Shown piece by piece: positions 1-64,000 of a DNA stretch of 64,000 nt. The notes under the pieces were generated by a model. It was not told the DNA's origin. It did no database searches and saw only the letters and a program-made list of their open reading frames with translations. Position 1 is the stretch's first letter, and each line of letters begins with the position of its first letter. Source of the DNA: Burkholderiaceae bacterium (GTDB taxonomy: Bacteria > Pseudomonadota > Gammaproteobacteria > Burkholderiales > Burkholderiaceae_A); assembly GCA_018401615.1 (NCBI GenBank), contig JAGYKN010000001.1:62001-126000 (forward strand). Reading direction: 5' to 3'. Both the position numbers and the translations under genes were made by a program.

Positions 1-333
1 GGTGAGTGCCTCCCCGGCCATGCCTCGCTTGGCCATTGGGTAGCCATCGAATGTGGTGGCCACCGAGTAGGAGCAGCCAGGAATATTAAAGAGGATCGAT
101 GTGATGGCGCCTCCAAACAAGGACCCCCAGTAGATGCAGGACAACATGATGATTGCCGAGACGGGGTTCATGCTAAAGGTGAGGGGCAGCAAGATGGCAA
201 TGCCATTTGCGCCACCCAGGCCCGGCAGCACACCCATGAGCACACCGAGAAACACACCAGCAAACATCAAGAGCAGGTTCGTTGGGCTAAGCGCCACCTG
301 CATGCCCCCGAGCAGGGCACTGAATTCTTCCAA
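1..333 (-). CDS. tctA: Tripartite tricarboxylate-type transporter large membrane subunit TctA (partial, N-terminal 111 residues)
   Basis: This is the N-terminus of a TctA-family permease, the large membrane subunit of a binding-protein-dependent secondary transporter for carboxylates. The frame stays open to the window edge, so the remaining ~390 residues lie outside. The visible part reads MEEFSALLGG..., then a hydrophobic segment and the glycine-rich stretch GVLPGLGGANGIAILLPLTF, typical of the first TctA membrane region. I place the start at a TTG (complement of 331-333) because an AAGGAG ribosome-binding site (complement of 341-346) sits 7 bases upstream; no ATG fits. It follows tctB by 30 bases and tctC further upstream, in the usual tctC-tctB-tctA order. 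The substrate cannot be read from the sequence. Confidence 0.9.
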   Translation of the reverse strand, partial: MEEFSALLGGMQVALSPTNLLLMFAGVFLGVLMGVLPGLGGANGIAILLPLTFSMNPVSAIIMLSCIYWGSLFGGAITSILFNIPGCSYSVATTFDGYPMAKRGMAGEALT

Positions 334-363
334 GACTGATCTCCTTAGTGCTCTATTGGCGGA

Positions 364-888
364 TTAGTAACCAAGCATGGCTTCTATTGGCCCCTTTGGA
401 AGGGGCACCAGAAACCAGATCTCGAACATCACGAAGACAACGACCGGGACAACCGCCGCAAACGGAAGCGCCTTGAGCACGCTGTAGCCGCCATTGATCA
501 TCATGAAGGCTGCGATGTAGATTGCCATTGCGGCGTAGAGGCCAATGAACTGCATTAAGATCACATAGACAGCCGTGGGAATAAAGACACGCAAGACCGC
601 CTTGAATTGGCCGCGCCTCACGAAGGGCTCCAGGGCCACCTTCTTTCCGGCATCTGAGAAAAACGCGTAGACCACGGTGCCGAGTCCTGAGAGCACCAAA
701 AAAATGCCAATGTAGAAGGGGAAAAAACCAGCCTCGGGGCCTTGGTCACCCCAGGCGGCACCCACGCGTTGGCTGTCCCATGCCACCAGGAGGCCAAAAA
801 GGGCAATGACCAGTGCCGTTACAACCTCCACGGAGCGGGTCAAGACGAGGGGTTTGTGGTCCTCGAGGCTCGTGTCTTCTTGACTCAT
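364..888 (-). CDS. tctB: Tripartite tricarboxylate-type transporter small membrane subunit TctB
   Basis: About 174 residues, the usual TctB length. After a charged N-terminus come four hydrophobic segments (roughly residues 20-40, 58-78, 105-135 and 140-165), matching the four-helix TctB topology. TctB pairs with TctA in the inner membrane to use substrate delivered by the periplasmic protein TctC. Two in-frame ATGs are possible (888 and 897). I prefer 888 because an AGGA lies 8 bases upstream of it and only 1-2 bases from the other. It is separated from tctC by 117 bases containing a strong stem-loop. Confidence 0.88.
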   Translation of the reverse strand: MSQEDTSLEDHKPLVLTRSVEVVTALVIALFGLLVAWDSQRVGAAWGDQGPEAGFFPFYIGIFLVLSGLGTVVYAFFSDAGKKVALEPFVRRGQFKAVLRVFIPTAVYVILMQFIGLYAAMAIYIAAFMMINGGYSVLKALPFAAVVPVVVFVMFEIWFLVPLPKGPIEAMLGY

Positions 889-947
889 GGCGTGCATCCT
901 GTGCTGAACATTTGATCTCCAACAAACAGCAATGACCCGGCTGTATC

Positions 948-978
948 CCCTGCCTGCCGCATGTCACGGCAGGCAGGG
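948..978 (-). other. Perfect 12-bp stem-loop between tctC and tctB
   Basis: The bases at 948-959 (CCCTGCCTGCCG) are exactly complementary in reverse to 967-978, with a 7-base loop. No T-tract follows on the minus strand, so it is not a standard Rho-independent terminator. In binding-protein-first transporter operons such a hairpin commonly protects the 3' end of the binding-protein message and lowers expression of the permease genes. That role is an inference here. Confidence 0.65.
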
Positions 979-1005
979 TGTCCAACCAAAACGATCCCAG
1001 CGGGC

Positions 1006-2028
1006 TTACTTGGCCATGAATCCGGCCGTCTCCATGAGTTTGCGATGCGTGACTTCTGCATCGGCCACCCACTTCGCATACTCGGCGCCACTCATCTGGG
1101 TCTGATTAAAGGCGCCCGTCTCCATGAACGCTTTCCACTCGGGCATGGCAGAGACCCGCTTCAAGAGGTCCTCGTAGTAGGCGACGACATCCTTTGAGGC
1201 CCCAGGGGAGGTGAAGATGCCCCGAAGCATCTGGTACTGAATGTCGAGCCCTGATTCCTTGCAGGTGGGAATGTCTGACCAGGCCATCTTGTCTGTGACC
1301 TTCTTTGTGTAGATGCTGCGCTTGCCATCGAAAATGCAGAGCGGCCGAAGGGCTCCGGCACGCCATTGGGAGACAGCCTCGATGGGGTTGTTGACGGAGG
1401 AATCGACATGCTTGCCCACGACCTGCACCGCCACCGCACCGCCACCTTTGAACGGCACATAGGTGAACTTGGCACCCGTGGCCGCCTCTATTGCAACCGT
1501 GATGATCTGGTCTTCTTGCTTGGCGCCCGTGCCGCCCATCCGCTTGACGTTCGGGCCGGATTTCTTGACGTCGTCAACGTAATCCTTGGCTGTCTTGTAG
1601 GGCGTGTCTGAGTGGACCCAGAGGATGAACTGGTCGAGGGCCAACATTGAGACTGGTGTGAGGTCTTTCCAGCTAAAGGGCACACCGGTTGCCATGGGGG
1701 TTGTAAAGAGATTGGACAGGGTGATGATGATTTTGTGTGGCTCGCCCTTGGCCCCCTTCATGTAGAGGAATCCCTCGGCGCCCGCCCCGCCAGACTTGTT
1801 CACCACCACCATGGGCTGCTTCATCAGGTTGTGTTTCACCACAAGGCCTTGGATGAATCGAGCCATCTGGTCGGCACCGCCGCCGGTTCCAGCAGGGATG
1901 ATGAATTCGACGGGCTTGGTTGGCTCCCAGGCTGCCTGCGCAGCAAAGGGTGATGCCAACGCGGCCGCGACGAGCATGGCCTTGGCCAGGGTCTTGCGGG
2001 CCAGAGAGGGACGGGCTTGGAATGATTT
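1006..2028 (-). CDS. tctC: Bug/TctC-family periplasmic substrate-binding protein
   Basis: About 340 residues, normal for the Bug (tctC) family of extracytoplasmic carboxylate receptors that is greatly expanded in Burkholderiales. It begins with a signal peptide (hydrophobic AMLVAAALASPFAAQA, cleavage after AQA). Mature-protein motifs follow: PVEFIIPAGTGGGADQMAR, the loop that contacts the substrate carboxylate, and KGGGAVAVQVVGKHVD. I chose the second of two in-frame ATGs (2028 rather than 2049) because CAGGAG precedes it by 6 bases and a candidate promoter would put the transcript start very near the first ATG. It is the first gene of the tctCBA operon. The ligand is unknown; the nearby frc makes a C2 acid such as oxalate worth testing. 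Confidence 0.9.
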   Translation of the reverse strand, partial: KSFQARPSLARKTLAKAMLVAAALASPFAAQAAWEPTKPVEFIIPAGTGGGADQMARFIQGLVVKHNLMKQPMVVVNKSGGAGAEGFLYMKGAKGEPHKIIITLSNLFTTPMATGVPFSWKDLTPVSMLALDQFILWVHSDTPYKTAKDYVDDVKKSGPNVKRMGGTGAKQEDQIITVAIEAATGAKFTYVPFKGGGAVAVQVVGKHVDSSVNNPIEAVSQWRAGALRPLCIFDGKRSIYTKKVTDKMAWSDIPTCKESGLDIQYQMLRGIFTSPGASKDVVAYYEDLLKRVSAMPEWKAFMETGAFNQTQMSGAEYAKWVADAEVTHRKLMETAGFMAK

Positions 2029-2049
2029 CATGCGTTGCTCCTGTTTCAT

Positions 2050-2078
2050 GATTTTGCTTGATCAAAAAGACGTGTCAA
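2050..2078 (-). promoter_or_regulatory. Candidate sigma-70 promoter of tctCBA
   Basis: On the minus strand a perfect TTGACA -35 (complement of 2073-2078) is followed after 17 bases by AAAATC (complement of 2050-2055), a moderate -10. The predicted start falls just ahead of the preferred tctC start and its CAGGAG site. The rest of the gap to 2196 shows nothing else clear. Confidence 0.4.
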
Positions 2079-2196
2079 AGACAACGACCAAGTCAGAGAT
2101 TACGGTAAGAGGGGCTCGTTCTGCAGCCTTGACATGGAGAAATCTTGACGACCATCAATAATCCCATCTGAGGCAGAGGCAGCGAGGCCAAATGCC

Positions 2197-4011
2197 CTAG
2201 GGGAAACCCCAGGCGCCCAGGGTCTGTTGGGCCACCTCCTGGGGAATGACTGGCGATTGGTCACCGAGCTTTGCAGTGGCCGCTGACGAGAACCAGGGCC
2301 CAAGGGACTCGCAGGCCGCCTCAAGGCCTCGTCTGAGTGGCTCTGAGGCGATGGCCTGTTGGAGCAGACCGGCCTCGACATGCGTCAATTTCCCTCTCTC
2401 AAAGCGGGCATAGACCCTGCCCGACCCTGAATCCGCAAGGTCGACAGTCGGGACCCGTTCAACGCAAGCCTTGAGGAAGCCGGCATTGTGGTCTGGCTGG
2501 GCAGCCACCCCACCTGGATAGACCTCGCCGGGGCTGCGGGCGTGGAGGTTGATCTTGCGAAAGAAATCAATCTGAAAAAAGCCCGCAGGATTGAGGATGA
2601 CAAGGTGCCCGTTTCGCCCAAAGGCCATGGTCTGTGGGCGCTGCCCCTTTGCCACCGAATTGTCTAGAAACTCAAACTGGACGGATTTCTCAGCGTTTAG
2701 AGCCCAGGTGAAAAACAGATCTGGCATGCCGGCATAGGCCTCAATGTTGTGATGGAGGAGATCATCGACCGGCTTGAAACGACCGAACTCAAGCCCCCTG
2801 AACCAGGCCCTGACCACGGTCTGGTCGGGCGGCGTGATCATGAAAAACATGAAAACCTGATCTCCAAACCTGGTGAGCAGATTGCTCCCTGCCTCCTCGG
2901 AGTTCGCCGCAAAGCTGTCGAACCGAAACCGATCAATGAGCAGGTGAGTCATCTGACCCCGCTGGGCCTTCTGCGCCATATATTGATCAAGCCTCTGATC
3001 AATGAATTCGAGCTCAAGGCCTGTGAGGCTTCCAGCGTAGCGGGCTGCAGCCCCAAGGCTGCTGTAATCCAGGAGGTATTTGCGCCAGATGTCTGGGCTG
3101 ATGAGGGCGAAGTCTTCCCATGCCAGCCCAAGGCGCCTGACGAGTTCGCGTTGTTGGAGCCGAAGTGTGCTCTTGCCCGAGGCTGATGACCCCTTGGTGT
3201 TGAGGACAACCGGCTTGGCCTGAGGGGGAAGCACCCGAAAGCCAAGGGTGCCCGACAGGGCATCGAGCCTGCTGCCCACCCGACGCCCAATCTCAATGGA
3301 GGCCAGCTCGTTGAGTGCCATGCCATGGGCCAGACGATGGACCAGCGAGCGGTGTGGCAGGAGGCTTCCAACCCTGGAGCGGACCACCTCGGCCGATCGA
3401 ATCAATGCCCCGAGCAGCCCCCGATCAGACTCGTCCTCGAGGGTCGCACGCTCTGCGGCCCATCGGGCGCAGACCGAGCGCTCGTGTTCCCAATCGGATC
3501 CCACGCCATCCTCCGTGGTCAGGGCCAATGGCCGGCCTCGGGCCTTGGGCGACCCAAAGAGCCGAGACCACATGCCAGTCAAGCCTGACGACGGCGCTGG
3601 TTCCTCGACCCTCTCCTCCAAGTCTGCAAGCCAGTCATCGAGGCGCTGCCCAATTCTGGTTGAGAGACTCTCGTGGAGTGCCTTGCAAAACGGTGTCTCC
3701 GCGTCGATCCCATTGGCCCGCAGCTCGTCGACCATTCGACGAAAGTTAATGCCGAGGTCCTCGACGCGGTCTCCCGCAGGAACACAGAGGTCTGCTGTTA
3801 CCCGGACAAGGAGGGCATGCAAGATGAGACGCTCTGGCCGAAAGACCACCAACTCTCGGAACTCGAGGCCCGTGAGCGCACGAAGCTCGACTGCCTCTTG
3901 GAGAGGCGTGGTCACATGTTCTTCACACAGGATGGTCGAGAGGCCGAGAAACGCTCGGGGAACATCAGACTGCAGGCCCGGATTCCATGGGCCCAGGGCG
4001 GGTTGCGTCAC
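2197..4011 (-). CDS. Uncharacterised 604-residue P-loop NTPase/kinase-like protein
   Basis: I do not recognise this as a named protein. Residues 1-260 look helical and charged, with no membrane segment. Residues 274-282 hold a Walker A motif, GSSASGKST, in the context VVLNTKGSSASGKSTL. It is followed by ALISPDIWRKYLLDYSS, an acidic segment HLLIDRFRFDSF (about 357-367) and an arginine-rich segment with VRAWFRGLEFGRF. This order (P-loop, Asp-containing acceptor segment, basic lid) resembles the zeta-toxin/small-molecule kinase fold; that resemblance is my inference. The GTG start overlaps the stop of the upstream small membrane protein gene (GTGA), so the two are probably translationally coupled in the zapA-frc strand. 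No antitoxin-like partner is evident. Confidence 0.7.
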   Translation of the reverse strand: MTQPALGPWNPGLQSDVPRAFLGLSTILCEEHVTTPLQEAVELRALTGLEFRELVVFRPERLILHALLVRVTADLCVPAGDRVEDLGINFRRMVDELRANGIDAETPFCKALHESLSTRIGQRLDDWLADLEERVEEPAPSSGLTGMWSRLFGSPKARGRPLALTTEDGVGSDWEHERSVCARWAAERATLEDESDRGLLGALIRSAEVVRSRVGSLLPHRSLVHRLAHGMALNELASIEIGRRVGSRLDALSGTLGFRVLPPQAKPVVLNTKGSSASGKSTLRLQQRELVRRLGLAWEDFALISPDIWRKYLLDYSSLGAAARYAGSLTGLELEFIDQRLDQYMAQKAQRGQMTHLLIDRFRFDSFAANSEEAGSNLLTRFGDQVFMFFMITPPDQTVVRAWFRGLEFGRFKPVDDLLHHNIEAYAGMPDLFFTWALNAEKSVQFEFLDNSVAKGQRPQTMAFGRNGHLVILNPAGFFQIDFFRKINLHARSPGEVYPGGVAAQPDHNAGFLKACVERVPTVDLADSGSGRVYARFERGKLTHVEAGLLQQAIASEPLRRGLEAACESLGPWFSSAATAKLGDQSPVIPQEVAQQTLGAWGFP

Positions 4012-4319
4012 GAATCGATCTGGAGCAGGCCCGCAGACCGGAAATCCTGGTAGCTGTCTGCATCCTGCAGGGCCTGATACATGAGGATCGGAATGGCATT
4101 TCGCTTGATCAGTCTTGGCAACAAGACGGCAAAGAGAAAAATCAGACCCCCAGTGAAGAACCAGCCGACGATGACCAGCGCAAAGCCTATGCCCAGGATG
4201 GGCAGCCGAATCAGGGGCAACATCATGCGGACGGCCAGAAACTCATAGGCCCTCTCCTGCGGGATATAAGCCCGTAGGCGGCCTGCCCGGTGGGCCGCAA
4301 CAAACTCCGCATGGGTCAT
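4008..4319 (-). CDS. Small membrane protein of unknown function
   Basis: A 103-residue protein starting MTHAEFVAAHRAGRLRAYIP. A soluble ~35-residue N-terminus is followed by two adjacent hydrophobic stretches (about residues 38-72, including LGIGFALVIVGWFFTGG and LIFLFAVLLP), probably a membrane hairpin, and a short soluble tail. I recognise no family. A longer reading frame upstream runs antiparallel to nothing and into frc in another frame, so the ATG at 4319 is preferred. It lies 8 bases after frc and overlaps the P-loop gene by 4 bases. Confidence 0.6.
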   Translation of the reverse strand: MTHAEFVAAHRAGRLRAYIPQERAYEFLAVRMMLPLIRLPILGIGFALVIVGWFFTGGLIFLFAVLLPRLIKRNAIPILMYQALQDADSYQDFRSAGLLQIDS

Positions 4320-4327
4320 GGCCGAGC

Positions 4328-5575
4328 CTAGACCACCTTGGCCGCCGCGAGTGCTTCGATCTCGTCTGTGCTGTACCCCAGGTCGTGCAGGACCTCGCTG
4401 GTGTGCTCGCCGAGCAACGGAGAACGCGTGACGATGGTGGGACTTGCCGAGAGTTTGATGGGATTGCCGACCGACAGGTAGGCGCCCCGATCTGGATGGT
4501 CCACCTCCACGATGGTTCCTGTGGCGCGCAGAGACGGCTCTTGGGCGATCTCCTTCATTGACAGGATTGGACCGCAGGGGATGTCGAATTGATTGAGGAT
4601 CTCCATGACCTCGAACTTGGTCTTGGTCTCCGTCCACTCCTCAACGGCATTGAAGATGGACGTTAACCTCGGGAGCCGAGCAGCCGCGGTGGCAAAGTCT
4701 GGGTCTGTGATCCACTGCGGCCTGCCAATGATCTTGCAGATGGGCTCCCAGACGGCCTCCTGCGCGATGAAGTAGGTGTAAGCATTGGGGTCTGACTCCC
4801 AACCCCTACACTTTAAGATGGCGCCAGGCTGACCGCCGCCCGATGAATTGCCCGCCCTCGGAACCGCCTCTCCGAACAGGCCGTCTGGGTACTGCGGATA
4901 CTCCTTCATCACGCCAGTCCGATCGAGCCGTTGTTGGTCTCGCAGCTTGACCCTACAGAGGTTGAGAACCGCATCTTGCATGGATGCGGACACCTTCTGA
5001 CCCCTGCCTGTCTCCCTGGCCTGATAGAGCGCCACCGCGATGCCCAGGCAGAGGTGCAGTCCTGAGCCACTGTCGCCGATCTGCGCCCCAGTCACCATGG
5101 GGGGGCCGTCATCAAAGCCAGAGGTAGAGGCTGCCCCGCCGGTGCACTGCGCCACATTCTCATAGACCTTGCAGTCCTCGTAGGGCCCTGGGCCAAAGCC
5201 TTTGATCGAGGCCAGGATCATGCGCGGATTGATCTCCTGGATACGCTCCCAGGAGAAGCCCATTCGGTCGAGGGCGCCGGGTGCGAAGTTTTCCACCATG
5301 ACATCGCACGATTTGATGAGCTTCTCGAGGACCTCCTTGCCCTTCTGATGCTTGGTGTCGAGGGTCACGGAACGCTTGTTGTGATTGAGCATGGTGAAGT
5401 AGAGGCTATCCACACCCGGGATGTCGCGGAGTTGGCCTCGGGTGGCGTCTCCCACCCCAGGGCGCTCGACCTTGATGACGTCTGCACCGAACCAGGCCAA
5501 TAACTGGGTGCAGGTGGGGCCAGATTGAACGTGGGTGAAATCAAGAATGCGAACGCCTGCCAGGGCCTGACTCAT
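4328..5575 (-). CDS. frc: Class III CoA-transferase, formyl-CoA:oxalate CoA-transferase-like
   Basis: A 415-residue class III (CaiB/BaiF) CoA-transferase. Much of it can be aligned from memory with the Oxalobacter formigenes Frc: the N-terminal [64 protein letters not shown] and the C-terminal [10 protein letters not shown]. The aspartate that forms the catalytic acyl anhydride in this family is present in [13 protein letters not shown]. The expected reaction is transfer of CoA from formyl-CoA to oxalate, giving oxalyl-CoA. No oxalyl-CoA decarboxylase gene is in the window, so another acyl-CoA donor cannot be excluded. It starts 15 bases after zapA, and a carboxylate transporter follows further downstream. 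Confidence 0.82.
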
Positions 5576-5589
5576 GGAAACTCCTTCAG

Positions 5590-5907
5590 CTACTCGAATA
5601 ATTTGTTCTGGGGAACGAGGATCTCATCGGCCATGGCGGTCAACTGATTGATCTTGACTCGAACCGGCGCGAGATCGTGACCGACCTGCGAGGTGCCGAC
5701 TGCGAGAACCTCTCGGGCCAGCGTGAGGGCTGCCATGACGGCGATGCGGTCGGTGCCGATGAGCTGCCCAGACTGCTTGACCTGCCGCATCCGGTAGTCC
5801 ACCAGCGAGACGCAGTCCATCAGCACGGCCCGATCTTGCGCGGGACATGCCAGCCGGTAGGATCGATCCAGAATCTGGACCTCAACCTGGTCACCTGTTT
5901 TTTTCAA
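5590..5907 (-). CDS. zapA: Cell division protein ZapA
   Basis: A 105-residue protein matching ZapA, the cytoplasmic FtsZ-ring-associated protein that promotes FtsZ filament bundling. The N-terminus has the typical [15 protein letters not shown] beta-hairpin region, then [16 protein letters not shown] and a helical C-terminus. It is preceded by a short coiled-coil gene, as often seen in beta- and gammaproteobacteria. The 6S RNA gene that frequently follows zapA is absent: only 14 bases separate it from frc. Confidence 0.88.
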
Positions 5908-5927
5908 CGTTTCACCCTCTGCCTGCC

Positions 5928-6119
5928 CTAAGGTTGTCCGCTCTTGAGAAGAGCCTCGATCCGCTGGCCTGCATCCTCGATCTGCTGACGCAATGCGGCC
6001 ACGGTGACCTCCGATAGGGTCAGGGATGCGCGCAACGACTGGTTTTCAGACCGCAGTCGGTCCACCAAAGAGGCCACGGCCTTGAGTCGGTCTTCTAGCG
6101 CTTGCAAGTCTTCGACCAT
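5928..6119 (-). CDS. Short coiled-coil protein upstream of zapA (ZapB-like)
   Basis: A 63-residue, almost wholly helical protein with heptad-like spacing (LEDRLKAVASLVDRLRSENQ and LRQQIEDAGQRIEALL). Small coiled-coil proteins in this position are known beside zapA and are thought to act in division like ZapB, but I cannot assign the name firmly. The ATG at 6119 gives the compact product; a longer frame upstream would run into the divergent dsbD region and lacks coding character. The gap to dsbD is 39 bases. Confidence 0.65.
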   Translation of the reverse strand: MVEDLQALEDRLKAVASLVDRLRSENQSLRASLTLSEVTVAALRQQIEDAGQRIEALLKSGQP

Positions 6120-6158
6120 GAACGGGATATTACATCGAGAGGCTGAGATAATGAGGCC

Positions 6159-8354
6159 ATGCACTCCTTTTTGCGACTCTGGCTCTGCCTGCCCCTCCTG
6201 CTCGGCTCTGGCCTTGGGGCTCAAGGCCTCCTCAAGACACTCACCGAGAGCGAGGCCCCCCAGCAGGGGGCCGTGAGAATCGATGCTGTTGTGGCCGAGC
6301 TCGTCTCTGCCCAGACTGCGGTGGTGGCTGGTCGACCGGCCCGCCTCGGACTGCGGCTCAGGCACGATTCTCATTGGCACACCTATTGGGAGAACCCCGG
6401 CGACTCGGGCCTTCCCACGCGCATCAGCTGGAAACTATCATCTGGTGCAGCCCTCACGGCCTCAGAGATCAGATGGCCCACACCAGATCGTCTTGCGGTC
6501 GGCCCCCTCGCAAGCTTCGGCTACGAGGGCGACCTCCTGCTCATGCAGACCGTTGAGATTCCAGCCGACACCAAGCCGGGTGAGTCGATTGACCTCATCG
6601 CCCAGGCCGAGTGGCTGGTCTGTCGAGAGGTCTGCATCCCAGGTCAGGCATCGCTGCTCCTGCGCCTGCCCGTTGTGCCGCCAACCGAATCGATACAGGC
6701 CTCCGCCGACCTCCCCCTCTTTGAGGCCGCCGAGCGTCGCCTTCCCCGTCCAGATCAGGCCGGGCAGGGGTTTGCCTTTGAGGCCGACCGGCTCGTGCTC
6801 TGGGGCCTGGGCGATGCCCGCGGCATGATGGGCCTGCTCTTTCCCCGCACAGAGGGATTGATTCAACCAGCCGCCGCCCAGCTCCTCTCTGCCACCGCAA
6901 CAGGCTGGCGCCTTGATGTGCCCCTGGCCGACAGCGCCAAGCGCTTGATTCCTGGGCTCAGAGACGGAAAAACCCTCGAGGCGGTCTGGCGGCCTGACGG
7001 GGCCGCTCAGGGCCTTTTTTGGACCCTCTCCCTTGATGCCCCGCCCACACCAACAGCCGTGATCCGCTCCAGTCCCACCGCAGCTGAGGCAGGCGGGGGC
7101 AGCAGCGGCATTGGCGTCTGGCTGGCAATCGGCATGGCCTTTGTGGGTGGGTTGATCCTCAATCTCATGCCATGCGTCTTCCCGGTCCTCGGGCTCAAGC
7201 TGCTGGCCTTTGGTCAGCGGGCCCACAGCGCGGTCGAGGCCAGACTCCACGCCCTGCTATTTGCCACGGGCGTCATCATCAGCATGCTGCTGCTGGCAAG
7301 CCTGCTGCTGCTGCTTCGGGCAGCAGGCGAGAGCATCGGCTGGGGATTCCAACTCCAGAACCCCTGGGTGGTCAGTGGGCTGGGGCTTTTATTTGTGGTC
7401 ATCGGCTTGAACCTCACCGGCCTCTTTGAGGTGGGCACCAGCCTGACCAGGGCCGGCAGCCTTGACCGACGAGAGGGGAAGTTGGGTGCACTGAGTTCGG
7501 GGGCCTTGGCAGTGGTGGTTGCATCCCCATGCACTGCACCCTTTATGGGGTCGGCGCTGGGCTATGCCATCACCGCAAGTGTCTGGGAATCCATGCTGGT
7601 CTTTGCGGCCCTCGGTGCCGGATTGGCGGCACCCTATGTCTTGCTGGTGGCGATCCCATCGGCCCAGCGTCTCTTGCCAAGACCAGGGGCCTGGATGGAG
7701 ACATTTCGGCAGGCACTCTCCTTTCCGATGTTTGCAACGGCCGCATGGCTCACCTGGGTCTTGAGTCAGCAGAATGGCGCCACTGCCAGCTTCATGCTCC
7801 TGCTCGCCATGATCGCCTTGGCCATTGCTGGCTGGTCATGGGGCCGCTCCCAACGGCGGGGACGACTCTTGCGGACCGACTCGGCACTGGTCATCCTGAG
7901 TCTGTTGACCTCCATTGGCCTGGTCCAGGCGGGATCACAATCGTCCATGCAGCAAGACCAGCGTGTTCTCGCAGCGCCTGCGGCATCCTGGGGGCCGTGG
8001 GCCGCTGGGCTTGCGGAGCAACTCCAGGCCCAGGGAAAGGTTGTCTTTGTGGATTTCACTGCTGCCTGGTGCATTTCCTGTCAGGCAAACAAGGCCCGGG
8101 TCTTGACCGTGGACCCAGTGGCGAGTCGACTCGCACAGCCCGCAGTTGCCACCCTCACCGCCGACTGGACCCGCCAGGATCCAGCCATCACCGCTGAGCT
8201 CGAACGCCACGGTCGCAGTGGCGTGCCGATGTACCTGGTCTACCCCAGGGGTGTCGGTCAGCCCCTCTTGCTCGGCGAGTGGCTCACGGACGCGGAGGTG
8301 ATGGACGCCTTGGATCGGGCAGGCGCTCCCGCCGTTGCTGCCCCGGGTCGGTGA
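6159..8354 (+). CDS. dsbD: Thiol:disulfide interchange protein DsbD
   Basis: A 731-residue inner-membrane electron carrier that moves reducing power from cytoplasmic thioredoxin to periplasmic thiol proteins. Domains in order: signal peptide (1-25); a periplasmic N-terminal domain with the cysteine pair in [11 protein letters not shown]; a CcdA-like membrane domain (about 320-610) with its two functional cysteines in [10 protein letters not shown] and [10 protein letters not shown]; and a C-terminal thioredoxin domain with [11 protein letters not shown]. All three redox modules are intact. The longer N-terminal domain resembles the ScsB/DsbD variants rather than short CcdA. The last 97 bases overlap the 3' end of the convergent fur gene. 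Confidence 0.92.
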
Positions 8355-8782
8355 GGACAGCCCAGGCCCCGTTGGCACTGTCCGTAGAGGGCCAAGGAGT
8401 GCTCCTGAAGCGTGAACCCTCGCTCCTCAGCGATCTTGTGCTGACGATCTTCAATTTTTGAGTCGTAAAACTCCTCCACGCGTCCACAGTCGAGGCAGAC
8501 GAGGTGGTCGTGGTGAGAGCCCTGATTGAGCTCGAAGACAGACTTACCAGATTCAAAGTTTGACCTGCGCAGCAGGCCAGCCTGCTCAAACTGCAGGAGC
8601 ACCCGGTAGACCGTGGCAAGGCCAATGTCGACTGCCTCGCTCAGGAGGACCTTGTAGACATCTTCGGCGCTCAGGTGTCTGGTCTTGGACTGCTCGAAAA
8701 TGGCCAGCACTCGCAGGCGAGGCAGGGTGACCTTGAGCCCTGTGTTCTTGAGGTCTGCTGCCAAATCTTCAGATCCAATCAT
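8258..8782 (-). CDS. fur: Ferric uptake regulator Fur with a C-terminal extension
   Basis: About 174 residues; Fur is normally about 140-150. Recognisable features are [20 protein letters not shown] (DNA-binding winged helix), [20 protein letters not shown], the metal-binding [16 protein letters not shown], and a second cysteine region [10 protein letters not shown]. This is the betaproteobacterial Fur type. After CPHR the frame continues for about 28 low-complexity Ala/Ser/Pro residues that overlap the dsbD 3' end, so the usual stop is missing or shifted. I took ATG 8782 ([11 protein letters not shown]); 8794 is possible. It is divergent from bamE with only 42 bases between starts, so the promoters must interleave. 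Confidence 0.9.
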
Positions 8783-8824
8783 GCGGCTTATCATAACGGG
8801 GTTACCACCCTCGTTGCGACCACC

Positions 8825-9229
8825 ATGCCAGAGCAAGCCCTGCCTCGAACCCTCCTGCTGATCGGCAGTCTTCTTGCGCTCACCGCATGCGGCAGCGTGA
8901 AACGCATCACCGACGACCCCCCAGGCTGGCTCACACCCTACAGGGCTGACATCGGTCAGGGCAACTTCATCACGCAGGAGCAGGCAGGCCGTCTTCAGAA
9001 GGGCATGTCGCGCGAACAGGTCCGAGGACTGCTCGGAACACCGTTGCTCATCGATCCCTTTCGCAACAATCGTTGGGATTACGTCTTCGATATTCGTCGT
9101 GGCAGCGGAGGCCAAGACCGCCGCCGCTTCTTTGTTATTTTTGACAAAGACAGCCTCAACGAATGGGGCGGAGATGAGCTTCCTGCAGTCTCTGGGGATG
9201 TCCTCCTGCCGATGAGGCCTGCCCGTTGA
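8825..9229 (+). CDS. bamE: Outer membrane protein assembly factor BamE
   Basis: A 134-residue lipoprotein of the BamE/SmpA/OmlA family, a periplasm-facing part of the beta-barrel assembly (Bam) complex. The signal peptide ends in the lipobox LTAC, with the lipidated Cys at residue 22. The core has the BamE signature: [30 protein letters not shown] and [10 protein letters not shown] fur-bamE divergent pair followed by dapB is common in betaproteobacteria. Its stop overlaps the dapB start (TGATG). Confidence 0.9.
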
Positions 9230-10035
9230 TGGCACCTCTGACCCGAATCGCCATTGCCGGGGCCTCAGGAAAGATGGGGCAGATGCTGATTCAGTCCGTC
9301 CTCACCGATCCAAGCACCACGCTCCATTGCTGTGTGGACCGCGCCGATTCTCCCTTCCTGGGAAGGGATGCCGGTCAGGCCAGCGGACTCGAGACTGGCA
9401 TCTTGATCTCGAGCGAGCTCGATGCCATCACGGGGGCAGACGTCTTAATCGATTTCACTCGACCTCAGGCGAGCATGCTGCACCTCTGTGCCTGCGAGGA
9501 GCTCGGCGTTGCCCTCGTCCTGGGAACCACCGGCTTTGAGCCAGCGCAGCTTGCGTTAATTGAGGCCTTTGGCGAGAGCAATCGACTCGTCTTCGCCCCA
9601 AATATGAGCCTGGGTGTCAACATGACCTTCAAGCTGCTGGAGGTCGCTGCCGCCATGCTGCGGGAGGGCTACGACATTGAGATCACTGAGGCACATCATC
9701 GACACAAGGTGGATGCGCCGTCTGGAACCGCGCTGCGCATGGGAGAGCTGGTTGCCAAGGCCAGCGGCCGGGCATGGCCTCAGGACGCTGTCTTGAGTCG
9801 GCAGGGCCAGACCGGCGGGCGAGGCGACAACGAGATTGGCTTTTCCGTTATCCGCGGTGGCGACATCGTTGGCGATCACACCGTGCTGTTTGCAGGCCTG
9901 GGAGAAAGGATTGAGATCAGTCACCGCTCATCCTCCAGAGCGGGGTATGCACAGGGTGCCATTCGGGCTGCGAAATTCCTACGCAGCCAGCCCCCCGGCC
10001 GATACGACATGCAGGATGTCTTGGGCCTTCGCTAG
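9229..10035 (+). CDS. dapB: 4-hydroxy-tetrahydrodipicolinate reductase DapB
   Basis: A 268-residue enzyme of the diaminopimelate/lysine pathway, reducing hydroxy-tetrahydrodipicolinate with NAD(P)H. The N-terminal Rossmann motif GASGKMGQ is followed by [26 protein letters not shown] and the family signature [15 protein letters not shown], which holds the catalytic histidine/lysine region. The ATG at 9229 shares bases with the bamE stop. The stop TAG overlaps the convergent recN stop in a CTAG palindrome. Confidence 0.95.
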
Positions 10036-11693
10036 AGCCGCAGGAGGTCCTCGGCCATCTCAAGCGAACTGGCCTGCACGCCTTCATCGCCCAACATTCT
10101 GGCCACCTCTGAGGGTCGGTCAGCAACTGTAAGCCGCCTGATGTGGCTGGTTGGAATGCCATCTGCAACTGACTTTGACACCACCAGGTGGTGGTGTGCG
10201 CGGGCAGCCACCTGAGGCAGGTGGGTCACGGCAAGGACCTGATGGGCACCACCAAGCTCTCGCAGCAGCCGCCCAATGACGTGGCCGGTGTTGCCGCCAA
10301 TGCCAGAGTCGACCTCATCGAAGAGGAGGGTGGGGATATCGCTCGCGCTTGCGGCAACCACCGCAATGGCCAGGCCCACACGCGAGAGCTCACCCCCGGA
10401 TGCAATCTTCGAGAGCGCAAAGGCAGCCCCATCAGACTGGTGTCGGAATCGAAAGACAACATCCTCGAGGCCGTGGGCAGCCGGCTCACTGCGCTGCTCA
10501 AGGAAGACCTCAAAGGCCGTTCCAGACATGGCCAGTTCCGAGAGCCATCGGCTGACTGCAGTCGAGAAAACCCCTGCGGCCTGGGCCCGAGCAGTCGAGA
10601 GGGATTGGGCCAGGGTGCGATAGGTGGCCTCAGCCCTTGAGCGCCGCTGCGTTAGGGCGGCAATGTCGGCCGCCGCCTCCGCAGCATCGAGCTGGGCACG
10701 CGCCTCTGTGAGGAGCTCGGGCAGGGACTCTGGACGGACCCTCATCTTGCGGGCCGTCTCAAAGATGGCTGTCACACGCGCCTCCACCTGAGCAAGCCGC
10801 TCGGGGTCAAGGTCGGTCTTGTCGAGGTATCGGCCCAGGGCCGTTGCAGCGTCCCGCAGGGCGATGCCTGCGGAATCGAGGGTCTCTGCGATTGCGCCGA
10901 GGCGTTGATCCTTCTCAGCCATCTGGTGGAGCCGGGCCGCGAGTCGCTCGGTTGTGTTCGCAAGGGGTTGGTCACCCTCCTCGATGGCAGCAAGGCTGGC
11001 CTGGGCCGCCTGGAGCAGCTCAGCCCCGTGGGAGAGACGTCGCTGCTCCTCGGAGAGGGCCTCCCACTCTCCCTGCGACAACCCCAGGGCCCCGATCTCA
11101 TCGACTCGCCACTGCAGCTGCTCACGGGCGGCCAGGAGCCCGACGGCCTGCTGACTGGCCTCTTCAAGGGCGCGTTTGGCTTGTTGAAATGACAGGTAGG
11201 CCTCCCGCACAGCAGCCACCTGATTGAGCAATCCTGCATGCCGGTCTAGGAGCAGCATCTGAGCGCTTGGTTGTGTGAGGGACTGGTGGGCATGTTGACC
11301 ATGCAGATTGACGATCTGCTCACCAATCCGTTTGAGCTGCACGAGCGTGGCGGGCTGTCCATTGATCCAGGCCCGTGATCGTCCACCTGCCTCGATGCTC
11401 CTGCGAACCAGCAGGGCCGAGTCGATGGCTTCTAGGCCGGCCTCTTGGAGTTGGGGGCCCAACGCCATGGCCAGCGGCTGGGAGAGAGAGAACTCCCCGG
11501 TGATGTCGGCCCGTTGGGCGCCGGATCGAATCTGAATGGGGTCTGCACGGTCTCCCAGCAGCAATGCCAGGGCATCGACCAGGATCGACTTTCCTGCGCC
11601 TGTCTCACCGGTTAGGACCGTGAACCCCTCTGTGAGGTCGAGCTCGAGGGCCGAGACGGTGACGAAATCGCGTATCGACAATGTTCGAAGCAT
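10032..11693 (-). CDS. recN: DNA repair protein RecN
   Basis: A 553-residue SMC-like ATPase that acts in double-strand break repair. The N-terminal Walker A GETGAGKSIL sits in the expected LSIRDFVTVSALELDL context, a long coiled-coil region follows (about 150-350), and the C-terminus has the ABC signature region KIASGGELSRVGLAI and Walker B LLFDEVDSGIGG. Length matches the family. It ends at the dapB stop and starts 22 bases from the end of nadK on the same strand. Confidence 0.95.
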   Translation of the reverse strand: MLRTLSIRDFVTVSALELDLTEGFTVLTGETGAGKSILVDALALLLGDRADPIQIRSGAQRADITGEFSLSQPLAMALGPQLQEAGLEAIDSALLVRRSIEAGGRSRAWINGQPATLVQLKRIGEQIVNLHGQHAHQSLTQPSAQMLLLDRHAGLLNQVAAVREAYLSFQQAKRALEEASQQAVGLLAAREQLQWRVDEIGALGLSQGEWEALSEEQRRLSHGAELLQAAQASLAAIEEGDQPLANTTERLAARLHQMAEKDQRLGAIAETLDSAGIALRDAATALGRYLDKTDLDPERLAQVEARVTAIFETARKMRVRPESLPELLTEARAQLDAAEAAADIAALTQRRSRAEATYRTLAQSLSTARAQAAGVFSTAVSRWLSELAMSGTAFEVFLEQRSEPAAHGLEDVVFRFRHQSDGAAFALSKIASGGELSRVGLAIAVVAASASDIPTLLFDEVDSGIGGNTGHVIGRLLRELGGAHQVLAVTHLPQVAARAHHHLVVSKSVADGIPTSHIRRLTVADRPSEVARMLGDEGVQASSLEMAEDLLRL

Positions 11694-11715
11694 CTCTGAT
11701 CTCTGGCGGGTCTGG

Positions 11716-12684
11716 TTAGCTTAGTTCAGGGGGAAAGAGGGGATCGGGGCGACCGAGGTAGACGGGGTTTGAACTCCAGTGAAGCTTACGCCGCAGCATT
11801 GAAAAGTAGTCATACCCCTTCGGATGAAGCAGGCGCACCGAATGCTCGGATGCCTGGATCACGATCCTGTCGCCATCCTGCAGGGCTGTCAGGGCCTGCG
11901 TGTCGCAGTGGAGCTCGGTGCCGGCACCATCATTGACCATGACGGTCACCCTTGATCTCATGGGCAGCACGATGGGGCGATTCGAGAGGGCCTGGGCCGC
12001 CACCGGCACCAGGATCATCCCCTCTAGGCTTGGATGGAGGATCGAGCCCCAGGCAGACAGCGCATATGCTGTGGAGCCCGTTGGGGTGGCAGCAATGAGG
12101 CCATCTGCCCTGAGGCTTTGCATGTAGTGGCCGTCGACAAAGACATCTAACTCCACCATTCGGCTAATGGCCCCGCGACTGATCACCGCATCGTTGATCG
12201 CCAGGGCCTCAAAGGCAGGCTGCCAGCCCTCGCCGACCCCAACGCCGGCGACCTTGCGCATGACCGACACGTCCAAGACACCCCTGGATTCGATCTCACC
12301 GCCTCCGCAGAGCATCTGGGGCAATGCCTCGGGGACCTCCGCAATGTCGAGGTCTGTCATGAATCCCAGTCGGCCCTGATTGATCCCAATGATGGGCACC
12401 CCATGGGGTGCGAGCTGTCGGGCAACACCAAGGAGGGTGCCATCACCCCCGAGGGCGATGGCAAGGTCAATGACCTTTGCGAGGGACTGGGTTTTGTCAT
12501 GCTGCAGTCGCGCAGTTGGCTGAAGGCCGTTGGCCTCGGCAGTCTCAGAGGCCAGCCAGATGGTTGCCCGCGGGGCGCAACGCGCAATGACCGCCACAAT
12601 GGCCTCGATCGACTCGGTCAGACCTGGGGTCTGGGGCCGTCCGAAAACACCAATCTGAGTGAAGGCTGCCTCCATGCCAAACAT
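11716..12684 (-). CDS. nadK: NAD kinase
   Basis: Up to 322 residues. NAD kinase phosphorylates NAD to NADP. The nucleotide-binding motif GGDGT appears in [14 protein letters not shown], followed by [12 protein letters not shown] and the NAD-binding [20 protein letters not shown]. The start is either the ATG at 12684 or the one at 12675. It is divergent from hrcA, 28 bases away, the usual betaproteobacterial arrangement. Confidence 0.93.
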
Positions 12685-12712
12685 TAGACCATGGCACCCC
12701 TACAATTCAGGC

Positions 12713-13771
12713 ATGGACAACCGATCTCGCCAGCTCCTCAAGACCCTCATCGAGCGATACATCATCGAGGGTCAACCCGTTGGTTCGCGGGCCCTCTCAA
12801 AGTTCTCAGGGCTCGACCTCTCGCCCGCCACCATCCGCAATGTCATGTCCGACTTAGAGGAGATGGGCCTGGTTGCAAGCCCCCATACATCTGCCGGCCG
12901 AATCCCAACCCCAAAGGGCTACCGACTCTTTGTCGACTCCCTGATCACCGTTCAGCCCCTCATGCCAGAACAGACAGCGATGCTCGAGGGGAGCATTCCT
13001 GCGGACGCGCCGAGCCGGGTCATGGCACATGCCGCAAGCCTCCTGTCGAACCTATCGCACTTCGCTGGCGTGGTCACCGCACCGCGTCGCGCCGTTCTCT
13101 TTCGGCATGTCGAGTTCCTGCGGCTTGGGGATCGTCGTCTCCTGCTCATCGTCGTGACGCCAGATGGCGAGGTCCACAACAAGATCCTCCAGGTCGAGGC
13201 CGATTACAGTCCGAGTCTTCTAATAGAGGCGGGAAACCACCTCACCAGCCACTATGCAGGACTCAGCTTTGAGGAGGTGAGGCGTCGCCTTCGCAACGAG
13301 CTCGCAGACCTTCGAGCCGACGTCGCCAAGCTCATGCTCAAGGCCGTCGACGAGGGAAACGCAGCAGTCGAGGATCCAACAGGTGCCATCGTGATATCGG
13401 GCGAGCACCGGCTCATGGATGTCTCTGAGCTCTCGCTCGATGTCAGCCGACTGCGGCATCTATTCGATGTCTTTGAGCAGAAGAAGACCCTGGCCAAGCT
13501 GCTGGAATCGGCCGTGGCAGCCAACGGCATTCGGATTTACATCGGGGGAGATTCCGACCTCGTCCCCATCGAGGAGCTCTCGGTGGTGACGGCACCCTAC
13601 ATGGTCGATGGTCAGATTGTCGGGACATTGGGCGTCATCGGCCCAACGAGGATGGCGTACGATCGAATGATCCCCATCGTTGACATCACGGCCAGGCTGG
13701 TGACCACCGCACTGGCCCAGCTAAATGGTTCAGATGAGCCCTCTTCAAGCACCCACAAGGCCAAAGCATGA
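12713..13771 (+). CDS. hrcA: Heat-inducible transcription repressor HrcA
   Basis: A 352-residue repressor that binds CIRCE operators and controls groESL-type chaperone genes. The N-terminal winged helix contains [15 protein letters not shown] and [18 protein letters not shown], and the C-terminal regulatory domain has [18 protein letters not shown] and [20 protein letters not shown]. The ATG at 12713 starts the conserved [19 protein letters not shown] hexamer ends 6-7 bases before it, so the message may have almost no leader. A CIRCE site stands before groES at 61.3 kb in this window. Its stop overlaps hemH (ATGA). Confidence 0.94.
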
Positions 13772-14886
13772 GCCTTCCCCTTCCCGCTGGCCTGATCCGA
13801 GATGAGTCAGCCTTTGAGCACGGTTCCAGGCTTCGAGTGGGCGTGCTGGTCGTCAACCTCGGCACACCAGACGCGCCAGATGCACCATCGCTGCGCCGCT
13901 ACCTCAAGGAATTCTTATCCGACCCTCGGGTGGTGGAGATACCAAAGCTGGTCTGGTGGCCCATCCTCAATCTCATCATCCTCAACACAAGGCCCAAGAA
14001 GTCCGCGGCGAAGTACGCATCGGTATGGATGCCGGAGGGATCCCCACTGAGGGTCTATTCGGAGCGTCAGGTCGAGGGCCTGCGTCATCGGCTAAGGGCC
14101 GAGGGATTTGATGTCGAGGTGGAACTCGCAATGCGCTACGGACGCCCCTCGATTGCCTCGGCAATGCAGGCCCTGCAGAATCGCAAGGTCAACCGGCTGC
14201 TCGTCTTGCCCCTCTATCCGCAGTACTCGGCCAGCACCACTGCAACGGTCTTCGACAAGGTCTACGACAACCTGGCTGCCATGCGCAGCCCACCAGCCCT
14301 TCGCACCATTCGGCACTATCACGATCATCCGGTCTACATCCAGGCGCTCGCCAGTCGAATTCGCAGCCACTGGGATGAACACGGCCGGGGCGATTTATTG
14401 CTCTTTAGCTTTCACGGTGTGCCAAAGCGCAGCCTCTTAAAGGGCGACCCCTACCATTGCGAGTGCCACAAGACCGGCCGGCTGGTGGCCCGGGCACTCG
14501 GCCTAGAGGATCACGAGTGGAGGCTTGCCTTTCAGTCTCGGTTTGGTCGCGCTGAGTGGCTCAAGCCCTACACCTCGCAGGTCCTCGAGGAACTCCCCGC
14601 CCAGGGCATCAAACGACTCGATGTTGCCTGCCCCGGCTTTATCTCCGACTGCCTTGAGACCCTCGAGGAGATCGCAATGGAAGGCCAGGAGGAATTTCTT
14701 GAAGCAGGTGGCGAGTCCTACAGTTACATCCCATGCCTCAATGAGAGTGATCCCGCCATCGACCTGCTCTTTCGCCTCGTGGCAGAAGAGACCCAGGGCT
14801 GGCCAACCCAGGGGGAGTCAGAGGCCGCTCGTGCGGATCGTCAGGTCAGCCGCAGCCGCCCCTTGCGAGTCGGCGCGGCCGACTAG
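13768..14886 (+). CDS. hemH: Ferrochelatase HemH
   Basis: A 372-residue enzyme inserting ferrous iron into protoporphyrin IX, the last step of heme synthesis. Conserved features: [14 protein letters not shown] near the N-terminus, [17 protein letters not shown], the active-site histidine in [12 protein letters not shown], and the C-terminal [15 protein letters not shown]. The last ~25 residues (Ala/Arg/Ser-rich) look like a non-conserved tail and overlap the convergent ligase gene by 69 bases. Translation is probably coupled to hrcA. Confidence 0.93.
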
Positions 14887-16494
14887 CTCCCGCCACTGAC
14901 CCCGAGACGCTGGGCCGAAGCGCTCTCTCAGGAGATTCTTCTGGACCTTGCCCATGACATTTCGAGGCAGGCTCTCGAGGAGATGGATCTGCTTGGGCAC
15001 CTTGTAATTGGCAATTGATTCGCGCAGGCAGGCTTTGATGGCCTCCACCTCCAGATCTATCCCTGGCCTGGCCACCACCACCGCCGTGACGGCCTCGCCG
15101 AAGTCGGGATGCGGGACGCCAAAGACGGCCGATTCGGCCACCCCTGGCCATTCATCGAGCAGGCCCTCGACTTCCTTGGGATAGACGTTGTAGCCACCTG
15201 TGATGATGAGATCCTTGCTGCGCCCCACGAGGGCCAGATAACCAGACTCATCCCATTGACCCACATCGCCTGTTTTAAACCAGCCATCAGGGGTGAATTC
15301 CTCCTGTGTCTTCTGCGGCATATTCCAGTAGCCGATGAAGACATTGGGGCCACGGACCTCCACGCCACCAATCTCGGAGGCCTCCCCGCTGACCGGCCGC
15401 GTGATGATCCGAGAGGTCTGCGCGCAGACCAGCCTGAGCTCTGTCTCGGGGAGGGGATGCCCCACCGTGCCAGCACGCCGATCACCCTCATACGGATTCG
15501 ATGTGAGCATGACGGTCTCAGACATGCCGTAGCGCTCCAGGATTCGGTGCCCGGTGCGCTCGGTAAAGGCAAGATGCGTCTCGGCCAACATCGGGGCAGA
15601 CCCAGAGATAAACAGACGCATGTGTTTCACGAGTTGACGGTTAAAGCGTGAGTCTCCCAGCAGTCGGACATAGAAGGTGGGAACGCCCATCATGAGGGTG
15701 GCGCCGGGCAGCGCCCCGATGACAGCATCAAGGTCGAATCTGGGAAGCCAGATGATTTTGCTTGCATTCAAGAGTGCGCCGTGAAGCGCCACAAAGAGCC
15801 CATGGACATGGAAAATCGGCAATGCATGAAGGAGGACATCGCCCGACTGCCAGTGCCAGACCCGATGCAGCACCATGGCGTTAGATGCCAGATTGCGATG
15901 CGTCAGCATGGCGCCCTTGCTTCGACCCGTGGTCCCGGATGTGTAGAGAATCGCCGCCAGGGCATCGGGGCCTGTGGGTGCAATGGGCGAGTCATCGGCA
16001 AAGCCTGCAGCCGCCTGCAGCAACGAGCCATCGCGTGTCTCGCCGAGTGTCTCGAGGACCCTGCAGCCCGACCGGCGCGCCAGGGGCGCAATCCACTCCC
16101 GGTTCTCCGGGCTGCAGATCACCACGGCAGGTGTGGCATCTTCTAGAAAATAGCCAATCTCCCCTGCCCGATACGCCGTGTTGAGTGGCAGGAAGACAAA
16201 GCCCGCCCGGATCGTGGCCAGATAGAGCATGACGGCCTCGGGCGACTTCTCCACCTGCGCAGCCACCCGATCCCCCTGGGCAAGCCCAAGCGATCGGAGC
16301 CAGTTTGCGATCCGACCACTGGCACGATGGAGATCTTCAAAGCGGTAAGACAATCCCGAGGGAGACTCGATGGCCACAGACTGCATCTGCTCAGCCCTCT
16401 GGAGCGGCCCCTGAAGCAGCACGCTGTAGAGGTTGTGGAGATGATCGATGGTCTGGAGGGCTGGTGGCGTCTGGTCTGATGGGCGCTTAGTCAT
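14818..16494 (-). CDS. matB: Malonyl-CoA synthetase-like acyl-CoA ligase
   Basis: About 558 residues of the acyl-adenylate-forming family. The ATP-binding motif AAILYTSGTTGRSKGAMLTH, the adenylate motif ERYGMSETVMLTSNPYEG, DGWFKTGDVGQWDESGYLAL, the hinge GRSKDLIITGGYNVYPKEVE and the catalytic lysine near NVMGKVQKN are all present. YGMSET with SNPYEG and the RRAGTVG context fit MatB, which makes malonyl-CoA from malonate and CoA; the adjacent malonyl-CoA decarboxylase supports this. I chose ATG 16494, which overlaps the upstream hydratase stop by 8 bases. The C-terminal ~20 residues run over the hemH tail. A general acyl-CoA ligase cannot be excluded. Confidence 0.82.
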   Translation of the reverse strand: MTKRPSDQTPPALQTIDHLHNLYSVLLQGPLQRAEQMQSVAIESPSGLSYRFEDLHRASGRIANWLRSLGLAQGDRVAAQVEKSPEAVMLYLATIRAGFVFLPLNTAYRAGEIGYFLEDATPAVVICSPENREWIAPLARRSGCRVLETLGETRDGSLLQAAAGFADDSPIAPTGPDALAAILYTSGTTGRSKGAMLTHRNLASNAMVLHRVWHWQSGDVLLHALPIFHVHGLFVALHGALLNASKIIWLPRFDLDAVIGALPGATLMMGVPTFYVRLLGDSRFNRQLVKHMRLFISGSAPMLAETHLAFTERTGHRILERYGMSETVMLTSNPYEGDRRAGTVGHPLPETELRLVCAQTSRIITRPVSGEASEIGGVEVRGPNVFIGYWNMPQKTQEEFTPDGWFKTGDVGQWDESGYLALVGRSKDLIITGGYNVYPKEVEGLLDEWPGVAESAVFGVPHPDFGEAVTAVVVARPGIDLEVEAIKACLRESIANYKVPKQIHLLESLPRNVMGKVQKNLLRERFGPASRGQWRELVGRADSQGAAAADLTIRTSGL

Positions 16495-17305
16495 GACTAA
16501 AGCTGGGCTTGGTCTTGTTGAAGAAGGCATCGAGGCCCCGAGCATAATCCCGGGTCTCAACAAAATCCCAGCATGCCTCACGCTGCCCCGGCGAGAGAAG
16601 ACCGCGGTCATCGAGCTGCGTGAGCAGCTGAATCAGCCATTTGTTGCGCCTTGCAGCGTGGGGCCCGCCAGCCGCGATGCGCGCCACCGTGGCCTGTATC
16701 TCAGGCTCCCAGTCCTCATTGGGACAGGTCCGGTTGATCAGGCCCTTCTGATAGGCCTCTTGTGCGGACCACGAACGACCCTCGAGGAGGAGTTCCAAGG
16801 CATTGACACGGCCCACCACGCTCACGACACATGCCGCCTCGTGGGGTGCCAGGGGAAAGCCGAGCCGTCCAATTGGAATGCCAAAGCTCGATCGATCACT
16901 CGCGATGCGCAGGTCGCAGACTGTGGCAATCTCAAGGCCACCCCCAATGCAGGGGCCGTCGATGGCTGCCACCACCGGAACCGGGCAGTGCAGGATGGCC
17001 CGAAGGGCAGGACCAATCACCCCATCGTGGTAGTGGGCAGCCTGCTCTCGGGTCGAGCGCTCAGAGGGGAACTCGGAGATGTCGGCCCCGGCAGCAAAGG
17101 CATTTCCCTCACCACGCATCACCACCACCCTGAGGGCGGGCTCAGCCGCCATTCGTTCAAAACAGGCGGCGATGTCTTGCCACATGCTCACCGTGAGTGC
17201 ATTGAGACGGCCAGGGTGGGAGAGCCAGACCGTGGCGATCGAGTCCGCCGGGCCCGAGCGTGAGCACCAGACGCGTCCTCTGGCTGGGGGCAGGCGATCA
17301 TTCAC
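16487..17305 (-). CDS. Enoyl-CoA hydratase/isomerase family protein
   Basis: A 272-residue crotonase-fold protein. It shows RLNALTVSMWQDI, the oxyanion-hole region GEGNAFAAGADISEF, and AAIDGPCIGGGLEIATVCDLRIAS. In the last motif Gly-Gly-Gly-Leu-Glu keeps one of the two glutamates used by hydratases. The substrate is unknown. It lies between malonyl-CoA decarboxylase (3 bases after its stop) and matB, so it probably belongs to the same malonate-linked operon. Confidence 0.8.
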   Translation of the reverse strand: MNDRLPPARGRVWCSRSGPADSIATVWLSHPGRLNALTVSMWQDIAACFERMAAEPALRVVVMRGEGNAFAAGADISEFPSERSTREQAAHYHDGVIGPALRAILHCPVPVVAAIDGPCIGGGLEIATVCDLRIASDRSSFGIPIGRLGFPLAPHEAACVVSVVGRVNALELLLEGRSWSAQEAYQKGLINRTCPNEDWEPEIQATVARIAAGGPHAARRNKWLIQLLTQLDDRGLLSPGQREACWDFVETRDYARGLDAFFNKTKPSFSHD

Positions 17306-17308
17306 GGC

Positions 17309-18625
17309 TCACCTCAGTGCCTTTTTCAGGACCGGCCGAGACGAGGTGGCCTCACCACGCACGAATCGCTCATGGTTGGTCTCAACCTCTTCGAGGTCAT
17401 AGAGATAATTGACCATCAGGCCAAGCGACTGCCTGAGCCCCTTTGGCGACAGGTTGGCGCGAGGATTGACGCGTTCAAGACGGGCACCGTTGTTGAGGTG
17501 GAATCTTGCAACTGGGTCGGTCTGGCGCTCCTCGGCCATGGCCGTTGAGGAGAGATAGGCTGAGCAGAGGCTCTCGAGGTGCTCGGACCAGACGGCGTCC
17601 TCGGCAATCGACATTAACCTTGCCGTGCTGGACTGGGCCTCGACCACAGCGGCCTTGACGAGGACCCGACGCTCCTCGTAACGCTCGCGCTGCTTGGCCG
17701 ACCAGTCCATATTGGGCGCCGCATCCTGAGAGGTGAGCCAGCCCATAAGAGACGGCACAGGCGAGAGGGTACAGAAGATCTTGAGCGAGGGAATGTCGCG
17801 CTGGAGCAGCTCGGCCACACGCTTGATGAGAAAATTTCCAAGGTGGACCCCCTTTAAGCCTGGCTGACAGTTTGAGATTGAGTAGAAGGTGGCCACCTTA
17901 AAGGCCCTCATGTCCTCGAGGATGGGACGTTTGCGCTCAAGGAGCGGCCCAATGGCGCTGGGCATCTCTGAGGAGAAGGCGACCTCTACGAAAATCAGTG
18001 GCTCCCTGGGCAAGGCGGGGTGAAAGTATGCAAAGAGCCGACGATCCGGCTGCAGCCGGCAGCGCAGGTCGGCCCACCCATCAATCTCGTGGACCGCCTC
18101 ATGGGCGATGATCTGCTCAAGCAGGCCTGCGGGCGAATCCCAACTCAGCTGCTCGAGCCGCAGGAACCCCGGGTTGAACCAAGACGACAGGAGGTGATGG
18201 AGATCGGCATCGACCGCCTGCAATTCGGGATGCCGTTTGAGGTGGGTGAGCAGTTTTTCACGGAGTGCCACCAGAACCGCACAGCCATGGGGAACGCGGT
18301 TTAATCGGCGAAAGAGTTCCTGCCTGGGCGGCTCCGCAACAGACACCAAGGCCACGAGGTCTGCAGCCCGGCCAGAATCGGCGTAGCGCGCGGCCGCCTC
18401 TCGAACCCGTTGTCCATCAGGATTGAAGTCCGAGGCCAGGGCCTGAAAGAACGCAAGCTGCCGCTCTGCAGAAAGGCCCTGATAACCGGCCAGTGATCGC
18501 TCAGCAAGGCTCTGGCTAATGGACTCCCCTGCCTCGCCGAGCAGGCGATGGCAATCCTCGAGCAGCCGTTTGAGCCGCTGCTGATCTGTTGAATCGGAAC
18601 CAACCCGGCGGAGTCTGTCGAACAT
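17309..18625 (-). CDS. Malonyl-CoA decarboxylase
   Basis: About 438 residues of the MCD family (MatA type), which converts malonyl-CoA to acetyl-CoA and CO2. Conserved stretches are ISQSLAERSLAGYQGLS, LLSSWFNPGFLRLEQLSWDSPA, EIDGWADLRCRLQPDRRLFAYFHP, EPLIFVEVAFS and the C-terminal catalytic block FCTLSPVPSLMGWL, which carries the family's Ser-Pro-Xaa-Pro signature; VARFHLNNGARLERVN follows. I used ATG 18625; the upstream TTG is unlikely. With matB and the hydratase it makes a malonate-to-acetyl-CoA route. No malonate transporter gene is adjacent. Confidence 0.9.
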   Translation of the reverse strand: MFDRLRRVGSDSTDQQRLKRLLEDCHRLLGEAGESISQSLAERSLAGYQGLSAERQLAFFQALASDFNPDGQRVREAAARYADSGRAADLVALVSVAEPPRQELFRRLNRVPHGCAVLVALREKLLTHLKRHPELQAVDADLHHLLSSWFNPGFLRLEQLSWDSPAGLLEQIIAHEAVHEIDGWADLRCRLQPDRRLFAYFHPALPREPLIFVEVAFSSEMPSAIGPLLERKRPILEDMRAFKVATFYSISNCQPGLKGVHLGNFLIKRVAELLQRDIPSLKIFCTLSPVPSLMGWLTSQDAAPNMDWSAKQRERYEERRVLVKAAVVEAQSSTARLMSIAEDAVWSEHLESLCSAYLSSTAMAEERQTDPVARFHLNNGARLERVNPRANLSPKGLRQSLGLMVNYLYDLEEVETNHERFVRGEATSSRPVLKKALR

Positions 18626-18655
18626 GACACACAATTGTCAGATTAAAAGGACAGG

Positions 18656-19543
18656 TTACCCACCGGCCTTATATTCGTCTGTCGGGATATTCCCTGCCCG
18701 CGGGGCCCGCCGGGCCGATCGAAAGACTAGAACAAACCCTAGGAGGACCATGGGCAGGCTCAGCCATTGCCCCATGCTCCAACCCAGGGCCAAGAGGCCG
18801 AGAAAGGCATCGGGCTCGCGAAAAAACTCCACCACAAAGCGAGCCACACCATAGCCCACAAGGAAGACGCCCGATAAGAAGCCCACCGGGCGGGGTCGAC
18901 GGGCAAGCCACTGCAGCACGAAAAAGAGCAGGAGCCCCTCGAGTGCAAACTGATAGAGCTGCGATGGGTGACGGGGCTCATCTGAGCCAGACCCCGCAAA
19001 GACCATGGCCCACGGCACAACTGCGGGGTCTGCGACCCGGCCCCATAGTTCGGCGTTGATGTAGTTGCCCAGGCGGCCAAAGGCCAGCCCGAGGGGCACA
19101 AGCGGGGCCACGAAGTCCGCCACCATTAAAAAGCGATCTCCAAAGGCAAGCTGAGGGGAGGCCTCAACGACCCCGAGGCTCGGCCGGCTTCGCGCAAACC
19201 ACGCCATGGCCACGATGACACCGAGCAGTCCCCCATGAAACGCCATGCCCCCCTCCCATATGAAGAGCGCCTCAAGGGGATTGACGAGGTAGTGCTCAGG
19301 CTTGTAGAAAAAAACATACCCGAGCCTGCCGCCCAACAAGACGCCAATGACCCCCAGAAAAAGCAGGTCATCAAGGTCGCGGTGACCCATTCGCGCAAAG
19401 CCCTCGCGGGCGAGGGTCCTGCGACCCAGCCAGAGGAAGCTTCCAAAGGCAAGCAGGTACATGAGCCCGTACCAATGTATGGCCACCGGACCAATGGCAA
19501 TGGCAATCGGATCGAAACCGGGGTGGATGAGTGGCGTCGACAT
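18656..19543 (-). CDS. lgt: Prolipoprotein diacylglyceryl transferase Lgt
   Basis: A 295-residue multi-pass inner-membrane enzyme that transfers diacylglycerol to the lipobox cysteine, the first step of lipoprotein maturation. The Lgt signatures are present: [12 protein letters not shown] near the N-terminus, [32 protein letters not shown], the signature [18 protein letters not shown] and [16 protein letters not shown] 19543 matches the usual start. It is divergent from ilvD, with 115 bases between starts. Confidence 0.94.
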
Positions 19544-19658
19544 GACCCGAGTGTGCCAGAGCCCGATGCCCAGGCAGGCCGAATCAGCGACTATCATCGG
19601 CGTTGCAGCCCCTGTTGCCCCCCTCCTCTCAAACCCCTTTATTGCCCCCTACCTGACC

Positions 19659-21342
19659 ATGGCCCTTAACGAACGTTCGAAAAATGTCACCGCCGGTGTG
19701 GCCCGCGCACCCAACAGATCCATGTACTACGCCATGGGCTACAAGGAGTCCGACTTCAACAAGCCAATGGTGGGCGTTGCCAACGGCCACTCCACCATCA
19801 CCCCCTGCAACAGCGGGCTGCAGCCCCTGGCAGATGCTGCCGTCGAGGCACTTCGAGCGGCCGGGGCCAATCCCCAGATCTTTGGAACACCGACCATCTC
19901 CGATGGAATTGGCATGGGAACGGAGGGCATGAAGTACTCCCTTGTCTCCAGAGAGGTGATTGCCGATGGCATCGAGACCTGTGTGAACGGACAGTGGATG
20001 GATGGTGTGCTGGTCATTGGCGGCTGTGACAAGAACATGCCAGGTGGCATGATGGCCATCGCCAGAACCAACGTGCCCGCCATCTATGTCTATGGCGGCA
20101 CCATCAAGCCGGGCCGGCACAAGGGCAGAGACCTCACCATCGTCTCGGCCTTCGAGGCGGTCGGCGAATTCACAGCTGGCCGACTCTCCGAGGAGGACTT
20201 CAAGGCAATTGAGCAGAAGTCCTGCCCAGGATCTGGCTCCTGCGGTGGCATGTACACCGCCAACACCATGAGTTCAGCCTTTGAGGCCATGGGCATGAGC
20301 CTGCCCTACTCATCGACGATGGCCAATGAGGATCACGAGAAAATCGACAGCACGGCCCAGTCTGCAGCCGTGCTGATCGAGGCCATTCGCAGGGGCATCA
20401 AGCCTCGCGACATCATCACCCGCAGGTCGATTGAAAATGCAGTCCGCGTGATCATGGCAACTGGAGGCTCCACCAATGCAGTCCTTCATTTCCTGGCCAT
20501 CGCCCACGCAGCCGAGGTCGAGTGGACCATCGACGACTTCGAACGGATACGCCGGGTGACACCAGTATTTTGCGATCTCAAGCCCTCTGGTCAATATGTG
20601 ATCACCGAGCTCCACCAGGCAGGCGGCATCCCCCAGGTCATGAAGATGCTGCTTGGGGCGGGGCTGCTTCACGGAGACTGCCTCACGATCACCGGCCAGA
20701 CGATTGAGCAGACCCTCAGAGACGTCCCAGCAGCGCCCCCAGCCGGCCAGACCGTGATTCGTCCAATTGAGACGCCCATCTATGCGCAAGGACACCTGGC
20801 AATTCTCAAGGGCAACCTCTCACCCGAGGGGTGTGTGGCCAAGATCAGCGGGCTAAAGAACCCCGTCATCACAGGGCCTGCCCGCGTCTACGACTCCGAA
20901 GACGACGCCATGGCTGCCACAAGGCGCCACATGTGTGGGTGATGTGGTGGTACGGTCTGGTAAGGGCCCCAAGGGAGGGCCTGGCATGCGAGAGATGCTC
21001 GCACCCACCGCCGCCCTCGTGGGGCAGGGTCTTGGGGAGTCTGTTGGACTCATCACCGATGGTCGGTTCTCGGGCGGCACCTGGGGCATGGTGGTTGGCC
21101 ATGTCTCGCCAGAGGCCTATGTGGGCGGGCCCATTGGCCTGATCCAGGAGGGTGATTCCATCACCATCGACGCAAAGACCCTGAGGATCGAGCTAAATGT
21201 TGAGCAGCAGGAGCTCGACCGCAGGCGCGCCGCCTGGGTGCAGCCCAGGCCCCGTTACACCCGTGGTGTCTTGGCCAAATTCGCTGCCCTGGCCGGACCG
21301 GCAAGCAAGGGGGCCGTGACCGATCCCATCGGCGTGTTTTGA
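19659..21342 (+). pseudogene. ilvD: Dihydroxy-acid dehydratase IlvD, reading frame broken once (probably intact in the organism)
   Basis: IlvD makes the 2-oxo acids of valine and isoleucine synthesis with an Fe-S cluster. From ATG 19659 ([14 protein letters not shown]) the frame shows [28 protein letters not shown] with its cluster cysteine, [18 protein letters not shown] and [20 protein letters not shown]. It then stops at 20940-20942. The rest continues in another frame from about 20938 ([26 protein letters not shown]-like [14 protein letters not shown]) to 21342. The total span is 1684 bases, one more than a multiple of three, and would give about 560 residues, the family length. Both halves are well conserved and the break lies in 20919-20965, so a sequencing error is more likely than a dead gene. 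Confidence 0.88.
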
Positions 21343-21368
21343 TCGATATGTCTGTTTGCGCATATACT
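21339..21368 (+). promoter_or_regulatory. Candidate promoter of the cytochrome c gene
   Basis: TTGATC (21339-21344) and TATACT (21363-21368) are separated by 18 bases, about 50 bases before the cytochrome c start. The -35 lies in the ilvD stop region. An AGGAG site sits before the ATG. Confidence 0.4.
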
Positions 21369-21420
21369 CAAGTCTGGTCTTTTCTTTCCCAATTCGTTCC
21401 CATTCCTAGGAGATTTAATC

Positions 21421-21723
21421 ATGCGTCAACTCGTCCTGGCCGCCTCTCTGATGGCCCTCGCTGGTGCTGCCCAAGCCAGTGCAGATCTCACCAAAAAATA
21501 CAACTGCGTGGCCTGTCATGCGGAGGCCTCCAAGAAGGTGGGCCCCTCTTATAAAGACGTTGCCAAGAAGTATGCGAGCCAGTCCGATGCCGTCGATTAC
21601 CTGACCAAGAAGATCAAGGCAGGCGGCGCCGGTGTCTGGGGCCGGGTGCCAATGCCCGCCTATCCGCAGCTGAGCGATGCAGACTCCAAGGCCATGGCCA
21701 CCTACATCATGGCCCTCAAGTAA
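21421..21723 (+). CDS. Small periplasmic class I cytochrome c
   Basis: A 100-residue c-type cytochrome. A signal peptide (MRQLVLAASLMALAGAAQAS) is followed by the single heme-binding motif CVACH and, near the C-terminus, GRVPMPAYPQLSDAD, whose methionine is the expected second axial ligand. The size fits the c8/c551 electron-transfer group. It has its own candidate promoter, an AGGAG ribosome site 8 bases from the ATG, and a strong terminator, so it is a single-gene unit between ilvD and the liv genes. Confidence 0.9.
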   Translation: MRQLVLAASLMALAGAAQASADLTKKYNCVACHAEASKKVGPSYKDVAKKYASQSDAVDYLTKKIKAGGAGVWGRVPMPAYPQLSDADSKAMATYIMALK

Positions 21724-21737
21724 GCTCGGGCTGTGTT

Positions 21738-21775
21738 AAAAAAGCCTCTGTCACTCGACAGGGGCTTTTTTGTTT
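21738..21775 (+). terminator. Rho-independent terminator after the cytochrome c gene
   Basis: AAAAAAGCC-CTGTC pairs with GACAGGGGCTTTTTT across a short CACTC-type loop; the downstream arm ends in six T residues followed by GTTTTC. The A-rich upstream arm means it could work in both directions. Confidence 0.85.
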
Positions 21776-21783
21776 TCTAGACC

Positions 21784-22713
21784 ATGGACATCCTCCTTCA
21801 GCAGCTCCTCAATGGCCTGGTACTTGGTAGCGTCTATGCCCTGATTGCCCTGGGCTACACCATGGTCTATGGAATATTGCAGCTCATCAACTTCACCCAC
21901 GGCGAGGTGCTCATGGTGGGGGCGATGGTCTCGCTATCGGTTGTCATGGCGCTCTCGGATGCTGCCCCAGGAACGCCGAGTGTGGTCCTCCTGCTGGCTG
22001 GCCTGGCCGCAGCAATACCCACCTGCATGGCGCTGTCGGCGCTCATTGAGAGGCTGGCCTACCGTCCGCTTCGCAACGCACCCCGCCTGGCGCCGCTGAT
22101 CACGGCCATCGGCCTGTCGATCGTGCTGCAGACACTGGCCATGATCATCTGGAGTCCGAATCCGAGGGTCTTTCCAGACCTCCTGCCAACAACATCGTTT
22201 GCAATTGGCGGGGCCTTCCTGGCGCCCAAGCAACTCCTTATTCTGGTGGTCGCCGCAGGCCTCATGACCATCTTGATGTTGATGGTTCATCGCACCCGTT
22301 TTGGCCGATCCATGCGCGCCGTCTCTGAGAATCCAAAGATGGCCATGCTCATGGGGGTCGATGCCAATCGGGTGATCAGCATCACCTTTATGGTGGGAGC
22401 AGCACTCGCTGCAGTGGCAGGGGTGCTTGTGGCCATGAACTACAACCTCACGCATTTCACAATGGGCTTTCTGCCCGGCCTCAAGGCATTTACAGCTGCG
22501 GTGCTCGGGGGCATCGGAAACCTCCCTGGTGCTGTGTTGGGCGGCCTGCTCTTGGGCATCATCGAGAGCCTTGGAGCCGGCTACATCGGAGACATCACTG
22601 GGGGCCTCCTTGGCAGCCACTACCAAGATGTCTTTGCCTTCGCGGTGCTTATTCTGGTCCTGGTCTTTCGTCCCACTGGCCTACTGGGCGAGAGGGTCGC
22701 AGACCGCTCATGA
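21784..22713 (+). CDS. livH: Branched-chain amino acid-type ABC transporter permease LivH
   Basis: A 309-residue hydrophobic permease. The N-terminal LLNGLVLGSVYALIALGYTMVYGILQLINFTHGE is the LivH hallmark, and the cytoplasmic coupling segment RAVSENPKMAMLMGVDANRVI is present. It forms the inner-membrane channel with LivM and is powered by LivG/LivF. Substrates of this family include branched-chain amino acids, amides, urea and aromatic acids, so the actual substrate is open. First gene of livHMGF; its stop overlaps livM (ATGA). Confidence 0.88.
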   Translation: MDILLQQLLNGLVLGSVYALIALGYTMVYGILQLINFTHGEVLMVGAMVSLSVVMALSDAAPGTPSVVLLLAGLAAAIPTCMALSALIERLAYRPLRNAPRLAPLITAIGLSIVLQTLAMIIWSPNPRVFPDLLPTTSFAIGGAFLAPKQLLILVVAAGLMTILMLMVHRTRFGRSMRAVSENPKMAMLMGVDANRVISITFMVGAALAAVAGVLVAMNYNLTHFTMGFLPGLKAFTAAVLGGIGNLPGAVLGGLLLGIIESLGAGYIGDITGGLLGSHYQDVFAFAVLILVLVFRPTGLLGERVADRS

Positions 22714-23786
22714 CCGAGCGGCAGAAGGCCCTCTGGGCCACGGCCCTCATTGGCCTGGCGCTCCTGCTGCTTCCGTTCGTTGCAGGTGCCTTCGGCAATG
22801 CCTGGATCCGGATCCTCGCCTTTGCCCTGCTCTATGTCATGTTGGCACTCGGACTCAATATTGTCGTGGGCTATGCAGGGCTTCTCGATCTCGGCTATGT
22901 GGCCTTTTATGCGGTCGGTGCCTATCTCTACGCCCTGCTCTCATCCCCACATCTTGTGGAGCACTTCCCATGGGTGGCGGCGGCCTTCCCAGACGGAATC
23001 CACCTCTCGATCTGGATCGTCATCCCACTGGCTGCCGCAGTGGCAGCCCTCTTTGGCGTCTTGCTTGGCTTTCCGGTCCTTGGCCTGCGCGGCGATTATC
23101 TGGCCATCGTGACCCTGGGGTTTGGCGAGATCATCCGCATCTTTCTCAACAACCTCAATGCCCCCATCAACCTGACCAATGGTCCACAGGGCATCAGCCA
23201 CATCGATCCCGTCTCCATCGGGGGCATCTCCCTGGGTCAGCCCCTCAATCTCTTGGGCCTGAGCATCCCTTCCGTCCAGCTTTACTACTACCTCTTTCTT
23301 GGGCTGACCCTCATCGCAATCCTGGTGAGCCTGCGGCTCCAAGACTCCCGAATTGGTCGCGCATGGATGGCCATCCGCGAGGACGAGGTGGCCGCCAGGG
23401 CCATGGGCATCAACACCCGCAACATCAAACTCCTGGCGTTTGCCATGGGCGCCTCCTTTGGGGGCGTCTCTGGCGCAATGTTTTCGGCATTCCAAGGCTT
23501 TGTGTCACCAGAGAGCTTTGTGCTCATGGAAAGCATTGTGATCGTGGCGATGGTGGTCCTCGGTGGGATGGGCAATGTCAAGGGGGTTGTCCTTGGCGCA
23601 GTGCTGCTCTACGCCATCCCGGAGGCCCTGCGCCATCTGGCCAGACCGATCCAACTGCAACTGTTTGGGCAGGAGTGGATTGCCCCAGAGGCGCTGCGCA
23701 TGTTGCTCTTTGGCATGTCGATGGTCTTGATCATGCTGTATCGACCACTCGGCCTCATTGCGCGGCCACATCGCCATGCCCGGTGA
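22710..23786 (+). CDS. livM: Branched-chain amino acid-type ABC transporter permease LivM
   Basis: A 358-residue permease. It has the LivM signature LGLNIVVGYAGLLDLGYVAFYAVGAY, the long periplasmic insertion after it, the LRGDYLAIVTLGFGEIIRI stretch, and the coupling helix region IREDEVAARAMGINTRNIKLLAFAMGA. Overlaps livH by 4 bases, and its 3' end overlaps the livG start at 23776. Confidence 0.88.
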   Translation: MTERQKALWATALIGLALLLLPFVAGAFGNAWIRILAFALLYVMLALGLNIVVGYAGLLDLGYVAFYAVGAYLYALLSSPHLVEHFPWVAAAFPDGIHLSIWIVIPLAAAVAALFGVLLGFPVLGLRGDYLAIVTLGFGEIIRIFLNNLNAPINLTNGPQGISHIDPVSIGGISLGQPLNLLGLSIPSVQLYYYLFLGLTLIAILVSLRLQDSRIGRAWMAIREDEVAARAMGINTRNIKLLAFAMGASFGGVSGAMFSAFQGFVSPESFVLMESIVIVAMVVLGGMGNVKGVVLGAVLLYAIPEALRHLARPIQLQLFGQEWIAPEALRMLLFGMSMVLIMLYRPLGLIARPHRHAR

Positions 23787-24556
23787 TCCGCTGCTGCGCA
23801 TCAGCGGCGTCTCAAAACGATTCGGGGGATTACTGGCCGTCTCGGACATCAGCCTAGAAATCCAGCACCAACAGATCTATGGATTGATTGGTCCAAACGG
23901 CGCCGGCAAGACCACCCTCTTTAACCTCATCACAGGGCTCTATGCGGCAGATGCGGGTCAGTTTGAAATTGCTGGCATCCAATACAGACCCTCGGCCGTG
24001 CACGAGGTCACCAGGGCGGGCATCGCGAGGACATTCCAAAACATTCGACTCTTCGGGGACCTCACTGCCCTTGAAAATGTCATGGTGGGGCGGCACATCC
24101 GCAGCGACGGCCTCCATGCAGGAGTCTGGGGCGCCGTCTTTCGGACCAGGGGATTCATCGAGAACGAGCAGTCCATCATTGATGCAGCAGGGGCCCTGCT
24201 CGATTATGTCGGCCTTGGCGATCAACAACATCAGACTGCAACCACCCTCTCCTACGGGGACCAACGCCGCCTTGAGATTGCGAGGGCCCTGGCCACTGAG
24301 CCCAAATTGTTGGCCCTCGATGAGCCTGCAGCGGGCATGAATGCCACCGAGAAGAATGGGCTCAGAGACCTCCTTAAGAGAATTCAGTCTGATGGCAAAT
24401 CCATCCTGCTCATCGAACATGATGTCCGTCTGGTCATGGGACTCTGCTCCCAGGTCACTGTCCTCGACCATGGAGAGGTCATCGCATCGGGTGCGCCCAG
24501 CGCAATTCAGCGCGACCCAAGGGTGATCGAGGCTTACCTCGGCACGACAGCCACAC

Positions 24557-24564
<8 letters not shown>
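23776..24564 (+). CDS. livG: Branched-chain amino acid-type ABC transporter ATPase LivG
   Basis: A 262-residue ATPase. Walker A GPNGAGKTTL, the LivG-specific GIARTFQNIRLFGDLTALENVMVG, the signature LSYGDQRRLEIARAL and Walker B LLALDEPAAGMN are all present. I start at MPGDPLLRISGVSKRFGG (ATG 23776). It overlaps livM upstream and livF downstream. Confidence 0.88.
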
Positions 24565-25284
<720 letters not shown>

Positions 25285-25288
<4 letters not shown>

Positions 25289-26169
25289 GCCTGCCTGCCC
25301 GATTCCGAAGGGCCCGAATCGGGCTGGTGGGATATGGCGATGTCGGCGCCCGCATCCTCACCCAGCACCCAGGTGGGTCTGGCCCCCGCATCATCCCAAT
25401 CGGGCGGCGCAGCGGGTGGAACCTTGATGTTGCCGCTGATCGGCAACGGGTATCGAGACTCCTCACCCACTGGATTGTTCTCGTGCCACCCTCCGATGCT
25501 CACCCATCACAAGACACGCGAAGCAGGCTCCTGGCAGCCAGTGCCCGGCAGTCTCGGCAGGTCGGCAGCATCGGGGCGGCGGCCATCAGACGGCCAAGGG
25601 GGGTCTACATCAGCACCACCGGGGTCTATGGTGATCACCAGGGCGCCGTGGTGAGAGAGACCTCTGCCTGTCGAACGACATTGCCTCGGTCCCTGCGGCG
25701 GCTTCATGCTGAACGAATCTGGCGATCCCTGGGGTTTCATCGGCTCCGGGTTCCTGGCATCACCGGTCCCGACCGACTCCCATTTGAGCGAATCGCGACC
25801 GCAGCCCCTGCCCTCGTTCCACAGGACGACGTCTACACCAACCACATTGATGCCAACGATCTGGCGAGGATCTGCTGGGTCGCACTCTGGAGGGGACGCC
25901 CTGGTCGGGCCACCAATACCGTCATGGAGGGCGACCTCAAGATGGGAGACTACCTCGATGCTGTGGCCCTGGCCGCTGGCCTGCCAAGGGTGCCGAGGAT
26001 CTCCAGGGCCGAGCTCGATGAGGCGGTGCGCAGTGGCCGGGTGAGCCCGATGATGGCGAGCTTCATGCGAGACTCTCGTCGTGTCAGGAGCAGCCGGCTC
26101 GAGGCCGACCTTCGAATGACGCTGCAGACCCCCTGCCTGGAGGCACTCTTGAAAAAAACCCTCGGCTAA
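25285..26169 (+). CDS. NAD(P)-binding Rossmann-fold protein of the SDR/epimerase type
   Basis: A 294-residue protein with an N-terminal nucleotide-binding loop GLVGYGDVGARIL, a Thr-Thr-Gly-Val-Tyr segment (YISTTGVYGD) holding the usual catalytic Tyr region of extended short-chain dehydrogenases, and VYTNHIDANDLARICWVAL, typical of YeeZ/NAD-dependent epimerase-like proteins. The substrate is unknown. It starts with TTG overlapping the livF stop and ends overlapping the convergent selD by 4 bases. Confidence 0.7.
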
Positions 26170-27218
26170 GACTGCAGTTGAAGCAGGGCCTCACCGGGCC
26201 GGACCGCCTCCATCTGCCCAATCTCTGCAGCGCTCTCAAAGCCCTCTCGATGCAAGATGGCAAGGACATCATCGACCGTCTCTGGGGCGCAGGAGATCAA
26301 GAGACCCCCACTCGTCTGTGGGTCCGTGACCAGCGAGCGATCCTCGTGGCCCAAGCCGTCGGGACCAACAGCGGCACCATAGGCATCCCAATTCCTGTCG
26401 GATGCGCCCGTGACATGGCCGGCCGCAATCATCTCCCTGACCCCTTCGATCACTGGAAGCCGGCCAAGCCTGAGGACGGCCGCGAGGCCCGATCCCCGAG
26501 CCATCTCAAGGGCATGGCCCGCCAGGCCAAAGCCGGTGACATCTGTGATGCCATGGACCCCATCGAGCTCAGCCAGCATGGGGCCCGGCGTGTTGAGCTG
26601 CGTGGTGTTCTCAATCATCTGTTCGTAGGCCCTGCCCTCGAAGCGACCAGACTTTTTCAAGGCGGCCGACAAAATACCGACCCCAAGCGGCTTGCTAAGG
26701 ATGAGTCGGTCCCCGAGCCTGGCATCTGCATTGCGGCGGACCCGACTCGGATGGACCAGGCCCATCACCACAAGCCCATAGATGGGTTCGATGGAATCGA
26801 TGGTGTGGCCCCCCGCAATGGGGATGCCGGCAAGGGAACACATGGCGCGTCCACCATCGAGGATCCGCCCGATTGTCGATGTGCTCAGCAGGCTCAGGGG
26901 CATCCCAACCAGGGCAAGCGCCATGATGGGCCTGCCTCCCATGGCGTAGACATCACTGATCGCATTGGTGGCGGCGATTCGGCCAAAGTCGTAGGGGTCA
27001 TCGACGATCGGCATGAAGAAGTCTGTGGTGGCGACGAGCGCCTGATCATCGTTGAGCAGATAGACCGCTGCATCGTCTGCTGTCTCAATGCCCACCAAGA
27101 GCTCGGCCGGCATGGGCAGGCCAGAGGCCCCCTTGAGAATCTCAGTGAGCACACCGGGCGCAATTTTGCAGCCACAGCCACCACCGTGGGAGAGGGTTGT
27201 CAGTCGAGGTTCAGTCAT
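26166..27218 (-). CDS. selD: Selenophosphate synthase SelD/SenC
   Basis: A 350-residue selenide,water dikinase that makes selenophosphate, the activated selenium donor. The catalytic N-terminal loop SHGGGCGCKIAPG has cysteine (residues 15 and 17) and lysine 18, equivalent to Cys17, Cys19 and Lys20 of the E. coli enzyme, so it is the cysteine and not the selenocysteine form. TDFFMPIVDDPYDFGRIAATNAISDVYAMGG and ADARLGDRLILSKPLG are strongly conserved. It overlaps the upstream senB by 8 bases, so the two are cotranslated. selA, selB, selC and mnmH (ybbB) are not in the window. In this context it fits SenC of the selenoneine pathway. Confidence 0.93.
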   Translation of the reverse strand: MTEPRLTTLSHGGGCGCKIAPGVLTEILKGASGLPMPAELLVGIETADDAAVYLLNDDQALVATTDFFMPIVDDPYDFGRIAATNAISDVYAMGGRPIMALALVGMPLSLLSTSTIGRILDGGRAMCSLAGIPIAGGHTIDSIEPIYGLVVMGLVHPSRVRRNADARLGDRLILSKPLGVGILSAALKKSGRFEGRAYEQMIENTTQLNTPGPMLAELDGVHGITDVTGFGLAGHALEMARGSGLAAVLRLGRLPVIEGVREMIAAGHVTGASDRNWDAYGAAVGPDGLGHEDRSLVTDPQTSGGLLISCAPETVDDVLAILHREGFESAAEIGQMEAVRPGEALLQLQS

Positions 27219-28278
27219 GGCGCGGGGCATTCTTCACAGGGGGTTGGGGGCCTGGTTGGGGTCCATGCCCAAGGATATCCCGGAGAAGCCGCACCAGTGA
27301 GGCGGCCTCTGCGGCGCCGTCTGTGAGGCGATACCGGACCGTTTCGCCGGCCGCCTGAAGGGCGGCCCGATCTCGTGGAGAGGCAATCCAGGCGCCAATG
27401 CGTGCGGCCAGCGCCTGGGCATCCCCCTGGGGAAACCAGCCAGGATGATCTTCACCAAGGATGCCGATGTGCCCCGGGATGCGGCTGGCCACGACTGGCA
27501 GCCCCACTGCCACAGCCTCTGCGAGGACCAGTGCCCCGCCCTCAAGGCGCGAGGGCGCAATGAGGAGATCGGCTGACTGCATGGCGGACTCAACCGTGTC
27601 ATGCGAGACCTGTCCATCACGTTGAATCGGCAGGTCATGCAACTCAACAAGGCTGCGCAACTGGTCATCCAGTGCGGCATCCAGCACCCCGCCCAGGTGC
27701 CGCAGGTGAATCGACGCCTGCTGATCCCGCACGAGTGTTGCAATGGCGCGATAGGCCGTGAGGGGATCCTTCTCTGGCCGCACATGGCCCACCAGGAGGG
27801 CCTCGATGCTGCCTCTGCGCCCGCCTCTGCTGGGCGGCCGCTCGGCGAGTGGCCTTGCCTCAAAGGCGCTGGTCTGCGCAATCACCCTGCAGATTGGCGC
27901 ATCTGGGATGCATCGCTGGAGGCACTCACAGGCATCTGACTGAAGGCCCACCACGGCGGCTGCGCCGCGGATGGATTGTTGAGCCTGGTCTGCCCAGTCG
28001 GGCTGGGTCAGGCCCTGAAGATCGCCATAGAGGTCTGTCCCGGTGAGGACCACTGCATAGGGAATTGACAGCTCACGAAAACGCTCAGCAGCCAGGTGAC
28101 TGCGCCTGGCATGCAAGAGGAGTCCCGCACGGATGCCGGATAGATCGGCAGGTGCTGGTGGACCCACATGGACACGGGCAGGCAGCCCGGACTGCGTCAG
28201 AAGCGCCTCGTGGCGAGAAGCAGTTCGCCAATTGCCGGAGCCAGTCTGCGGGCCGTATGGCGTCACAATCAGAATCAT
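27211..28278 (-). CDS. senB: Selenosugar synthase SenB (glycosyltransferase-like)
   Basis: A 355-residue GT-B fold protein. The N-terminus has YGPQTGSGNWRTASRHEALL and VLTGTDLYGDL; the C-terminal donor-binding domain has LLVGHVRPEKDPLTAYRAI, ADLLIAPSRLEGGALVLAEAVAVGLPVVAS. This is the small glycosyltransferase group found beside selD in bacteria. In the published selenoneine pathway, SenB joins selenophosphate and a UDP-sugar to give a selenosugar. Assignment here rests on sequence pattern plus the selD-senB-senA-egtD neighbourhood. It starts only about 26 bases from the divergent senA start, so the two share a very small promoter region. Confidence 0.85.
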   Translation of the reverse strand: MILIVTPYGPQTGSGNWRTASRHEALLTQSGLPARVHVGPPAPADLSGIRAGLLLHARRSHLAAERFRELSIPYAVVLTGTDLYGDLQGLTQPDWADQAQQSIRGAAAVVGLQSDACECLQRCIPDAPICRVIAQTSAFEARPLAERPPSRGGRRGSIEALLVGHVRPEKDPLTAYRAIATLVRDQQASIHLRHLGGVLDAALDDQLRSLVELHDLPIQRDGQVSHDTVESAMQSADLLIAPSRLEGGALVLAEAVAVGLPVVASRIPGHIGILGEDHPGWFPQGDAQALAARIGAWIASPRDRAALQAAGETVRYRLTDGAAEAASLVRLLRDILGHGPQPGPQPPVKNAPRHD

Positions 28279-28288
28279 GTTGAGAGGC

Positions 28289-28294
28289 TACACT
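28289..28294 (+). promoter_or_regulatory. Candidate -10 element for senA in the senB-senA divergent gap
   Basis: TACACT lies about 10 bases before the senA start, so a transcript would begin at or within a few bases of the start codon (near-leaderless). A clear -35 is not visible, and any would lie in the start of senB. Confidence 0.25.
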
Positions 28295-28304
28295 GGACAG
28301 CGTG

Positions 28305-29555
28305 ATGTTGTCCGTTCGTCATTGCAAGGCCCAGCAGCTTGAGACCGCCTACGCGCAGTGTCTTGTGTCGCTCCTCGCCTGCCTGGAGCGGTTCTCCCTC
28401 TCGCTCAATGCATTTTCCAGCCATGTGCCACATCTGGAGCAGGTCAATCCCCCGCTCTGGGAATTTGGTCACGTGGCTTGGTTCACTGAACATTGGGTCC
28501 TGCGAAACCCAGGCCGCGCCCTTGGCAGGGGCCTCAAGGACCCCAATCTGCGCGCCTCGATGCGCCCCTCGCTGCTCCCTGAGGCCGACGCCCTCTTTGA
28601 CTCCGCAACCATCCCCCACGGGGATCGATGGCAGCTCGAGCAGCTGGGTCGCTCTGGCATTGAGCACTACCTCTCCAGGACCTTTAAAGAAGCCATTGCA
28701 ATCCTCCAACTCGATGCCACCAGAGAGACAGCCCTCTACTTTCATCGGCTGAGCATTGCGCACACCTGGATGCACCTTGAGGCGCTTGAAATGACGGCCC
28801 AGACCCTGGGGTTTGAGCGGACCGAATCAGCAGAGCCGATGACCCTCGACGTCAGAGACCAGGCCCCTCTTGCGATCGATGCCCAGGCGCTACGCGCATC
28901 TCCGGATCGTGATTGCTTTTTCTTTGACAATGAATTCGGCGGGTTAGAGGCCGACATCGGGGCCTTTGAAATTGATGCCCAGCCAGTCTCCCTGGGGGCC
29001 TTCTGGGCATTTGTCGACGATGGCGGTTACGAGCGGGAATCGTTGTGGACAGACCATGGCTGGGCCTGGAAGACCAGGCAGGCCGCGGCCGGTCCGCTGC
29101 ACTCGCGCAGGCAGGGCGATCTGCTCTTGTGCCGAGTTGGAGCGCAGTGGGCCCTTGGAGATGCCGCCCAACCCGTCTGCCATGTCTGCCTACATGAGGC
29201 GCAGGCCTGGTGCAATTGGGCCGGCCGACAGCTCCCCACAGAGGCCCAATGGATGGCTGCGGCGTCTGCGGGCATGCGCTGGGGAAGGGTCTGGGAATGG
29301 ACAAGCAGCCCCTTTGTGCCCTTCTCGGGTTTCACAGCCCACCCCTATGAGGCCTACTCCGAACCATGGTTCGGGGCAGACCATTGGGTCCTCAAGGGGG
29401 CCTGCGCCCAGACGCATCCGATGCTGCGAGACCGTCTCTTTCGAAACTTCTACCGACCACACCGACAGGATGTCTTCGCTGGCTTTAGGAGTGTTCAAGC
29501 TGCCGTGGCCGGATGCGCCACGAATTCGACAAAACCACCAGAACGACTCCGGTAG
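28305..29555 (+). CDS. senA: Selenoneine synthase SenA (EgtB-like non-heme iron enzyme)
   Basis: About 416 residues, organised like EgtB: an N-terminal DinB-like domain and a C-terminal formylglycine-enzyme-like domain. The three-histidine iron site is visible: FGHVAWF (His56) and the HX3HXE motif HTWMHLE (His153, His157, Glu159). The C-terminal domain has VSLGAFWAFVDDGGYERESLW, CHVCLHEAQAWCNWAGRQLPTEAQW and RNFYRPHRQDVFAGFRS. EgtB couples cysteine-type thiols to hercynine; SenA does the equivalent with a selenosugar. Adjacent senB and selD and the lack of EgtC/EgtE genes favour SenA over EgtB. Start is ATG 28305 (GTG 28302 possible). The 3' end overlaps the convergent egtD by 61 bases. Confidence 0.85.
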   Translation: MLSVRHCKAQQLETAYAQCLVSLLACLERFSLSLNAFSSHVPHLEQVNPPLWEFGHVAWFTEHWVLRNPGRALGRGLKDPNLRASMRPSLLPEADALFDSATIPHGDRWQLEQLGRSGIEHYLSRTFKEAIAILQLDATRETALYFHRLSIAHTWMHLEALEMTAQTLGFERTESAEPMTLDVRDQAPLAIDAQALRASPDRDCFFFDNEFGGLEADIGAFEIDAQPVSLGAFWAFVDDGGYERESLWTDHGWAWKTRQAAAGPLHSRRQGDLLLCRVGAQWALGDAAQPVCHVCLHEAQAWCNWAGRQLPTEAQWMAAASAGMRWGRVWEWTSSPFVPFSGFTAHPYEAYSEPWFGADHWVLKGACAQTHPMLRDRLFRNFYRPHRQDVFAGFRSVQAAVAGCATNSTKPPERLR

Positions 29556-30472
29556 CAGGCGGCCACCGCAAAGCCTGCCTCGTTTAGGAGGGCCTCGAAA
29601 GACGCCTCAGTGTATTTGTAAGCATTCTCGGTGTGCAGGGTCTGTCCTGCCTTAAAGCGTCGGCCACCGCCGGGCCAACGAATCTCGAGGTCTCGTCTTG
29701 CCTCCAGGTGCATCTCCACGCGAGAGGCCTCCTGGTTAAACCGAGCTCGATGTCGCCAGTCGGCTGGCTCGAAGTCTGTCTGGACCGACCGATTGAGCAC
29801 CCGCAAGACATTGAGATTAAATGCCGCTGTCACCCCCAAGGCATCGTCATAGGCCGCCTCGAGCAGCCGAGCAGGCTTGATGAGATCGATGCCGATGATC
29901 AGTGCAGCAGCCTGGTGCTCTCTGATTAAACCCCGCAGAAAGTCGGTGGCCTGGGCTGGGTGGAAATTACCAATGCTCGATCCAGGATAGAAAAACACCC
30001 TCGGGCCATTGCCTGGGACCCTCCCCTCAAGGCAGTTCGGCGGGAGTCCTCTCGAAAAATCCACCACCAGGCCTGCGACCGCGGGCACACCGGGACGCTC
30101 TGATAACGACTCGAGCGCCTCGCGCAGGTAGGCCTCTGAGACATCCACGGCGAGGTAGCCAGTCGGCAGAATGCTCCCAAAGAGGCGGGCAGCCTTGGCA
30201 CAGTCTGCGGCACCAAGATCAATGAGACTGCAGCCGGTCGGCAGTTGTTTTGCGATGGCCTCATGGGCCACCGAGAAGATCTCTAACTCCTCACGCGTGG
30301 CGGGGTATTCATCGAGCAGTGTGATGGCACCAAAGAGGTGAGACCCAAGGGCATCGTAGAAAAAAGCGGGCGAGACTTCTGCCTGTGGCGACATCAGACC
30401 AGCGTAGGCCGATAGCCTGAGGTCATCAGGCTCTTGAGTCCGCAGGACGAACATGGGGATCGAGTCTTTCAT
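29495..30472 (-). CDS. egtD: L-histidine N(alpha)-methyltransferase EgtD
   Basis: A 325-residue SAM-dependent enzyme that trimethylates histidine to hercynine, the acceptor for ergothioneine and selenoneine synthesis. Family features: FFYDALGSHLFGAITLLDEYPATREE, the SAM site SLIDLGAADCAKAARLF, FFYPGSSIGNF, and IGIDLIKPARLLEAAYDDALGVTAAFNLNVL. Length is normal for EgtD. It is convergent with senA (61-base overlap) and divergent from the phnD-like gene with 47 bases between starts. Confidence 0.93.
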   Translation of the reverse strand: MKDSIPMFVLRTQEPDDLRLSAYAGLMSPQAEVSPAFFYDALGSHLFGAITLLDEYPATREELEIFSVAHEAIAKQLPTGCSLIDLGAADCAKAARLFGSILPTGYLAVDVSEAYLREALESLSERPGVPAVAGLVVDFSRGLPPNCLEGRVPGNGPRVFFYPGSSIGNFHPAQATDFLRGLIREHQAAALIIGIDLIKPARLLEAAYDDALGVTAAFNLNVLRVLNRSVQTDFEPADWRHRARFNQEASRVEMHLEARRDLEIRWPGGGRRFKAGQTLHTENAYKYTEASFEALLNEAGFAVAACYRSRSGGFVEFVAHPATAA

Positions 30473-30519
30473 GGCCGCAGTAAAACACAGACCTTGAGGC
30501 CTTGCCTTAAACTGCGACC

Positions 30520-31374
30520 ATGAAAACTAAACTCATCGTTCTCTTGATCTCTCTGGGCATCTCGACCTCGGGCATGGCAGAGCAGGTCCTTCGAATCTCC
30601 AGCATTCCCGAGGAGGCCGCCACCGAGCAGGTTCGAAAGCTCAAGCCTCTTGCCGATTACCTTGGCCGTGAGGTGGGCGCAAGAGTCATCTTCACGCCCG
30701 TCAACGATTACCCAGCTGCGGTCGAGGCCCTGGTCAACAAGAAGATCGATCTGGTCTGGCTTGGTGGCTCCACCTTCATACAGGCCAAGATAAGGTCCAA
30801 AGACATGGTGGTGCCGCTGTTGCAACGGCAGGAAGACACCGACTTTAAGTCGATCTTCATCACCCGGGCTGGCTCAGGCATCACACGGCTTGAAGACCTC
30901 AAGGGCAAGACCGTCAGCTTTGGCTCGCCCTCGAGCACCTCTGGTCACCTCATGCCGAGGAAGTACCTCATGGATGTTGGCCTTGAGCCCGAGCGAGATT
31001 TCAAACGCATCGCCTACAGCAAGGCCCACGATGCCGCCATCGCAGCGGTGGCAAGCGGGCAGGTCGATGCTGCTGCGCTCGACATCACCGTCTGGCAGAA
31101 ATTTGTCTCTGAGAATCGGGTGGACACCACCAAGGTGGTGTCCTTTCACACCACCCCGGGCTTTTTCAACTACAACTGGACGGTCCATCGCGACATGCCC
31201 AGCGAGCTCCAGCAGAAGATCATTGCAGCGTTCTTAAAGCTCAGCCCAAAGACCGCCGAAGGCAAGGAGATCCTGACCCTCAACCGTGCAACGCGCTACA
31301 TCCGCACGGAGGCCAAGAATTACGACGGGATCGAGGCAGCTGCCCGAGCTGCGGGCCTGCTGGCAACCCCCTAG
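30520..31374 (+). CDS. PhnD-family periplasmic binding protein, putative selenium oxyanion receptor
   Basis: A 284-residue protein with a signal peptide (cleavage near GMA-EQ). The body is of the PhnD/phosphate-phosphonate-like type: KLKPLADYLGREVGARVIFTPVNDYPAAVEALVNKKIDLVWLGG, LKGKTVSFGSPSSTSGHLMPRKYLM and the hydrophobic DAAALDITVW. There are no phn C-P lyase genes nearby. PhnD-like proteins next to selD and senB-type glycosyltransferases have been described as putative selenate-type transporters, and the location 47 bases from egtD supports that. The ligand (selenite, selenate or other) is inference. First gene of a four-gene operon. Confidence 0.82.
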   Translation: MKTKLIVLLISLGISTSGMAEQVLRISSIPEEAATEQVRKLKPLADYLGREVGARVIFTPVNDYPAAVEALVNKKIDLVWLGGSTFIQAKIRSKDMVVPLLQRQEDTDFKSIFITRAGSGITRLEDLKGKTVSFGSPSSTSGHLMPRKYLMDVGLEPERDFKRIAYSKAHDAAIAAVASGQVDAAALDITVWQKFVSENRVDTTKVVSFHTTPGFFNYNWTVHRDMPSELQQKIIAAFLKLSPKTAEGKEILTLNRATRYIRTEAKNYDGIEAAARAAGLLATP

Positions 31375-31377
31375 CCC

Positions 31378-32193
31378 ATGCTGGCACTGACTGATTGCAG
31401 CCACCTTCACCCCGGGGCTGCTCCAGACCGCTTTGCACTGCGCTCCGTGAGCCTGTCCATCGAGGCTGGTGAGCAGGTCGCCATCATCGGACCGTCTGGG
31501 GCTGGCAAGACGAGTCTCATCCACCTCCTTGCCCTCGCAATGCGGCCAACCCGAGGAGATCTCTTGTTTGGAGGGGCCTGTCCCTGGGGTCAGTCGGGCC
31601 GCCAGCGGCATGGTCTGCGCTCCACCCTGCTTCTTGTCCCGCAGGTGCCGCCCCTGCCGCCCCGGCAACGGGTCGTCACCAGCCTCATGGCTGCGAGGCT
31701 CCCAGCCATGAGCCTGCTGCGCAGCCTGGCCTCCCTCTTCTACCCCCTGGACATTCCAGCTGCCCATCAGGCGCTCTGTGCATTCGACCTCGAAGAGAAG
31801 TTGTTTGAGCGCGTGGATCGACTCTCTGGTGGAGAGCGTCAACGGGTGGGCCTCGCCCGTTGCCTCATGACACGGGCTCAACTCTGGCTGCTCGATGAGC
31901 CGCTCTCGGCACTCGATCCGGTCAAGGCACGGGCAGCACTTGCCACTGTCTTATCGGCTGCAGAGGCTGCCAATGCCACCCTGGTGGTGAGCCTCCATCA
32001 GGTCGATCTTGCCCTGGCCCACTTTCCCAGGATCATCGGCCTGCGTGACGGCGAAGTGGTCTTTGATGTGCGGCGTCAAGACCTGCGAGACAACCAAGTC
32101 GCGGCCCTCTACAACGGTGAGACGGCCTCCCCTGAGGCATCAGCAGACCCCTGGCCAGAGGAGTCATTGATCCCCGTCACCGGCTGCAGATGA
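31378..32193 (+). CDS. PhnC-type ABC transporter ATPase (putative selenium oxyanion import)
   Basis: A 271-residue ATPase. Walker A GPSGAGKTSL (residues ~40-49), signature LSGGERQRVGLARCL, Walker B LWLLDEPLSAL and the switch histidine in VVSLHQVDLAL. The PLPPRQRVVTSLMAARLP stretch and the Leu-Ala-Ser-Leu-Phe segment fit the PhnC group. It begins 3 bases after the binding-protein stop and overlaps the first permease gene (ATGA). Confidence 0.85.
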   Translation: MLALTDCSHLHPGAAPDRFALRSVSLSIEAGEQVAIIGPSGAGKTSLIHLLALAMRPTRGDLLFGGACPWGQSGRQRHGLRSTLLLVPQVPPLPPRQRVVTSLMAARLPAMSLLRSLASLFYPLDIPAAHQALCAFDLEEKLFERVDRLSGGERQRVGLARCLMTRAQLWLLDEPLSALDPVKARAALATVLSAAEAANATLVVSLHQVDLALAHFPRIIGLRDGEVVFDVRRQDLRDNQVAALYNGETASPEASADPWPEESLIPVTGCR

Positions 32194-33023
32194 CGGCCCA
32201 TGCCGGCATGCTTCGCGATCCAGCGTGGACAAGGCGTTGGCTCGGCCTGAGCATTGCCGTTGTCATCCTGTGGCCCCTTTTTCTCATCACAGAGTTTCAA
32301 CCCGGGCGGCTACTGGGCAGCGAGTCGCTCCGGGAGACGGGGCGTTTTCTAGAGAGTTTTCTGCCGCCGAGAATCGATCCTGACTTCCTCCTCCTGGTGG
32401 TCACAGCTGCCTGGAAGACTGTTGCCATGGCCACTGCTGGCCTCTGCCTGGCCCTGCTGGCAGCCATTCCCATGGCCCTTCTCATCACCGAGCGGCTCTC
32501 GATCGGCGCCACCGAGGGCAGAATGCATCCGCTGGCCAGGCTTGCACGGACGCTGCTGCGTGGGGTCATGGCCGTCTTGAGGTCGGTGCCAGAGTTGGTC
32601 TGGGCCCTCATGTTTGTTCGAGTCGTGGGGCTTGGTCCAACAGCGGGAGTCCTGGCCATCGCCATCACCTACAGCGGCATGCTGGGAAAAGTCTATGCGG
32701 AGATCCTTGAGAGCGGCCCCCCTGAGACCGCCAAGACCCTCCTGCAAAATGGGGCTGGCCGACTCCAGGCGTTGGCCTACGGATTGCTGCCCCAGAACGC
32801 CACCGAACTCACCTCCTACACGGTCTATCGCTGGGAGTGTGCAATTCGCTCATCGGTTGTCTTGGGCTTTGTTGGGGCGGGCGGCCTCGGACAGGAGTTA
32901 GAGCAGTCGATGGCAATGTTTGCAGGCGGTGAGGTGGCCACCATGCTGCTTGCATTTGTGGTCTTGGTTGGCCTGGCCGATATCCTGAGCCGGCTGCTGC
33001 GGCGGCAGCTCGAGGCAGCATGA
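32190..33023 (+). CDS. PhnE-type ABC transporter permease 1
   Basis: A 277-residue membrane protein. It has an N-terminal helix (SIAVVILWPLFLITEF), a multi-helix core, and the PhnE-family coupling region VYAEILESGPPETAKTLLQNGAGRLQALAYGLLPQ, plus YTVYRWECAIRSSVVLGFVGAGGLGQEL. It forms the channel with the second permease. It overlaps both neighbours by 4 bases. Confidence 0.87.
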   Translation: MTAHAGMLRDPAWTRRWLGLSIAVVILWPLFLITEFQPGRLLGSESLRETGRFLESFLPPRIDPDFLLLVVTAAWKTVAMATAGLCLALLAAIPMALLITERLSIGATEGRMHPLARLARTLLRGVMAVLRSVPELVWALMFVRVVGLGPTAGVLAIAITYSGMLGKVYAEILESGPPETAKTLLQNGAGRLQALAYGLLPQNATELTSYTVYRWECAIRSSVVLGFVGAGGLGQELEQSMAMFAGGEVATMLLAFVVLVGLADILSRLLRRQLEAA

Positions 33024-33808
33024 TCGATCCGGCCGCCAACCAGCCTTACCGAATCAGCTCGAGCATGCGCGGCAGTCGCTGCTGGGCCTGCTGGACCCTG
33101 GTGCTCCTGCTCACCCTCTTGCTGCTCAGCATCCTGAGCCTGGACCTCGAGGTCCGGGTGATCTTTCAGGCAGACAGCCTTCGCAGGCTTGCCAGTTTTG
33201 TGGGCGAACTCTTCCCACCGAATGTCTCGCCAGATTTTCTCGAACGAATTTTCCATGCCAGCTTAGAGACCCTGGCCATGTCTGCCCTTGGGACACTGCT
33301 GGCCATGCTCTTTGGACTGATCTTGGCTGTCCTGAGGCATCCCGTCACCAGCATCTTGCTCAATGTCCTTCGGGCAATACCAGACCTCGTCTGGGCGGCC
33401 TTGCTCCTCATCTCAGCAGGGCTCGGGCCATTTGCGGGAACGCTTGCATTGGCGCTCCACACGACCGGTGTGCTGGGCAGGCTCTTCTCGGAGGCCCTTG
33501 AGAATGCCCCCAGACACCCCGAGGAGACACTCCGAGTCCTCGGGGCCTCGCGCGCCCAGAGGTTTTTCTACGCCACGCTTGTCCAGGTGATGCCGCAGCT
33601 CATGGCCTATAGCCTCTACCGATGGGAAAACAACATCCGTGCCGCCACCGTGCTGGGCGTGGTGGGCGCTGGCGGGTTGGGTCAGATGCTCATGGTGCAC
33701 ATGAGCCTCTTTCAGATGAGCAGCATGTCAACCGTGCTGCTGGCCATGTTGGTGTTGGTGCTGTTGGTCGACCAGCTTAGCGCCAGACTTCGACGGGCCC
33801 TCCAGTAG
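33020..33808 (+). CDS. PhnE-type ABC transporter permease 2
   Basis: A 262-residue paralogue of the preceding permease, with the same layout and a matching coupling loop (LFSEALENAPRHPEETLRVLGASRAQRFFYATL) and YSLYRWENNIRAATVLGVVGAGGLGQML. Two PhnE-type subunits probably form a heterodimer. It ends 7 bases from the convergent ferredoxin-NADP reductase gene. Confidence 0.87.
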   Translation: MIDPAANQPYRISSSMRGSRCWACWTLVLLLTLLLLSILSLDLEVRVIFQADSLRRLASFVGELFPPNVSPDFLERIFHASLETLAMSALGTLLAMLFGLILAVLRHPVTSILLNVLRAIPDLVWAALLLISAGLGPFAGTLALALHTTGVLGRLFSEALENAPRHPEETLRVLGASRAQRFFYATLVQVMPQLMAYSLYRWENNIRAATVLGVVGAGGLGQMLMVHMSLFQMSSMSTVLLAMLVLVLLVDQLSARLRRALQ

Positions 33809-33815
33809 GCGGCGC

Positions 33816-34592
33816 CTACCGTTCGACGAAGGCCCTCTCAATGACATAGTCACCGGGCTGACCCAGGCCAGGCGAGGCCACAAACCCCCGAGCATCGAGG
33901 ATCTCAGCAGTCTCCTTGAGCATCGATGGGCTGCCGCAGATCATGCAGCGATCCTGGCTTGGATCGATTGTGGGCAGTCCAATGTCTGCAAAGAGTTTGC
34001 CAGAGGCGATTGCGGTGGTCAGTCGGCCGGTATGGGAGAACGCCTCTCGCGTGACGGTTGGGTAATAAATGAGTTGGCTCGACACCATCTCTCCGAGGAA
34101 CTCGTGTTGGGGGAGGTCCGTGGAAAGGTAGTCGCCATAGGCCAGTTCACTCACCAGCCTCACCCCATGGATGAGGATCACCCGCTCGAAACGCTCATAG
34201 GTGTCCGGGTCTCGCACGATGCTCATAAATGGTGCCAGGCCGGTGCCCGTTGAGAAGAGATAGAGGTGTCGGCCCGGCCTGAGATCGTCGATGACGAGCG
34301 TGCCAGTGGCCTTGTCTCCAACCAGAATGGGATCGCCCAGCTTGATGTGTTGGAGGCGTGAGGTCAGCAGCCCATCTGGAACCTTGATGGAGAGGAACTC
34401 AAGCTGCTCCTCGTAATTTGGGCTCACCACGCTATAGGCCCTGGCCAGTGGCCGACCATCGATCTCCAGGCCAATCATCACGAAGTGTCCATTCCTGAAT
34501 CGAAAGGACTGGTCTCGGGTGGTGGTAAACGAGAAGAGGGTCTCGTTCCAATGGGTCAGGCTGGTGACGGTCTCAGTTCGATAGGTGGCCAT
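33816..34592 (-). CDS. fpr: Ferredoxin-NADP(+) reductase
   Basis: A 258-residue FAD flavoprotein exchanging electrons between NADPH and ferredoxin or flavodoxin. The FAD-binding PLARAYSVVSP motif (Arg-Xaa-Tyr-Ser), LFSTGTGLAPFMSIVRDPDTYERF, ILIHGVRLVSELAY and CMICGSPSMLKE are present, and it ends FVER rather than with a plant-type C-terminal Tyr. This fits the bacterial subclass also linked to oxidative stress. It is convergent with the second permease. Confidence 0.92.
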   Translation of the reverse strand: MATYRTETVTSLTHWNETLFSFTTTRDQSFRFRNGHFVMIGLEIDGRPLARAYSVVSPNYEEQLEFLSIKVPDGLLTSRLQHIKLGDPILVGDKATGTLVIDDLRPGRHLYLFSTGTGLAPFMSIVRDPDTYERFERVILIHGVRLVSELAYGDYLSTDLPQHEFLGEMVSSQLIYYPTVTREAFSHTGRLTTAIASGKLFADIGLPTIDPSQDRCMICGSPSMLKETAEILDARGFVASPGLGQPGDYVIERAFVER

Positions 34593-34654
34593 GAGGGGGT
34601 CTCTTCAATTATTGCTCGGGCCCGCGCAGGATGACCGGGGCGCAGGGCCTGGGT

Positions 34655-35032
34655 CTAGCTGAGTTGGAGTGCGTGGTATTCGAGGTCTGCAAGTGCCAGG
34701 ATGTCGAGGGCCTTTTCGTGGGTTGACTCCAAGACCACCGGGGGCGCCAGGCCCACATCTGCTGCCTCACGCCAGCGGCCAGCGCACAGACACCAGCGGT
34801 CTCCGGGCTTGAGCCCAGGGAATCGGAATTCCGGCCGCGGGGTTGAGAGGTCGTTGCCGCGCTCAGCTGAAAAGGCCAGGAAGGCCTCCGTCATCACCGA
34901 GCAGACGGTGTGACGCCCGAAATCCTCCGGGCTCGTGTTGCAACAACCGTCTCGATAAAAGCCGGTGAGGGGGTCTAGGCCGCAGGGCTGCAGCCTTCCC
35001 CCTTGCACATTCTTGGCGTTGGTCTCTGTCAT
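34655..35032 (-). CDS. DUF2237 family protein
   Basis: A 125-residue conserved protein of unknown function. Features: LQPCGLDPLTGFYRDGCCNTSPEDFGRHTVCSVMTEAFLAFS and GLKPGDRWCLCAGRWREA. These are hallmarks of DUF2237, including the conserved cysteine pairs. No signal peptide. It lies between DUF3501 and the fpr gene on the same strand. Confidence 0.85.
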   Translation of the reverse strand: MTETNAKNVQGGRLQPCGLDPLTGFYRDGCCNTSPEDFGRHTVCSVMTEAFLAFSAERGNDLSTPRPEFRFPGLKPGDRWCLCAGRWREAADVGLAPPVVLESTHEKALDILALADLEYHALQLS

Positions 35033-35058
35033 AAGAGGATCTTAAGCCAGATCTGCAC

Positions 35059-35643
35059 TCACGCCAGGTCTGCAACCAGCGAGGCCCGCGACTCTGGTGG
35101 GACTGGGTCAAGCGTGACCCTGAGGGCTGGATGGTCGATGCCCATGGCCAGGCCCACACCGTACTTGAGCGCCGCGGCCATGTCTTCGTCGAGCTCAAAC
35201 CGCATGAAGTGAACGCTTGAGGTCTTCTCATCATTCTCGCGCTCAAGGTCTTCATCTGCAATGGCCCAGACCTTCTCACGGCCCTCGACCTGCACCCATA
35301 CCCTTGCCTCGACGCCCTTGAGCTTGCGCAGTTCAACCTTGCGGATCTCGGGGTTCGGGTACTCGATCATCATGGTGGCTTTGAAGTTGCGTCCATCGGG
35401 CACCAGGGGGTTGTATGCATCGAGCTCATCCTGGATGCCCTCGGCCTCAAATGTCTTTTCAATCCGCAGCATCTCTTGAATCTGATAGCGAATGGTCTTC
35501 TCATCTTCAAAGAGCAGGCTCACATGCTCGCCAAGGGCAATGCGACGAATGTTCTTATGGGCCATGACCTCGGCCCGGAACTGATTGCGTATGCGAGCGT
35601 AATGCTCGAGGGTCCAGAGGGATTCGGCCGTGATTTTTCCCAT
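35059..35643 (-). CDS. DUF3501 family protein
   Basis: About 194 residues, matching DUF3501, a cytoplasmic family almost always found beside rubrerythrin and a GlpC-like Fe-S protein. Recognisable text: LWTLEHYARIRNQFRAEVMAHK, HVSLLFEDEKTIRYQIQEMLR, VPDGRNFKATMMIEY and SSVHFMRFEL. GGAGA lies 7 bases before ATG 35643, so I use that start rather than 35661. The biochemical role is unknown. It is 49 bases downstream of the Fe-S gene. Confidence 0.88.
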   Translation of the reverse strand: MGKITAESLWTLEHYARIRNQFRAEVMAHKNIRRIALGEHVSLLFEDEKTIRYQIQEMLRIEKTFEAEGIQDELDAYNPLVPDGRNFKATMMIEYPNPEIRKVELRKLKGVEARVWVQVEGREKVWAIADEDLERENDEKTSSVHFMRFELDEDMAAALKYGVGLAMGIDHPALRVTLDPVPPESRASLVADLA

Positions 35644-35692
35644 GTTTACTTCTCCAGTCATGATGACATCCTTTCCTAGTGGTGTATTGAAA

Positions 35693-37051
35693 TCAGAGTC
35701 CGTAGGCGCGGGCGAGCAGGCTCAGTGGGTGGGCCACCTTGCCGGCGCCCTTGCCCGCCATTCCCTGCTCAATGTGATGGCCTGCAAGCTGACAGTCCGA
35801 GGCAATGAAATCGGGAAGACCCCCGCCTTCTGCCGCCTGAGGATGCTCTGCCATCTGGCGAAAGACCGGGCCGCCGATTTTAAGGGCCGTCTCGTGAAAC
35901 TCCTTCTTGACCCCCCAGGTGCCTGCATGGCCGGAGCAACGCTCCACGGTATTGACGGCGGTGTTGGGCACCATCTCGAGGGTCTCTCGTGTCTTCTGAC
36001 CAACATTCTGGACGCGAAGGTGACAGGCCACGTGGTAGGAGACATTGCCCAGGCCTTGTTTGAAGTCAGTCTTTAGGAGCGCGTCTTTGTGCCGGAGTTG
36101 AAAGTACTCGAATGGATCAAACATGGCGGCCTTTACAGCCTGTGCGTCTGCGTCATTCGGAAACATCAGCGGCAGCTCTTGCTTGAACATGAGGGTGCAA
36201 GACGGAATTGGTGTGACGATTGCATAGCCCTGTCTGGCCAATGCCGCCAACTGAGGGAGGGTCTTTTTGGCCAGTGCGGCCACGGAGTCGAGATCTCCGA
36301 GCTCGAGCTTGGGCATGCCACAACAGGCCTGTTTCTCAACCAGGATGTAGGGAATCTCGTTGTGTTCCAGGACCTTGATGAGGTCGTGACCAATCCCAGG
36401 CTCATTCCAGTTGACATAGCAGGTGCTGTAGATCGCCACCTTGCCCAGAGAGCGGGCACCGTTCTGAACGGGATGATCGCTTGACCGCTTGGCATGCTTC
36501 TCAAAGACGGCGCTGGTGTACTCGGGCAGCCAGGCATCCTTGTGGACCCCAAGGAGCTTCTCGCCCAAGGCACGGGCGGGCTTGATCTTTGCGATGGCAT
36601 TGACGGCCTGGACCACCACCGGGATGGTGGCGAGCTTGCCGTTGGCCGATGTGTTGGAGAGCGTGACATCTCGAAACGTCGTGGGCGTGCCCTTCTTGAA
36701 CTGAATGGCCTTTGCCCGAAGCATGGTGTGGGGGAAGTCCAGGTTCCATGGGTGGGGCGGCACATAGGGGCATTTGGTCATGTAGCAGACATCACAGAGG
36801 TAGCACTGGTCGACCACATCCCAATAACGCTTCCTGTCGACACCATCGAGCTCGCCGGTCTGGCCGTCGTCGATGAGGTTAAAGAGGGTGGGAAAGGAAC
36901 CACAGAGGCTCACGCAACGGCGGCAGCTGTGGCAGATGTCAAAGATGCGCTCCATCTCGTCGAAGCATTCTTTTTCATCGTAGAAGGCTGGATTGAGCCA
37001 GTCGAGCGGGTGCCGGGTGGGGGCCTCTAGGGAGCCTTCGCGAACAGTCAT
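35693..37051 (-). CDS. GlpC-like (Fe-S)-binding oxidoreductase subunit
   Basis: About 452 residues with two N-terminal ferredoxin-type clusters, ICHSCRRCVSLCGSFP and CYLCDVCYMTKCPYVPPHPW, and two C-terminal cysteine-rich CCG-type domains (EKQACCGMP, ERCSGHAGTWG). It resembles the cytoplasmic/membrane-associated electron-transfer proteins GlpC and HdrD. There is no flavin domain, so it must pass electrons between partners. Its place between rubrerythrin and DUF3501 suggests it supplies reducing power for peroxide removal (inference). Confidence 0.88.
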   Translation of the reverse strand: MTVREGSLEAPTRHPLDWLNPAFYDEKECFDEMERIFDICHSCRRCVSLCGSFPTLFNLIDDGQTGELDGVDRKRYWDVVDQCYLCDVCYMTKCPYVPPHPWNLDFPHTMLRAKAIQFKKGTPTTFRDVTLSNTSANGKLATIPVVVQAVNAIAKIKPARALGEKLLGVHKDAWLPEYTSAVFEKHAKRSSDHPVQNGARSLGKVAIYSTCYVNWNEPGIGHDLIKVLEHNEIPYILVEKQACCGMPKLELGDLDSVAALAKKTLPQLAALARQGYAIVTPIPSCTLMFKQELPLMFPNDADAQAVKAAMFDPFEYFQLRHKDALLKTDFKQGLGNVSYHVACHLRVQNVGQKTRETLEMVPNTAVNTVERCSGHAGTWGVKKEFHETALKIGGPVFRQMAEHPQAAEGGGLPDFIASDCQLAGHHIEQGMAGKGAGKVAHPLSLLARAYGL

Positions 37052-37145
37052 TTGAATTTCTCTCTGTATGGTCTTGGTGGTGCCTGGTTCGAAAACCACA
37101 GGGCCCTGGAGATTGCCAAGGCCCTGCAGTTCACGAACCTAAAGA

Positions 37146-37568
37146 CTAGGCAATGTGAGTGTCTAAGGCCTTTTGAAACTTGTTGGCATGCGAGCGCTCG
37201 GCCTTGGCCAGCGTCTCAAACCAATCAGCGATCTCATCAAACCCTTCGTTGCGTGCATCCTTGGCCATGCCGGGATACATGTCGGTGTACTCGTGCGTCT
37301 CACCAGCGACTGCCGAACGCAGGTTGGATGCAGAGTCTCCGATTGGCAGGTCTGTTGCAGGATCCCCCACGAGTGCAAGATAGTCGAGGTGGCCATGGGC
37401 GTGCCCAGTCTCACCTTCGGCCGTTGCACGAAACAGCGAGGCAACTTCGGAATGGCCTTCAACGTCGGCCTTGTTTGCAAAATACAGATAACGACGATTG
37501 GCTTGGCTCTCGCCCGCAAACGCATCCTTGAGATGCTGGTGCGTCTTGGTACCTTTGAGTTGAGGCAT
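37146..37568 (-). CDS. Rubrerythrin (short, no rubredoxin domain)
   Basis: A 140-residue ferritin-like di-iron protein: DAFAGESQANRRYLYFANKAD, RATAEGETGHAHGHLDYL, VAGETHEYTDMYPGMAKDARNEGF and AKAERSHANKFQKAL carry the expected Glu/His iron ligands. The C-terminal rubredoxin Cys4 domain of classical rubrerythrin is missing, as in the sulerythrin-type. Known role of the family: reduction of hydrogen peroxide. First gene of the rbr-FeS-DUF3501-DUF2237-fpr strand. Confidence 0.9.
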   Translation of the reverse strand: MPQLKGTKTHQHLKDAFAGESQANRRYLYFANKADVEGHSEVASLFRATAEGETGHAHGHLDYLALVGDPATDLPIGDSASNLRSAVAGETHEYTDMYPGMAKDARNEGFDEIADWFETLAKAERSHANKFQKALDTHIA

Positions 37569-37737
37569 GTGTCTCTCCTATGGGTTGAACAAAAAAAAAC
37601 AGTCTCACAACAGAATGTCCAAGACGAGAACTTGAACACATGCTGGATTGTGGTCAGACTCGAACGATGCGTCCAATTGAAAAATTCAACGATCTCGATT
37701 GACCCAGCCTATATTCAATGCGAAAGATGACATCACC

Positions 37738-38382
37738 ATGAACGCCGACATCTCCAAGATCCGCCAGGACTACAGCCTGGCCAGCCTCGAGACCGATGAC
37801 CTTGCAGACAGCCCACTTGATCAACTCCAGAGGTGGCTCCAGGAGGCCATCTCAGCCGAATTGCCCGAGCCAAACGCCATGACGCTGTCGACCGTGCGAG
37901 CAGACGGCCGGCCCTCCGCCAGGATTGTGCTGGCCCGAGGCGTTGATGCCCAGGGCGTGACGTTCTTTACCAACTACCGCTCGCACAAGGGACAGGCCCT
38001 GCTCGCAACCCCCTGGGCGAGCCTCACCTTCTATTGGGCTGCCCTGGAGCGTCAGGTTCGCATCGAGGGGAAGGTCGAGAAACTCTCCCCTCAGGCCTCA
38101 GACGACTACTATCTCGAGCGACCCGTGGGCAGCAGGTTGGGCGCATGGGCCTCACCTCAGAGCCAGGTGATTCCGAGTCGAGCCTGGTTAGAGGCGCAGC
38201 ACGAGATCATGCGGGCGCAGTTCGGAGATGCGCCGCCCCGACCAGGCGATTGGGGCGGATACCGGGTGGTGCCGGACCGAGCCGAATTCTGGCAGGGCAG
38301 GCCGTCAAGGCTGCATGACCGACTGGCCTACAGCTGGAGCAACCCTGATGCCGTCTGGCGGGTGGCGCGACTGGCCCCCTGA
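37738..38382 (+). CDS. pdxH: Pyridoxamine 5'-phosphate oxidase PdxH
   Basis: A 214-residue FMN enzyme producing pyridoxal 5'-phosphate from its amine or alcohol form. Conserved features: AMTLSTVRADGRPSARIVLARG, FFTNYRSHKGQALLATP, VRIEGKVEKLSPQASDDYYLERP and the C-terminal signature FWQGRPSRLHDRLAY. ATG 37738 fits the homologous start. The 169-base gap to the divergent rubrerythrin gene holds no gene I can see. Confidence 0.95.
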   Translation: MNADISKIRQDYSLASLETDDLADSPLDQLQRWLQEAISAELPEPNAMTLSTVRADGRPSARIVLARGVDAQGVTFFTNYRSHKGQALLATPWASLTFYWAALERQVRIEGKVEKLSPQASDDYYLERPVGSRLGAWASPQSQVIPSRAWLEAQHEIMRAQFGDAPPRPGDWGGYRVVPDRAEFWQGRPSRLHDRLAYSWSNPDAVWRVARLAP

Positions 38383-38403
38383 TGAATCCCTCGGGGCCTC
38401 ACC

Positions 38404-38985
38404 TTACGAGACCAGGAGCGGTCGCAGTGTCTGCGCCTTGATCAGCTTTGGCGCCACCACAACAGCGCAGTAGCCCTGGGCGGGATGCTCTCGGTAGTAG
38501 TTCTGATGATGGGACTCGGCTGGAAAAAATTGGCGTGTGACCACCCCGGTCTCGCCCTGCCAATCGGCCTGCGAGATTTCAATGACCTGGGTCACCACCG
38601 GGCCGGCAGCCGGATGCTGCCCTGCGTACTCCTTGCAGGCAAGCGCAACGGCGGCAACCTGTTGGGCGCCAAGGGCAAAGACAATCGACCGATACTGAGA
38701 GCCCACATCGTTGCCCTGACGATCAGGCGTGGTGGGGTCATGGATGAGAAAAAAGAGATCGAGGAGATCCTCGTAGCGAATGAGGGTGGGATCAAAGGTG
38801 ACCCGCACCACCTCGGCATGCCCCGTGCGTCCTGAGCAGATTGCCTCGTAGGTCGGGGCTGGCGTGGGCCCTCCCATGTAGCCTGAGACCACAGACACCA
38901 CACCCACGGCCCGCTGAAAGACCGCCTCGAGGCACCAGAAACATCCGCCTCCGAAAAATGCATTGCTCAGATTTTGATTTCCCAT
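38404..38985 (-). CDS. msrA: Peptide-methionine (S)-S-oxide reductase MsrA
   Basis: About 193 residues. The catalytic motif GGGCFWCLEAVFQ is near the N-terminus, with GYMGG, SGRTGHAEVVRVTFDP, HDPTTPDRQGNDVGSQYRS and the C-terminal FFPAESHHQNYYREHPAQGYC. MsrA repairs oxidised methionine using thioredoxin. I chose ATG 38985 (MGNQNLSNAFFGGGC) by homology; 39018 is an alternative. It is divergent from the rhodanese gene. Confidence 0.93.
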   Translation of the reverse strand: MGNQNLSNAFFGGGCFWCLEAVFQRAVGVVSVVSGYMGGPTPAPTYEAICSGRTGHAEVVRVTFDPTLIRYEDLLDLFFLIHDPTTPDRQGNDVGSQYRSIVFALGAQQVAAVALACKEYAGQHPAAGPVVTQVIEISQADWQGETGVVTRQFFPAESHHQNYYREHPAQGYCAVVVAPKLIKAQTLRPLLVS

Positions 38986-39074
38986 GGCCGTGATGCTAGT
39001 CGATCCACCCTGGGTCATGTCCTTATTCCGATAAGTTATTAAGCCCGGCACCGATGCAGGCTAGAGTACGGGCC

Positions 39075-40121
39075 ATGAAAGACATCCTAAAAGTTTCCTT
39101 GGCCGGCCTGATGGTCCCCTTAACCTTGCGATCTCTATTGACCCTGATGGTCCCCTTAACGCTGATCGCGCTCATCGGCCTGGCTGGCCCGGCCGCTCAC
39201 GCCCGCACCACACCTGGTCCGTTGGTCTCTGTCCAACAACTCCAGGGTCTCATTCAAACCGGCAAGGTCGTGGTGCTCGACACCCGTGAACTGCTCCAGA
39301 CCGATCAGAAGACGCCCAACTTCACCGCCAGTCATATTCCAGGCGCCCAACCCCTGCCATATTCACTCTTTCGCGGCCCAAAAGAATCCCCAGGTGCCGT
39401 TGTGCCAATTGCAACCCTTGAAAAAATCCTCTTGCCGCTTGGCATGAAAACCACCGACCCGATCGTGCTCCTGGGCTCTGGCTCCGATGCCACTGAGTTC
39501 GGCGGCGTGGCCCGCGTTTACTGGACGTTAAAGGCCGCTGGCTTCAAAGACCTCGCCATCTTGGATGGCGGCCTTGGGGCCTGGATGGCCGCCAAGCTGC
39601 CCCTAGAGAGTGGCCAAGCCAAGCCTCGCAGCCCGCGGTCTGGCGACAACAGGCTCCAGTACAACCCATCGCTGCTGCTCTCCACCCCCCAGGCACACGC
39701 ACTTGCCAGCCCTCAGGCTGCGATGCGGCCGGTCTTTGTCGATGCCAGGCCCGAGGACTTCTTTCTCGGTCAGATGCGGCATCCGTCGGCCGCCCGATGG
39801 GGCACCATTGCACAGGCCAAGTGGTTCGACTCTGAGGAATGGTTCGTGCCCAATACGGGGCGCCTGCTGCCAAAGGAGCGGATCCTGACAGTGGCAAAAC
39901 GAGAGGGGCTCTTGCAGCAGCCCACCGTTCAGTTTTGCAACACTGGGCATTGGGCAGCAACCAACTGGTTCATCCTCTCGGAGGTTCTGGGGCAGCCCAA
40001 TACCCTCATGTATGCAGACTCTGTGGTGGGATGGAGCCAGGCCGGGCTGCCCATGGACAACGAACCAAGCCGCGCCACCGCATTGCTGTGGCAGGCCAAG
40101 GGAAGCGGTGTTGCTCGTTAG
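39075..40121 (+). CDS. Exported double-rhodanese sulfurtransferase
   Basis: About 348 residues. After a long hydrophobic signal segment ending near PAAHA come two rhodanese domains. The second has the active-site loop QFCNTGHWAATN with the reactive Cys; the first shows VVVLDTRELLQ and ILDGGLGAW but no Cys, the usual inactive partner. It likely moves sulfane sulfur (thiosulfate or persulfide) in the periplasm. An 18-base direct repeat in the signal-peptide region (39107-39124 and 39143-39160) duplicates LMVPLTL. The YeeE-like transporter starts 6 bases later. Confidence 0.85.
   Translation: MKDILKVSLAGLMVPLTLRSLLTLMVPLTLIALIGLAGPAAHARTTPGPLVSVQQLQGLIQTGKVVVLDTRELLQTDQKTPNFTASHIPGAQPLPYSLFRGPKESPGAVVPIATLEKILLPLGMKTTDPIVLLGSGSDATEFGGVARVYWTLKAAGFKDLAILDGGLGAWMAAKLPLESGQAKPRSPRSGDNRLQYNPSLLLSTPQAHALASPQAAMRPVFVDARPEDFFLGQMRHPSAARWGTIAQAKWFDSEEWFVPNTGRLLPKERILTVAKREGLLQQPTVQFCNTGHWAATNWFILSEVLGQPNTLMYADSVVGWSQAGLPMDNEPSRATALLWQAKGSGVAR
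39107..39160 (+). repeat. 18-base direct repeat within the rhodanese signal peptide
   Basis: The sequence CCTGATGGTCCCCTTAAC occurs at 39107-39124 and 39143-39160, 36 bases (12 codons) apart, in frame. It encodes the repeated hydrophobic LMVPLTL and lengthens the signal segment. Confidence 0.8.
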
Positions 40122-40127
40122 AAAGAC

Positions 40128-41276
40128 ATGACCCGAGTCGAAAAACCCAGCCTCGTCGCGCTGGGTCTCCTGGGCACCTTGGTGGTGATGTTCATTGCAG
40201 GCCTGCAGGCGGGCCTGCTCGTGCTCATTGGGATTGGTTTTGGCCTGATCCTGCAGGGTTGCCGCTTTGGATTCACCTCGGGCTGGCGGCAATTCATCCT
40301 CAAGCGTGAGGCAGCCGGCATCACGGGGCAGATGCTTCTCATGGCTGCAGCCGCCCTGCTCGCCCTCCCCCTGCTGGCCTGGTTCCCAACCGAGATGACG
40401 GGTGCGGTGGCCCCAATCACCTGGAGTCTCTTGATTGGCGCCTTTGTCTTTGGTGCAGCCATGCAGGTGGCAGACGGCTGCGGCTCCGGCAGCCTAAATC
40501 GAGCAGGTGCTGGGGCCGCACTCTCTTGGGTGGTCCTGCCAACCTTTATTGCGGGAAGTTTCATTGGCGCCTCACACCAGCCTGACTGGCTCTCTCTTGG
40601 CGGGCCGCTCGATGCCCTTGCAGCCCAGCCGGGGCAGGGATTCTCAGTGGACCTTCTGGCCCTTGTCGGCCTGGGACCAGCACTCCTCATAACCCTTGCA
40701 GGCTGCGCGGCCGTGGTCTGGTGGGCCTGGCGTGCCCAGGACCGGGCGGGGCTCAGCAGCCACTCGAACAAACTCGTCGGGCACTGGCTCCTCGGGGGGT
40801 TGCTGCTGGCTGTGCTCTACGGCGTGCACCTGATCGTGGCCGGTCAGCCCTGGGGGATTGTCTATGGCCTGGGCCTCTGGGGCGCCAAGGCCGCCTCGGG
40901 CCTTGGCATGGACCTGAGCGCCGATCCGTTTTGGTCCTCAGCCGCCCATGCGCAGCGGCTCCTGGACCCCATTGTGTGGGACATCACCTCGCTCACCAAT
41001 ATCGGGCTCTTGTTTGGTGCCATGGCTGCAGCACGCTGGCGGTGGCGGGCCTCATCGGGCAAGGCTGAGAGTCCAATCAGACCCCACCATTGGGCTGCAG
41101 GCGCCCTGGCCGGCCTTGTGATGGGCTACAGCGCTCGACTCGCCTTTGGCTGCAACATTGGCAGCTTCCTGGGCGGGGTGGCCTCCGCAAGCCTCCATGG
41201 CTGGGTCTGGTTTGTCATGGCCTACCTCGGGTCGATTCTCGGTGTGCGCCTGCGACTTCGGCTGGCCATGCCATGA
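40128..41276 (+). CDS. YeeE/YedE family membrane transporter (thiosulfate- or selenium-related)
   Basis: A 382-residue, about ten-helix membrane protein. It has the conserved cysteine motifs of the family: LILQGCRFGFTSGWRQFIL, AAMQVADGCGSGSLNRAGAG and YSARLAFGCNIGSFLGG. E. coli YeeE (TsuA) imports thiosulfate; related YedE proteins are linked to selenium metabolism. Beside an exported rhodanese, sulfur-compound uptake is the simplest reading. Given the selenium cluster 7 kb away, a selenium role is possible. The stop codon lies inside a 14-base tandem repeat. Confidence 0.83.
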   Translation: MTRVEKPSLVALGLLGTLVVMFIAGLQAGLLVLIGIGFGLILQGCRFGFTSGWRQFILKREAAGITGQMLLMAAAALLALPLLAWFPTEMTGAVAPITWSLLIGAFVFGAAMQVADGCGSGSLNRAGAGAALSWVVLPTFIAGSFIGASHQPDWLSLGGPLDALAAQPGQGFSVDLLALVGLGPALLITLAGCAAVVWWAWRAQDRAGLSSHSNKLVGHWLLGGLLLAVLYGVHLIVAGQPWGIVYGLGLWGAKAASGLGMDLSADPFWSSAAHAQRLLDPIVWDITSLTNIGLLFGAMAAARWRWRASSGKAESPIRPHHWAAGALAGLVMGYSARLAFGCNIGSFLGGVASASLHGWVWFVMAYLGSILGVRLRLRLAMP

Positions 41277-41318
41277 GGACCATGCCATGAGGACCATGCC
41301 ATGAGAACCCCATGAGAA
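41266..41318 (+). repeat. 14-base tandem repeat, about 3.7 copies, at the end of the yeeE-like gene
   Basis: Unit CCATGCCATGAGGA occurs at 41266-41279 and 41280-41293, with a one-mismatch third copy at 41294-41307 and a partial fourth to 41318. Every copy contains ATG and ATGA (start/stop overlap); the transporter's TGA is in the first copy. The last ATG opens the small frame at 41312. Confidence 0.9.
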
Positions 41319-41464
41319 CCATCCACACCCTGCTCTTTTGGGCGATCTTGCTTGGCCTGATCGGTCTTGACTTTAGCAGCCTGGACCGTGCCCGAGTCGA
41401 ACCGCCCTTGATCATGCTCGGCAGTGGGCAGGCCTCTAGCGGTGGGCACTGCTCTGGCCGCTAA
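41312..41464 (+). CDS. Possible small membrane-anchored protein (50 residues)
   Basis: MRTIHTLLFWAILLGLIGLD gives one clear hydrophobic segment, followed by a soluble tail with a Gly/Ser-rich end (LGSGQASSGGHCSGR). It begins in the tandem repeat 35 bases after the YeeE-like stop and overlaps the start of the HIT-GNAT gene in another frame. The N-terminal helix and good stop/start packing suggest a real gene, but I recognise no family. Confidence 0.45.
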   Translation: MRTIHTLLFWAILLGLIGLDFSSLDRARVEPPLIMLGSGQASSGGHCSGR

Positions 41465-42254
41465 GACCAACTGCCCACTCTGCTCGAGCCCCGGCGGTCG
41501 ACTGGTTGAGCAGGCCTCTGGATGGCGAGTGGTCGCCATTGAGGAGCATCCCCTCCCGGGATTCCACCGCCTGATTTGCTCGGACCATGTGCAGGAATGG
41601 CGGCACCTCGCGCCAGCGCAGCGTCAGGAGATCGGGGAGGCACTGGCGGCTTGGGAGCACAGGCTCACCGAGCAGTGGCAGCCCGACAAGTTCAATCTGG
41701 CCAGCTTTGGCAATGTGGTGCCACACCTTCATTGGCACCTGATGCCCCGGTGGCGCACAGACCCCTGGTGGCCCAACCCCATCTGGGCAAGCCCGCCGCC
41801 AGCCTGTGCAATCGAAGGCGGGTGGATCGGTGACTGGTCGTCCAGCGGCCCTGCCGCCCGTGTCGTTCGGCAGGCGGTCTTCGTACAAGAGCAGCAGGTG
41901 GCCTCGGAGGACGAATGGGACGCCTGGGATGCCGTTGCCCGTCATGCCGTGATGGAGAGGGACCAGGCGCCTGTTGCCACGGGGCGATTGCTCTCGCTCG
42001 GAGATGGCCGCGCACGCATTGGCCGCATGTCAGTCCTGCAAGGGCATCGAGGTCGGGGGCTCGGCAGTGCACTCCTGGCTGCACTGCTCGACGATGCGCA
42101 ACGACTCGAGTTCGACGCTGTCGTGCTTCACGCTCAGGAGCACGCCATTGGCTTTTACCAACGCGCGGGTTTCACCACCCTGGGGTCGTCCTTCGAGGAA
42201 TGCAACATGCGTCACCAGCTCATGCTAAAAACCCTCGAAGGCCGTCACGCCTGA
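41442..42254 (+). CDS. HIT-domain / GNAT acetyltransferase fusion protein
   Basis: About 270 residues. Residues ~8-110 are a HIT-family domain: NCPLCSSPGGRL, DKFNLASFGNVVPHLHWHLMPRW, containing the His-Xaa-His-Xaa-His triad (HLHWH). Residues ~140-265 are a GNAT domain: RVVRQAVFVQEQQVASEDEWD, ATGRLLSLGDGRARIGRMSVLQGHRGRGLGSALLAALL, the acetyl-CoA-binding Arg/Gln-Gly-Xaa-Gly-Arg loop, and AIGFYQRAGF. Each is normally a separate gene. The junction is in frame with no stop. The start is unclear (GTG 41442 or 41424; neither has a strong ribosome site). It overlaps the convergent Sua5-like gene by 10 bases. Confidence 0.8.
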   Translation: MGTALAAKTNCPLCSSPGGRLVEQASGWRVVAIEEHPLPGFHRLICSDHVQEWRHLAPAQRQEIGEALAAWEHRLTEQWQPDKFNLASFGNVVPHLHWHLMPRWRTDPWWPNPIWASPPPACAIEGGWIGDWSSSGPAARVVRQAVFVQEQQVASEDEWDAWDAVARHAVMERDQAPVATGRLLSLGDGRARIGRMSVLQGHRGRGLGSALLAALLDDAQRLEFDAVVLHAQEHAIGFYQRAGFTTLGSSFEECNMRHQLMLKTLEGRHA

Positions 42255-43264
42255 TGTGCAGCCCGAACAAGTCGGTCTTCGATGGCCTCCCACGCTGGGC
42301 CGGGCGGCGGCAGCTCAAGGACCATGAGGCCATAGCAGCCCTGCGCATCCCAGTCATGGAGTTGTGCATAGAGTGCCGCCCCGTAGGCGGCAGCATCTGA
42401 AGGGGCCATTGCCCAATCAATGGCAGGCTCAAGATTTGCCGGCTCACTGGCAGTGACTGCCCAGACGACAGCCCGCTGGCCGGGGTGCCCCTGGGCCCAG
42501 TTGGCCAGATGGGCCCCGAGCGACTCAGCCGACACCAGGCGCAGGGGGGTTCGCGGGGCGTAATGCATGGCCTGCTGCCCAGAGACCCTGGGCGCATTTG
42601 AAGCCCGCGGCGCACCGACACCTTGGAGCGGCACCACCCGGGCAATCTCAGCCCGCGAGAGTCCCCCAGGCCGCAAGATCCTCGGCTCATCATGGGTGCA
42701 GTCAACAATGGTGCTCTCAAGCCCCACCGCCGATGGCACCCCACAGAGGATCAGATCGGTCTGACTCAATCGAGCGCCGAGCACGTCTCTGACATGCTGC
42801 CAGTGGGTGGGGCTCAGGCCCCCAAACGGATTGGCCGACGGCGCCGCAACGGCCCCACTGCCGATCAACTCGAATGCCTCGAGCAAGGCCAGGGCCTGAG
42901 GATGGGCTGGCACCCGCAGACCCACAGTGGCCTGACCACCTGTTACTGCCCGCAAGACGCCGGCAGCGGCCTGCACGATTAAGGTGAGTGGGCCAGGCCA
43001 GAACGCCTCGGCCAGAGACTGCGCAGCCGCTGGCCAATCTAGGGCGAGGCGTCTTGCCACGGCCACATTGGCCACATGCACGATCAGCGGATGCGCTGTT
43101 GGTCGACCCTTCGTCTGGAAGATTCGAGACACAGCCGCAGGCTGAGTGGCATCTGCACCGAGGCCGTAGACGGTCTCGGTCGGAAAGGCGACGAGGTGCC
43201 CCGCTCTGAGCGCCGCGGCTGCCAGCTCGATGGAGAGAGGGTCGGCAGCATCAAGCAGCTGCAT
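42245..43264 (-). CDS. L-threonylcarbamoyladenylate synthase (Sua5/TsaC type)
   Basis: About 339 residues with the catalytic YrdC-like domain (FPTETVYGLGADATQPAAV, KGRPTAHPLIVHV, FWPGPLTLIVQ, PSANPFGGLSPTHWQHV, STIVDCT) followed by a C-terminal Sua5 extension (about 210-339). It makes the threonylcarbamoyl-AMP used for t6A37 in tRNAs. The extended C-terminal domain distinguishes it from short TsaC. ATG 43264 overlaps the purK stop (TGATG). Confidence 0.9.
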   Translation of the reverse strand: MQLLDAADPLSIELAAAALRAGHLVAFPTETVYGLGADATQPAAVSRIFQTKGRPTAHPLIVHVANVAVARRLALDWPAAAQSLAEAFWPGPLTLIVQAAAGVLRAVTGGQATVGLRVPAHPQALALLEAFELIGSGAVAAPSANPFGGLSPTHWQHVRDVLGARLSQTDLILCGVPSAVGLESTIVDCTHDEPRILRPGGLSRAEIARVVPLQGVGAPRASNAPRVSGQQAMHYAPRTPLRLVSAESLGAHLANWAQGHPGQRAVVWAVTASEPANLEPAIDWAMAPSDAAAYGAALYAQLHDWDAQGCYGLMVLELPPPGPAWEAIEDRLVRAAHQA

Positions 43265-44349
43265 CAAGACTGGTCCAGAAGGCGCTCAGTGATGTGGCCC
43301 ATCTTGCGGCCGGGCCGAGGCTCGCTCTTGCCATAGAGGTGCAGCACCGCCTGCTCCCCTGAGGTCAGGGCAGACCAGTCCGGTGTGACCACTGGTCCGT
43401 CGAGTCCGTTTGGAAACCAGAGGTCTCCGAGCAGGTTGGTCATGCGCGCTGGAAATCTCAGGCCTGGACTGCCCAAGGGCATGCCCGTGCAGATGCGAAC
43501 CTGTTGCTCAAACTGGCTCGTCTCGCAGGCCTCCATGCTGTGGTGGCCAGAGTTGTGTGGGCGCGGGGCCATCTCGTTGGCCAACAACTGCCCATCCTCC
43601 AGAACGAAGAACTCCACGCACAAGACCCCCACATAGCCCATGGCCTGCGCAATCGCTTGGGCAGCCGCCTGGGCCTGATGGGCCAGCACCTCAGAGACAT
43701 CTGCCGGCACGGTGGTGGTGTGGAGGATGCCGCTGCGATGAACATTCTCGGCCAGTGGGAAGACTGCCACCTCTGCGTCTGCCCCCCGAGCGAGAATGAC
43801 AGAGACCTCCTGCCGAAGGGCCAGTCGCTTCTCGAGCACACAGGCCACCCGACCAAATGCCTCAAAGGCCTTGGCGGCCTCCTGGGTCGAGAGCACTGTC
43901 TGCTGACCCTTGCCGTCGTAGCCCAGCCGACTGGTCTTTAAAATTCCGGGGAAGGCCGCGGGCGGCAGGGCCAGGGCTTGCTCCCGAGAGAGGACAGGCC
44001 AGTGCGGCGCCACAGCCACCCCTGCAGACTCAATGAAGGCCTTCTCAATCAAGCGATCCTGCGCCCGCTCGACGCAGTCGGCCGAGGGCATGGTCTTGCC
44101 ATGCTCGGCCAGAAACCGAATGGAGGCCGCCGGTACATTCTCGGATTCCGTGGTGAAGACGCTGGCCTTTGCCGCAAATTGGGCCAGGGCCGTGGGGTCT
44201 GAGTAATCTCCAATGACATGGTCATCTGCGAGCTGCCCGGCCGGACCCTGCGGGTCTGGGTCGAGCAGCACCACGGTGTGGCCCAGGCGGTGGGCGGCCT
44301 GAATCATCATCCGGCCGAGTTGACCGCCTCCCAAGAGCCCAATCTGCAT
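43264..44349 (-). CDS. purK: N5-carboxyaminoimidazole ribonucleotide synthase PurK
   Basis: A 361-residue ATP-grasp enzyme making N5-CAIR from AIR, bicarbonate and ATP, the step before PurE. GLLGGGQLGRMMIQAAHRLGH at the N-terminus, SRLGYDGKGQQTV, CVEFFVLEDGQLLANEMAPRPHNSGH are hallmarks. It begins 8 bases after the purC-purE gene on the same strand, as expected for cooperating purine enzymes. Confidence 0.94.
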   Translation of the reverse strand: MQIGLLGGGQLGRMMIQAAHRLGHTVVLLDPDPQGPAGQLADDHVIGDYSDPTALAQFAAKASVFTTESENVPAASIRFLAEHGKTMPSADCVERAQDRLIEKAFIESAGVAVAPHWPVLSREQALALPPAAFPGILKTSRLGYDGKGQQTVLSTQEAAKAFEAFGRVACVLEKRLALRQEVSVILARGADAEVAVFPLAENVHRSGILHTTTVPADVSEVLAHQAQAAAQAIAQAMGYVGVLCVEFFVLEDGQLLANEMAPRPHNSGHHSMEACETSQFEQQVRICTGMPLGSPGLRFPARMTNLLGDLWFPNGLDGPVVTPDWSALTSGEQAVLHLYGKSEPRPGRKMGHITERLLDQS

Positions 44350-44357
44350 AGACTGCG

Positions 44358-45749
44358 TCAGCTCACGGTCGGTGCCGATGCTCGGCCGAGGCTGGCGTTC
44401 ATGGCGTGGGCCAGGGTCGTCTGGTTCGCACGATAGTCAAGGAGTCGGTCGAGAAGCATGTCGTCGTGCGTGGCAAGGGTGGCAATGAAATGCAGGGCCG
44501 CATTGGCTGCACCGGCCTCGCCAATTGCAAAGGTGGCAACTGGGATGCCCCTGGGCATCTGGACGATGGAATAGAGGGAGTCTTCACCACCCAGGTGCTT
44601 GGACGCAACGGGCACCCCGAAGACCGGCACCGTGGTCTTGGCTGCCAACATGCCCGGCAGGTGGGCTGCGCCGCCCGCGCCGGCAATGATGCCGCGTAGG
44701 CCTCTTGCATGGGCCGACTCCGCGTAGCTGAAAAGCGCATCGGGCATGCGGTGGGCCGAGACCACCCGGGCCTCGTGCGGGATGCCAAAGCGATCAAGCA
44801 TCTCCACGGCGTGTCGCATGGTGTCCCAGTCGGACTGAGAGCCCATGACCACGCCCACCAGGGGCATTCGAACGCCCGTGATGCGAAAGAGCGCCTCTCG
44901 GTACTTGGCAGCAGTCTTGGCAATGACATCAACGGGCAGAGGCGGTGCTGGCTCAGTCTTATCCCAGTCAAGGGTCTCGAGGTGGTCACGCACAAACTGC
45001 TTGTCAAAGCTTGGCGGGCTCATGCCCTCTTGGTACTGATCGGCCGGCCAGAAGCGGGAGGAGTCGGCCGTGAGCACCTCGTCCATGAGGTGCAACACAC
45101 CGTTGTCATCAAGGCCAAACTCAAATTTGGTGTCCGCCACGATGATGCCCTGCGTGGCTGCGAAGGCCGCTGCCTCATGGTAGAGCGCCAGGCTCACACG
45201 CCGAATCTCTTGGGCCATGGGCTGCCCGATGAGGGCCACCAGTTGATCAAAGGAGATGTTCTCGTCGTGCTCACCGGCGGCAGCCTTGTGGGCGGGGGTG
45301 AAGATCGGTTCTGGCAGGCGGCCCGACTGCACCAGCCCCCCTGGCAGGCTCACGCCGCAGACCGCGCCGCAGGCCTGGTACTCCTTCCAGCCGCCACCAG
45401 CAAGGTATCCACGCACCACCGCCTCCACGGGCAGGGGCCGTAGGCGCTTGACCACCATTGCACGGCCGCGAACTTGCTCCACCTCATCTTCCTGGACCAC
45501 GGTCTGCGGATCGATGTCGGTGAGGTGATTCGGAACAATGTGGGCGAGTCTGCCCAGCCAGAACTCAGTCATGCGATTCAAGACGACACCCTTGTCTGGG
45601 ATGGGCTCGCCCAGTACAACGTCGAATGCTGAGAGCCGATCAGAGGCGACCATGAGCAGGTGGTCTTGGCCCACCGCGTAGAGATCCCTCACCTTGCCGC
45701 GACCCAGCAGCACAAGCGAGGAAATCCCTGATTGAAGAGGCGGTGTCAC
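44358..45749 (-). CDS. PurC-PurE fusion: SAICAR synthase / N5-CAIR mutase
   Basis: A 463-residue single reading frame. Residues 1-294 are SAICAR synthase (PurC): [56 protein letters not shown]. Residues 295-463 are Pur[73 protein letters not shown]. The join is [13 protein letters not shown], so the internal Met (codon at 44865-44867) is where PurE would normally begin, with no stop before it. Bacterial purC and purE are usually separate. PurK next door shows the PurE half is the N5-CAIR mutase class. The GTG start overlaps the fba stop. A missing stop from a base error cannot be excluded. Confidence 0.85.
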
Positions 45750-46810
45750 TGCACGATCTGAGACAACTGACCCTTCTGATATCGGGCGGCCATGTCCACC
45801 ATGCTGATGGACTTGATCTTGCTTGCCTGACCCGAGCAGCCAAACGCCTGGAATCGATCCTGACAGATTTTCTGGGCGGCCTGACGGGCCGGCTTGAGAA
45901 AATCACGGGGATCGAAGTGTGATGGGTTCTCGGCCATGTGTCGACGCATGGCCGCTGTCATCGCAAGGCGAATATCGGTGTCGATGTTGATCTTTCGGAC
46001 CCCATGACCAATGGCCTTCTGGATCTCCTCCACGGGCACACCGTAGGTTTCCTTGATGTCGCCGCCGTAGGCCCGAATCTCATCGAGCAATTCCTGCGGC
46101 ACAGACGATGAACCATGCATCACAAGGTGTGTATTGGGAAGGCGGCGGTTGATCTCCTTGATCCGATCGATGGCAAGGATGTCGCCCGTGGGCTTTCGGG
46201 TGAATTTGTAAGCGCCATGGCTCGTTCCAATGGCGATGGCCAGGGCATCGAGCTGGGTCTGGCGCACGAAGTCTGCAGCCTGCTCGGGATCGGTGAGGAG
46301 TTGATCGGCTGTCATTGTGGCATCAGAGCCATGACCGTCTTCCTTGTCGCCCCGCATGGTCTCGAGTGATCCGAGGCAGCCCAACTCTCCCTCCACCGAG
46401 ACGCCCTTGGCATGGGCCATGGCCACCACAGCCTTGGTGACATCCACGTTGTAGTCGTAGCTGGCAATGGTCTTGCCATCGGCCTCCAGGGAGCCGTCCA
46501 TCATGACGCTTGAGAAGCCCAGGTTCATGGCGCCCTGGCAGACCTCTGGACTCTGACCGTGGTCCTGGTGCATCACGATTGGCAGGTTCGGATAGCTCTC
46601 TACGGCCGCCTCGATCAGGTGTCGCAGGAAGGCCTCACCGGCGTACTTTCGTGCGCCAGCACTGGCCTGCATGATCACCGGTGCATCGACCGCATGGGCT
46701 GCTGCCAGGATGGCCTGGACCTGCTCCAGGTTATTGACATTGAATGCGGGAATGCCGTAGCCATGCTCGGCGGCGTGGTCGAGCAGTTGTCTTAGGGAAA
46801 CCAGTGCCAT
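45746..46810 (-). CDS. Class II fructose-bisphosphate aldolase
   Basis: A 354-residue zinc-dependent aldolase interconverting fructose 1,6-bisphosphate with the triose phosphates. Zn-binding and active-site regions: [75 protein letters not shown] and [15 protein letters not shown]. The FbaA/CbbA type of betaproteobacteria. The usual pyruvate kinase gene between pgk and fba is missing. Confidence 0.93.
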
Positions 46811-46821
46811 GTTCAGACTCC

Positions 46822-46849
46822 TTTATAGAATGGTAAGTGTCGTCGTCAA
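46822..46849 (-). promoter_or_regulatory. Candidate sigma-70 promoter of fba
   Basis: TTGACG (complement of 46844-46849) and TATAAA (complement of 46822-46827) are 16 bases apart, inside the 59-base gap between pgk and fba. The -10 ends 11 bases before the ATG, so the leader would be only a few bases and would lack the AGGAG that overlaps the -10. Confidence 0.45.
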
Positions 46850-46869
46850 GCACAACGACGTCGTAAAAC

Positions 46870-48054
46870 TTAAGTCTCAGCCCGCCCAAGCAGCACCGCG
46901 ACCGCCGGAAGCGTCTTGCCCTCAAGGAATTCCAGGAAGGCGCCCCCTCCCGTGGAGATGTAATCAATCTGGTTGGCGATGTTGAACTTCGCAATGGCCG
47001 CCAAGGTGTCGCCACCGCCGGCAATCGAGAAGGCTGGGGAATGGGCAATGGCTGAGGCCAGGGTTCGGGTGCCACCCGAGAACTGCTCGATCTCAAAGAC
47101 GCCAAGCGGACCATTCCAGACCACCGTGCCTGCATTGGCAATGACGCCTGCAAACTTGGCGGCGGTTCGTGGACCGATGTCGAGGATCATGTCGTCGGCC
47201 GCGCATTGGTGAGAGAGCACCTTGTTGGCACGGGCCTGTGCGGAAAATTCATTGGCCGTGACGATGTCCTCCGGCAGGGGCACCTCTGCCCCGCGGGCCC
47301 GCATGGCGGCCATGATCTGGCGGGACTCTTCCAGGAGTTCCATCTCCGCGAGCGACTTTCCAATTGGAAGGCCCATGGCGGCCATGAAGGTATTGGCAAT
47401 GCCGCCACCCACGATGAGTTGATCGACCTTGTGCGCCAGTGACCTCAGGATGGTGAGCTTGGTTGAGACCTTTGAACCCGCCACAATGGCAACGAGTGGC
47501 CGACGCGGTGCCCCAAGGGCCTTGCCCAGGGCATCGAGCTCTGCCGCCATGAGGGGGCCGGCACAGGCAATCGGCGCGAATCGAGCCAGGCCATGGGTGG
47601 TCGCCTCTGCACGGTGGGCCGTTCCAAAGGCATCGTTCACATAGATGTCGCAGAGGGCCGCCATCTTTTTGGCGAGCGCCTCATCGTCTGCCTTCTCGCC
47701 AACATTGACCCTGCAGTTCTCCAGCATGACGATCTCGCCAGCCGACACCTCAAAGGGCTGCGTCAGCCAGTTGCCCACCAGCGGCACCTTGCGGTCGAGC
47801 AGCTCAGCCAGTCGCAGGGCAATCGGGGCCAGGGAGTCTTCGGCCCTGAGTTCACCCTCCTTGGGGCGGCCCAGGTGGGAGGTCACCATTAGGGCGGCGC
47901 CGGCCTTTAGCGCATGCAGCATTGCCGGCACCGAGGCCCGTATCCGCGTGTCATCGGTGATGCGGCCTGAATCGTCTTGCGGCACATTGAGGTCTGCGCG
48001 AATAAAGACCCGTTTGCCCGCAAGTGGCAACTCGGTCATGCGCTTGAACTTCAC
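46870..48054 (-). CDS. pgk: Phosphoglycerate kinase
   Basis: A 394-residue glycolytic enzyme transferring the acyl phosphate of 1,3-bisphosphoglycerate to [65 protein letters not shown] and [19 protein letters not shown] are conserved. I choose the GTG at 48054: it overlaps the gap stop (GTGA) and gives five residues before [14 protein letters not shown], as in E. coli MSVIK-MTDL. An ATG at 48039 is the alternative. Confidence 0.94.
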
Positions 48055-49073
48055 TGTGATCTGGCCGACATCATGGCCAAGGCCGTGTCGAGCATGCGGT
48101 TTGAGAATCCCCACTCGTTGTCGTACCAGGACAAGACCTTCACAAGGCGGCCATCGGGCGAGACCCTCGTCTGGGTCGAGTCAAATACGCTCGAGCGAGG
48201 ATCGTGGTTGAAATCCACCGACACCAGTGGCGCGGTGTTGTAGCCCAGCACACCCCCCAGGGCGCCCTCGCTTGCGGCCTTTAGCAATGCATTGACCTCA
48301 TCGACTGAGGTGGCGCGGCCTGCAAAGAAAGTGAGGTCGACCACCGAGACATTGATGGTGGGCACTCGCAGGGCGTAGCCGTCGAGCTTGCCATTGAGCG
48401 CAGGCAATACGAGCCCGACCGCAGCAGCTGCCCCAGTCTTTGTGGGGATCATCGACATGGAGGCAGAGCGGGCCCTGCGGAGATCTTCGTGATAGACGTC
48501 GGTGAGGACCTGGTCATTGGTATAGGAATGGATGGTGGTCATCAGGCCAGACTCCATGCCAATTGCATCGTGGAGCACCTTGGCCACGGGGGCGAGGCAG
48601 TTGGTTGTGCAAGATGCATTGGAGACCACTGTGTGGCTTGCCCGCAGGGTGTCGTGATTCACCCCGAAGACCACCGTGGCATCGACATCTTTGCCGCCTG
48701 GCGCAGAGATCAAGACCTTCTTGGCCCCACCGGCCAGGTGAGCCGATGCCTTCTCCTTGGTTGTAAAAAAACCAGTGCATTCCATGACCAGATCCACCCC
48801 GAGGTCCTTCCAGGGAAGCTCGGCTGGATTGCGATTGGCGAGCACCCGGATGCGATCACCGTTGACCACCAATGCATCGCCATCGACGGCGACCTCCCCC
48901 GGGAATCGCCCATGAACCGTGTCGTATCGGGTCAGGTGCGCGTTGGTCTCGCTGTTTCCAAGATCATTGATGGCCACGATCTCGATGTCGTGACGCTTGC
49001 CACCCTCGTAGTGGGCCCGCAATACATTGCGGCCAATGCGGCCATAACCGTTGATGGCAATCCGTACCGTCAT
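48051..49073 (-). CDS. gap: Glyceraldehyde-3-phosphate dehydrogenase
   Basis: A 340-residue NAD-dependent enzyme. [19 protein letters not shown] (Rossmann), [15 protein letters not shown], the catalytic [19 protein letters not shown] with Cys155, [23 protein letters not shown] and [15 protein letters not shown] at the C-terminus. It follows tkt on the same strand and precedes pgk with a GTGA overlap. Confidence 0.95.
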
Positions 49074-49102
49074 GTGATGTCTCCTATATTGTCAAAACGC
49101 GT

Positions 49103-49122
49103 GACACGCGGACTGGCGTGTC
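49103..49122 (-). other. Intercistronic hairpin between tkt and gap
   Basis: GACACGC and GCGTGTC form a 7-bp stem with a 6-base loop in the 66-base tkt-gap gap. On the minus strand only a short T run (4) follows, so it may be a weak attenuator or an RNA stability element. Confidence 0.35.
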
Positions 49123-49139
49123 GTCACACCTTGCTCTGG

Positions 49140-51164
49140 TTAGTTTGTGAGCACCAATTGTGCCGTCTTAACAAGGGCTTCGGGGGTCAGTTCGAAAAAT
49201 TTGTAGAGTGCGCCGGCCGGCGCTGACTCGCCGAAACGATCGAGCCCGACCACCGCAGCAGGCTGGTATTTCCACCAGAGGTCGGTCACACCGGCCTCCA
49301 CCGCAATGCGGGGGACGCCTTCTGGCAGGACCTGGGACTTATAGGCAATCGACTGCTGGTCAAAGACCGTGGTCGACGGCAGAGACACCAGACGGACCCG
49401 GATCTTCTGGGCGCGAAGCTGCCTGGTGGCCTCCATGGCCAGGCTCACCTCTGATCCGGTGGCCATCAAGACGACCTGAGGCCGGGGGTCGGACGTGAGC
49501 ACATAACCACCTTTTGCGACATCTCGGGCCTGCACTGGGTCCGTGACCTGGGGTGGCAGACCCTGACGAGACAACAACAGGGCCGTTGGTCCATGGGTAT
49601 TGGCAAGTGCAGACTGCCAGGCCACGGCTGTCTCCACCGCATCGGCTGGACGCCAGACCTGCAGATTTGGAATGAGTCGAAGGCTCGCCGGGTGCTCGAT
49701 GGGTTGATGGGTGGGGCCATCCTCTCCCAGGCCAATGGAGTCGTGGGTAAAGACATGGATCACCTGGCGACGCATGAGGGCCGCCATGCGTATGGCATTT
49801 CGGCTGTAGTCGGAGAAGGTGAGGAAGGTTGCGCAGTAGGGGATGAATCCCCCGTGCAGGGCAATGCCGTTGCAGATTGCGGCCATGCCAAATTCGCGAA
49901 CGCCATAACTGATGTGTCGGCCAGGCGTGATGGCGCCTTTTTCATCGACCGAGAGCACCGAGACACCCTTCCAGTTGGTCAGGTTGCTGCCCGTGAGGTC
50001 TGCAGAGCCGCCGAGCAGCCCCGGCAGGCGAGGGCCAAGGTCATCGAGCACCATCTGGGATGCTTTTCGACTCGCCACATTGGGCGCTGTCTCACAGAAT
50101 GAGGCGATCAGGGCGGCGTTTTTCTGGTCGAAATCGGCCGGGCGACGGCCAGCCCATCGGGCCTCGAGTTGCGCCGCCTCGCTCGGGAAGGCCCTGCGGT
50201 AGGAGGCCATGAGGGTCTCCCACTGCGCCTGAGCGGCCTGACCCTTGGCCTTGGCATCCCAGCTTCGATAGATCGACTCCGGGATCTCAAAAGGGGGGTG
50301 GTGCCAATCGATCGAATCACGGGTGAGGCGAATCTCCTCCTCACCGAGGGCCTCGCCATGTGCCTTGGCCGTGCCGGCGCGATTTGGCGAGCCCTTGCCG
50401 ATCTCGGTCTTGCAGATGATCAGCGTGGGTGCAAACCGACCGTCTCGACCCGCCTTGGCCCATTTCTTGGCAGTGCTCAGCGCAGACTCAACCGACTCGG
50501 TGCTGTGGCCGTCGATCGGCCCCAGAACATTCCAGCCATAGGACTCAAAACGGGCTCGGGTGTCATCGCGAAACCATCCCCTCACATCGCCATCGATCGA
50601 GATGCCGTTGTCGTCGTAGAGCGCAATTAACTTTGAGAGTCCCCAGACGCCCGCAAGGCTGCAGGCCTCATGACTGATGCCCTCCATGAGGCAGCCGTCT
50701 CCCAAAAAGACATAGGTGTGATGGTCCACCACGGCGTGGCCAGGGCGATTGAACTCTGTTGCCAGGAGTCGCTCGGCAAGCGCCATGCCAACTGCGTTGG
50801 AGATGCCCTGGCCGAGCGGGCCAGTGGTGGTCTCCACCCCAGGCGTGATGTCGACCTCAGGGTGACCGGGGGTCTTGGAATGGAGTTGACGAAACTGGCG
50901 CAGCTCCGACATTGGGAGGTCGTAACCCGAGAGGTGCAAGAGGGCATAGAGCAGCATGGAGCCATGGCCATTGGACACAACGAATCTGTCTCGATCTGGC
51001 CAGGCGGGGTCGGTGGGGTTGTGTCTGAGGTGATCTCGCCAGAGTGCCACGGCCATGTCGGCCATGCCCATCGGCATGCCGGGGTGGCCCGAATTGGCCT
51101 GTTGAACGGCATCCATGGCCAAGGCTCGGATTGCATTGGCCATCTGGGGGGACGAGGCATTCAT
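49140..51164 (-). CDS. tkt: Transketolase
   Basis: A 674-residue thiamine diphosphate enzyme of the pentose phosphate pathway. ANSGHPGMPMGMADMAVALW, NGHGSMLLYALLHLSGYD, GPLGQGISNAVGMALAERLL, the TPP motif GDGCLMEGISHEACSLAG and the C-terminal ALLLSRQGLPP are conserved. It heads the tkt-gap-pgk-fba run, a carbohydrate gene order like the Calvin-cycle-related clusters of betaproteobacteria, but no Rubisco or phosphoribulokinase gene is seen. It is divergent from rsmE across a 120-base gap in which I see nothing further. Confidence 0.95.
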   Translation of the reverse strand: MNASSPQMANAIRALAMDAVQQANSGHPGMPMGMADMAVALWRDHLRHNPTDPAWPDRDRFVVSNGHGSMLLYALLHLSGYDLPMSELRQFRQLHSKTPGHPEVDITPGVETTTGPLGQGISNAVGMALAERLLATEFNRPGHAVVDHHTYVFLGDGCLMEGISHEACSLAGVWGLSKLIALYDDNGISIDGDVRGWFRDDTRARFESYGWNVLGPIDGHSTESVESALSTAKKWAKAGRDGRFAPTLIICKTEIGKGSPNRAGTAKAHGEALGEEEIRLTRDSIDWHHPPFEIPESIYRSWDAKAKGQAAQAQWETLMASYRRAFPSEAAQLEARWAGRRPADFDQKNAALIASFCETAPNVASRKASQMVLDDLGPRLPGLLGGSADLTGSNLTNWKGVSVLSVDEKGAITPGRHISYGVREFGMAAICNGIALHGGFIPYCATFLTFSDYSRNAIRMAALMRRQVIHVFTHDSIGLGEDGPTHQPIEHPASLRLIPNLQVWRPADAVETAVAWQSALANTHGPTALLLSRQGLPPQVTDPVQARDVAKGGYVLTSDPRPQVVLMATGSEVSLAMEATRQLRAQKIRVRLVSLPSTTVFDQQSIAYKSQVLPEGVPRIAVEAGVTDLWWKYQPAAVVGLDRFGESAPAGALYKFFELTPEALVKTAQLVLTN

Positions 51165-51284
51165 GGGCTGACTTTCTCTTAGATTTCGCGGACGATTTGC
51201 ATTCTACCGAGTCTCCACCCCGCACAATGAATCGTGGATTCTAAATGCTTGGCTCACAGTTTACTGATCAATGGGATTGGCACC

Positions 51285-52013
51285 ATGCAAATTCGGCTCC
51301 TACAACCGGGCCTCCAGGCCGGAGACCTCTGCCTCAGCCGCGACAACAGCCACCATCTTATTAAGGTGCTGCGGGCACGGGAGGACACCACACTGGTCCT
51401 TTTTGACGGCCGCGGGATCGAATACCAGGCGGTCGTGATCGTCGCTGACCCCAGGGCGTGCCTGGTCAGGGTCCAAGACGGCCGTGCGGTGAGCCGCGAA
51501 TCCACCGCGCAGACCCACCTGATTCAGTCCCTCTGCCTTGGAGACAAGATGGATTGGGTCGTGGAGAAGGCCTGTGAATTGGGGGTGAGCAGCATTCAGC
51601 CCGTTCGGTCTGCTCGCAGCCAGCTCAGACTCGATGGGGACAGGGCCCAGAGGCGACAGGCCCACTGGGGCCGCATTGCCTGCGCTGCGGCGGCACAGTC
51701 GGGCCGCAATCTGGTGCCCCTTGTGAGGCCCATCTGCAGCCTAGACGAGGCCCTCACAGCGTTTGCGTCTCAACCTGGGGCCAAGACAGGATGGATGCTC
51801 GACCCCCTTGCCCAGACCAGCCTGTCTGCAGCAAGCCTGGCGGGGCCCCTGACCATTGCAATTGGTCCCGAGGCCGGCTGGACAGACGAGGAGACGGCCT
51901 CGGCGCTGCTGCTGGGATTTTCTGGCGTTCGGTGCGGCCTGAGGATCCTTCGAACAGAAACGGCCGCAATCGTCGTTCTGGCAGCCGTCGCCACGCGACA
52001 TCAGGAGTTCTAA
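51285..52013 (+). CDS. rsmE: 16S rRNA m3U1498 methyltransferase RsmE
   Basis: A 242-residue SPOUT-class enzyme. IQSLCLGDKMDWVVEKACELGVSSIQPV, RSQLRLDG, CAAAAQSGRNLVPLV and the SAM-binding knot IAIGPEAGWTDEE and GLRILRTETAAIVVLA are the family signatures. I use ATG 51285 (MQIRLLQPGLQ). It is convergent with maeB, 7 bases apart. Confidence 0.92.
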   Translation: MQIRLLQPGLQAGDLCLSRDNSHHLIKVLRAREDTTLVLFDGRGIEYQAVVIVADPRACLVRVQDGRAVSRESTAQTHLIQSLCLGDKMDWVVEKACELGVSSIQPVRSARSQLRLDGDRAQRRQAHWGRIACAAAAQSGRNLVPLVRPICSLDEALTAFASQPGAKTGWMLDPLAQTSLSAASLAGPLTIAIGPEAGWTDEETASALLLGFSGVRCGLRILRTETAAIVVLAAVATRHQEF

Positions 52014-52020
52014 GACAGGC

Positions 52021-54331
52021 TCAGGCCCTGGTCGGTCGATTGAGTCCGGTTGAGCTGCTCGAGTTGGCCTGCACGACTGCAATTGCAGTCATGTTGACCA
52101 GGCGACGCACCGTTGCAGAGGCGGTGAGCACATGGACGGGGGCTGCACACCCCATGAGCATGGGCCCAATGGCCACATTGTTTCCTGCCGCCCGCTTGAG
52201 CAGGTTGTAGGAGATGTTGGCCGACTCCATGCTGGGCAGGACCAATAGATTGGCATCGCCTTGCAGGGTGGACCTGGGCATGAGCGCCTTGCGAAGCTCA
52301 GCATCGAGCGCCACATCGCCGTGCATCTCCCCATCGATGTTGAGCTCCGGTGCCCGGGCCCTGATGATCTGCAAGACCTCGCGCATCTTGCGGGCAGACT
52401 CGGAATTCCCGCTGCCAAAGTTGCTGTGCGAGAGAAGGGCAATCCGAGGCTCCAACCCCAGCGCGCGCATCTCCCTGGCGGCCGTGATGGTGATCTCAGC
52501 GAGCTCGAGCGCGCTCGGGTTCTCGTTGACGTGGGTGTCGACCATTGCAATGGTGCGGTGTTGGAGGATCAGGATGTTCATGGCCGCATAGACATTTGCA
52601 CCAGCCGCACGGCCAAGCACCTGATCGATATAGTGAAGGTGGAGGCTATGGGTGCCAAAGGTGCCGCAGATCATGCCGTCTGCATGGCCCTTGCGAATCA
52701 TCATGGCGCCAATCAGGGTGTGTCGGCGGCGCATCTCAATCTGGGCATACTGGGCCGTCACACCGCTGCGCTCGGTCAGTTCGTAATAGGCCTCCCAGTA
52801 CTCGCGGTAGCGGTCATCCTGCTCCGGATTGACCACGAGAAAATCCTCCCCCGCATGCATCCTGAGGCCGAATCGTGCGATGCGTTTCTCGATGACGGCA
52901 GGCCGGCCAATCAGCACGGGGGCTGCAAGGCCCTCATCGAGGACCACCTGGACAGCACGAAGCACCCGCTCCTCCTCCCCCTCTGCAAAGACAATGCGAC
53001 GCTTGTCTGCCAGGCGAGCCGCGGTGAGGATGGGCTTCATGAAGTTGCCAGAGAGATAGACGAATTCCTGGAGTCGATCCTCGTAGGCATCCATGTCTAG
53101 AATCGGCCGAGTGGCAACGCCGTCATCCATGGCGGATTCGAAGCGTTCGGGTGAGCGCAATCTTGATGATGAGGCGCGGGTCGAAGGGCTTGGGGATGAG
53201 ATATTCCGGGCCAAATGAGATGCCCTCGGTGCCATAGGCGGCCGTCACCACCTCCGACTGTTCATCCCGTGCCAGATCTGCCATGGCTCGAACGGCGGCC
53301 AGTTCCATGCCCCGCGTGATCGTGGTGGCACCCACATCGAGGGCGCCTCGAAAGATAAACGGGAAACACAGCACATTGTTGACCTGGTTCGGGTAGTCGG
53401 TGCGCCCGGTGGCGATCACTGCATCCTGACGCACAGACTTGACCACCTCGGGAAGGATCTCTGGATCTGGGTTGGCCAGCGCGAAGATGATGGGCCTTGC
53501 GGCCATCTTGGCGACCATCTCTGGCTTTAAGACCCCACCGGCCGAGAGACCAAGAAACACATCTGCCCCCTCGATGACATCGCCAAGGTGTCGAGCAGCC
53601 GTGGGCTGACAGAACCGGGCCTTCTCTGGGTCCATGAGCGCCTTGCGGCCCTCGTAGACAACGCCCTCGATGTCGGTGACCCAGATGTTTTCCTTGAGCA
53701 TGCCAAGGTCAAGCAGCAGGTCCAGGCAAGCCAGAGCGGCCGCACCAGCGCCTGAGACCACCAGCTTGACCTTGTCAATCTCTTTTCCCACCACAGACAG
53801 GCCATTGACCAGGGCCGCCGACACGACGATGGCCGTGCCGTGTTGGTCATCGTGAAAGACCGGGATCTTCATGCGCTCGCGGAGTTTGCGCTCGATGTAG
53901 AAACAATCGGGGGCCTTGATGTCCTCGAGATTAATGCCGCCAAAAGTCGGCTCAAGGGCAGCCACCGCATCGACGATCTTGTCGAGGTCTCGCTCGGCCA
54001 ACTCGATGTCAAAGACATCAATGCCCGCAAACTTCTTAAAGAGCACGCCCTTGCCCTCCATGACTGGCTTGGCCGCCAGGGGACCAATGTCGCCCAGGCC
54101 CAAGACCGCCGTGCCATTGGTGATGACCCCCACGAGGTTGCCCCTGGCGGTGTACTTAAAGGCATTGATGGGGTCTTTGGCAATCTCGAGACAGGCCGCC
54201 GCGACCCCGGGGGAATAGGCCAAGGCAAGGTCACGTTGATTGGTGAGTTGCTTGGTGGGCAGGATGGAGATCTTCCCTGGGGTGGGGAACTCGTGGTAAT
54301 CGAGGGCCTGCTTGCGCAGAATTGGATCCAT
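52021..54331 (-). pseudogene. maeB: NADP-malic enzyme MaeB with phosphotransacetylase-like domain, reading frame broken once (probably intact in the organism)
   Basis: MaeB decarboxylates malate to pyruvate; its C-terminal domain is phosphotransacetylase-like and regulatory. The malic part runs from 54331 ([20 protein letters not shown]) to IIKIA near 53155, with [47 protein letters not shown] and [16 protein letters not shown]. The frame then leaves homology and stops at 53123. The second part resumes in another frame at [21 protein letters not shown] (about 53132) and runs to 52021, with LIGRPAVIEKRI, RRHTLIGAMMIRKGHADGMICGT. Between IA and the AMDD block lie about 22 bases, one too many. 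Restored length is about 769 residues, the usual MaeB length. A base error is likely. Confidence 0.88.
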
Positions 54332-54362
54332 TTGGAGGTGCCTAGGAGGGGGGGTTGCCAAA

Positions 54363-57300
54363 TTATGAGGCCAGCGAGGCCCTGGCGATGGCCTCGGCAG
54401 CGGTCATGGTGGGGCGACCCGCCAGATCTTGAATCTGATGCCGACAAGAGAACCCATCGGCCACGATCCAGGCATCGATGGGCGCAGCCCTGACTGCCGG
54501 CAACAGACTGGCCTCGGCCATGGCCTTGGAGACCTCCTGATGGGCTGGGTCGTAGCCAAATGCGCCAGCCATGCCACAGCAGCTCGATTCAATGGCGTTG
54601 ACCTTGAACCCAACAGACCGAAGCGTCTCAATCGTGGCATGCCAGGCCCCAAGGGCCTTCTGATGACAATGCCCATGGACAAAGACGGTGCGCCCCTCTC
54701 CCACCGCAGGCGGGCTGAGTCGGCCTGCCGCAGTCTCATCCATCCACCAGGATTCAAAGAGCCTGGCCAGCCGCCCGAGTGCCACGGCACGCGGGCCAAG
54801 GCCCATCGTCTGCCACTCGTCTTGAAAGCCCAGCACGCATGAGGGTTCGATGCCAACGATGGGCACCTCCCTGGCCAGGACAGGTGCCAATGCATCCAAC
54901 ACGGCAGTGGCCTTTGACCGCGCGCCATCGAGATCGCCAACCGAGAGTGCGGTTCGCCCGCAGCAGAGCGGATTGGGCGCTGCAGCACCGGATAGGGCCA
55001 CCCGATAACCAGCGCTGGTCATCAGGCTGCCCAAGGCCAGCAGTGCATCGGGCGAGTAGGCCGAGTTGAAGGTGTCGGCCCAGAGCACCACATCGCAGGA
55101 CGCCAGGCTTGCCCATTGCCTGCTGCGGGACTGCTCCCGAAAGGACGCAGCAGCCCAGACGGGCAGGCGTCGGCTGGCAGCCACCCCGGTCAGAGATTCC
55201 AACGCCCTGGCAAGCCAAGGCCACTCATTGCGCTTGTTTAAAAAGGACCCCAAGGCCGGCGTTCGGTGGACGCGCTGCGCGAGCGCAGGCAGGCTCGCCA
55301 CGAGTCGGTCTCGAAGGGAAAACCCCTGGCGAGTGCCACGCTGATAGGCCGCCTCGATCTTCATTCGGGCCATGTCCACGCCCGTCGGACACTCCCGCCT
55401 GCAGGCCTTGCAGCCCACGCAGAGGTCCATGGCCTGGGCCACCTCTGGGCCCGTGATGTCACCCTCGAGCTGCCCACTCAGGGCAAGCCGCAGGGTGTTG
55501 GCGCGCCCCCGAACGGAGTGAATCTCCTCGCGGGTGACGCGAAAACTGGGGCACATCACACCGACATCGAATTTCCGACAATGGCCATTGTTGTTGCACA
55601 TCTCCACAGCCTTTGAGAGGCCACCCGCCGGATCCTCACCCGTTCCGGGCGCATCAATCTGGATGCCCATGGTGCCGGGATCCCCCCGCACAGACGGGTT
55701 ATTTTGAACATCCCATGCAGACCAATCGAATCCGGTCTTGACCACACCCACCCTGTACCCGGGGGGGAAACGAAAAAGAGACCGATCATCCATGCGGGTC
55801 GAGCGCACGATCTTTCCGGGGTTGAGACGATTCTGGGGGTCGAATGCATCCTTGAGCGCCTCGAAGGCGCCGGTGATCTGCCTGCCAAACTGCCAGCCCA
55901 CCCACTCACTGCGGACCAGTCCATCGCCGTGCTCTCCCGAGAAGGCGCCCTTGAACTGGCGCACCAATGCGCCTGCCTCCTCGGCGATGGCCCGCATCTT
56001 GTGCGCACCATCGCGACGCATGTCGAGGATGGGCCGCACATGCAGGGTGCCCACAGAGGCGTGGGCATACCAGGTGCCCTGGGTGCCGTGCCTCGCAAAG
56101 ACCTCCGAGAGGCTTGCCGTGTAGGCCGCGAGGTGTTCGAGCGGCACGGCGCAATCCTCGATGAAGGAGACGGGTTTGCCGTCTCCCTTTAGCGACATCA
56201 TGATGTTGAGGCCAGCCTTGCGGACCTCCCAGAGTGCAGCCTGGCGTCTGGCATCGGTCAGTTGCACCACAGAGCCGGCCAGTCCGAGGCCCCCCATGAG
56301 TTCATCAAGGGCAATGAGATGTCGACTCAGCTCGGCGCTGTCGTCTCCGGCAAATTCCACCAGCAAGAGGGCATCGGTCTGCTGACCACCCACTGTCACC
56401 AGGGCATCCTCAATGATGGCGGAAAACATTGGGTTGACCCGACAGAGTTCAATCATGGTGCGGTCCACAAGCTCGACGGCCACCGGCTGAAGGCGCACGA
56501 TCTCTGGCGTGATCTCCATCGCACGCTGAAAGCTTGGCACGTTGACCACCCCCAGCACCTTGGCGCCCGCAATGGGGGCGAGCCCAAGACGAATCGACTC
56601 AAAGCTCGCGAGGGTCCCCTCTGAGCCAACCAGGAGGTGGGCCAGGTTGACGCTGCCATCTGGCGTGTAGGGCCGCTCACTCTGGGGATCGAAGATGTCG
56701 AGGTTGTAGCCGCCCACACGGCGCATGACCTTGGGCCAGATTGCTCGGATCTCAGGCGCAACCGACTGGGCGATCTCATGCACACGAGAGACAAGGGTCC
56801 TCAGGCGCTGACTGTCGAGTTGCATCTCACCACCATCGCCAAATCGCGCGAATCGGGCGGGGGTGCCGTCGTCGAGGATGGCATCGATGGCCCGTACGTT
56901 GTGGACCATGTTGCCGTAACGAAGGGAGCGGGATCCGCAAGAATTGTTTCCCGTCATGCCGCCAATGGTGCATTGCGCCGCCGTGGAGACGTCCACCGGA
57001 AACCACAGGCCGTGGGGCTTGAGCGCCTTGTTGAGGTGATCCAAGACCATGCCCGGCTCGACCGTCACCTCGCCGGCCGCCAGGTCGAGCGAGACAAGTC
57101 GATCCAGGTACCGGCTGGTGTCAATGACGAGCGATTCCCCGACTGTCTGGCCGCACTGCGAGGTGCCGCCGCCTCGGCTCAAGACAGACACGCCCGCATC
57201 CCTTGCAATTTCCAGGGCGATTCGAAAGTCCAGCGTTGTCTTGGGAACCACCACGCCGATGGGCATCTGTTGGTAGATTGATGCATCTGTGGCGTAACGC

Positions 57301-57455
57301 CCCCTTGAGGCAGCATCAAAGAGCACATCGCCACGGACCTCCCTCGTGAGCCTGTCTGCCAGGCTGCTGCGAGACAGTGCTGCCCCCAGACCCTTGCCGA
57401 GAAGGGCCCGTCGGGCGGGTTGTTCAGGCGCGGGGATCTGGTTGGGACTGTTCAT
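54363..57455 (-). CDS. YdiJ-type FAD-linked oxidase / D-2-hydroxyglutarate dehydrogenase with C-terminal Fe-S domain
   Basis: About 1030 residues. N-terminal FAD-binding domain (about 60-520): [61 protein letters not shown]-terminal iron-sulfur part follows: [24 protein letters not shown], a 4Fe-4S motif, then CCG-type cysteine blocks ([38 protein letters not shown]). This is the domain order of E. coli YdiJ, which has been linked to D-2-hydroxyglutarate oxidation. A related 2-hydroxyacid is possible. It is divergent from serine-glyoxylate aminotransferase across an 82-base gap. Confidence 0.87.
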
Positions 57456-57537
57456 CAGAGGCAACTCGCAGGGGCAGCAACGCATTAGGGCCGAAGTGCT
57501 TACAATAGTGGATTGCCCTCACGCCCTCCAAATATCC

Positions 57538-58773
57538 ATGCAACGCGATTTCTCTCCTGCCATCAACCCCCGTTCAAACCTCAATCGTGTGGGCCAGGGA
57601 CGCCACTTCCTCCAGATCCCAGGCCCATCAAACGTGCCAGATCGCATCCTGCGGGCCATCGACTTTCCCACCATCGATCACCGCGGCCCGGAGTTTCAAG
57701 CCCTGGCGCTCAAGCTCCTCGAGGGCATACGGCCGCTGTTTGGAACCAAGGGTCCTGTGGTCATCTACCCTGCCTCTGGCACGGCAGCCTGGGAGGCTGC
57801 CCTTGTCAACACCATGAACGTGGGGGATCACATCCTCATGTTCGAGGCGGGTCATTTTGCGGGCCTGTGGATGAAGATGGCCAGCCGCTTGGGCCTCAAG
57901 CCAGAGGTCATCAAGGGGGACTGGGGCCTCGGGGTGCAGGCCGACCTCATCGAGGCGCGCCTAAAGGCCGACTCAACCCATCAGATCAAGGCCGTCTGCG
58001 TCGTCCACAACGAGACCTCGACCGGGGTGACCTCCGACATCGCCGCCGTGCGCCGGGCCATGGATGCTGCCGGCCATCCAGCCCTGCTGCTGGTTGACAC
58101 CATCTCCGCCCTGGGCAGCGTGGAGTTCAAACACGACGAGTGGGGCGTCGATGTCAGCATTGCCAGTTCGCAAAAGGGCCTCATGATGCCGCCCGGCCTG
58201 GGCTTTAATGCGGTCAGCGAAAAGGCACTTGCAGCCAGCCAACACGCCAACATGCCAAGGGCCTTCTGGGCCTGGGACGACATCCTTGAAGCCAACAAGA
58301 ACGGCTTCTGGCCAAGCACGCCCAACACCAACCTGCTCTATGGTCTTGGCGAGGCCATCGACATGTTCAACGAGGAAGGGCTGCCGCAGGTCTTTGCCCG
58401 ACACAAGCGCCATGCACAGGCCGCCCGGTCAGCTGCTGCTGCCTGGGGCCTTGAGGTTGTCTGTCAGGCGCCTGCCCTCTACAGCCCGGTCCTCACCGCC
58501 GTGCGCATGCCCCTTCGCGAAGACGGCAGCAGCTTTGATGCAGATCACCTCCGAGAGGTGGCACTTAGGGCCTGCAACATGTCGCTTGGCATGGGGCTTG
58601 GGCAGCTCAGCGGCAAGGTCTTTCGAATCGGCCACCTTGGCGACTTCAACGACCTCAGCCTCGTGGGGGCCCTCGGTGGGGTCGAGATGGCCCTTCGGGC
58701 TGCCGCAGTGCCACACCGACCCGGCGGCACCCAGGCGGCCCTCGATTCGCTGCGACACAGTCTGGCCTCCTAA
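57538..58773 (+). CDS. Serine-glyoxylate aminotransferase
   Basis: A 411-residue class V PLP aminotransferase. GRHFLQIPGPSNVPDRILRAIDFPTIDHRGPEF is the family start; the PLP lysine lies in SIASSQKGLMMPPGLGFNA; FKHDEWGVDVSI, AFWAWDDILEANKNGFWPSTPNTNLLYGL are typical of SgaA. It converts glyoxylate and serine to glycine and hydroxypyruvate. ATG 57538 is preceded by a TACAAT hexamer at 57501-57506 as a possible -10. It is followed by a hairpin before the convergent transglycosylase. Confidence 0.92.
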   Translation: MQRDFSPAINPRSNLNRVGQGRHFLQIPGPSNVPDRILRAIDFPTIDHRGPEFQALALKLLEGIRPLFGTKGPVVIYPASGTAAWEAALVNTMNVGDHILMFEAGHFAGLWMKMASRLGLKPEVIKGDWGLGVQADLIEARLKADSTHQIKAVCVVHNETSTGVTSDIAAVRRAMDAAGHPALLLVDTISALGSVEFKHDEWGVDVSIASSQKGLMMPPGLGFNAVSEKALAASQHANMPRAFWAWDDILEANKNGFWPSTPNTNLLYGLGEAIDMFNEEGLPQVFARHKRHAQAARSAAAAWGLEVVCQAPALYSPVLTAVRMPLREDGSSFDADHLREVALRACNMSLGMGLGQLSGKVFRIGHLGDFNDLSLVGALGGVEMALRAAAVPHRPGGTQAALDSLRHSLAS

Positions 58774-58775
58774 AC

Positions 58776-58795
58776 CCCGGGGCGCAGACCCCGGG
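58776..58795. terminator. GC-rich hairpin between convergent genes
   Basis: CCCGGGG (58776-58782) pairs exactly with CCCCGGG (58789-58795) across a 6-base loop in the 43-base convergent gap between the aminotransferase and the transglycosylase. No T-tract, so termination strength is uncertain, but the position suggests a bidirectional transcription block. Confidence 0.45.
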
Positions 58796-58816
58796 TGCCT
58801 TGGTGCTGCGGCGCGC

Positions 58817-59479
58817 TCAGGCGAGCACTCGGCCCTGCGCGGCTGCGTGGAGTTGGTCTCGAATCCGCAACACCTTCGACGGGTACTGGGTCTGTCCGCT
58901 CGGCCCCATTCCCACATAGGCGGATAGGGCGGCTTCGATTGTTTTGAATCGGTCGAGGTACTCACGCAGGATGCCGGCACCCACATCAATGTTCGCCCAG
59001 GGGTTCAGGGCTGCGTCCGTGCCGCCGTGGCGTTGAAATCGCTCGCGATGGACCTCGGGCATGACCTGCATGAGTCCCTTTGCGCCCACCTTGCTCTCCG
59101 CCAGGGGATTGAAACTGGACTCCACCGAGATCACTGCCAACAACAGATAGGGATCGAGTCGGTGGGATGCCGCGCTGGCATAGGCGGCCAGCACAATCTG
59201 CTCGACCGCAACCACAGAGACTCGATGCCTGCGGGCAATCCAGCGGGCAGCCCGCCCTTGCTGGGGGGTCAGGTCATTGGCTCGAGACTGAAACACAGAC
59301 CGGGCGGGCTCTGCGGAGAAGGCCTGCACCACGATCTGGGACCATCCCAATAACCGCTCACGCCCCGGGGCGGTCAGGACCGTCGAGAACATCAGCAGCA
59401 GGGCCACCACCACCGCGAGCACTCGGCGCTGAATCATCTCTTGGGGCAGTGGCGCCACGGGACGGGGTGTTGGTGACAT
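58817..59479 (-). CDS. Lytic murein transglycosylase (SLT domain)
   Basis: About 220 residues. An N-terminal hydrophobic segment (VLAVVVALLLMFSTVLTAPG) acts as signal or anchor, followed by a helical linker and a C-terminal soluble lytic transglycosylase domain: LLAVISVESSFNPLAESKVGAKGLMQVMP, with the catalytic glutamate in ISVESSF, and NPWANIDVGAGILREYLDRF. It cleaves peptidoglycan glycan strands to anhydromuramyl ends. It follows dacB (24 bases), another cell-wall gene. Confidence 0.88.
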   Translation of the reverse strand: MSPTPRPVAPLPQEMIQRRVLAVVVALLLMFSTVLTAPGRERLLGWSQIVVQAFSAEPARSVFQSRANDLTPQQGRAARWIARRHRVSVVAVEQIVLAAYASAASHRLDPYLLLAVISVESSFNPLAESKVGAKGLMQVMPEVHRERFQRHGGTDAALNPWANIDVGAGILREYLDRFKTIEAALSAYVGMGPSGQTQYPSKVLRIRDQLHAAAQGRVLA

Positions 59480-59502
59480 GGGTCTTTGCGCGCTCACGCT
59501 CT

Positions 59503-60945
59503 CTAGAGGGTTTCGACCAACCACTTGACGAAGGCTTCCAGGCTCGGGCCGCCCACGACCGCGTTTGGGTGATTGATGATCGCCGAGAACGCCACCCAGT
59601 GACCAGTCTCGGTGCGAACATAACCAGAGTAAGCCCTAACCCCCTCTAAGGTTCCGGTTTTTACCCAGGCGCGTCCCGTCACAGCCCCGTCCTTTAACCG
59701 TCGGCGAAGGGTCCCCTCGAGCCCCGCGGCAGGGAGGGTGTCCAGCCATTCTTGAGCACCAGGACCCCGCATGGCTTGGACCAGCAGCCGGGTGAGGTTC
59801 TTGGGTGCAATGCGATCGAGCCGGCTCAATCCGGAGCCGTTGTCGAGCACCATTTCTGGAAAATGCAGGTTCTGGGTGAGGAGCCAAGACTTGACCCGTT
59901 CTTGCGCGTCCGCCCGGGTTCCCGGGCCCCCAGCCTCCGCGGAGACATTTAAAAAGAGTGTCCGAGCCATGGGGTTGTTGCTCAGCTTGTTGATGTCCGC
60001 AACCAGCTCGTGAAGCGGGCGCGGTGAGACCCAGTCGAGCAGCAGCCGCGCATGATCGGGCGTTCGCCCGCTTCTCACCTTTCCCACAAAGCTGCCTCCC
60101 GCCGCCCGCCATGTCGCTGAGAAGAGCCGGTGTGCAAACTGGTCGTGATCGTAGACCGCAAGGTAGCTCTCAAAGGCGCTGCAGGCCCTGCCCATCCGCC
60201 CGGTTGCCTCAATGATGTTGGGCTTGCTGATGAGTTGGACCTGATTGCGAGAGCAACCGCCACGCACCCTCTTGAGTGCAAGGCGCAGGCGCAACCCCGA
60301 TAGGGCGGGGTCGATCTCACCCCGAAGCTTTCCTGCTGCCGTGGTCGTCACCCGCACGCGCACGGCCTTAAAGTTGAGCATGGCCGCGTACGGCGTGACG
60401 TTATATGGCTTGTAACCCATCCCATCGAAGGCATTGGGATCGGCAATTGGCTCGGCAAAGCGGGTTGCATCCAAGATCAGGTCGCCCTCAATGTGTCGAA
60501 CACCGGCGCTGCGAAGACTCAAGACAATTTCCTCAATGTCCTCGACCACCAGCTTGGGGTCACCCCCTCCGCGCAGGTAGAGGGGCCCTCGAAGGCGCCC
60601 TGCCGCGAGCCGACCGGTGGTCAGAAATTGAGTGCGATGGCGGTAATCTGGGCCCAGAATCGACCAGGCCGCCCTTGTGGTGATGAGCTTGACAGTCGAG
60701 GCCGGGTTCATCGCCTGCTCAGATCGATGCCCCAACCATCGAACTGGATCAGGGCTTTCACGGGTATTGAGGACCGCCACGGACAGGCCAATCGCCTCCT
60801 CAGGCAGCCCTTTTTCGGTGAACAGGTGCAGGGGGAGTTGACCGGGAACCCCAAGCGGCGCGGGGCGAGCGTGAGAGTGAGCACCCCCAAATAAAAAGAG
60901 GGTGGAACCCATGGCAACCAGCAACCCTCGAATCACGTGTGACAC
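59503..60945 (-). CDS. dacB: D-alanyl-D-alanine carboxypeptidase/endopeptidase PBP4 (DacB)
   Basis: A 480-residue exported class C penicillin-binding protein. A signal peptide (cleavage near SHA-RP) is followed by the S13-family motifs: NPASTVKLIT with Ser-Xaa-Xaa-Lys (STVK), the Ser-Asn-Asn motif in KLSNNPMAR, DNGSGLSRLDRI and the Lys-Thr-Gly motif in VKTGTLEGVRAYSGY. It trims and cleaves peptide cross-links in peptidoglycan. The frame begins at GTG 60945 with GGAG upstream; an inner ATG at 60912 is an alternative. It is divergent from the small zinc-finger gene. Confidence 0.9.
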   Translation of the reverse strand: MSHVIRGLLVAMGSTLFLFGGAHSHARPAPLGVPGQLPLHLFTEKGLPEEAIGLSVAVLNTRESPDPVRWLGHRSEQAMNPASTVKLITTRAAWSILGPDYRHRTQFLTTGRLAAGRLRGPLYLRGGGDPKLVVEDIEEIVLSLRSAGVRHIEGDLILDATRFAEPIADPNAFDGMGYKPYNVTPYAAMLNFKAVRVRVTTTAAGKLRGEIDPALSGLRLRLALKRVRGGCSRNQVQLISKPNIIEATGRMGRACSAFESYLAVYDHDQFAHRLFSATWRAAGGSFVGKVRSGRTPDHARLLLDWVSPRPLHELVADINKLSNNPMARTLFLNVSAEAGGPGTRADAQERVKSWLLTQNLHFPEMVLDNGSGLSRLDRIAPKNLTRLLVQAMRGPGAQEWLDTLPAAGLEGTLRRRLKDGAVTGRAWVKTGTLEGVRAYSGYVRTETGHWVAFSAIINHPNAVVGGPSLEAFVKWLVETL

Positions 60946-61014
60946 CGTTGCTCAACTCCAGATGGTATTGTCGTGCCCGACGCCAAACCCGCGCGGGTCT
61001 CTCAAGAGGACATC

Positions 61015-61275
61015 ATGGCACTAGAAAAGAACGAAAACTATTTCGAACTCTCCGACGAAAACGACCGGGCCTCGGCCATCGAGGCCCAGTTCAACGAGGA
61101 TGCCCTCGAGGTTGCCCGCCGCAAGATTGCCCCCGAGACCAACCCCGACTTTGACGGCATCCACTGCATCGACTGCGCCGAGAAGATCATGGCGGCCAGG
61201 CTCAAACTCGGCAAAATCCGCTGCATCGACTGCCAGACCCTGCTCGAAAAACAGACCAGGTTCATCGCCGGCTGA
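61015..61275 (+). CDS. Small TraR/DksA-type zinc-finger protein
   Basis: An 86-residue protein with an acidic N-terminus (MALEKNENYFELSDENDRAS) and a C-terminal four-cysteine zinc finger in HCIDCAEKIMAARLKLGKIRCIDCQTLLE, the arrangement of the TraR/DksA C4 group. It lacks the long coiled coil of DksA. AGAGGA lies 5 bases before ATG 61015, so I prefer it to 60973. Possible role in RNA polymerase regulation is inferred from the fold only. It ends 9 bases before the groES promoter region. Confidence 0.75.
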   Translation: MALEKNENYFELSDENDRASAIEAQFNEDALEVARRKIAPETNPDFDGIHCIDCAEKIMAARLKLGKIRCIDCQTLLEKQTRFIAG

Positions 61276-61283
61276 CCCCCCCC

Positions 61284-61312
61284 TTGAAAAAGGGGCAGCC
61301 AACCGGTACCAT
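61284..61312 (+). promoter_or_regulatory. groESL promoter
   Basis: TTGAAA (61284-61289) and TACCAT (61307-61312) are 17 bases apart. The -35 is also compatible with the CTTGAA of heat-shock sigma-32 promoters. The CIRCE operator begins at the end of the -10, so HrcA binding would block initiation. Confidence 0.6.
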
Positions 61313-61338
61313 TGGCACTCGTGAGGGATGAGTGCTAA
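61312..61338 (+). promoter_or_regulatory. CIRCE operator (HrcA-binding inverted repeat)
   Basis: TTGGCACTC, nine bases, GAGTGCTAA. This matches the CIRCE consensus TTAGCACTC-N9-GAGTGCTAA with one mismatch (third base). It is 54 bases upstream of groES. The cognate repressor gene hrcA is at 12.7 kb in this window. Confidence 0.95.
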
Positions 61339-61391
61339 CAAAATCCCCGCGCCGACCATTCCAACAACCTTTTTAATTGGAGCAAACCCGT

Positions 61392-61679
61392 ATGAAATTG
61401 CGTCCCCTGCACGACCGTCTGGTGGTCAAGCGTATGGATCAAGAGCGAACCACGTCGTCTGGCATCGTGATCCCTGAAAATGCAGCTGAAAAGCCCGACC
61501 AAGGCGAAGTCCTCGCCGTTGGCAACGGCAAGATCCAGGAAGACGGCAAACAGCGTCCCCTCGATGTCAAGGTGGGCAACCGCATTCTATTTGGCAAATA
61601 TGCCGGCCAGACGGTCAAGGTCGACGGCGAAGAACTGCTTGTTCTGCGCGAAGACGACGTCATGGCCGTGATCGAGTAA
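61392..61679 (+). CDS. groES: Co-chaperonin GroES
   Basis: A 95-residue GroES, the heptameric lid of the GroEL chamber. [18 protein letters not shown], the mobile loop [20 protein letters not shown], and [20 protein letters not shown] are conserved. ATG 61392 gives the normal length. Controlled by the upstream CIRCE site; groEL follows 48 bases later. Confidence 0.97.
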
Positions 61680-63370
<1,691 letters not shown>

Positions 63371-63422
63371 TCCCTCTTTATTACGCGTTCCTCCCGGAGG
63401 TTCATCCCTCCTGGCTTCAGAG

Positions 63423-63449
63423 CCCGGACCCAGCGTTCGGGTTTTTTTT
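63423..63449 (+). terminator. Rho-independent terminator of groESL
   Basis: A 7-bp stem (CCCGGAC with GTTCGGG, one G-T pair) and 5-base loop is followed by eight T residues. Confidence 0.92.
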
Positions 63450-63469
63450 GCGTGTCACAATCTAAGTCC

Positions 63470-64000
63470 ATGACCTTTACCGATCGCTGTAAATCCGCCT
63501 GGCACCTCAACGACAGCCTCTTGTGTGTCGGACTGGACCCAGAGGCCGATCGACTCCCAGATGCGTTCCACGGCATGCCGCCGCTGGCAGCCATCGAGTC
63601 TTTCTGCCAAGAGATCGTGCGGTCCACCGCCCCATTCTGTGCGGCCTTTAAGCCACAGGTTGCTCACTTTTCATCGATTGGCGCAGAGCCTGTTCTCGAG
63701 CGAATCTGCAGGTTCATCCGCGAGAATCACCCCGACCACCTCCTCATCCTCGACGCCAAGCGGGCAGACATTGGCTCGACCGCGCTCCATTACGCAGCCG
63801 AGGCCTTCGACCGATACCAGGCCGATGCCGTCACCATCAACCCCTACCTGGGAACGGACAGCATCGAGCCCTTCCTCAGGCGGCCAGACAAAGGCATCTT
63901 CGTGCTCTGTCGCACGAGCAACCCCGGGGGAGACGATCTTCAGATGCAAACCCTCGCGTCAGGAAAGCGCCTCTATGAGCATGTGGCACAGATGGCCGCC
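63470..64000 (+). CDS. pyrF: Orotidine 5'-phosphate decarboxylase PyrF (partial, N-terminal 177 residues)
   Basis: The start of the enzyme that makes UMP from OMP. MTFTDRCKSAWHLNDSLLCVGLDPEADRLP, FKPQVAHFSSIGAEP, the catalytic DAKRADIGSTA and VTINPYLGTDSIEPFL are visible and the frame is open to the window edge. The extended N-terminus and spacing fit the type 2, longer PyrF family (about 270 residues). It starts 21 bases after the groESL terminator. Confidence 0.93.
   Translation, partial: MTFTDRCKSAWHLNDSLLCVGLDPEADRLPDAFHGMPPLAAIESFCQEIVRSTAPFCAAFKPQVAHFSSIGAEPVLERICRFIRENHPDHLLILDAKRADIGSTALHYAAEAFDRYQADAVTINPYLGTDSIEPFLRRPDKGIFVLCRTSNPGGDDLQMQTLASGKRLYEHVAQMAA

Follow-up and report, generated by a model that had tools for sequence, protein, structure and literature searches.

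A PhnD-like ABC transporter operon beside selenoneine genes as a probable selenite importer

The nearest tested relatives of the binding protein described here are the PhnD1 proteins of picocyanobacteria, which have been published as phosphite/phosphate binders and proposed to be phosphate transporters. In the available part of the main report (PMC10284923), PhnD1 binds phosphite at 0.05-4.3 μM and phosphate at 7-182 μM, hypophosphite is not bound, and a ligand screen said to include sulfur sources gave stabilization by phosphorus sources only. Sulfate was ruled out as the crystal ligand, and the co-purified ligand of one crystal was shown to contain phosphorus. The conserved neighbor of phnD1 in picocyanobacteria is given there as tesA, which is not a selenium gene. 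In Synechococcus WH8102, though not in other strains, P deficiency is reported there to raise phnD1 expression. Other studies cited found that phnD1C1E1 is not induced on P depletion. Most strains are without Pt/MPn genes, and neither Pt nor MPn supports growth in two strains (PMC10284923, PMC5700983). Within the available main text of these two papers, the string "selen" does not occur and no selenium compound is among the ligands named for PhnD1, which was the protein used in those tests rather than the one encoded here.

A second described system is the senA-senB-senC cluster of Variovorax paradoxus (PMC10891094), whose available main text does not contain the word "transport". Homologues of SenA, SenB, and SelD are likewise present at the locus analyzed here. 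Whereas the V. paradoxus cluster is described there as three genes, an ABC importer and egtD adjoin the genes in our case.

The locus lies in a 64,000-nucleotide stretch of DNA (hereafter the window) from a Burkholderiaceae bacterium (assembly GCA_018401615.1, contig JAGYKN010000001.1, positions 62,001 to 126,000). An earlier note on this DNA had described a four-gene PhnD/PhnC/PhnE/PhnE-type operon 47 bases from egtD and next to the sen genes, and the ORFs and coordinates bear this out (Table 1). Four plus-strand ORFs at 30520-33808 encode, in order, a binding protein, an ATPase, and two permeases. The ORFs are tightly coupled, with 3 bases between the binding protein and ATPase genes and overlaps of 4 bases at each of the next two junctions. 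The ATPase translation carries the Walker A motif GPSGAGKT together with LSGGE and LLDEP. Because egtD starts at 30472 on the opposite strand, the divergent gap measures 47 bases, and the same arrangement of egtD facing the binding protein gene occurs in three more genomes with other family codes (G003, G049, and G113). A promoter scan of 30400-33900, which includes this gap, found no sigma-70-like site. Genes were called by amino-acid log-odds, with window genes as the training set and some starts still truncated; longest-ORF calling was rejected because it chose shadow ORFs in the GC-rich DNA.

Table 1. Coordinates of the transporter operon and adjoining selenium genes in the window
Feature	Coordinates	Strand	Remarks
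SelD/SenC, selenophosphate synthetase	26166..27230	-	515.8 bits vs cut-off 299
SenB, selenosugar synthase	27211..28278	-	best match, divergent; 199.5 bits, under cut-off 300
SenA, selenoneine synthase	28302..29555	+	best match; 397.5 bits, slightly under cut-off 420
EgtD, histidine methyltransferase (makes hercynine)	29495..30472	-	292.7 bits vs cut-off 290.9, barely passes
Divergent intergenic stretch, egtD/transporter operon	30473..30519	.	47 bases
SBP, periplasmic substrate-binding protein, TIGR04553 family	30520..31374	+	284 aa; signal-like N-terminus; 324.4 bits vs cut-off 250
ABC transporter ATPase, PhnC-like	31378..32193	+	best match PhnC, 171.8 bits, below cut-off 266.1
ABC permease 1, PhnE-like	32190..33023	+	PhnE 205.9 bits, slightly under cut-off 216.7
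ABC permease 2, PhnE-like	33020..33808	+	PhnE 242.5 bits, above cut-off 216.7

SenA, SenB, and SelD occur together in the window, as expected of a selenoneine locus, although these are best matches and only SelD of the three passes its cut-off. SelD carries cysteine in its GCGCK motif and its gene has no in-frame TGA. A gene with a rhodanese domain and a YeeE/TsuA-like gene are found farther along, at 39054-41276. The statement in the earlier note that no phosphonate gene is present holds for the part that was checked: among the matches listed for 30 distinct proteins of the approximately 54 called in the window, there was none to C-P lyase, PtxD, or PhnYZ-type models. From this gene order and the evidence below, the operon likely encodes an ABC transporter dedicated to the uptake of a selenium oxyanion, most probably selenite, for selenoneine synthesis.

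The substrate-binding protein (SBP) passes the NCBIfam model TIGR04553 (ABC_peri_selen, "putative selenate"; 324.4 bits, cut-off 250) and fails the phosphonate model PhnD, TIGR03431 (164.9 bits, cut-off 261.1). TIGR04553 is a hypoth_equivalog, and its label was the only basis we found for the selenate-type transporters that had been attributed to genome surveys. Literature searches on the name and accession, and on PhnD plus selenium, found no functional study and no published binding test of a family member with a selenium anion.

In a sample of 200 genomes from the order, 45 carry the family at 324-407 bits, with everything else listed at 220 bits or less, and most of the 45 share a four-gene or fused-permease layout. 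A tree made with a quick method, in which the outgroup branches are long, places 79 TIGR04553 rows in one clade (SH-aLRT 96) that excludes PtxB and the sub-cut-off relatives. The 45 SBPs of the order and two solved PhnD1 proteins in this clade pass the cut-off; of the other 32 rows, 30 pass at E 1e-75 (approximately 250 bits), and L103 and L162 were left unscored. Phosphite-binding PtxB proteins (5O2J, 5LV1, and 5JVB) share the superfamily and the STS/His pocket with the window SBP, but they form a separate clade and have AYFGPLS where the TIGR04553 family has (V/A)W.GG.T. The window SBP does not cluster with the three solved PtxB chains, which sit in the outgroup beside the sub-cut-off relatives.

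The marine PhnD1 proteins, in contrast, belong to TIGR04553 (337.6 and 301.6 bits for the two solved proteins). They fall in a sister clade that does not include the window SBP, and they share its family, direct anion contacts, and fold (7S6G, 5LQ5, and 5LQ8) at 31-38% identity in structural alignments. A pocket alignment predicts that the window SBP contacts its anion through Y64, S139-T140-S141, H170, and N217 (with D188), with Y218 as a cap; the N217/D188 pair corresponds to D203/N174 in PhnD1 7S6G. The direct phosphate contacts of 7S6G are kept at Y64, S139, T140, S141, H170, and Y218 in 79/79 rows, and position 217 is D or N. The structural model of the window SBP (pLDDT 90.4) has three tied best PDB matches, all PhnD1 entries: 7s6g (Z 30.6, rmsd 3.5, 263 aligned), 5lq8 (Z 30.4), and 5lq5 (Z 30.1); absence of a family from the fold list was not counted as exclusion. 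The earlier note had overlooked this relationship and had treated membership in PhnD or phosphite-binding groups as an argument against selenium. The outcome is mixed, since the protein belongs neither to PhnD nor to the solved PtxB group but shares its clade and pocket with phosphite-binding PhnD1.

These similarities make it necessary to consider that the operon imports phosphate or phosphite, as proposed for PhnD1, and that it lies beside selenium genes through linkage or a redox-stress regulation common to both. The conserved phosphate contacts, the predicted fold, the in vitro binding of Pi and Pt, the phosphorus in the crystal ligand, and the induction in strain WH8102 (PMC10284923) all favor this explanation, and the binding of phosphorus anions by the nearest tested relatives leaves the "selenate" name unproven. 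We nevertheless regard phosphorus import as unlikely. Other studies cited in the sources observed no induction by P depletion, most strains have no Pt/MPn genes, and growth on these compounds fails in two strains (PMC10284923, PMC5700983). A phosphorus role also would not predict the associations with selenium genes that follow.

Within the order, selD, senB, mnmH, or selA lies within 15 kb of 13/45 family loci versus 1/104 listed sub-cut-off relatives (p 5e-7), and selD alone within 15 kb of 11/45 versus 0/104; the remaining 32 of the 45 family loci are without such a gene inside 15 kb. In some genomes, operon genes and sen genes are intermixed. One genome (G076) has senA-selD-SBP-ATPase-permease-permease-egtD on a single strand, two others (G102 and G179) have senB-selD-ORF-SBP-ATPase, and a locus from the sister clade (L145) has senA-senB-SBP. 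Loci adjacent to selenium genes occur in both halves of the 79-row clade, and family loci touch three uses of selenium. Beyond selenoneine, mnmH and selD adjoin the SBP gene in loci of the selenouridine type (G058, G171, L093, L116, and L118), and in G184 and G064 selA lies within approximately 11-13 kb of it; a scan made in G184 alone identifies an ORF for formate dehydrogenase alpha in the vicinity.

Presence across whole genomes of the order tells less. selD is found in 40/45 genomes with the family versus 103/155 without it, but this co-occurrence is weak because the sub-cut-off relatives co-occur with selenium genes nearly as well (odds ratios of 3.2-3.8, compared with 3.5-7.4 for the family). 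Two fragmented assemblies of one genus (G159 and G195) have the family and none of the four selenium genes. A genome from the window's own genus (G017, 99% complete) has selD, senB, and mnmH with no TIGR04553 match over the cut-off, and therefore the importer is not obligatory.

Among 194 cyanobacterial genomes, mnmH is present in 22/22 with the family versus 5/172 without it, and selD over its cut-off in 22/22 versus 14/172, where the 22 genomes are non-independent draws and the counts were made without a species tree. For the other members of the PhnD superfamily, there is no association with mnmH (10/60 vs 17/134, p 0.5) and some association with selD (19/60 vs 17/134, p 0.003). Four scanned picocyanobacterial selD matches (L163, L164, L166, and L169) also pass TIGR04369, "fusion_not_SelD" (841-1063 bits, cut-off 700), and we therefore gave mnmH more weight than selD in these organisms. 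In many cyanobacterial loci an mnmH match seemed to cover the SBP gene. It was discarded as an artefact of a query ORF that continued into the frame antisense to that gene; matches were retained only in the true MnmH part (L093, L110, L116, and L118). The Prochlorococcus phnD1 loci scanned showed no selenium gene within a distance of 10 kb. The genome evidence suggests that the PhnD1 proteins are themselves selenium-linked, and neither the 22/22 co-presence of mnmH nor the interleaving with sen genes would be expected of a phosphorus importer.

The same counts bear on whether the operon imports a sulfur oxyanion (sulfite or thiosulfate) for sulfur or ergothioneine-type metabolism, as the adjoining egtD and the rhodanese-domain and YeeE/TsuA-like genes might indicate. 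MnmH and SelD track the TIGR04553 family, in a count that covered selenium genes and not sulfur genes, and the partly available report describes PhnD1 as stabilized by phosphorus sources only in a screen said to include sulfur sources (PMC10284923). Sulfur import thus appears very improbable.

Selenium oxyanion uptake, as first proposed for this operon, is therefore the best-supported reading by context and family, although the closest relatives with binding data take phosphorus anions. That selenium is transported at all, and as selenite over selenate, is what we infer from these patterns. Selenate is a stable oxidized form in oxic water, and the TIGR04553 name also speaks for selenate as the substrate. 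We judge import of selenate, or of another selenium form such as an organoselenium acid, to be quite unlikely. PhnD1 favors phosphite over tetrahedral phosphate, and sulfate, whose shape selenate shares, was rejected as the crystal ligand; hypophosphite is unbound, so three oxygens seem to be needed, which argues against two-oxygen seleninates (PMC10284923, as far as available). Given this preference and the need for three oxygens, selenite would fit better than selenate and may be the ligand.

For selenite import, the secreted SBP would hold a pyramidal XO3 anion by its three oxygens through Y64, the S139-T140-S141 loop, and H170. Y218 would cap the fourth position, which is occupied by H in phosphite, by O in phosphate, and only by a lone pair in selenite. 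The PhnE-like permease pair, together with the PhnC-like ATPase, would then carry HSeO3-/SeO3 2- inward, and reduction of selenite to selenide would follow in the cell (no gene dedicated to this step was identified here). Following the chemistry described in the literature for these enzymes, SelD would activate selenide to selenophosphate, SenB would use selenophosphate to make a selenosugar, and SenA would join the selenosugar to EgtD-derived hercynine to give selenoneine.

A wider reading extends this role to all of TIGR04553, with the PhnD1 proteins of marine Synechococcus and Prochlorococcus included; the family would then be the missing bacterial importer dedicated to selenite and of high affinity for it. 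We put this forward tentatively, at somewhat short of an even chance; the P-deficiency induction of phnD1 reported for one strain in the available text (PMC10284923) lowers the odds for PhnD1. The tight binding of phosphite by PhnD1 would then be chance mimicry of selenite, and the window would show the same importer feeding selenoneine synthesis. Regardless, the family offers a concrete and widespread importer candidate, some members of which have already been purified and crystallized under another name. If the wider reading is true, it would resolve the paradox that picocyanobacteria keep phnDCE while most are without a known phosphite- or phosphonate-use gene, and the database labels "selenate" and "phosphonate" would both be corrected. 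Furthermore, selenoneine producers would gain an uptake step, and selenium nutrition would be tied to abundant ocean phototrophs.

The four genes of the window importer, as called from open reading frames, encode a secreted substrate-binding protein, an ATPase, and two permeases, with 3 bases between the first two genes and a 4-base overlap at each later junction. A divergent egtD gene lies 47 bases from the binding-protein gene, and senA, senB, and selD come next, which bears out the earlier note's placement of a four-gene importer beside the egtD and sen genes. The note also set a selenate-type subfamily against PhnD, and the comparison favors the former, because the binding protein passes NCBIfam TIGR04553, a “putative selenate” family (324.4 bits; cut-off, 250), but misses PhnD (164.9; cut-off, 261.1). 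Against their own NCBIfam cut-offs, SelD passes and EgtD does so narrowly; SenA and SenB match these families best but fall short of the respective thresholds. The window SenB belongs to a divergent SenB group far under the TIGR04348 cut-off (300), and it and its counterparts from G017, G147, G064, G108, and G184 (same family code) score 173 to 229 bits.

Locations of the importer and of other features discussed
Feature	Position	Strand	Setting
SenB	27211-28278		window
Binding protein, ATPase, permease, permease	30520-33808	+	window
DUF3501, cysteine-rich-domain protein, rubrerythrin	35059-37568		window, near importer
Rhodanese-domain protein, then YeeE/YedE-type membrane protein (Sulf_transp)	39054-41276		window, 5 kb from importer
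Apparently similar trio	L054:494-3292		G125, about 6 kb from importer
mnmH	G000:C8:24386-25295		own genome, outside window

The rhodanese and YeeE/YedE-type pair possibly serves sulfur or selenium transport; the latter protein matches the selenium-linked YedE/FdhT and TsuA models weakly, under their cut-offs. The DUF3501 trio seems to have a counterpart in G125, judging by eye from translations.

In the window's own genome (a 1.62-Mb assembly, 86% complete), there is one TIGR04553 gene, and selA was not found at an E value of 1e-20. Its mnmH consists of two overlapping matches, one with an in-frame TAG, which could mean either a pseudogene or a misassembly; the match is uninterrupted in G017 and G147, which belong to the same genus. 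Because selA was not found and mnmH is interrupted, selenoneine may be the main use of selenium in this genome, given the caution over mnmH.

Among 200 sampled Burkholderiales genomes, 45 carry a protein over the TIGR04553 cut-off (324 to 407 bits), and the next among the matches listed are a 220-bit fragment in G104, excluded from the position count and treated as sub-cut-off in genome-level co-occurrence, and then one of 171 bits. The order binding protein, ATPase, permease, permease recurs in most of the 45 loci. The permeases are fused into one reading frame of about 475 to 577 amino acids in 10 of them (L036, L037, L038, L039, L040, L043, L046, L048, L051, and L052), and L042, L059, L064, and L072 show less of the operon owing to short contigs or poor gene calls.

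Co-occurrence with selenium genes across genomes, a check that the earlier note proposed for senA and senB, was observed for senB (30/45 genomes with the family versus 33/155 without), selD (40/45 versus 103/155), mnmH (41/45, counting the broken copy of the window's genome, versus 101/155), and selA (22/45 versus 33/155). However, this alone proves little, since relatives below the cut-off give odds ratios of 3.2 to 3.8 with these genes, compared to 3.5 to 7.4 for the family. The position of the loci is more telling than such per-genome counts. At least one of the four genes lies within 15 kb of 13 of the 45 family loci versus 1 of the 104 sub-cut-off matches listed (p = 5e-7), and selD alone near 11 versus none. 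None of the four occurs within 15 kb in the other 32 family loci, some of which are on short contigs.

In G076, senA, selD, the four importer genes (binding protein first), and egtD share one strand, followed by a convergent senB; SelD, EgtD, SenB, and the binding protein score above threshold there, whereas the SenA sequence hits its family best at a score under the cut-off (379.4 versus 420). G102 and G179 carry senB, selD, an unnamed reading frame, and then the binding-protein and ATPase genes. A window-like egtD opposite the binding-protein gene occurs in G003, G049, and G113, whose family codes differ. The operon adjoins mnmH and selD in G058 and G171, and selA is about 11 to 13 kb away in G064 and G184, both of the window's own family. 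G184 also has a formate dehydrogenase alpha reading frame over the cut-off close to the operon, and the G064 listing has one equal in length whose beginning is almost identical. Thus, depending on the genome, the operon lies near genes for selenoneine, selenouridine, or selenocysteine. A genome with selenium genes need not carry the importer: in G017, of the window's genus, they are present, and no TIGR04553 match over the cut-off was found.

The solved structures closest to the window binding protein are those of marine picocyanobacterial PhnD1. Both PhnD1 chains scanned against NCBIfam pass TIGR04553 (337.6 and 301.6) and fail PhnD. In a quick-method tree of 102 rows, with some long outgroup branches, one clade (SH-aLRT 96) holds 79 family rows and splits into the 45 from Burkholderiales and a cyanobacteria-Chloroflexota half of 34. 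The latter includes both PhnD1 chains, one actinobacterial row, and one other row; 30 of its 32 fetched rows were scored against TIGR04553, and all 30 pass at an E value of 1e-75. Phosphite-binding PtxB chains fall outside the clade, together with sub-cut-off relatives. The expectation that the window protein lies outside the PhnD and phosphite-binding groups therefore stands for PhnD and PtxB, but the clade is shared with PhnD1, which binds phosphite.

The reported phosphate contacts of PhnD1 structure 7S6G (Y44, S124-T125-S126, H156, and Y204) are kept in 79/79 rows, with predicted window equivalents Y64, S139-T140-S141, H170, and Y218. The position of 7S6G D203 is D or N across the family; in the 17-row window subclade, N at 217 is coupled with D at 188, as if the two residues had changed places, so that one acid would stay in the pocket. 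A structure model of the window protein (pLDDT 90.4) matches the PhnD1 entries best (7s6g, Z 30.6, rmsd 3.5, 263 aligned, with 5lq8 and 5lq5 tied).

On the cyanobacterial side, a contig scan covered the best 80 of 594 loci, and a selenium gene lies within 10 kb in eight of these: selD and mnmH in L093, L116, and L118, mnmH in L110, selD in L130, L133, and L141, and senA and senB in L145, where senA, senB, and the binding-protein gene are consecutive on one strand and SenA and SenB both exceed their cut-offs. No selenium gene was found within 10 kb at the Prochlorococcus loci scanned. In freshwater Cyanobium-like L110, L093, L116, and L118, mnmH is found close to phnD1, and three of the four also have a SelD fusion nearby. 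As a caution, the picocyanobacterial NADH-dehydrogenase-like/SelD fusions of L163, L164, L166, and L169 (4/4 scanned) pass both TIGR04369 (“fusion_not_SelD”) and the selD cut-off and keep the Cys and Lys of a CxGCAAK motif; such fusions are viewed as possible true enzymes in the available part of an older paper (PMC1273633). Fifty genomes picked from the best 80 of 594 have selD over the cut-off in 44 and mnmH in 41, and all but G225 carry one or both. Named carriers of fetched loci span nine family names, including Nodosilineaceae, Leptolyngbyaceae, Coleofasciculaceae, Geminocystaceae, Scytonemataceae, and Oscillatoriaceae.

Of 194 genomes sampled evenly from the Cyanobacteria, 22 carry the family, 27 mnmH, and 36 selD; the p values that follow take no account of relatedness. 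All 22 family carriers have mnmH (versus 5/172 without the family; p = 1.5e-24) and selD (versus 14/172; p = 7e-20). For other members of the PhnD superfamily there is no such link with mnmH (10/60 versus 17/134; p = 0.5) and a slight one with selD (19/60 versus 17/134; p = 0.003).

For PhnD1, PMC10284923 reports affinities of 0.05 to 4.3 uM for phosphite and 7 to 182 uM for phosphate. Synechococcus PhnD1 proteins do not bind hypophosphite, which its authors take to mean that a ligand must offer three trigonally arranged oxygens; they rejected sulfate as the crystal ligand, which contains phosphorus. The gene, with tesA as a conserved neighbor, was present in 97/97 picocyanobacterial genomes examined, most strains lack phosphite/phosphonate use, and two grow on neither. 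Evidence on its expression is mixed, with phosphorus deficiency inducing it in WH8102 and not in other studies. The authors find its retention paradoxical and suggest that it serves as a constitutive transporter of phosphate; PMC5700983, as far as available, terms the in vivo role unknown. The main texts of both papers, in the parts available, do not mention selenium. According to the available parts of a 2022 review and of a 2024 paper, no high-affinity or specific selenium transporter is known; those of one genome survey propose YedE as a candidate and do not mention PhnD, and those of another note an ABC ATPase close to orphan selD genes, which could be a TIGR04553-type system.

The simplest account would be that the operon imports a pyramidal XO3 anion, selenite in these cells, with phosphite binding amounting to mimicry of selenite. 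Selenate is a less probable substrate, given the cap over the fourth position and the apparent failure of an anion shaped like sulfate to bind, an argument carried over, within the family, from PhnD1 to the protein of the window. We consider it probable that the window operon imports a selenium oxyanion, most likely selenite. The bolder claim, to which we give slightly less than an even chance, is that marine PhnD1 is also a selenite importer.
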